From a virus, in IMG/VR virus record IMGVR_UViG_3300017772_000134, positions 1-23,688 of that record: a stretch of 23,688 nucleotides of DNA. The stretch is one strand, 5' to 3'. Both the position numbers and the translations under genes were made by a program. Positions within the stretch are counted from its first letter, which is position 1; every line of letters starts with the position of its first letter. Of the stretch, positions 1 to 23,688 are shown in pieces. The notes under the pieces are model-generated. The model was not told where the DNA came from. It did not search any database and worked only from the letters and a program-made list of their open reading frames with translations.

Positions 1-244
1 CCCAACTGCCATGGCCACCAGTACCATCACCTAATCGATGAACACCAATACCATTTACCTTTACGTCTCCGCTTTTACCAACAGCAGGATCTCCACATGC
101 TGTAGAGTCTCCTTCTCGTATAACTGCCTTACTGTTAACATTGACATTAGGCGATCCACCAACATAAGAAGTCTTATGAAACGGACTTGGTGTAGGACTT
201 GCGTGTCCTGCATGTGAATCACCTTGTCTTACTATTCCTGGCAT
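1..244 (-). CDS. PAAR-motif tail-tip protein (3' end outside window)
   Basis: The reading frame starts at the ATG at 244 and runs off the left edge, leaving 81 residues visible. It begins MPGIVRQGDSHAGHAS and is rich in Gly, Val, Asn and Asp with short beta repeats (SKAVIREGD, SGDVKVNG), the pattern of PAAR proteins that cap the gp5/VgrG spike of contractile tails (T4 gp5.4). His and Cys residues in PFHK, TACGD, GVHRLGD and GGHGSW are placed like the zinc ligands that hold the PAAR tip together. An AGGA ribosome binding site lies just upstream, and only 8 bases separate it from the stop of the gp5 gene, as expected for spike and tip made together. Family assignment is strong; the metal ligands are inferred. 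Confidence 0.85.
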   Translation of the reverse strand, partial: MPGIVRQGDSHAGHASPTPSPFHKTSYVGGSPNVNVNSKAVIREGDSTACGDPAVGKSGDVKVNGIGVHRLGDGTGGHGSW

Positions 245-252
245 ATGTTATC

Positions 253-1575
253 CTATGGGTTAAGATCGATTGTTGGAGCAACGATCGTAACATTACCACT
301 GGCTGTTGTATTTTGAGTACTGCTATATGTTTCAGTCACAGCACCAGTAACACTTGAATTAAGAGTATTACCGTATGTCTCTGTAACCGCTCCGTCAATT
401 GTTTCTGCAAGAGTACCAACAACTCCGATTGTCTGATTTGTATTAACGCTTAATGTATAATCGGCTAAGGAGGTATGACTAAATGTACCAGCATTCATAA
501 CACTCTTATTATTCAAAACAGTTGTCGCCATATTATTTGTAACTGATGTTGTAAAGTCATTACCAACAGTTAACAGTTTGTCGTTAATAATATTAGTGGT
601 AGAATTATTCATAACACTTAGATTATCATCCACACCGATATTCGTTGATCGGCTACGGACGACTTCTGTCTCATGATTACCACCAATCTTGACTTGTTGC
701 GAACCTTTAATATTCATAGTCATATCTTTCTCGACTTGAAGATGATAATTACCATAGACCATCTGTCTTAAATCGCCATCGACAGTCATTGAACAGTTTC
801 CTTTAATATGGATATTCTTATTACCAAAAACGACTTCATAGTCATCACCGACTATTTTAACCTGGCGAGTTCCGTCAGTATAGATCTCTTCATAAGTACC
901 TGATGTATGCATACGATGAAGTCTTTCATTACCTGGAGTATCGTCAATTTCTGTTACATGACCAGACTCTGATTGGTATACTTTATTATATGGATAATCA
1001 GGAACATGACCATTCATAGGAGGTAATTCATTCCATGGAGTCTCAGCATAATAAGCGTCTGCCTTATTCTCGGATACAGAAGGAATTTGAGCAGGAACCG
1101 CCACTTGTATATCGGAAGGAGAAGAGCCTTGGGACCTTGCTTCCATCTGATCAGATTCGTTATAGTATTCCTGGCGACCTGCGAAGTTAGTATCAGGTTT
1201 ATCCATATATTCCATTGTTGGATAATGGTCGCCCGTGAAGCCTAATGACTTGGACCGAGGAGAATTTTGAGCAGCGATTGAACCCATAATAATAGGATCC
1301 TGAGCTGAAGGACCGTCTCTAAAGAAACCGACTACCCATGAACCTTCCATTAAACCGTGAGGCGTATCGCCTATACCCGAAGTACCAGAAGAAGTTGTGG
1401 GTAACATGACAGTAGCCCACGGAAGATCGTCGACATCTACAGCTCCCTTATTCTCTGTATGGAAACCAAAGCAACGTACTTTTACTCGGTTCATTTCTAA
1501 GGGATCGTAGCGATCTTCTACAACACCGGTAAACCAAGTAAAATCTCCACCTATAAACTGATCCATTCTATTCAT
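253..1575 (-). CDS. 5: Baseplate hub spike protein gp5, without lysozyme domain
   Basis: This 440-residue protein is a gp5/VgrG-type central spike. Residues about 10-103 form the OB-fold typical of gp5 (WFTGVVEDRYDPLEMNRVKV, then PWATVMLP and GSWVVGFFRDG). Residues about 104-200 are a low-complexity linker. From GHVTEIDD at 205 to the C-terminus runs a repetitive beta-helix (repeats such as DGDLRQMVYGNY and TETYGNTLNSS), which in T4 makes the membrane-piercing needle. T4 gp5 has a lysozyme domain between OB-fold and helix; here that space holds only the linker, so the spike has no visible muramidase. It follows the gp27 gene and precedes the PAAR tip gene, matching assembly of hub, spike and tip. 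GGGAG lies upstream of the chosen ATG at 1575. Confidence 0.9.
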   Translation of the reverse strand: MNRMDQFIGGDFTWFTGVVEDRYDPLEMNRVKVRCFGFHTENKGAVDVDDLPWATVMLPTTSSGTSGIGDTPHGLMEGSWVVGFFRDGPSAQDPIIMGSIAAQNSPRSKSLGFTGDHYPTMEYMDKPDTNFAGRQEYYNESDQMEARSQGSSPSDIQVAVPAQIPSVSENKADAYYAETPWNELPPMNGHVPDYPYNKVYQSESGHVTEIDDTPGNERLHRMHTSGTYEEIYTDGTRQVKIVGDDYEVVFGNKNIHIKGNCSMTVDGDLRQMVYGNYHLQVEKDMTMNIKGSQQVKIGGNHETEVVRSRSTNIGVDDNLSVMNNSTTNIINDKLLTVGNDFTTSVTNNMATTVLNNKSVMNAGTFSHTSLADYTLSVNTNQTIGVVGTLAETIDGAVTETYGNTLNSSVTGAVTETYSSTQNTTASGNVTIVAPTIDLNP

Positions 1576-1662
1576 TATTTAGCGCTCCCTTTCCGACCCA
1601 TTTTTTCGGCGGAAAATTTTTTTATATCAATATGTTTTATAACTTTTTCTGACAGCATAAAA

Positions 1663-2973
1663 TTAGTCTCTTTTCTGTATATTATCTAATGAGTCTATAA
1701 AGGAATCTTTCTTTAATCGTAATTCCATTCTATATTCATCATTAAACTTATGTGTAATAGCCGCAATGATATACTTACCGGATAAGTAGAGATCTTTACT
1801 TCTTTTATCATTACCTGCATCTATAGATTTTACTACATTAATATCTATGCACATACCAGCATGAAGCTCAAAGTCTCCATATATCTCTACTGTTAATTCG
1901 AGAGTATCCATATTCTGTACGTAAGCATTCGCTGCGAGTATATCTGAATTCGCTGGTGCTTGGTAACTAGAGCCCCCAGATACCGCCGAGGTGTTTAGAC
2001 TGATATAAAAGTTAGTCGAATCCCTATGCTCTTCTAAGGGTCTCTGTTCAATCTCGCGCCCTCCTGGTACAACACCATTCTTATTAAGGCGTAACTTATT
2101 TTCACTGTATGCATAAGTCTGTGTATCGTATGACTTTGTTGCTATATCTAATGTATGTAATGTTGATGAATAAGCTCCAAGTCCTATATTCATATATTGA
2201 CTCATATTAAATTCAGATGATAACGTTAATACCTTCGAAGCAAGGTTATCAGTATTCTCAGTTGAACCAACAATAGTATTCATTATAGGAGCGTACTTAT
2301 ATTCTCTATAAGAGTCTTCATTAATAAGGTTCTCATAGGATTCAAAATATATACCATGTCCTAATGTCTCATAGAAAAAGAACGGTGTCCCATTGTCATA
2401 AGATCTCCTTGCTAACCAATTAATAAGGTACATAGGTCTCATACGTGGATATACACCAACAATAGTCTGTTTAGTCTCTGTATTAATAGTAAGATTCTTA
2501 TCGTCGATACCTAACTCATCTGTACACAGATTCTTTATTAACTGCCCTGGTACATTGTTAAACGGCTTAGATATAGTCTTAGATTGACTTATATAAGCGT
2601 GCTCTGAGACACATCTGAACACATACGTGGCCGTACCTGGACTGAGTTTAGAGTAACTGTGGATCTCTGCGATTACAAATTTGTGCGTATATTTAGTCGT
2701 AGATCCCCCTTTGAGCCGTCTCTTCACTACTACGTTAAGTCCCTCACCACTCACACATCTCACTTTTTCCATCATATTTGCAGCATCTAATATATTGAAC
2801 TCAGCTTGCAACGATCCACTATACAGAGATTCATCTATAGAGAATAATGCAATAAGGTCTTTTATATCATATTCTGTACCGTCATTACATACAAGTATTG
2901 CACTCTCTAACTCATAAGATGATGGTATTATAGCGTCTGAACCATTAGCAAGTTTACTATTATATCTAGACAT
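1663..2973 (-). CDS. 27: Baseplate hub subunit, gp27-like
   Basis: This 436-residue protein resembles the gp27 hub that forms the trimeric ring joining the tail tube to the gp5 spike. The N-terminal part (LFSIDESLYSGSLQAEFNIL) and the segment after it follow the gp27 pattern of a tube-like domain with bound-strand exchange. The C-terminal part (GKYIIAAITHKFNDEYRMEL) is the common end of phage hub proteins, a second tube-like barrel. It is slightly longer than T4 gp27 (391 residues). Its first codons overlap the end of the gp53 gene by 8 bases, so the two are probably translationally coupled. The 87 bases between its stop and the gp5 start hold no gene. The identification rests on recalled family pattern plus position between gp53 and gp5. 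Confidence 0.8.
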   Translation of the reverse strand: MSRYNSKLANGSDAIIPSSYELESAILVCNDGTEYDIKDLIALFSIDESLYSGSLQAEFNILDAANMMEKVRCVSGEGLNVVVKRRLKGGSTTKYTHKFVIAEIHSYSKLSPGTATYVFRCVSEHAYISQSKTISKPFNNVPGQLIKNLCTDELGIDDKNLTINTETKQTIVGVYPRMRPMYLINWLARRSYDNGTPFFFYETLGHGIYFESYENLINEDSYREYKYAPIMNTIVGSTENTDNLASKVLTLSSEFNMSQYMNIGLGAYSSTLHTLDIATKSYDTQTYAYSENKLRLNKNGVVPGGREIEQRPLEEHRDSTNFYISLNTSAVSGGSSYQAPANSDILAANAYVQNMDTLELTVEIYGDFELHAGMCIDINVVKSIDAGNDKRSKDLYLSGKYIIAAITHKFNDEYRMELRLKKDSFIDSLDNIQKRD

Positions 2974-3787
2974 TATTGATTATTGCCTCATATTTCTCTA
3001 CGAATTGGTTTATATACTTAGGATCGACTACACGTATTTTTGATCTTGCTTCATTAGCAGCAAAGAGATGACTTCTATTAGTATCAAAGGAAAGCTCTCC
3101 ACTTGGCTCTCCTCCATTAATGAATACATTATTTGTCGCTACTCTTTTTTCTGAATCGTCTGATCTATAATAGTTATGGGGAGCATCGATATACCTATAT
3201 ACGTCATATGTATTAACGGAATCTGTTGTATTTGATCCTGTTACCTTTTCTGTGGCATTTTGTGGTCCTGGGGCTGAAGATCCTATGAAAGATCCTTGGA
3301 CATTTTGCAACACAAGCTGATTCATATCCAAATTCTTCTTCACCAGGGTACCAGTGGCGCCTGAGGTCGTACCTGTAATCGTTTCTCCTAATTCGAACCT
3401 ACCCGATAGACTATTCGGATAACCTATCTCTACACCTATATCGCCTGTATCGTCTACTGATGGATTAGTCGTAATGACAACTCCTTCAAATTCCTGGTCC
3501 ATATAGGCTTGAAGCTTCTCTTGACTCATCGGCCATGCAGCAAGTCCGTCATGTAAGAAATCATTAATGACAAAGAATGTCCAATAGTACTGAGTAGTAC
3601 CATATATTCTCTGACTGACAATATCAGGTCTCTCTCCATTCTTTACCTCATAGAAACTATATGAATTAAGGTCATCGAGAAACGCATTCAGTGGTCTTGC
3701 ACTTCGATATATATCGACAACCGTCTGTTTGATACCATCTCTATCAAAGTCATAGGGCAAAGTAGGGAATTGTTTGAAGTAGCTCAT
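2966..3787 (-). CDS. 53: Baseplate wedge protein gp53
   Basis: The product is a 273-residue relative of T4 gp53, which clamps adjacent baseplate wedges together. The diagnostic LysM-like segment RPDIVSQ then RIYGTTQYYWTFFVIND is at residues about 54-76 and aligns with the T4 motif ending in YWVLLMCND. T4 gp53 is 196 residues; the extra length is mainly an insertion at about 120-195 with Gly/Thr/Ser-rich strands (ETITGTTSGATGTLV), a small beta module often seen in marine T4-like baseplate proteins. The C-terminus (IRVVDPKYINQFVEKYEAII) matches the T4 end IIAKSDINSFMNDLIRIMEK in style. Its start shares one base with the stop of the upstream gp48 gene (TAATG). Confidence 0.9.
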   Translation of the reverse strand: MSYFKQFPTLPYDFDRDGIKQTVVDIYRSARPLNAFLDDLNSYSFYEVKNGERPDIVSQRIYGTTQYYWTFFVINDFLHDGLAAWPMSQEKLQAYMDQEFEGVVITTNPSVDDTGDIGVEIGYPNSLSGRFELGETITGTTSGATGTLVKKNLDMNQLVLQNVQGSFIGSSAPGPQNATEKVTGSNTTDSVNTYDVYRYIDAPHNYYRSDDSEKRVATNNVFINGGEPSGELSFDTNRSHLFAANEARSKIRVVDPKYINQFVEKYEAIINNV

Positions 3788-4626
3788 TATCCTTGTCCTC
3801 CAGGAATATTAGATGTATTGCTCGTCAGATCTTGCAATTGATCTGGTGTCTCGCCGACAATATGACCTGCAGACTCGTATCCATCTACGTATTTCAGTCC
3901 CTTACCATACAGATCGTCTCTTGTAATTGGACGTACCTCTTGGAATGTAAGACTCATATCGACCTCTACAGGTGCAGCACCTAAATCGCCGTCATTCGCA
4001 TGGAATGAATTACCTGTAGGATTATAGTTTGTAGCCATTGCAGTCAAATATGTATCAATAATTCTTGGCATATACTTATTGACTTTACCACCTGCCATGA
4101 ATTTGATACGGAACGTAGGTGGATATTCCAACGATCCCGCACCTACCTCCTTTGGATACATATACTTACGGAATATACTCTCAATCTCATGGGCTGTTTT
4201 TGACTCTCCTGCTGATGTAGGTACTAATTTGAATGCAAAATCAAATGTTCTGACATTGACTCCTTCGAATGTCGTCGCTGTATAGGGATTTACTACTATA
4301 CCAGATTTGATTTCGCTTGATGTTGCCAAACCTCCAATACCAGGAATACCACCAGATGCCTTTCCTCCCTCTTTGGTAACTCTTGATACAAGATCGGCAG
4401 CACCTACTTTATCTCCTTGGACTGCAGCATTTGCAAACATACCGGTCATGCCAAGTTCTTGTGCGCCATAATTCATACCATCATTTGATGTTACTCCACT
4501 TGGGATAAACAGATGGATTTGATTAAATTCGGGTACTCCTTTTCTTGCCATCGAAAAAGATACGTGTGGGAATCCGTCTTCGGATACTTTGGACCTGAGC
4601 GTTTCAGGGAATGTTAAGATCGACAT
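3787..4626 (-). CDS. 48: Baseplate tail-tube cap/junction protein, gp48-like
   Basis: This 279-residue protein belongs to the tube-like baseplate family of T4 gp48 and gp54. Residues about 125-245 carry the tube fold signature: TFDFAFKLVPTSAGESKTAH, a helix ending in FRKYMYP, then YPPTFRIKF and the late strand VDMSLTFQEVRP. gp48 sits on the central hub and starts tail tube polymerisation. It is the first gene of the leftward hub/wedge operon (48, 53, 27, 5, PAAR), behind a TATAAATA late promoter at 4675-4682. The choice of gp48 over gp54 comes from operon position and the presence of a better gp54 candidate on the other strand; the two families are related, so the symbol is less certain than the fold. 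Confidence 0.75.
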   Translation of the reverse strand: MSILTFPETLRSKVSEDGFPHVSFSMARKGVPEFNQIHLFIPSGVTSNDGMNYGAQELGMTGMFANAAVQGDKVGAADLVSRVTKEGGKASGGIPGIGGLATSSEIKSGIVVNPYTATTFEGVNVRTFDFAFKLVPTSAGESKTAHEIESIFRKYMYPKEVGAGSLEYPPTFRIKFMAGGKVNKYMPRIIDTYLTAMATNYNPTGNSFHANDGDLGAAPVEVDMSLTFQEVRPITRDDLYGKGLKYVDGYESAGHIVGETPDQLQDLTSNTSNIPGGQG

Positions 4627-4641
4627 ATTGTTTTTTACCTG

Positions 4642-4649
4642 TATAAATA
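4642..4649 (+). promoter_or_regulatory. T4-type late promoter for gene 4
   Basis: The sequence TATAAATA exactly matches the T4 late promoter consensus recognised by the gp55-gp33-RNA polymerase complex. It lies 33 bases before the gp4 start codon and faces right. The window also encodes gp33, the late co-activator, so late promoters are expected. Confidence 0.75.
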
Positions 4650-4674
4650 GTAATACATTAATAACTTATAGATC

Positions 4675-4682
4675 TATTTATA
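4675..4682 (-). promoter_or_regulatory. T4-type late promoter for the gp48-PAAR operon
   Basis: The plus strand reads TATTTATA, which is TATAAATA on the minus strand, about 50 bases upstream of the gp48 start at 4626. It faces the plus-strand late promoter at 4642-4649 with 25 bases between them, so the two transcripts overlap briefly before diverging into opposite structural operons. Its last base is the first base of the gp4 start codon. Confidence 0.7.
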
Positions 4683-5128
4683 TGGCTTATAAAGGTAAAT
4701 ACACAGTAAAGAACAAAAAGAAATACGCAGGTGACCCTACAAAGGTGACATATAGATCACTATGGGAGCGCAATACATTTAGATGGGCTGAGGCTAATCC
4801 ACAAGTACGTGCTTGGAATAGTGAGGAAATAGTTATACCATACAAGTGCAAAACAGATGGTAAACTACATCGTTATTTTGTCGATATGCTTATTGAAATG
4901 AGCAATGGTGAGGTTATACTTGTTGAAATTAAACCCAAGAAACAAACAGTTCCTCCAAAGAATCCTAAACGAAAGACAAAAAAGTATCTCAATGAAGTGA
5001 CTACATATATCAAAAATACATCTAAATGGAATGCTGCTCAGCAATTTGCTCATGCAAAAGGTTGGAAATTTCAGATATGGACCGAAGATACTTTAAAGAA
5101 TTTAGGCGTGAAACTACTCAAAGGATAG
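4682..5128 (+). CDS. 4: Head completion protein gp4 (nuclease-fold)
   Basis: The 148-residue product aligns almost end to end with T4 gp4 (also called gp50, 150 residues), which finishes the DNA-filled head before tail joining. Matching segments include MAYKGKYTVKNKKKY, GDPTKVTYRSLWE, EIVIPY and VEIKPKKQT. The family has a restriction-endonuclease-like fold; Asp68 (YFVDM) and Glu82-Ile-Lys84 (VEIKPKK) are placed as the PD-(D/E)xK catalytic residues. The start is the ATG at 4682, because the open frame upstream reaches into the promoter and the T4 N-terminus (MAYSGKW) aligns here. No clear Shine-Dalgarno sequence precedes it. A late promoter is 33 bases upstream, as fits a virion-assembly gene. 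Confidence 0.93.
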   Translation: MAYKGKYTVKNKKKYAGDPTKVTYRSLWERNTFRWAEANPQVRAWNSEEIVIPYKCKTDGKLHRYFVDMLIEMSNGEVILVEIKPKKQTVPPKNPKRKTKKYLNEVTTYIKNTSKWNAAQQFAHAKGWKFQIWTEDTLKNLGVKLLKG

Positions 5129-5136
5129 TATAAATA
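5129..5136 (+). promoter_or_regulatory. Late-promoter-like TATAAATA next to a start codon
   Basis: A perfect TATAAATA begins on the base after the gp4 stop codon and ends 5 bases before the ATG at 5142. If used, transcription would begin at or near the start codon and make a leaderless or nearly leaderless mRNA. It may equally be a chance match in an AT-rich spacer. Confidence 0.4.
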
Positions 5137-5141
5137 GATAT

Positions 5142-5732
5142 ATGGCTAGTTTATTTGACACACTACAATCGCAAGCATTCAGGGCTGGGGTAACACCAAG
5201 GACTGCAGAGGCGACAAAATGGTTTCAGCGAAATGTTAAAAAACTTGCTGATCCTAATCCTAGGAGTTTGCTTAAGGATACTGCATTAGAACCAACAACT
5301 AAACCACGTGTTGGCGATATGATGATGTATTTTTATGACCCTAAGCATAAGAAAACGCTACCATACTATGATAGATTTCCTCTATCGATTATGGTAGAAC
5401 CTGCTAAGGGTGGATTCTATGGACTGAATCTGCACTATCTTTCACCCGGTGTGAGGGCTAGATTTCTTGATGCAATGATGGATTTAGCACCTAAGACTAT
5501 GAATGATACAACGCGATTACAGAAATTAAGATATAAGACTATTATTGGTGCTAAGAAATATAAAGAATTTGCACCATGTTTTAAGCATTATTTAATGGAC
5601 CATGTTAAGTCACGTATAGTAAGAGTACCTATGACTGAATGGCCTATTGCAATATTCCTACCGACTGAACAATTCAAAGGCGTTAAGGCTGAATCGGTAT
5701 GGAGATACTCAAGGAAACAATACGCATCATGA
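5142..5732 (+). CDS. Conserved phage protein of unknown function
   Basis: The product has 196 residues and no domain I can name with confidence. It has a distinctive central stretch, MMYFYDPKHKKTLPYYDRFP followed by SIMVEPAKGGFYGLNLHYL, which I associate with a conserved protein next to gene 4 in marine T4-like phages. It is basic and aromatic, with no signal peptide or membrane segment. It lies between gp4 and a gp54-like tube protein, so a virion assembly or structural role is likely but not shown. The start is close behind the gp4 stop; the nearest purine-rich site (AAAGGA, 5120-5125) is unusually far upstream. Its TGA overlaps the next ATG (ATGA). Confidence 0.85.
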   Translation: MASLFDTLQSQAFRAGVTPRTAEATKWFQRNVKKLADPNPRSLLKDTALEPTTKPRVGDMMMYFYDPKHKKTLPYYDRFPLSIMVEPAKGGFYGLNLHYLSPGVRARFLDAMMDLAPKTMNDTTRLQKLRYKTIIGAKKYKEFAPCFKHYLMDHVKSRIVRVPMTEWPIAIFLPTEQFKGVKAESVWRYSRKQYAS

Positions 5733-6394
5733 ACAGTATAGACGATTTAAAATCAACTATTGCAAAGAAAGGCGGTCTTGCTATGCAAAACCGTTTTCAA
5801 ATATTCTTTACACCGCCAACTGCGAATAGTGTTAAGAATCTAATGAATCAGAGTATCAAAAGTTTAATTGGAGACCTTGCAAAGAACGCATTACAAGGCG
5901 CACCTGCTAAAAACCTTTTACCAGATCCAAGAGACGTCGCAATATTATGTGAAGCGGTAAGTTTTCCTGGTAGACAAATTACCACTATTGACTATATTGC
6001 AGATAGGCAAGGCATTAAAGTTCCATATTCAGTTATCAATGAAGACATTAGTATGACATTCCTTCTTACTAATGACTATTACATTAAGAGAATGTTTGAC
6101 ACTTGGACCTCAGGCATTTTTGATATGGAAAAATATAGAGCAGGATATAAAAAAGATTTTGTAACGGACATTGTTATACAACAACTTAATCAAGACAATG
6201 TTCCGGTATATAGCGTTAAGTTGGAGAATGCATTTCCCACAACAGTTAGCGCAATTAATTTGGACAACAATAGTGAGAACACTGTCCAAAAACTAACAGT
6301 GACTATGAGTTACGAAAACTTTGTACCAGAAGATATTGTGGATAGTACTAAGTCTATCAAAGACACAATAATTGATGGTATATTTGGCGATTAA
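5729..6394 (+). CDS. Tail tube-like baseplate protein, gp54-like
   Basis: The 221-residue protein has the layout of T4 gp54, the baseplate tail-tube initiator. An N-terminal region (MNSIDDLKSTIAKKGGLAMQ, then NRFQIFF) is followed by the tube fold: a strand with SFPGRQITTIDYIADRQG, then ISMTFLLTNDYYIKRMFDTW and the late strands VYSVKLENAFPTTVSAI and KLTVTMSYENFVPE. T4 gp54 has the same 'first strand - helix with W - last strand' pattern. The start is the ATG at 5729 inside the preceding stop (ATGA); the frame is open to 5699 but that would overlap the upstream gene more. It could also be labelled a generic tail tube protein (gp19 family). Confidence 0.7.
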   Translation: MNSIDDLKSTIAKKGGLAMQNRFQIFFTPPTANSVKNLMNQSIKSLIGDLAKNALQGAPAKNLLPDPRDVAILCEAVSFPGRQITTIDYIADRQGIKVPYSVINEDISMTFLLTNDYYIKRMFDTWTSGIFDMEKYRAGYKKDFVTDIVIQQLNQDNVPVYSVKLENAFPTTVSAINLDNNSENTVQKLTVTMSYENFVPEDIVDSTKSIKDTIIDGIFGD

Positions 6395-6422
6395 TATAAT
6401 TTAATATAATTAGGAGAATAGA

Positions 6423-7124
6423 ATGGCTTTACCCAAGATTAATGTCCCATCGTATGACGTAAAATTACCGTCAACAGGGGAAACATTAAAGATGAGACCT
6501 TATTTAGTAAAAGAAGAAAAGGTCTTAATGATTGCATTGGAATCCAGTGACCCTGGACAAATTGCAGAAGCAGTAAGGAATGTGATTAGTTCATGTTATT
6601 CATTGGATAACGTTGAATCACTAACCACATTTGATATAGAATATTTATTTTTGCAACTCAGAGGAAAATCTGTAGGCGAGGATATGGAATTACAACTTAA
6701 ATGTGAGCATTGCGAAGCGCTCAATCCGGTTGTAATTAATGTTGGAGATATTGAGGTAACAAATATTTCTGATAATAATATTGTTATGGTTACTGATGAT
6801 GTAGGTCTTAAAATGACTTGGCCATCAGTTAAAACATTTGGTGCAATTGATATTGAGAAACTAAACTCTGTTGAGGGTTTAATGGATCTTATAGTCGAAT
6901 GCGTTGATAGTATATTTGACAATGATGAGGTATATTCGAAGAATGATATGTCTAAAGAAGAATTGGTTGACTTTATTGATAATCTTAATTCAGCTCAATT
7001 TAAAAAGGTGCAAGGATTCTTCCAAGATATACCGGCTGTAGAACATAATGTTAAATTAAAATGTGTTAGTTGTGGTGAGGATAATAATATTGAGCTAAGA
7101 GGTCTGCAAAGTTTTTTTTCATAG
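6423..7124 (+). CDS. 26: Baseplate hub assembly protein gp26 family
   Basis: The 233-residue protein matches the T4-type gp26 baseplate hub family: N-terminal MALPKINVPSYDVKLPSTGE, then KMRPYLVKEEKVLMIALES and IEYLFLQLRGKSVGE. Two CxxC pairs, Cys94-Cys97 (CEHC) and Cys214-Cys217 (CVSC), could bind one zinc. A strong AGGAGA site precedes the ATG. The last codons read AGT TTT TTT TCA TAG, which places a T TTT TTT slippery heptamer (7112-7118) in the right phase for -1 frameshifting into a conserved downstream frame (see the extension entry). The protein would then be made in a short form (233 residues) and a long form (294 residues), like tail assembly chaperones in many phages. Confidence 0.88.
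   Translation: MALPKINVPSYDVKLPSTGETLKMRPYLVKEEKVLMIALESSDPGQIAEAVRNVISSCYSLDNVESLTTFDIEYLFLQLRGKSVGEDMELQLKCEHCEALNPVVINVGDIEVTNISDNNIVMVTDDVGLKMTWPSVKTFGAIDIEKLNSVEGLMDLIVECVDSIFDNDEVYSKNDMSKEELVDFIDNLNSAQFKKVQGFFQDIPAVEHNVKLKCVSCGEDNNIELRGLQSFFS
7112..7118 (+). promoter_or_regulatory. Slippery heptamer T TTT TTT for -1 frameshift
   Basis: Within gene 26 the codons run AGT TTT TTT TCA TAG, giving X XXY YYZ = T TTT TTT in the correct phase. A -1 slip reads TTC ATA GGC CTT next and enters a frame open to 7306. Nine bases downstream CTTTC (7127-7131) and GAGAG (7136-7140) can pair with one G-U, around a GCAT loop, as a weak possible stimulator. Confidence 0.65.
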
Positions 7125-7306
7125 GCCTTTCGCATGAGAGCTTGACCAATTATTATAAGACTAACTTCGCATTAATGCAACATCACAAGTACAGCTTGAC
7201 AGAATTGGAAAATATGTTACCGTGGGAAAGGCAAATATATGTTGCTTTATTACAACAATATATTGAAGATGAAAATCAAAAAATGAAACAAAGGACAAAA
7301 CGATGA
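7118..7306 (+). CDS. Frameshift extension of gp26 (gp51-like position)
   Basis: After a -1 shift at 7112-7118 the frame stays open for 62 more codons to TGA at 7304-7306. The encoded tail includes GLSHESLTNYYKTNFALMQH and HKYSLTELENMLPWERQIYV. I recognise this pattern from a short protein beside gp26 in marine T4-like phages, where it is sometimes labelled gp51. The conserved part begins before the first ATG in this frame (7175), which argues for frameshifted translation rather than separate initiation; the alternative is a short protein starting at ATG 7175. 'PWERQIYVALL' resembles the C-terminal part of frameshifted tail chaperones in other phages. The stop overlaps the next start (ATGA at 7303). 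Confidence 0.7.
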   Translation, partial: FIGLSHESLTNYYKTNFALMQHHKYSLTELENMLPWERQIYVALLQQYIEDENQKMKQRTKR

Positions 7307-7632
7307 CCGACGAAGTTAAAGAATTAAAAAAAGAACATCCCGCTGATACTAATGGCGATGGTAAAGTATCAGATGAAGAACATGCAATGTATCTTGAATT
7401 TAAGCGCAAAGAGCTTGATGACGCTGATGCAATGCGAGACGCTCAACGCAAAATGACATGGTTCGCATTAGGCGGATTATTGTTATATCCATTTGCTGTT
7501 GTCCTTGCGTCACTAGTTGGATTAGACCAAGCCCAAGGAACATTAGGTGATATGGCACCAACATATTTTGTTGCTGTTGCCGGTATTGTTGCTGCTTTCT
7601 TTGGTACTCAAAACTTTGGCAATAAAAAATAA
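7303..7632 (+). CDS. Two-helix membrane protein with an EF-hand loop
   Basis: The product has 109 residues. Residues 15-26 (DTNGDGKVSDEE) form a complete 12-residue EF-hand calcium loop with Asp1, Asn3, Asp5, Ser9 and Glu12 all in place. A charged helix follows, then two membrane segments at about 53-73 (WFALGGLLLYPFAVVLASLVG is 21 residues, so given here by position with WFALGG at its start) and 86-102 (TYFVAVAGIVAAFFG). The C-terminus is short. It overlaps the gp26 extension by four bases and is followed by the tape-measure gene, so it is expressed with tail genes. I recall similar proteins of unknown role in marine T4-like phages. Calcium binding is inferred from the motif only; there is a single hand, where most EF-hand proteins have pairs. 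Confidence 0.85.
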   Translation: MTDEVKELKKEHPADTNGDGKVSDEEHAMYLEFKRKELDDADAMRDAQRKMTWFALGGLLLYPFAVVLASLVGLDQAQGTLGDMAPTYFVAVAGIVAAFFGTQNFGNKK

Positions 7633-7644
7633 AGGTAGACACTC

Positions 7645-9543
7645 ATGGCAGAACAAAATTTTAGCGAACTAGTTGAACTAATGAAGGAAAACAATCGCGC
7701 CACTGGCGAGATTGAGGCTGATGGTAGAAATACACGACGTCATTTATTAGAAATGAAAGGTTTGCAGACTTCTGCTGTTGAGACTAATAAAAACCTATCC
7801 ACTATGTTTGAAAACTTTTTTGAGAATCAAAATCAAAGTAGTTTATCAACAGCTGAAAAAGATATGGAAAGAATGTCCATATTTGAAGAAATAAGAGACC
7901 AATTAAGAGATGGTATTAATACCACCGATACAAGTAAAGATGGTAAAGGCGGTGGTGCAATGCTTAGTAAGCTTGGTGGAATGATGGGCGGTGCTGCTAT
8001 GGCAGCGGGTGCATTACTTGCGGGTGTAGGTATAGGTGCAGCTGGTTTGACATATGCTATGAAAGAGTTTGAGGATATGGACACTAAAAAGATCAGGGAA
8101 AATGTTGATGATCTATTGTCCATGGCAGAATCTGATAGAATGACAGTTAAGAATGTCGGTGCTGTTGCTCTTACTATGACCGCTTTAGGTGTTGGCTTAG
8201 CTGCTTTCTCATTAGGTGAAGGTGCAGCAAAAGCAGTAGCTAAATTTGAATCCGATGCAGATTGGACGGGTGCGATTAAGGATAATGTTGATGGTCTTTT
8301 AAGTATTTCCGATCTTGAAAATATGAACCCTAAGGCAGTTGCTGGAGTAGGCCTAACTTTAGGAGCATTAGGTCTTGGTCTTGCAGCATTTGGTGTTGGT
8401 AAAGCTGCTGATGGTGTTGGTGAAGCTATTAGTAAATTCTCTAGTGGCGATAACTTTGCTAAAGGCATTAAGGATGAAGTAGAAACACTACTTTCAATTA
8501 AGACTGAAGGCTTTGGTAAAACCGCTGGATTAGTTGGAACACTTGGTGGTTTAGGTTTAGGTCTAGCTGCATTTGCTGTTGGTAAGGCTGGTTCAGGCGT
8601 TGCTGATGGTTTAACAAAATTCACAACAGGTACTAACTTTGCTGATGATATTAAAAGTGAAGTTGAAACATTATTGTCTATTAATACCGGTGAAGATGGT
8701 CAGGTTGGAGACTTTGTTGGTACAATGGGAGCACTGGCTGCAGGTCTTGTCGCATTTGCAATAGGTAAGGGTGCAAATAGTACTGCAGATGCTATTGATA
8801 AATTTACTGAAGGTGACTTTGCTGAAACTATTGCTCAACAAGTTGATACATTATTAATGATTGGTGATAATGCTAGTGCTGAAAGAACATTAGCTGCAAC
8901 CGGTACTCTAACAGCGCTTGGTGCTGGATTGGCTGCATTTGCAGCAGGTAAAGGATTAAATACCCTTGCTGATTTAGGAGCAAGTATTGTTGGATTCTTT
9001 ACAGGTAGTAAATCCCCAGTAGAACAAGCTATTGAAGTTGGTGAAAAGGCTGATCAAATCGAAAAAGGCGCAATTGCATTTGAAAAATTCCTAGATGTAT
9101 TCCAAAAGTTTGCTAATATGTCTACTGAGATTAAACTTGATACAAATATTGATGAAGCTATTGAGCAACTCGATGAACATACCAGAGTATTAGATACAAT
9201 CGTAACTGGTGGTAAATTAACAAGAGGGTTTAATTTCGAAACAGATGGATTAGCTAATCTCACTGATGACGTTGATAAAGCTGTAAGTAATATCAATAGA
9301 ATAAGAGATGTATTAATGCTCCAATCTGGTGGTGGTCAAATGGCATCAACAGATGACAAAGAAGGTAATAAGATCATTACTCTTTCAGCTGAAAATATTG
9401 AATTAAGATTACCTGAAATCTCTACGCCTGGAAGTACTCTTGCTGTAGCTGATAATAGTAGTAGAAATACTAATACCACAACTATTGTACAAACGAGTCC
9501 AAACAATAGAGTAAGTGATACATTAAATAATGCTTACGGGTAG
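7645..9543 (+). CDS. Putative tail tape-measure / hub protein (gp29-like)
   Basis: The 632-residue protein is Ala/Gly-rich and helical. Residues 1-95 are charged helix (ELVELMKENNRATGEIEADG). Residues 105-140 are a Gly/Ala-rich hydrophobic segment. Five imperfect repeats of about 60 residues span about 150-452; each has a helix ending in DDLLSM or ETLLSI, then a hydrophobic helix with GLAAF.VGK. Residues 455-560 look like coiled coil, and the C-terminal 70 residues are polar and Asn/Thr-rich. Length, hydrophobic repeats and location after gp26 fit a tape-measure protein; T4 gp29 (590 residues) sets tail length and belongs to the hub. No sequence motif proves it. AAAGG precedes the ATG, 12 bases after the previous stop. 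Confidence 0.7.
   Translation: MAEQNFSELVELMKENNRATGEIEADGRNTRRHLLEMKGLQTSAVETNKNLSTMFENFFENQNQSSLSTAEKDMERMSIFEEIRDQLRDGINTTDTSKDGKGGGAMLSKLGGMMGGAAMAAGALLAGVGIGAAGLTYAMKEFEDMDTKKIRENVDDLLSMAESDRMTVKNVGAVALTMTALGVGLAAFSLGEGAAKAVAKFESDADWTGAIKDNVDGLLSISDLENMNPKAVAGVGLTLGALGLGLAAFGVGKAADGVGEAISKFSSGDNFAKGIKDEVETLLSIKTEGFGKTAGLVGTLGGLGLGLAAFAVGKAGSGVADGLTKFTTGTNFADDIKSEVETLLSINTGEDGQVGDFVGTMGALAAGLVAFAIGKGANSTADAIDKFTEGDFAETIAQQVDTLLMIGDNASAERTLAATGTLTALGAGLAAFAAGKGLNTLADLGASIVGFFTGSKSPVEQAIEVGEKADQIEKGAIAFEKFLDVFQKFANMSTEIKLDTNIDEAIEQLDEHTRVLDTIVTGGKLTRGFNFETDGLANLTDDVDKAVSNINRIRDVLMLQSGGGQMASTDDKEGNKIITLSAENIELRLPEISTPGSTLAVADNSSRNTNTTTIVQTSPNNRVSDTLNNAYG
8092..9000 (+). repeat. Five tandem ~60-codon repeats in the tape-measure gene
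   Basis: Five units run head to tail at residues about 150-207, 208-271, 272-332, 333-392 and 393-452. Each has the frame 'I..(N/E)V(D/E).LLS' then a hydrophobic stretch 'G.GLAAF..GK' and ends near a Phe (KFSSGDNF, KFTTGTNF, KFTEGDF). They are clear in protein but diverged in DNA, so the duplication is old. Confidence 0.8.
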
Positions 9544-9569
9544 ACATCCCTGTCTAATATCTTCCCTAA

Positions 9570-9653
9570 TTATTTAGAAGCAGTTTCAACACCGGTACTC
9601 TTTTTAAATTTCTTGGTGTACGATACGCCTCTGTAAGTTAGTTCTACAGTCAT
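9570..9653 (-). CDS. 27-residue protein, DUF4278-like
   Basis: A tiny gene runs from the ATG at 9653 to TAA at 9570-9572. Its product begins MTVELTYRGVSYTKKFKKST and ends GVETASK. The start 'LTYRGVSY' resembles the DUF4278 motif found in short proteins of cyanobacteria and their phages. A strong AGGAGA site lies 7 bases upstream of the ATG, and a perfect TATAAATA late promoter is about 80 bases upstream (9733-9740). These two signals, rather than length, support a real gene. It converges with the tape-measure gene, whose stop is 26 bases away. No function is known to me. Confidence 0.65.
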   Translation of the reverse strand: MTVELTYRGVSYTKKFKKSTGVETASK

Positions 9654-9732
9654 CGTAATTCTCCTATTCTGGATTATACGATTCTTTTAACGCATGAACC
9701 AATGCGAGTCTCTAATGTGGACTACACAATAA

Positions 9733-9740
9733 TATTTATA
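9733..9740 (-). promoter_or_regulatory. Late promoter of the 27-residue gene
   Basis: The minus strand reads TATAAATA here, a perfect T4-type late promoter, 80 bases before the small gene at 9570-9653 and just after the stop of the lipoprotein gene. The leader between them has no other gene. Confidence 0.65.
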
Positions 9741-9764
9741 AGCCGTCCATGGCGAAGAGTAATA

Positions 9765-9965
9765 TTACTCAGTTGTTCCCTTAGGATCGGTCTTTTCGGC
9801 TGTATCTCTGATAACGCCACTTACGCTATCAAGAGTACCAGCAGTAATACCTACAACATCATCTTTAACTCCTTGTGCAATGTCTGTAACGCCATTATAC
9901 GTAGAGTCTATTGTATTACAACCAGATAATACTACTAGTACCGAAATTAAAAATAAAGATTTCAT
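9765..9965 (-). CDS. Small lipoprotein
   Basis: The 66-residue product has a short lipoprotein signal peptide, MKSLFLISVLVVLSGC, with lipobox VLSGC and acylated Cys at 16. The mature 50 residues are polar and repetitive in Gly/Asp/Val (TDIAQGVKDDVVGITAGTLD), similar in style to entericidin-like or phage-encoded small lipoproteins. It should be anchored in the host envelope. AAGGAGA precedes the ATG, and a TATAAATA promoter at 10074-10081 is about 110 bases upstream, so it is probably expressed late. Possible roles are lysis (a small spanin) or superinfection exclusion; there is no sequence evidence to choose. Confidence 0.8.
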   Translation of the reverse strand: MKSLFLISVLVVLSGCNTIDSTYNGVTDIAQGVKDDVVGITAGTLDSVSGVIRDTAEKTDPKGTTE

Positions 9966-10073
9966 AATCTTCTCCTTAATGTACGGGTTTTCTGCTCTTT
10001 CGGGCTCATTTAGTCACTAGCGATAATATGTTTTATCCACTCCGACTCGGTTAACCTGACTGTCAACCAATAC

Positions 10074-10081
10074 TATTTATA
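10074..10081 (-). promoter_or_regulatory. Late promoter of the lipoprotein gene
   Basis: TATAAATA on the minus strand begins 2 bases after the T-run of the gene 32 terminator and points to the lipoprotein gene 109 bases away. Terminator followed at once by a late promoter separates the early/middle gene 32 unit from this late unit. Confidence 0.7.
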
Positions 10082-10083
10082 AT

Positions 10084-10108
10084 AAAAAAAGGGACCCCGA
10101 AAGGTCCC
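10084..10108 (-). terminator. Rho-independent terminator of gene 32
   Basis: On the minus strand GGGACC, a 6-base loop (TTTCGG) and GGTCCC are followed by seven T residues. The stem is at 10091-10096 and 10103-10108. It lies 130 bases after the gene 32 stop. The stretch 10109-10237 between them holds no convincing gene. Confidence 0.9.
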
Positions 10109-10237
10109 TGAAAATGTGGTCTGGTTTACGATTTATCAGATTCGTCCCAAACTCTTATTATTTCTCCTAGTTAGTTATGGCTCTTCGGTTAGAGGTATAT
10201 TTCAAACCTTTGTAGACTTCGCCTTTGCCTATTCAGG

Positions 10238-11134
10238 CTAGCCTTGTTGAGCTAGCTTGTCAAAGTAGGACAATGTGTCCTCTTCCCCCTCATCACTAGA
10301 ACTAAAAGGTGCGCTTTCTGATGACGCCATAGTTGGTTGTTCAACTACTGGAGCTTCAACTACTGGTGCTGCTGCAGCATGACCAGCATCAACTCCTAGT
10401 ACCTTATTTAGTTTAGCCTTAAGTTCATCGTAAGACTTATAGTTCTTAGGATCAATAAAGTCAGCTAAAGAGTGTAATTGGTTATATACACCTTCAAGCT
10501 TTTCTTCATCTCCACCGTGTAGTGGAGCAGCTGATGCAAACTCTGATTTATCATAGTTTACCCAACCTTCGACTTTACGAATCTTAATTTTAAAGTCAGC
10601 ACCTTCCCAGAAATCATAAGGATTCACTGGGTCTTCATCTGCAAATTGTGGCTGCATTACATCCATGATTTTATCAAAGATTTTTTTACCAAATTTGTAT
10701 ACGAATACCTTACCTTCGTTTTGTGGATTGGCTGGATCAGAAACAACTAGCACATTACTTACATAATGTAGACGTCTTTTCCTTTCACGTGCTAATGCTT
10801 TATCCTCATCACGACCTGTATTCCAGAGCAAACCATTTGATTCACTTACCGGATCATCTTGTCCAATTGAAGTTAAGCTATTTTCGATATACCATAGACC
10901 AGTAGGACCTTTAAAGCCATGATCCCAATACCTTACCCAAGGAAGATCTTCACCTTCTTTGGCTGGTAGGAATCTGACTACGGCATAACCGTTTCCTGCT
11001 TTATCTCTGGTAGGTTTCCAAAACCGATCATCATCATAGTTTTTAGTTTCGGTTTTAGTTGACACAGCTTCTGCTGCTTTTACGAGTTGGTCGATAGACG
11101 AGCCTCGCGAGCTCTTTAGATTTGCAAATGACAT
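10238..11134 (-). CDS. 32: Single-stranded DNA-binding protein gp32, zinc site lost
   Basis: The 298-residue product is T4 gp32 (301 residues), which coats ssDNA in replication and recombination. The N-terminal arm carries a LAST-like basic patch (NLKSSRGSS). The core OB-fold has GNGYAVVRFLPA, VSNVLVVSDPANPQNEGKVF, VYKFGKKIFDKIM and FKIKIRKVEGWVNYD, all strong gp32 signatures. The acidic tail (SSSDEGEED) recruits partner proteins, though it ends in LSYFDKLAQQG. T4 gp32 binds zinc through His64, Cys77, Cys87 and Cys90; here the matching residues are His72, Ser86, Asp94 and Ser97 (ENSLTSIGQDDPVSESN), so three of four ligands are gone. It has its own early promoter at 11196-11224 and a terminator at 10084-10108. 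Confidence 0.96.
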   Translation of the reverse strand: MSFANLKSSRGSSIDQLVKAAEAVSTKTETKNYDDDRFWKPTRDKAGNGYAVVRFLPAKEGEDLPWVRYWDHGFKGPTGLWYIENSLTSIGQDDPVSESNGLLWNTGRDEDKALARERKRRLHYVSNVLVVSDPANPQNEGKVFVYKFGKKIFDKIMDVMQPQFADEDPVNPYDFWEGADFKIKIRKVEGWVNYDKSEFASAAPLHGGDEEKLEGVYNQLHSLADFIDPKNYKSYDELKAKLNKVLGVDAGHAAAAPVVEAPVVEQPTMASSESAPFSSSDEGEEDTLSYFDKLAQQG

Positions 11135-11195
11135 ATATTTCTCCTTATTGCATTGTATTTTCTGAATTATCCACTTTATGCATAATATAATCTAT

Positions 11196-11224
11196 ATTAT
11201 AACACATTTTCATGTGTTTGTAAA
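11196..11224 (-). promoter_or_regulatory. Early-type promoter of gene 32
   Basis: On the minus strand TTTACA (11219-11224), a 17-base spacer and TATAAT (11196-11201) form a sigma70-like promoter of the T4 early type, with a run of A upstream. The -35 box is inside the last codons of gene 59. The spacer is a perfect palindrome (see 11201-11218). An AU-rich leader of about 50 bases precedes the gene 32 ribosome site AAGGAGA. Confidence 0.85.
11201..11218 (-). repeat. 18-bp palindrome in the gene 32 promoter spacer
   Basis: The plus strand reads AACACATTTTCATGTGTT: a 7-bp perfect inverted repeat around TTTC. In RNA from upstream promoters it forms AACACAU-GAAA-AUGUGUU, a hairpin capped by a GNRA tetraloop, with the gene 59 stop codon UGA inside it. 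Confidence 0.7.
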
Positions 11225-11800
11225 CTGTTTTTTTAATAATGTTATACATTTATCACGATTAAAGTTTACAAAAGGTGTATACTTTTCGATCTTCCTTTGT
11301 GTATCAGGCCATATAATGGTGTCTGATATTTTTCCAGATTCACGAGGTATAAACCCAATTATGGAATTAAGAATAACAACAGTCTCTAAACTAATTTCCT
11401 CTTGTAACCATAACTTTACGATCAAAGGATGTTGTCCATCAATTGATTCAAACAATGTATTGAATGAAACATCCTCTTCACCTAATCTATTTATATCTAC
11501 TGAAAACACTCTGTGAATACTTTCTTGTATTCTTTTATGTTCTTTGTAGTTTATTTCTCCATCTTCATCCATCATATCGCCAACATAACTTAGACCAGCT
11601 TTAAAGTTGGCAACATAATAATCCTTTAAGTTATTATCATGCTTTTTAGCGAGTTTAGCAAAGAAATATTTATCCTTTCTTTTAAAGAATGACTTAGGAG
11701 TTACATTCGACTTAAAATTATATTTAACAGCATCATAACCTGATTCAAAGTGTAACTTTAAAGCATTATATAATTTATAAGATTCAAACGGATCAGTCAT
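11210..11800 (-). CDS. 59: Replicative helicase loader gp59
   Basis: The 196-residue product matches T4 gp59 (217 residues), which loads the gp41 helicase on gp32-coated forks. The N-terminal half has YDAVKYNFKSN, aligning with T4 YDVIKYNW, and KRKDKYFFAKLAKK, aligning with KRRDKYFFQKLSEK. The C-terminal half (LFESIDGQHPLIVKLWLQEE, then ISLETVVILNSI) matches the T4 SYIFKLLQSNIISFETFILL region. The start is the ATG at 11800, which overlaps the stop of the 38-residue gene upstream (ATGA); the frame is open further but would cover that gene. It stands next to gene 32 as in T4. Confidence 0.92.
   Translation of the reverse strand: MTDPFESYKLYNALKLHFESGYDAVKYNFKSNVTPKSFFKRKDKYFFAKLAKKHDNNLKDYYVANFKAGLSYVGDMMDEDGEINYKEHKRIQESIHRVFSVDINRLGEEDVSFNTLFESIDGQHPLIVKLWLQEEISLETVVILNSIIGFIPRESGKISDTIIWPDTQRKIEKYTPFVNFNRDKCITLLKKQFTNT
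11488..11495 (-). promoter_or_regulatory. Possible internal late promoter upstream of gene 32
   Basis: A perfect TATAAATA on the minus strand lies inside gene 59 (codons for Asp-Ile-Asn-Arg), about 350 bases before the gene 32 start. T4 gene 32 also has late transcription from upstream, so use is plausible, but the codon sequence alone could explain the match. Confidence 0.3.
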
Positions 11801-11913
11801 TGAGGTATGATTCCAGTTGATGACATGTAGATAAATAAAACTACAGCCGACAATAGAATCCACCCCATTAACTTAAATGATCCTTCAACAATTGCTGTTA
11901 ACAATTTAAACAT
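11797..11913 (-). CDS. 38-residue single-helix membrane peptide
   Basis: A short gene fits exactly between dsbA and gene 59. Its ATG shares one base with the dsbA stop (TAATG at 11911-11915) and its TGA overlaps the gene 59 ATG (ATGA, 11797-11800). An AAGGAG site lies about 10 bases upstream, inside the end of dsbA. The product starts MFKLLTAIVEGSFKLMGW and continues with a hydrophobic segment ILLSAVVLFIYM, then SSTGIIPQ. It should be an inner-membrane peptide with one helix. Perfect tiling with both neighbours and the ribosome site argue that it is translated and couples dsbA to gene 59. Function unknown. Confidence 0.7.
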   Translation of the reverse strand: MFKLLTAIVEGSFKLMGWILLSAVVLFIYMSSTGIIPQ

Positions 11914-12173
11914 TAAGCCATAACTCCTTCATATAAAGCTTCGACATCTTCAACTTCTCCTACAACTTCATGTAGGTTTTGTTTATGATAAATCTTAGCC
12001 ATTTTACGTAGGTATTTTTTATCCACATCAACATCTTCGCAACACGATTCGATAGCCTCTTTAATGAAGTCTCTTTGAGCATCCATAAGAGTCATTGCAT
12101 TACTAATTTCGACCATACAGTCTTTAATGCGTTGCTTATCAGCGTCGGATGATGGTACAATAACATTACTCAT
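11913..12173 (-). CDS. dsbA: Double-stranded DNA-binding protein DsbA (T4-type)
   Basis: The 86-residue protein resembles T4 DsbA (89 residues), a dsDNA-binding protein linked to late transcription and unrelated to the disulfide oxidoreductase of the same name. The best match is the C-terminal half: DVDVDKKYLRKMAKIYHKQN followed by EVEDVEALYEGV, against T4 ELGVDGKMFNRLLALYHKDN and TEEVVELYDTV. It is helical, acidic and Cys-containing (CC at about 44). It lies between gp33 and gp59, as in the T4 gene group rnh-dsbA-33-59-32, although here 33 comes before dsbA. Confidence 0.75.
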   Translation of the reverse strand: MSNVIVPSSDADKQRIKDCMVEISNAMTLMDAQRDFIKEAIESCCEDVDVDKKYLRKMAKIYHKQNLHEVVGEVEDVEALYEGVMA

Positions 12174-12186
12174 AATATTTTCCTTG

Positions 12187-12426
12187 TTAAATGGGTAGTT
12201 GATTACCCTTTTTACCTCTAATTAAATTTAGTCTTAATGCTTCAGCTTCCATTTTATCTTTAAGAGAGTCTGTTAATAGCTTCTTTAAATTGCTATAGTC
12301 CATACCCCTCTCTTCAATAATATAAGTTGCTGCATCTATATAAGACATATTACCTTTTACAACTAGTTGTTCTACGGCAGTTGAAAACCGTTTCTTTGTC
12401 ATAATTTTTTGCTCTAAGTCAATCAT
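12187..12426 (-). CDS. 33: Late transcription co-activator gp33
   Basis: The 79-residue product is a short form of T4 gp33 (112 residues), which joins RNA polymerase and the gp45 clamp to gp55-dependent late promoters. The core aligns well: FSTAVEQLVVKGNMSYIDAA with T4 FIIEKMVEEFGMSYLEAT, then KDKMEAEALRLNLI with EKIQSEAIDENLL. It lacks the T4 N-terminal 30 residues or so; the short C-terminal end GKKGNQLPI may be the clamp-binding tail. The ATG at 12426 overlaps the stop of the upstream gene (ATGA); a second ATG eight codons in is possible. Its presence fits the TATAAATA promoters in this window. Confidence 0.85.
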   Translation of the reverse strand: MIDLEQKIMTKKRFSTAVEQLVVKGNMSYIDAATYIIEERGMDYSNLKKLLTDSLKDKMEAEALRLNLIRGKKGNQLPI

Positions 12427-13580
12427 AATACTCTAAGTAATATGCAATCGTCATTGATTCTACCATTTGGCACACTAATCTTAGTAGTAATAGTGTCCCA
12501 AACCAATTTGTCGATTTGCTTTATAGTTTTACCTAAGACCAGTGGAAGTATTTCATCTGGTTTTCTTAAAGTAGTAGTCCTACTTTTTTCACAGATATTT
12601 TTAATGGTAGTACCACTAACCTCAAATCCCTTTGTTGAATTTGTCTTATACTCAGTCAATTTTCTGCTCTTAATATTATAGACAAACAACACCTCTTTAC
12701 CAGGAATCATAACTGGATTAATTGAAGTGATTTTAGCATCAATATCTTCAACCTTATACTTCAGTTTTCTTACCTGTATATCAGAAGCTTTTGGCTTTTT
12801 AGCCCTTGGAATCTTCGCTGCTTTATTAGCAACTTTTAGCTTATCAAGATCACTAAAGATAGTTTCCATTACCTTAATCATTTTATTTTGATCAGTTCTT
12901 TTAATGTGAGAATATGCCTCTATTGCTTGATCGCACGATTTATCATATGCATCTTTTACTGGCTGATACTCTTGATCAACTAAATCCTTGAACATATTAA
13001 TTGCTGATCCTTTAAGACCATATTGTTTAAATAGTTTAAACGCATCAATTGATTGCTTAAAGTCTCCTTCAAACCAACCATCAACAACTCTATCCCAATC
13101 ATCGCAAATAGTATCAAGAATCTTTTGCTTGGTTCTTTCTTGTACTGATGGCGTTTTTGGCTTATTTTCAGCTTCTTCTTTTACTTTAGCAACAAGCAAT
13201 TTGCCTCTTGATACTTTATCTTTAAATAATTTGCCAAACCTTTTAATTTCATCAGGAGTATATTCGTATCCTCTATAATGTAGTTTAGCAACTTTACCAA
13301 CATTACCAACAAGGTCCCAATCTGAAAGTTTTTTTAGTGATTGAATATCTTTCTTTTTATAACCATAAACATCTTCAGCAAACTGCAAAACAGTAGGAAC
13401 ATAATCTTTTGCTTTATAATAATAATTGTACCAATGCGCACCTTGAGTCCATAAAGAAGACCTTTTTGCTACACCTTCGCATGTTTCGCCTTGAGAAAAC
13501 GCAGGTTCAGGACCCATATATTTGTCATCAATGGTGACCCTGTTTTTCCTCATTTTGGTTCTTATTTTATTTTCTGCCAT
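12423..13580 (-). CDS. Unknown 385-residue phage protein
   Basis: I cannot name this protein. It is basic (many Lys) and has no signal peptide or membrane segment. The N-terminal 100 residues contain aromatic motifs (GAHWYNYYYKAKDYVPTVLQ) and a conserved-looking EPAFSQGETCEG. The middle (about 90-280) is helical and Lys-rich (IPRAKKPKASDIQVRKLKYK). The C-terminal 100 residues look like a beta domain (VLFVYNIKSRKLTEYKTNS, then GFEVSGTTIKNI). It is the first gene behind promoter 13608-13636 and is coupled to gp33, DsbA, gp59 and gp32, so a nucleic-acid-related early role is likely. It may be shared with other marine T4-like phages. Confidence 0.85.
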   Translation of the reverse strand: MAENKIRTKMRKNRVTIDDKYMGPEPAFSQGETCEGVAKRSSLWTQGAHWYNYYYKAKDYVPTVLQFAEDVYGYKKKDIQSLKKLSDWDLVGNVGKVAKLHYRGYEYTPDEIKRFGKLFKDKVSRGKLLVAKVKEEAENKPKTPSVQERTKQKILDTICDDWDRVVDGWFEGDFKQSIDAFKLFKQYGLKGSAINMFKDLVDQEYQPVKDAYDKSCDQAIEAYSHIKRTDQNKMIKVMETIFSDLDKLKVANKAAKIPRAKKPKASDIQVRKLKYKVEDIDAKITSINPVMIPGKEVLFVYNIKSRKLTEYKTNSTKGFEVSGTTIKNICEKSRTTTLRKPDEILPLVLGKTIKQIDKLVWDTITTKISVPNGRINDDCILLRVL

Positions 13581-13601
13581 AGTTTACTCCTTAATAATAT
13601 A

Positions 13602-13637
13602 AGATATATTATAACATAGTTTACTGCAAATGTAAAC
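13602..13637 (-). repeat. 36-bp promoter repeat, copy 1
   Basis: These 36 bases are identical to 14862-14897. They include the whole -35 to -10 region and a palindrome, GTTTAC-N7-GTAAAC, covering the -35 box and part of the spacer. The A-run before and the ribosome site after it (AAGGAGTAAA) are also nearly the same in both copies. Confidence 0.9.
13608..13636 (-). promoter_or_regulatory. Early-type promoter of the 385-aa/33/dsbA/59 operon
   Basis: TTTACA (13631-13636), 17-base spacer, TATAAT (13608-13613) on the minus strand, preceded by eight A residues that may act as an UP element. The start codon at 13580 is about 28 bases after the -10 box, with AAGGAG in the short leader. Confidence 0.88.
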
Positions 13638-13649
13638 ATTTTTTTTCAA

Positions 13650-13874
13650 TTAATCCCTCTCATATGATTTGATGCCGAGGACATAGTTTTCAGCAGCTTC
13701 TTCTGCATATACTTCTGCCTTTCCTTTATACCATTCAATACCAAGAGATTCTCCATCAATATACATACGTATACCAAAAGATGGGTCGTCTCCAAATGAT
13801 CGAAGAACTTCTGCTTTACGATTTTTATGATCACCCGATCCATTGTATTCGCTTAGCAACATATAATTTGACAT
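13650..13874 (-). CDS. Unknown 74-residue protein
   Basis: The product (MSNYMLLSEYNGSGDHKNRK, then AEVLRSFGDDPSFGIRMYID) is small, soluble and acidic-to-neutral, ending GIKSYERD. No domain is recognised; the run of strands 'FGIRMYIDGESLGIEWYKGK' suggests a small beta sheet followed by a helix (AEVYAEEAAENYVLG). It is the last gene of a set of four, read 14842 to 13650, and starts 3 bases after the stop of the membrane peptide gene with an AAGGA site inside it. The promoter of the next operon follows its stop. Confidence 0.8.
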   Translation of the reverse strand: MSNYMLLSEYNGSGDHKNRKAEVLRSFGDDPSFGIRMYIDGESLGIEWYKGKAEVYAEEAAENYVLGIKSYERD

Positions 13875-13876
13875 TT

Positions 13877-14047
13877 TTATTCCTTAATATTTTTTTCTAG
13901 TTTATTGCCATAGTAGTCATGAGTACCAGCTTTGTATTGCTTTTTTATTGCATCTCTTTCTTTCATTGCTGCGTATGATGAAGCAATTCCAAACCAAGCG
14001 ATAAAAACAAACAAAACTGTCAGACCTAAAGTTTCTATAATATCCAT
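13877..14047 (-). CDS. 56-residue single-helix membrane protein
   Basis: A small gene runs from ATG 14047 to TAA 13877-13879. The product begins MDIIETLGLTVLFVFIAWFG and has one membrane segment (about 6-25), followed by a charged tail (AAMKERDAIKKQYKAGTHDY). An AGGAAAA site precedes the ATG, which is 2 bases after the previous stop; the end abuts the next gene. Position in a tightly packed early operon and the clean transmembrane pattern support it. The role is unknown; small early membrane proteins of phages often alter the host envelope or exclude other phages. Confidence 0.75.
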   Translation of the reverse strand: MDIIETLGLTVLFVFIAWFGIASSYAAMKERDAIKKQYKAGTHDYYGNKLEKNIKE

Positions 14048-14049
14048 AG

Positions 14050-14355
14050 TTATTTTCCTATATGTTCCACGTCTTTGCGTGGTATTACTTGATAAGCACC
14101 TTTGTTATATGCAGGTGCGACTGTGAAGTTCTTGGAAGCTTCTGCTTTCCAAGAGTGGTCTTCAGGAGTATTATATTGAGAATCTCCTGAATGAGATGGG
14201 TATTTCTTATTAAACTCTTCCATCTGCTGTTGAGCAAATGTCTTTTCCACCTTAAGTGGCTTAAATTCTTGTTTTACTTTGCGCTTTGGTGCCAAAGCCT
14301 TAGTCTTTCTTTTACGACCGTGCTGATCGTATCTTATTGAGCCAATATAATTCAT
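14050..14355 (-). CDS. Unknown basic 101-residue protein
   Basis: The protein begins MNYIGSIRYDQHGRKRKTKA and is very basic at the N-terminus, followed by FKPLKVEKTFAQQQMEEFNK and a polar, probably disordered C-terminal half with YPSHSGDSQYNTPEDHSW. I associate this opening with a conserved small protein of marine T4-like phages of unknown role. The basic arm could bind nucleic acid. The ATG overlaps the stop of the upstream gene by four bases (ATGA). Confidence 0.82.
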   Translation of the reverse strand: MNYIGSIRYDQHGRKRKTKALAPKRKVKQEFKPLKVEKTFAQQQMEEFNKKYPSHSGDSQYNTPEDHSWKAEASKNFTVAPAYNKGAYQVIPRKDVEHIGK

Positions 14356-14567
14356 TTGCTTGGTGCCTCTTGCATTAATGTGGCAAAATCTTTTGCTGGT
14401 TCTATAACCTCAAACTTACCATCATAATATTCACGAGTAACTAATCCACTGTTGTATCCCATTTCAAGGTAACCATTTTGACCTAAAACGTAATTACACT
14501 TAGCAGCCCATTCTTCGACATGCCTTTTGCGTCTTTGATATTCAACTTGATTAGTATACTGAGTCAT
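14352..14567 (-). CDS. Unknown 71-residue protein
   Basis: The start is taken as the ATG at 14567 (MTQYTNQVEYQRRKRHVEEW), which has GGGA seven bases upstream; a TTG four codons earlier is less likely. The protein goes on with AAKCNYVLGQNGYLEMGYNS and ends in MQEAPSK. It is a small soluble protein, helix first and strands after. No family is recognised. It lies between two other unknown genes, overlapping the upstream stop by none and the downstream start by four bases. Confidence 0.75.
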   Translation of the reverse strand: MTQYTNQVEYQRRKRHVEEWAAKCNYVLGQNGYLEMGYNSGLVTREYYDGKFEVIEPAKDFATLMQEAPSK

Positions 14568-14569
14568 AA

Positions 14570-14842
14570 TTAATCCCAATCACTTTTTTGATCGTTATAT
14601 GCATCCATTAAAGAAGAGCCCGCAATAAAGTCTTGGGTTTCTTTATCTGAGTAATACATATTCTCTTCTTTAAAACATTCAAGGCTACCAGGCGCTTGAT
14701 GACCAGCTTTCTTTACAGTTTTAGTAAGTTTATTATAGTGGTCTTTAGGTTTAGAATAAACCTTTTTTACAGCTGCTTTAAATTCAGCTTTTGCTTTGGC
14801 CTTTTGTGCGGCCGCTTTAATCATTGCTAATCTATCTGTCAT
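14570..14842 (-). CDS. Unknown Lys/Ala-rich 90-residue protein
   Basis: The N-terminal half is a basic amphipathic helix (MTDRLAMIKAAAQKAKAKAE, FKAAVKKVYSKPKDHYNKL), the C-terminal half acidic (YSDKETQDFIAGSSLMDAYN). This charge split suggests nucleic-acid or partner binding but no family is recognised. It is the first gene behind promoter 14868-14896 with an AAAGGAG site before the ATG, and opens an operon of five small genes ending at 13650. Confidence 0.82.
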   Translation of the reverse strand: MTDRLAMIKAAAQKAKAKAEFKAAVKKVYSKPKDHYNKLTKTVKKAGHQAPGSLECFKEENMYYSDKETQDFIAGSSLMDAYNDQKSDWD

Positions 14843-14861
14843 ACTTTACTCCTTTGATAAT

Positions 14862-14897
14862 AGATATATTATAACATAGTTTACTGCAAATGTAAAC
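14862..14897 (-). repeat. 36-bp promoter repeat, copy 2
   Basis: Identical to 13602-13637 over 36 bases, including both promoter boxes and the GTTTAC-N7-GTAAAC palindrome. The flanking leaders differ by a few bases, so this is a duplicated or co-selected promoter module. Confidence 0.9.
14868..14896 (-). promoter_or_regulatory. Early-type promoter of the 14842-13650 operon
   Basis: TTTACA (14891-14896), 17-base spacer, TATAAT (14868-14873) on the minus strand. Upstream is GTGAAAAAAACTG, the same motif that precedes the promoter at 16714-16742. Confidence 0.88.
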
Positions 14898-14915
14898 AGT
14901 TTTTTTCACTTTTTT

Positions 14916-15113
14916 TTAAATTTCTTCAACAGTAATTTTGTATTGTTTACCGTTTTTATCAGCAACTTCAATAGTTTTTGCTGTTGATAACATATAGCCT
15001 TTTTTTTCGTGAAGATCCATTTTCACTTTACTGACTTCAGTAACAAAATCATCTTCAATTAAAGCTGGTTTTAAAATAGTATGCGCTATATAGTCACAAT
15101 ATGCTAATTTCAT
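14916..15113 (-). CDS. Unknown 65-residue protein
   Basis: The product begins MKLAYCDYIAHTILKPALIE and ends with strands IEVADKNGKQYKITVEEI. It is soluble and probably an alpha/beta miniature domain; no family is recognised. Its ATG overlaps the TGA of the gene before it (ATGA). It is the last gene of the operon started at promoter 16006-16034; the promoter of the next operon lies 20 bases after its stop. Confidence 0.78.
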   Translation of the reverse strand: MKLAYCDYIAHTILKPALIEDDFVTEVSKVKMDLHEKKGYMLSTAKTIEVADKNGKQYKITVEEI

Positions 15114-15265
15114 GATACATCCTTTTCATAAACTTCGATGGTATCTGGTTGAATACCATCTTTAATTAATTGCTCTTTCAAATCCCATGGATCTTGAACA
15201 TTCCATTCGATGTGTCTTTCACCAGTAATGTCGTACCAGCTAACACACCAAACTATGAAGTCCAT
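15110..15265 (-). CDS. Unknown 51-residue protein
   Basis: The start is the ATG at 15265 because a strong GGAGGA site is placed 6 bases upstream; the frame is open further but runs over the previous gene. The product begins MDFIVWCVSWYDITGERHIE and continues WNVQDPWDLKEQLIKDGIQP. It looks like one beta hairpin plus a helix. No function is recognised. It overlaps the next gene by four bases. Confidence 0.72.
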   Translation of the reverse strand: MDFIVWCVSWYDITGERHIEWNVQDPWDLKEQLIKDGIQPDTIEVYEKDVS

Positions 15266-15267
15266 TA

Positions 15268-15474
15268 TTAGTCCTCCGATGCGATGTGAAGTGAATCCCA
15301 ACATTCTGGGGTACAGCCAGAGATACAAAACTCTCGCTCGTCCACAGAAGCATTAGGCATTGCGTCTTGGATAAGAGTTCCACTCATCCAAGCTTCAACT
15401 TGCTCTGGCGTCGCGTTGATCGCCATAGTGTTGCTTTTTCCTGTAACAGGAGATACTTTTTCCATAATAATCAT
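15268..15474 (-). CDS. Conserved small phage protein with Cys-rich end
   Basis: The product is 68 residues (65 if the second ATG at 15465 is used). It contains WMSGTLIQDAMPNASVDERE followed by FCISGCTPECWDSL. I recognise this 'IQDA(M/F)P...EREF..SG..P..WD' pattern from small proteins common in phages, of unknown function. The three Cys (in FCISGC and PEC) could bind metal. No clear ribosome site separates the two ATGs, so the start is uncertain. Confidence 0.8.
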   Translation of the reverse strand: MIIMEKVSPVTGKSNTMAINATPEQVEAWMSGTLIQDAMPNASVDEREFCISGCTPECWDSLHIASED

Positions 15475-15475
15475 A

Positions 15476-15697
15476 TTATTTTACCCACACTTTGTTGTAT
15501 TTAGAAGGAAGATTTTCACAAGTATATGTGTCATCTTCAGCGTAATTAAGGACCTTTACACATTCTCCAGTAGAATGACTGATATGAACATCAGGTCTGT
15601 CTAAGGCTTCTTCAATTGCATTAAGAAACAATGAGAAGATTACAGCAGCGGCAAGACCCGCTGCGATACATTTTAATTTTTCGAAAGTACTCAACAT
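15476..15697 (-). CDS. Small membrane-anchored protein
   Basis: The 73-residue product has one N-terminal membrane segment at about 9-27 (CIAAGLAAAVIFSLFLNAI), which could also be an uncleaved signal anchor, and a short exported tail (HSTGECVKVLNYAEDDTYTC) with two Cys that may form a disulfide outside the cytoplasm. The end is SKYNKVWVK. I recall similar tails in marine T4-like phage proteins of unknown role. The ATG overlaps the stop of the upstream gene by one base (TAATG). Confidence 0.8.
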   Translation of the reverse strand: MLSTFEKLKCIAAGLAAAVIFSLFLNAIEEALDRPDVHISHSTGECVKVLNYAEDDTYTCENLPSKYNKVWVK

Positions 15698-15969
15698 TAT
15701 GCTACCTCCAAGATGCTGATTGGACAGTTGTATTTAAAACCATCAATTGTAACGATGGCTTTAGTTCTTTTGATTTGATCAACAACACCAAATTGTACAC
15801 CGTTCCTTGATGTAACTTTTACTTTAGAACCAACTGCTAGACTTGATTTAGCTACAGCAACCTTGATAGACCTAAGCTGCTTTTGTTTGATCTTAATAAG
15901 ATCGATTACTTCGTTGAGTTCGTCAGTAGATGAAATACTGTTGATTGCGTTTAAAATTGATTTTTTCAT
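15697..15969 (-). CDS. Small protein with KOW/SH3-like domain
   Basis: The 90-residue product has an N-terminal helix (MKKSILNAINSISSTDELNE, VIDLIKIKQKQLRSIK) and a C-terminal small barrel: VGSKVKVTSRNGVQFGVVDQ then IKRTKAIVTIDGFKYNCPIS. The pattern 'G.KV.V.SR.G.Q.G.V..I..TKA.V' is that of KOW/SH3-like modules that often bind RNA or protein. It is the first gene behind promoter 16006-16034, with AAAGGA before the ATG, so it should be made early. Function not known. Confidence 0.82.
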   Translation of the reverse strand: MKKSILNAINSISSTDELNEVIDLIKIKQKQLRSIKVAVAKSSLAVGSKVKVTSRNGVQFGVVDQIKRTKAIVTIDGFKYNCPISILEVA

Positions 15970-16005
15970 AATATATGTCCTTTCTTTATCATTTAATATA
16001 GGTAT

Positions 16006-16034
16006 ATTATAATCTATTTTGGGAGCTTTGTAAA
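16006..16034 (-). promoter_or_regulatory. Early-type promoter of the 15969-14916 operon
   Basis: TTTACA (16029-16034), 17-base spacer, TATAAT (16006-16011) on the minus strand. The A-rich upstream region includes the 28-base element at 16053-16080. This copy is GC-richer in the spacer and lacks the palindrome of the 13.6 and 14.9 kb copies. Confidence 0.85.
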
Positions 16035-16052
16035 GGGAATTTTAAAAAAAAA

Positions 16053-16080
16053 TTCACTTTTTTTAGATTATTTTGTTATA
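16053..16080. repeat. 28-bp direct repeat, copy 1
   Basis: The plus strand reads TTCACTTTTTTTA-G-ATTATTTTGTTATA. It matches 16751-16778 at 27 of 28 positions. Both copies lie just upstream of an early promoter; this one overlaps the stop codon of the metallopeptidase gene. Confidence 0.85.
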
Positions 16081-16492
16081 ACCAGCACTTTTTATATAAC
16101 TTTTCTTCAAGCTTATAAGCTTCTCTTTCCCATGGTGCATTTTCATACTTATAATTTCTTGGTCTCTTACCCTTCCAAGAGTTTGTCCAACCATTTAGTT
16201 CACCACGTAAATATTGTTTGGCGTGTACCATTTCATGAGCTAGTGTTTGCATGATCTGCTCGTATGATAACTCATCGCCATCTGATTTGCGAGCAATATC
16301 AATCTCTACAAACCCTTCATTCTTATCGCCCCAACAAAGTCCCTGAGATTCATTCTTCAGGGATGTATGAAATCTTATGAATATGACCTTTGACCACATT
16401 CTATTGATGCCAAGCTCTTTACAAAGGCTTTCGACATATGTCTTGACCTTTGCTTTATGCTTAATTCGACCTTTCATCAATATGATTGGCAT
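16076..16492 (-). CDS. SprT-like zinc metallopeptidase-fold protein
   Basis: The 138-residue product has the zincin signature at residues 86-90, in LAHEMVHAKQYLRGEL: His86 and His90 as zinc ligands and Glu87 as catalytic base. A second conserved spot, YENAPWEREAY (about 116-126), offers Glu122 or Glu124 as a third ligand. Before it are a beta strand (SKVIFIRFHT) and a polar loop, as in SprT-like and related small phage peptidases. It is compact with no signal peptide, so it would act in the cytoplasm, perhaps on DNA-bound or host regulatory proteins. The ATG overlaps the stop of the preceding gene by one base. Confidence 0.78.
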   Translation of the reverse strand: MPIILMKGRIKHKAKVKTYVESLCKELGINRMWSKVIFIRFHTSLKNESQGLCWGDKNEGFVEIDIARKSDGDELSYEQIMQTLAHEMVHAKQYLRGELNGWTNSWKGKRPRNYKYENAPWEREAYKLEEKLYKKCWL

Positions 16493-16683
16493 TAATATTG
16501 CCTCGCTTCAGCGTGATAAACTGCATCAGCCATGGATTCAGGATCTGGTGTGCTGTTCATAAAGTTTTCAATGAACTCGCGTCTCTTTTTATATTGCTCA
16601 AATGATACGGTGTCAATACCGTTAGCTCTACGTTCGAACATTTCTTCGTTAAACTGCTCTTTTAGAATATCGATCTTGTTCAT
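16492..16683 (-). CDS. Unknown 63-residue protein
   Basis: The product (MNKIDILKEQFNEEMFERRA, then NGIDTVSFEQYKKRREFIEN) is a charged helical protein ending PDPESMADAVYHAEARQY. No family is recognised. It is the first gene after promoter 16714-16742, with AAGGA about 9 bases before the ATG, and is directly coupled to the SprT-like gene, so the two may act together. Confidence 0.78.
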   Translation of the reverse strand: MNKIDILKEQFNEEMFERRANGIDTVSFEQYKKRREFIENFMNSTPDPESMADAVYHAEARQY

Positions 16684-16713
16684 AGCTTGGTTCCTTATCG
16701 TTAATAGGGGTAT

Positions 16714-16742
16714 ATTATACTACATTTTAAGGTCTTTGTAAA
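16714..16742 (-). promoter_or_regulatory. Early-type promoter of the 16683-16076 unit
   Basis: TTTACA (16737-16742), 17-base spacer, TATAAT (16714-16719) on the minus strand, preceded by GTGAAAAAAACAG and the second copy of the 28-base repeat. It lies just after the end of the curli-like cluster and restarts transcription there. Confidence 0.87.
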
Positions 16743-16750
16743 CTGTTTTT

Positions 16751-16778
16751 TTCACTTTTTTTATATTATTTTGTTATA
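16751..16778. repeat. 28-bp direct repeat, copy 2
   Basis: Matches 16053-16080 with one mismatch. It sits between the cyclase stop (16795) and the promoter at 16714-16742. It has no hairpin followed by a T-run, so it is not an obvious terminator. Confidence 0.85.
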
Positions 16779-16794
16779 TGCATAGAACTAAAAG

Positions 16795-18633
16795 TTATAA
16801 CGAATAAATTTTAATCAGTTCTTCCTTCCCTTTCACTGTTATATCACCTATCGGTCGCGGTTTAGCAATGGTAACTCTATCTGCTGTGAAGCTTGAAATG
16901 ATTGTCGGGCAATTAATATAATCTCCCCTTGCTGCTTTTGCTTCAAGTCTTGCTGCAAGGTTAACTGCATCTCCGATGACTGAATAGTCAAACCTTGATT
17001 CGCTTCCCATATTCCCCACAATGCAATCGCCGGTATTAATGCCAGTGCCGACATTAATGTCCGGAAGTCCTCGCTCTTTATAAATTTCTTTAAGTTCATT
17101 TGTTTTGGCCTCTATTTCTATTGCTGATTTTACTGCCATATCGGCATGATTTTCGCAGGGTAAAGGCGCATTCCAAAACGCCATAATACAGTCACCCATA
17201 TATTTGTCAATTGTACCACCATTTCTTAGTATAATTTTCGTCATTTCATCCAAAAATTCATTAACTAATTCCACCAATCCTTCTGGATCGTCATTGTTTT
17301 TATAATGTTCAGATATTGGAGTAAACCCACATATGTCCATAAAGAGGAATGTCATCTCTTTTCTTTCACCACCAAGCTTTAAGAGTGATGGATCTTTTTG
17401 AAGCATGTATACCATATCAGGAGACAAATATGTTCCAAACTGTTTCTTAATTTGTTGTCTTAATACAAACTGCTTATAAAAATTATTGAAAGATCCTGAT
17501 GCGAAGACAAGTATATATATTATCAGAGGATAACTTATATCGAGGAGTATTTGAGATTCGTACCAGAAGTAGAAAGCGCCGCCAACTGAAGTACCAACGG
17601 TCGCAACAAAAGCCAACAAAGAAGCCCATAGAGGAAAGTAATAAATTGAAACAATTATCAAAAGAGATCCAATTAGAATTACCGCTATTTCAGCAAGATC
17701 AGCCCATATCGGACGAGATATCGAGTCTCCTGACATTATCGTCTCAAGAGCTGCAGCTTGGAGATGATGTGCGGGTCGTAGACCTGAAGGAGTTGGAATC
17801 TGTGCAGCTAAACCTTTGGCCGTTAGACCAATCAAAACAGTCGAGCCTTGAAGATCCGGTAGTGACTCATTGGACACGTACTCTATTTCCTTAAACTCAT
17901 AGTTCGGATTAATCCAAATAGAACCATTAGCGTCTGTTGATATTCTATGAGGTCTTAATATAACTTCTTCAATTCCAATATCGTTTACCTTTATGGTATA
18001 AGAAGGCTTTTCACTTAATACACGAGTTGTCTCTAAAGCGAATGATGGATATAACTCATTATTGATTTGAGATATAAGAGGTATACGTCTTACTAATCCA
18101 TCTACTTCTGGCATTGCATTAATAAGACCATGTCCCCAAGCTCCAGTTTCTATTTCAGGAATATTTGTCACTAAACCATTATATCTTATTACCCAATCTA
18201 GTGGATTACCTGTCCCAAAAATGGCAGTTCCAACATAAGGCGCAGAAGTGCTTTTTCCATCTTGATCAGCATCCTGTGCTAATATAATACCATTGTTTTT
18301 TACCCAAGAAGCAAATATTTCATCACCGCCGAATCTGTCAGCCTCTGGAAACATAATAGTAAAGCCTATAAGCCCCGCGTTCGCACCTCTGAGATCACTT
18401 ATCATTTGTGCATAAGTTGTTCTCGGAAAGGGATATTGTCCCATCACGCTGAGTGAATCTTCTCCAAGGTTCAATAGGGTAACCCTGGTGGATTCACGCA
18501 GAGTGTTAGTCTTAATATAGGTATCGAAGGTATTTAGCCTTAATTGTTCTACTAAAGCAGGATCAGCAATCCTAACACTTATGAGTAAGGCTGCTATGAA
18601 TATTGTTGTCCAAATAGAAGTTATATACTTCAC
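16795..18633 (-). CDS. CHASE2-domain membrane adenylate cyclase
   Basis: The 612-residue product makes cAMP from ATP if active. Numbering from the GTG at 18633: a membrane helix at about 5-21, an extracytoplasmic CHASE2 sensor at about 25-305 (LNTFDTYIK, YPFPRTTYAQMISDL, GLIGFTIMFPEAD, PEVDGLVRRIPL), three membrane helices at about 314-381, then a class III cyclase domain. Both metal Asp are present (Asp433 in FLFMDICGFT; Asp481 in DKYMGD), as are the adenine-selecting Lys477 and Asp549 (RFDYSVIGDAVN) and transition-state Asn558 and Arg562 (NLAARLE). Lys/Asp indicates ATP, not GTP. GTG is chosen since it overlaps the curlin stop (GTGA) and starts at the helix; an ATG at 18675 is the alternative. 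It ends the curli-like operon. Confidence 0.93.
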   Translation of the reverse strand: MKYITSIWTTIFIAALLISVRIADPALVEQLRLNTFDTYIKTNTLRESTRVTLLNLGEDSLSVMGQYPFPRTTYAQMISDLRGANAGLIGFTIMFPEADRFGGDEIFASWVKNNGIILAQDADQDGKSTSAPYVGTAIFGTGNPLDWVIRYNGLVTNIPEIETGAWGHGLINAMPEVDGLVRRIPLISQINNELYPSFALETTRVLSEKPSYTIKVNDIGIEEVILRPHRISTDANGSIWINPNYEFKEIEYVSNESLPDLQGSTVLIGLTAKGLAAQIPTPSGLRPAHHLQAAALETIMSGDSISRPIWADLAEIAVILIGSLLIIVSIYYFPLWASLLAFVATVGTSVGGAFYFWYESQILLDISYPLIIYILVFASGSFNNFYKQFVLRQQIKKQFGTYLSPDMVYMLQKDPSLLKLGGERKEMTFLFMDICGFTPISEHYKNNDDPEGLVELVNEFLDEMTKIILRNGGTIDKYMGDCIMAFWNAPLPCENHADMAVKSAIEIEAKTNELKEIYKERGLPDINVGTGINTGDCIVGNMGSESRFDYSVIGDAVNLAARLEAKAARGDYINCPTIISSFTADRVTIAKPRPIGDITVKGKEELIKIYSL

Positions 18634-19334
18634 TCTTGAGTTACCGTCACAGCACAACCTCCTACAGTTACGCAATATTGGGTTATACTATATCCTTGTG
18701 TTGTTGTCCCTAATTGTTTTAAGTCGATGTCTGTTCCATACAATCCATCTAAAGTAATACTAGCTGTATGAGTTGCGCCATTACCATGTTGTCTTACAAA
18801 TACTTCATTTTCATCATTATATATTGTTAAGTCTAAAGTTTTTTCTCCATCACTTTGCTGTTTAAATATTACTTCATTATCGTCACCAGCTAAATGTAGA
18901 TTAAATTCATGACCATCAGTGGATCCCTGGTTAGTTTGGGAACCAGCCATGTGATTGTAATCGCCATATAAAATTATATTCATTTCATGACCACCACCTT
19001 CGTATCCATCATAATTCCAATCTAAATTAGTTTCTGAAGATGGATCATCCCAAGCAACTCCTTGTCCTAATTTTATTTTATTATTAGAACCACTTACTTC
19101 GTCAAATATAATTTTATTAATACCACTAGTTTGATTATATTGTACTAGATACATTGACAAATTTGGAGCTGTAATATATGAATTACTATCCTTCATTTGT
19201 ATTCGATTATTATATCCAATTTGATCTATACCCAACGCTAGGTTGTCCCCAGATTGTTCTAAAGAGATTTGATTGTCGTCTTGGGCTAGTGAAAAACCCG
19301 AAAATAAAAATAAGCCTAATATTAAATTTTTCAT
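18630..19334 (-). CDS. Curlin-like exported repeat protein 2
   Basis: The 234-residue product has a signal peptide (MKNLILGLFLFSGFSLAQ, cleavage near 18) and then beta repeats with the curlin rhythm of alternating hydrophobics, Gly-x-x-Asn turns and Gln ladders: ISLEQSGDNLALGIDQIGYN, then FDEVSGSNNKIKLGQG, LYGDYNHMAGSQTNQG, LAGDDNEVIFKQQSDG, VFVRQHGNGATHTASI and IDLKQLGTT. It is much longer than E. coli CsgA (151). The first 28 mature residues nearly match those of the other curlin-like protein (20447-21178), and both end with a Cys pair (here YCVTVGGC). Expected to be secreted through CsgG and form amyloid or cap fibres. GAGG precedes the ATG 7 bases after the FecR gene. Confidence 0.82.
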   Translation of the reverse strand: MKNLILGLFLFSGFSLAQDDNQISLEQSGDNLALGIDQIGYNNRIQMKDSNSYITAPNLSMYLVQYNQTSGINKIIFDEVSGSNNKIKLGQGVAWDDPSSETNLDWNYDGYEGGGHEMNIILYGDYNHMAGSQTNQGSTDGHEFNLHLAGDDNEVIFKQQSDGEKTLDLTIYNDENEVFVRQHGNGATHTASITLDGLYGTDIDLKQLGTTTQGYSITQYCVTVGGCAVTVTQE

Positions 19335-19341
19335 AATTACC

Positions 19342-20493
19342 TCAGTTTTGTTGATTAATATAAATGTATATGTCCTCACCATCATTACCATATATATCAC
19401 CGTTCCAAGTTGGTGTATTTGTCGCAAGAGTAAAGCTGCCTCCAGCTCCAAATTTAATTCTTATTAGTCCATTTACATTTCTATATAATACTAAATCCCC
19501 GTCTTGTAAATAAACATTGTATTGTGATTCTTCATTAAATCCTCTTGCAGCACCTTTAATATCAAACTCTCCAAGAGTATCAAATAAGTCGGCTGAATCA
19601 ATTATATCCAATACATCAACTAAATATTCTACATCCAGTTCATCAATATCTAATTCATTAAACTCTAAATCTTCAGTTGTTTCTTCTAATTCGTCTATTT
19701 CTAATTCTTCAAATGCTAAAAAGTCTACATCCAGTAGACCTCTATCTTCATTTCTTTCATCAGCCATTTCTTCTTTTATTTTATCTTCCACTTCTTGTGG
19801 TGGTGATACAATAAACATGTTGTCAATTAAAGCTGGAGTAATACCATTTACTTTTACTGCTTGTGTTGGGCTGCTATCTAAAGAAGAGACCATTGTTGCT
19901 TGATACGCTTGATTAAGAGTTACCTCTCCACCTTCATTTGAAACAACAATTTCGCCAGATGGATTACCTTCGTCATCTGGTAATAAAATTATAAGTGACC
20001 TACCTAACTCATCAACAGTTGTAGTAAAGTCTGTTCCTCTTACAGCAATTGATGCTGTTGGTGTAGTAATATCGATATTAGCTTTATTAACTAATCCCAA
20101 TCTACCTGAAGCAAATCTTGCTGTACCCATTGTAAACTTCATACTCATTTTTGACAATGAAGGATCTGGATCGTAATATATTTCATCAATTAAGACTTCT
20201 GAATGCTCTTTTAACGCTAATTCTGCTTTATCCAAAAACATAATCAGCATTCGTCCATTGCCGGTTCGAGCTTCATCATTTAACTCAATTGATGTATTTG
20301 TTTTGTGTGGTATTTCTATATTGTTCCTAAGAATAGAACCTATACCAGCTGATTCAACAATGTCACCGATAGAGTCCGCTTGGACTCCACCGGCCCAAAT
20401 CAATAAAAGTACTAGATTATTCCTAATCGTCGCCGTTAGACGCGTATTATGAATCGCCTGCAGAATCTTTTTGGTTGATTTGAATTGTTGCAT
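19342..20493 (-). CDS. Exported FecR-domain protein
   Basis: The 383-residue product begins with a polar 22-residue stretch and a signal-like hydrophobic segment (about 26-39, NLVLLLIWAGGVQA). The N-terminal domain (SIGDIVESAGIGSILRNN, RTGNGRMLIMFLDKAELAL) leads to a typical FecR core at about 137-155, ANIDITTPTASIAVRGTDF, followed by strands. Residues about 255-310 are highly acidic (EELEIDELEETTEDLEF). The last 65 residues form strands with Gly-rich turns. FecR domains sense or relay envelope signals, and FecR proteins are often encoded beside CHASE2 cyclases, as here. The start at 20493 overlaps the curlin gene by 47 bases and lacks a clear ribosome site, so it is uncertain. No FecI-type sigma factor is seen. 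Confidence 0.85.
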   Translation of the reverse strand: MQQFKSTKKILQAIHNTRLTATIRNNLVLLLIWAGGVQADSIGDIVESAGIGSILRNNIEIPHKTNTSIELNDEARTGNGRMLIMFLDKAELALKEHSEVLIDEIYYDPDPSLSKMSMKFTMGTARFASGRLGLVNKANIDITTPTASIAVRGTDFTTTVDELGRSLIILLPDDEGNPSGEIVVSNEGGEVTLNQAYQATMVSSLDSSPTQAVKVNGITPALIDNMFIVSPPQEVEDKIKEEMADERNEDRGLLDVDFLAFEELEIDELEETTEDLEFNELDIDELDVEYLVDVLDIIDSADLFDTLGEFDIKGAARGFNEESQYNVYLQDGDLVLYRNVNGLIRIKFGAGGSFTLATNTPTWNGDIYGNDGEDIYIYINQQN

Positions 20494-21178
20494 TGTCAGA
20501 TGTAATATCTAAGTTAATAGTCGAATTAGGACTTGAGCATGCTACGTTATTGCCTACACAAGTACCACTGATTTGATTAATATCAATATCACCAGAATCT
20601 CCATCATATACAACTGTAAGTGATTGAGCTCCATCGTTTTGAAGTGTATTAATATTATTGCCTGAACCTGTAATATCCCAATTCCAAGTAGAATCGTCAG
20701 CTTCAAAGTCAATATCAAATACATTAGAACTACCAACTAATATTAAGTCAGCATCTAATCTTTCTGCACTTGCTGCATAACCTTGATCAATATCAAATGT
20801 ATTTGAATCACCCGTTATGTCAAAATTGTAATCAGAATCGTCTGAACTACCGGTATCTCCGATATTCCAGTCCACCTCATTTGAATCTCCCGTTAAAGAG
20901 AAAGTCAAAGAAGATGAATCCATGACAATAGGGCCATAAATTAAATTTTGATTACCAATCATATCAATGTCAAAAGTCAAACTTGATCCATCGATAGTCA
21001 TATCAGAACCTGAAGATGAAAAATCATCAAGGCCAATTTTGTTACCATATCCCACCTGATCAATATATAATGTCAAAGTGTCACCACTTTGTTCTATCAT
21101 AATTTCATTATCATCTGTGGCTTGTGCAAAAACGAATGATGTCGACAATAGTACTACTATACTAATTAGTTTCTTCAT
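20447..21178 (-). CDS. Curlin-like exported repeat protein 1
   Basis: The 243-residue product has a signal peptide (MKKLISIVVLLSTSFVFAQA) and about eight imperfect repeats of hydrophobic strands with Gly-x-x-Asn turns: IMIEQSGDTLTLYIDQVGYG, FDIDMIGNQNLIYG, FSLTGDSNEVDWNIG, FDITGDSNTFDIDQG, LILVGSSNVFDIDF, WDITGSGNNINTLQNDG, VYDGDSGDIDINQISG and LDITSDNATIQINQ. It is very acidic and Ser/Asp/Asn-rich, more so than E. coli CsgA. A Cys pair (GTCVGNNVAC) precedes the last repeat. Its ATG overlaps the csgG stop (ATGA), so secretion pore and cargo are coupled. I take it as major subunit or nucleator without being able to say which. Confidence 0.82.
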   Translation of the reverse strand: MKKLISIVVLLSTSFVFAQATDDNEIMIEQSGDTLTLYIDQVGYGNKIGLDDFSSSGSDMTIDGSSLTFDIDMIGNQNLIYGPIVMDSSSLTFSLTGDSNEVDWNIGDTGSSDDSDYNFDITGDSNTFDIDQGYAASAERLDADLILVGSSNVFDIDFEADDSTWNWDITGSGNNINTLQNDGAQSLTVVYDGDSGDIDINQISGTCVGNNVACSSPNSTINLDITSDNATIQINQKDSAGDS

Positions 21179-22104
21179 TTTTGTATTTCCTCGTTTGTTG
21201 AGTGCCTATCATTCTTACCATCCATTTGGTGAGGATGACGATGGCCCTCAGTTAAATCCCAGAATTTACGGTCATGACCCTGGTATATTAGTTCCAGCAC
21301 GGCAGCCTCAATAGCTGTTCGTACTGCGTATGTCACTGACTCATTATTACCCACTCCGTCCTCATATTCAACTAGCTCTGTTCCCTGTTCTATGAACCTA
21401 AATACATCGCCACCTGAACCGTAGGATAATACCGATTTCCTACTTTGGACATTCAATAATACTTCACCCGTTAAAACAGAAACTGCTCTTACAGAAACTG
21501 TTACAACGTCTTTACGATATTGTTTACTAAAACCGATTCCTAGATATCTTGCGCCTCGACCTCCAGTTTCGATATTAGAATCATAACCAATAATGCCACC
21601 TTCTATTATCATTCCTGCGAATAAAAGTGGTCCAACTCCCTTTGCCTCAGTTCCCCGGGCTTTAGCTACATCCATTCGAGTAGACCTTACAATTTGTCTC
21701 TCTCTTACTAGATTATCGATTCCTTGTCTTTCAACAACCCTGAACCACGTACCGCCACCGGCTGTCTTCAAAGCATCAATTAACATTTCGGTTCCACCTT
21801 GAGTTACTGCAGTTGAAAAATCTGCAATACCATCACGGGCTTTTCTTTGTCCCGTTTTATCGGTAAAACCATATACAGCAACCACTGGCATTTCTTTAGC
21901 CGGTGGTACGTTTAATAATTCTACATATGCTGGTAGTCTAACTACCTCAGCAACATCAACACAAATATATTTACGCTTTACTTGTTGTGCTAATGTTACA
22001 ACATCTTTTATTTCTGGTGCCGAACAATCCTGTGGATTAGGACTCCACTTTGGCATTGATGAACAACCAGTTAAAAATAGTAACGCTAATAAAATCCTAG
22101 CCAT
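21175..22104 (-). CDS. csgG: Curli secretion pore lipoprotein CsgG
   Basis: The 309-residue product is a CsgG homologue, the nine-subunit outer-membrane channel that exports curli subunits. A lipoprotein signal (MARILLALLFLTGC, Cys14) is followed by conserved segments: PVVAVYGFTDKTGQ, DFSTAVTQGGTEMLIDALK, WFRVVERQGIDNLVRERQI, IIEGGIIGYDSNIETGGRGA, RYLGIG, ISVRAVSVLTGEVLLNV-like strands, GDVFRFIEQG and ESVTYAVRTAIEAAVLELI. All align with E. coli CsgG in order. Residues near the pore constriction differ (KARDGIADFS against E. coli KPYPASNFS). ATG at 22104 is chosen because the lipobox follows directly and it overlaps the csgF stop by 8 bases (ATGGCTAG). Also possible is a longer form from a TTG at 22122. 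Confidence 0.96.
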   Translation of the reverse strand: MARILLALLFLTGCSSMPKWSPNPQDCSAPEIKDVVTLAQQVKRKYICVDVAEVVRLPAYVELLNVPPAKEMPVVAVYGFTDKTGQRKARDGIADFSTAVTQGGTEMLIDALKTAGGGTWFRVVERQGIDNLVRERQIVRSTRMDVAKARGTEAKGVGPLLFAGMIIEGGIIGYDSNIETGGRGARYLGIGFSKQYRKDVVTVSVRAVSVLTGEVLLNVQSRKSVLSYGSGGDVFRFIEQGTELVEYEDGVGNNESVTYAVRTAIEAAVLELIYQGHDRKFWDLTEGHRHPHQMDGKNDRHSTNEEIQK

Positions 22105-22603
22105 TGTCTGGATCCTGTCCAAAATTACCAGACCCTACTGGTATTTCGATTACAGTTTCTGATCCATTTTCATCTGTGATAGTCATTTTAATAAATTCTG
22201 TACCATCAATATTAGTTATTACTTCATATGTAATAATGGACCCTTCTAATGTAAAAGAACCAAACCTTACAGCTGCATCGTTAGAAAACATTGACTCAAC
22301 TAATTGTTTAGCCATTTGAGCATATATTCTACTTTCTAAATTACGAATAAACTTAGCTAAAGTAGTATTTTCTTCAGCTCTTTCAGCAGCCTTTCTTGCA
22401 GCTTCCAAAGCGTCTTCAATAGCTTTTTTTCTACTATGTTCCTGATTCTCAATAGTTAAATAATGAGCACCAGTTCCTATTCCACTAAAAGATGGATTCT
22501 TAAACTTATGTACTATTTCCTGAGAATGAACTATCCCAGCTAATGACATGATAAACATGCATAATACTATATTATTTTTTATTCTCTTCATTTTCATTTT
22601 CAC
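22097..22603 (-). CDS. csgF: Curli assembly factor CsgF
   Basis: The product has 168 residues from the first ATG (164 from the third, at 22591, which is possible). It has a signal peptide (IVLCMFIMSLAGIVHSQ), then the conserved CsgF N-terminus FKNPSFSGIGTGAHYLTIEN, matching E. coli [20 protein letters not shown]; in E. coli this part plugs into CsgG and narrows the channel. A charged helix (HSRKKAIEDALEAARKAAER) longer than in E. coli follows, then the C-terminal beta domain SFTLEGSIITYEVITNIDGT with ETVIEIPVGS. CsgF links the pore to the nucleator outside the cell. Its start lies inside the end of the holin-like gene upstream and its stop overlaps csgG. Confidence 0.92.
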   Translation of the reverse strand: MKMKMKRIKNNIVLCMFIMSLAGIVHSQEIVHKFKNPSFSGIGTGAHYLTIENQEHSRKKAIEDALEAARKAAERAEENTTLAKFIRNLESRIYAQMAKQLVESMFSNDAAVRFGSFTLEGSIITYEVITNIDGTEFIKMTITDENGSETVIEIPVGSGNFGQDPDNG

Positions 22604-22853
22604 TCAAATATTTTTGTCTTTCCCTGTACTCCAAAACTACTTTAATTTTTTCCTGTAGTCTTATCATATCTTGATCAAGCATTCTTACTTGGTCAATTAA
22701 CTTTATTAAACCCATGTGCATCTCTTCGATTTTTGGATCTAATTCTTTATTAATAAACTTCCATACAAAAAATACGAAATAGCCAAGACCAACAATAGCG
22801 ACAGTCGTAAATCCATATTCGGATATTAGTACAGCCGGATTTAACGCATCCAT
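22572..22853 (-). CDS. Holin-like membrane protein with coiled coil
   Basis: The 93-residue product starts MDALNPAVLISEYGFTTVAI and has one membrane helix at about 15-33, followed by a coiled coil (KIEEMHMGLIKLIDQVRMLD, QDMIRLQEKIKVVLEYRE) and a charged end (ENENEENKK). This layout is common for small phage holins or spanin-like proteins; I recall close relatives in marine T4-like phages labelled as unknown. It lies two bases after a similar protein, near the lysozyme gene, and overlaps csgF at its 3' end. A lysis role is inferred from location. Confidence 0.78.
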   Translation of the reverse strand: MDALNPAVLISEYGFTTVAIVGLGYFVFFVWKFINKELDPKIEEMHMGLIKLIDQVRMLDQDMIRLQEKIKVVLEYRERQKYLSENENEENKK

Positions 22854-22855
22854 GG

Positions 22856-23152
22856 TTAATCCCGTCTGACGTCGATATTACCGTCTTCTATAAAATTTTC
22901 CGCCCTAGCTATTCTATCTATAGGAGGAGTTAACTCAAGAGCACTTGAAACCAACATGTCAATCTTTACGATCTCATTGTTCATTGTGCGTACTCTATTT
23001 TCTAAACTCTTAGTAAATATATTAAGAGTATTAATTTGATCTAAAACACCAGATAATATTTGCTTAATAATAATGAAGACAAATGCGCCACTAGCTAATG
23101 CACCAGCAATGGGAAGGCCTACGTCAGATATTAAAGCAAATATATCAGTCAT
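22856..23152 (-). CDS. Holin-like membrane protein
   Basis: The 98-residue product begins MTDIFALISDVGLPIAGALA and has one long membrane helix at about 10-33 (LPIAGALASGAFVFIIIKQI), then a coiled-coil region (DQINTLNIFTKSLENRVRTM) and a polar end. It has the same plan as the next gene, so the two may be a paired holin and antiholin or a two-part membrane complex. Its ATG overlaps the upstream stop (TAATG). Confidence 0.76.
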   Translation of the reverse strand: MTDIFALISDVGLPIAGALASGAFVFIIIKQILSGVLDQINTLNIFTKSLENRVRTMNNEIVKIDMLVSSALELTPPIDRIARAENFIEDGNIDVRRD

Positions 23153-23397
23153 TAGCTAGAATATGCTACACTTACAACTTTAAGTCCAGCACCACCCTCT
23201 AAAGTTTGTGCAGGTATTTTACTGACGTGTTCAACAGCCCCAGCACCAACCGACATAGTTCCAACAACAGCGGATCCGTCTTTTTGTGTCATGAGGATAG
23301 CAGCATTTGTACTGTTAAATACTCTTACTAATGAAGCATTACCTACACTAGTTGCTGATGTTAAGTCAGTTTGACTTCCCATTAGTTTAATTTTCAT
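23152..23397 (-). CDS. Unknown 81-residue protein
   Basis: The product begins MKIKLMGSQTDLTSATSVGN and ends GGAGLKVVSVAYSS. It is beta-rich and Gly/Ser/Ala/Thr-rich with no signal peptide. The pattern (strand, short Ser/Thr loop, VRVFNSTNAAILMTQ, VEHVSKIPAQTLEG) suggests a small barrel; I associate similar short proteins with virion accessory genes in marine phages. GGGAG precedes the ATG, which overlaps the end of the gene before it. No function can be assigned. Confidence 0.78.
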   Translation of the reverse strand: MKIKLMGSQTDLTSATSVGNASLVRVFNSTNAAILMTQKDGSAVVGTMSVGAGAVEHVSKIPAQTLEGGAGLKVVSVAYSS

Positions 23398-23575
23398 ATT
23401 TTTCTCCCATTTCTTTTCTTGTTAAATGCCAGTCCGAATGCCTAAAAAATCCTTGTTTTTCATGACACCAAAACCAACCTTTACTTGTTTGCTCTTCATT
23501 TGTATGATAATATTTTACAGAGCCTCTAGCCTCAACATAAGTCTCTCTGCTCTGTTCGTTACTTGCCTGTACCAT
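23387..23575 (-). CDS. Unknown small protein overlapping the lysozyme gene
   Basis: The frame ends GWFWCHEKQGFFRHSDWHLT then RKEMGEKYEN, which looks like a real protein with several aromatic and His residues. The start is a problem: the only ATG that gives this frame is at 23575, inside the lysozyme gene, with 61 bases of overlap and no clear ribosome site. A TTG at 23611 behind AT-rich sequence is another possibility. I am fairly sure the part after 23515 is coding and unsure of the N-terminus. Confidence 0.45.
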   Translation of the reverse strand: MVQASNEQSRETYVEARGSVKYYHTNEEQTSKGWFWCHEKQGFFRHSDWHLTRKEMGEKYEN

Positions 23576-23688
23576 CTTGAATCTCTGCCTTCTACAGCAG
23601 CCTCCTTCCAATCACCACATTGCAGCGCTGCGTTGTGCTTTCTAAATTTACTTAAGCGCGTAAGTCCCATATTAAACATCATATTAGC
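23515..23688 (-). CDS. T4-type lysozyme (GH24 endolysin), C-terminal part
   Basis: The gene enters from the right edge; 57 C-terminal codons are present. They read ANMMFNMGLTRLSKFRKHNA, ALQCGDWKEAAVEGRDSRWY and RQVTNRAERL, aligning with the end of T4 lysozyme (NMVFQMGETGVAGFTNSL, KRWDEAAVNLAKSRWY, NQTPNRAKRV). T4 lysozyme cleaves peptidoglycan between NAM and NAG at the end of infection. The catalytic Glu and Asp would be upstream of the window. It is shorter at the end than T4 and is followed by two holin-like genes, so this is the start of a lysis cassette. The gp5 spike here has no lysozyme domain, which makes this the only muramidase seen. Confidence 0.85.
   Translation of the reverse strand, partial: ANMMFNMGLTRLSKFRKHNAALQCGDWKEAAVEGRDSRWYRQVTNRAERLMLRLEAL

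Follow-up and report, generated by a model that had tools for sequence, protein, structure and literature searches.

Tail assembly chaperone genes of the lambda type combine a short form, a -1 slip at a heptamer, a C-terminal extension that this slip gives access to, and a position after the tail tube gene. Xu, Hendrix and Duda reportedly described the tail chaperone frameshift as conserved in 2004, and Vladimirov, Gautam and Davidson are said to have assigned T4 gp26 and gp51 as tail assembly chaperones in a 2022 article in Virology (566:9-15). The lambda-type features are also set out in the PRFect paper, according to which, with reference to Vladimirov et al. 2022, certain T4-like phages possess a short gene alongside a longer, fused one (PMC10274946). 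A paper on the TAC locus of Pseudomonas phage Adele (Vandenendeviridae/Andersonviridae) describes a conserved poly-T slip motif, GTTTTT, at the end of TAC-N and a tail open in the -1 frame that is usually annotated as a separate gene; the same paper credits Vladimirov et al. 2022 with poly-T slip signals in the TAC-N genes of T4-like phages (PMC12846349).

Here we analyse a stretch of viral DNA of 23,688 nucleotides (IMG/VR record IMGVR_UViG_3300017772_000134; hereafter the window), in which a -1 frameshift is predicted at the end of gene 26. The locus resembles lambda gpG/gpGT in its short form, its heptamer for a -1 slip near the 3' end, its longer form with a C-terminal extension and its place after the tail tube gene; it differs in having a poly-T slippery sequence, a contractile T4-like tail and a putative tape measure gene assigned by position and size, and the two are likened by layout rather than by sequence alignment. 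With the Adele locus it shares the poly-T motif at the end of TAC-N, the -1 tail and the annotation of that tail as a separate gene, although Adele belongs to another phage lineage and the likeness is again one of locus layout.

Results

Reading frames at the end of gene 26

Gene 26 (6423-7124, + strand) starts with the ATG at 6423 and encodes the predicted short form (TAC-N) of 233 aa, which matches PF12322 T4_baseplate (E 1.7e-66; 224.5 bits against a cut-off of 24.5) and phrog_150 (E 4.5e-69) and carries zinc-ribbon-like CxxC pairs. Its 3' end, read directly from the sequence, is CAA AGT TTT TTT TCA TAG (7107-7124), with the slippery heptamer T TTT TTT at 7112-7118 on the + strand, in the phase of the zero frame; among the 7,258 codons of the window genes, this is the single in-phase occurrence of T TTT TTN. 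Reading in the -1 frame meets no stop from 7094 until the TGA at 7304-7306. The predicted post-slip part of this frame (7118-7306, + strand; 62 codons and TGA) reads FIGLSHESLTNYYKTNFALMQHHKYSLTELENMLPWERQIYVALLQQYIEDENQKMKQRTKR and would form the C-terminal domain of a long form (TAC-NC) of 232 + 62 = 294 aa. The in-phase heptamer within AGT TTT TTT TCA TAG, the 62-codon open stretch and the two product lengths had all been proposed in the first-pass annotation, and the reading frames bear them out.

Past the gene 26 stop, the -1 frame encodes a conserved C-terminal extension (alignment A2). This tail matches phrog_634 (E 9.5e-29), labelled 'gp51, baseplate hub assembly catalyst', and is homologous to proteins annotated as gp51. 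Tblastn searches gave matches to gene 26 in 1,294 phage records and to the tail in 588, the best of the latter beginning at the slip. After the slip, the first TTG comes at residue 8 and the first ATG at residue 19; both of these candidate start codons lie behind the start of the conserved tail, in keeping with the early observation that the similarity begins before any ATG. The locus codes the part specific to the long form solely as this 62-residue tail and not within a full gp51 gene of its own, as T4 does.

We consider it highly likely that gene 26 is a tail assembly chaperone gene that gives a short and a long form by -1 frameshifting at T TTT TTT. Most ribosomes would read TTT TTT TCA TAG and stop, yielding the short form of 233 residues; a fraction would move one base back on the heptamer and continue as TTC ATA GGC ... 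through the 62 codons to the long form of 294 residues, with a predicted junction peptide ...LQSFFFIGLSHESL.... The long form would thus comprise the body of the short form and an additional C-terminal domain. If the roles are as in lambda gpG/gpGT, coating of the tape measure protein would fall to the short form and recruitment of tail tube subunits to the additional domain of the long form. The site, its phase, its conservation and the homology of the fusion to gp51 are seen in the sequences, whereas the occurrence of slippage, its rate and the chaperone role are inferred. A real and functional frameshift is very probable.

Conservation of the slippery site

Related loci were gathered by similarity to gp26 or to the tail, the slip site not being a criterion. 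A first set comprised 80 IMG/VR loci (one of which ends before the site), the window and 15 phage records, giving 95 complete sites. A lack of the slippery site in relatives had been named in the first-pass annotation as counting against the proposal; all 95, however, have T TTT TTN in the phase seen in the window, and each has a homologous tail that is read in the -1 frame. The heptamer is TTTTTTC in 73 loci, TTTTTTT in 18, TTTTTTG in 3 and TTTTTTA in 1, and the codon before it ends in T in 95 of 95 (AGT, TCT, GAT, AAT or GGT); in the same genes, TTT accounts for 62% of Phe codons and T-ending codons for 47-76% of those for Ser, Asn, Asp and Gly. For the 55 representatives, that is, the loci of the 95 below 80% identity, the chance of such conservation is log10 P about -24 if they are taken as independent, a figure overstated by shared ancestry.

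A second set of 80 loci was fetched with the tail alone, some of its contigs being common to the first set, and kept the slip site in 79. The one locus without it (L126, 1480-1510) lacks the site because gene 26 is truncated there, being shortened before the tail, through either a deletion or an assembly error. The site occurs in Kyanoviridae, Pootjesviridae, Otagovirus, Menderavirus, Schizotequatrovirus, Cinqassovirus, Ceceduovirus and a Nitratidesulfovibrio phage.

In the Ackermannviridae phages LIMEstone1 and KWBSE43-6 and in Vibrio phage D493 the tail likewise lies in the -1 frame, but a canonical heptamer is lacking, and these phages were not counted as support. Among loci of this kind, L091, L089 and L186 (Ackermannviridae and a Vibrio phage) have a gp26 homologue and then the tail, with GAA/GAG ATT TTC ATT TAA or TCA CTT TTC AAG TAA in place of the canonical heptamer, and in one of them (L186) no ATG, GTG or TTG stands ahead of the -1 frame tail.

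Candidate stimulators around the heptamer

A hairpin directly 3' of the heptamer (7122-7144, + strand; -5.4 kcal/mol) is a possible stimulator. The weak downstream stem reported at first is real as a predicted structure, but it is indeed weak, with z -0.9 against synonymous recoding, and the window's own clade, which is too uniform, yielded no significant covariation signal for it. Across the 55 representatives, the 36 nt after the heptamer have a mean z of -1.46 against synonymous recodings, with 40% below -2 and a control region at -0.37. In cyanophage-type loci (n=60), a 5-bp stem lies 10 nt after the heptamer, and compensatory changes occur in 5 of 5 pairs; 24 compensatory cells were counted versus 10.4 in shuffles and the signal was gone when the partner was slid, although both arms of the stem are coding, so that part of the covariation may reflect the peptide. 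As a separate observation, Synechococcus phage MA01 (L096) has a perfect 10-bp hairpin, AATGATGCAC...GTGCATCATT, 7 nt 3' of the heptamer, and a long hairpin resembling it is present in P-SSM2 (L082).

On the 5' side, a Shine-Dalgarno-like stretch, AAGAGGT (7097-7103, + strand), precedes the heptamer by about 8-9 nt and may act as a further stimulator. An upstream Shine-Dalgarno-like stretch of this kind resembles the dnaX arrangement. At this position, the 55 representatives have an anti-SD pairing of -6.4 kcal/mol versus -5.1 kcal/mol in synonymous recodings, and 50 of 50 control sets fall between -5.7 and -4.7 kcal/mol.

Alternative origins of the -1 frame tail

In public records, the -1 frame is annotated as a separate small gene (gp51), for which translation would restart just past the gene 26 stop. 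Many records carry this annotation, the Ackermannviridae phage LIMEstone1 has an overlapping TAATG, and in 76 of 174 loci, many of them from cyanophages, an ATG stands at residue 3 of this frame, near the stop; a free tail peptide could therefore also be made in those cyanophages. A start codon ahead of the tail segment in relatives had been named at the outset as a possible counter-indication; however, 45 of the 174 loci have no ATG, GTG or TTG in the first 12 post-slip residues, even though the conserved LSHxSL-type segment starts at residue 2-4, and the TTG at residue 8 of the window is already past the start of this segment. Furthermore, a restart leaves the invariant T TTT TTN and the T before it unexplained, and in T4-type gp51 a single chain unites the tail with the gp26-like part. 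We regard an independently initiated gp51 as quite improbable.

RNA polymerase slippage is known at runs of 8 T, and the window has such a run, so that mixed mRNAs might arise by transcriptional slippage instead of a translational slip. Most relatives, however, have just six T, with C, G or A as the next base (73, 3 and 1 of the 95, as above), which is as a rule too short for the polymerase, whereas the ribosomal heptamer rule holds in every one of the 95 loci and, in the cyanophage clade, a covarying RNA hairpin follows; slippage during transcription is accordingly very improbable. Because homopolymer runs are error-prone, a sequencing or assembly error could also have split one in-frame gene, and the first-pass annotation had raised this doubt about the eight T. 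This explanation was rejected, its likelihood being minute: a contig of 76% identity (L001) has the 8-T run and phase as in the window, and about 170 further loci, in contigs and isolate genomes from different projects, keep the same frame relation. A chance occurrence of the site was likewise rejected on the strength of its conservation.

Relation to T4 gp26 and gp51

In profile comparisons, T4-type gp51 aligned with the whole -1 fusion (hhalign probability 99.6, E 2.4e-24) over 241 columns spanning the junction, whereas T4-type gp26 aligned with the short part alone; gp51 and gp26 also aligned with each other (probability 98.2). Since gp51 corresponds to the full fusion and gp26 to its short part, T4-type phages carry two genes, one for the short and one for the long form, in agreement with the statement of the PRFect paper on T4-like phages (PMC10274946). 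T4 gp26 is accordingly homologous to the short form of the window and gp51 to its entire long form, and T4 encodes the equivalent two forms in distinct paralogues, gp26 for the short and gp51 for the long one. The T4-type phages RB18, Aeromonas phage 31, AS-gz and Klebsiella Roth23 differ from the window in that gp26 and gp51 each have a gene, the two lying mostly on opposite strands. A separate full gp51 is present in RB18 and Aeromonas phage 31, and gene 26 of RB18 has no slippery site. Within the Straboviridae, to which RB18 and Aeromonas phage 31 also belong, the slip site is present in Aeh1, AS-zj and PVA23. The occurrence of both modes inside Straboviridae suggests, from their distribution rather than from a tree, a replacement within the family.

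Fold and gene neighbourhood

AlphaFold gave a good model of the short form (pLDDT 86). A Foldseek comparison of this model with solved structures gave no significant match among the 50 listed, of which the HK97 tail assembly chaperone 2OB9 had by far the highest probability (0.80, at E = 1.0). The likeness extends over about 61 aligned columns with an rmsd of 2.8; it is a partial match, and gp26 differs in being about twice as long and in its CxxC pairs. Run with the gp26 profile, a search of the sequences of solved structures gave no match. Gene 26 had initially been called a T4-type baseplate gene; in view of the alignment of gp51 with the fusion and the rank of 2OB9 by Foldseek probability, we favour a tail assembly chaperone over a baseplate part as its reading. 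The comparison with lambda-like chaperones drawn in the first-pass annotation was apt but understated, as gp26 itself seems to be the T4-type chaperone.

The gene directly upstream (5699-6394, + strand) encodes a gp19-like tail tube protein (PF06841, E 4.8e-08; phrog_45 tail tube, E 1.7e-39), a neighbour that fits a chaperone role for gene 26. Downstream, a gene from the list of open reading frames for a small predicted membrane protein of 109 aa (7303-7632, + strand) lies between the chaperone gene and the next long gene, with a 4-nt overlap between its ATG and the TGA of the -1 frame; the PF and phrog profile searches assigned it no family. This protein contains an EF-hand-like loop, DTNGDGKVSDEE (E 0.008). 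The 632-aa gene that follows (7645-9543, + strand) stands in the tape-measure position, and its position and size suggest a tape measure protein; the searched libraries gave no convincing match to a tape-measure relative.

Discussion

Frameshifted chaperones are known from many tailed phages, and the window adds a well-supported further case in a marine T4-like phage. By sequence comparison, the frameshift appears to be conserved across T4-like phages except the T4 type. We lean slightly toward a combined reading in which frameshifting is ancestral for the two T4-like tail chaperones, persists in Kyanoviridae, Pootjesviridae, Schizotequatrovirus, Aeh1-like and related groups, and was lost inside Straboviridae when duplication of the gene gave gp26 and gp51; in this reading the retained site has two stimulators, namely the upstream Shine-Dalgarno-like stretch and the short covarying hairpin. 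Part of this reading may already stand in Vladimirov et al. 2022.

In the records that we inspected, the tail is given as a separate small gene, often from a later ATG, or is absent; it is unannotated in S-CAM1, ACG-2014i, ACG-2014d, S-H9-1 and Aeh1, and none of the inspected record regions joins gene 26 and the tail as one product. The open literature searched contained no published cyanophage frameshift at gene 26. In several hundred phage genomes, the misnamed 'baseplate hub' gene and 'hub assembly catalyst' are probably one gene with two forms made via frameshifting. These phages offer a natural comparison of two routes to one protein pair: most of the sampled T4-like lineages would rely on frameshifting, T4 on a duplicated gene.

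Elsewhere in the window, a curli-like module on the - strand (18630-22603) encodes CsgG (E 3e-52) and CsgF (E 1e-16), together with a protein containing a FecR domain and two others in which curlin repeats are weakly recognised; curli is also treated in a pelagimyophage paper (PMC7029224). Adjoining this module, also on the - strand (16795-18675), is a gene for a protein with CHASE2 and an adenylate/guanylate cyclase catalytic domain, which is unusual in a phage.
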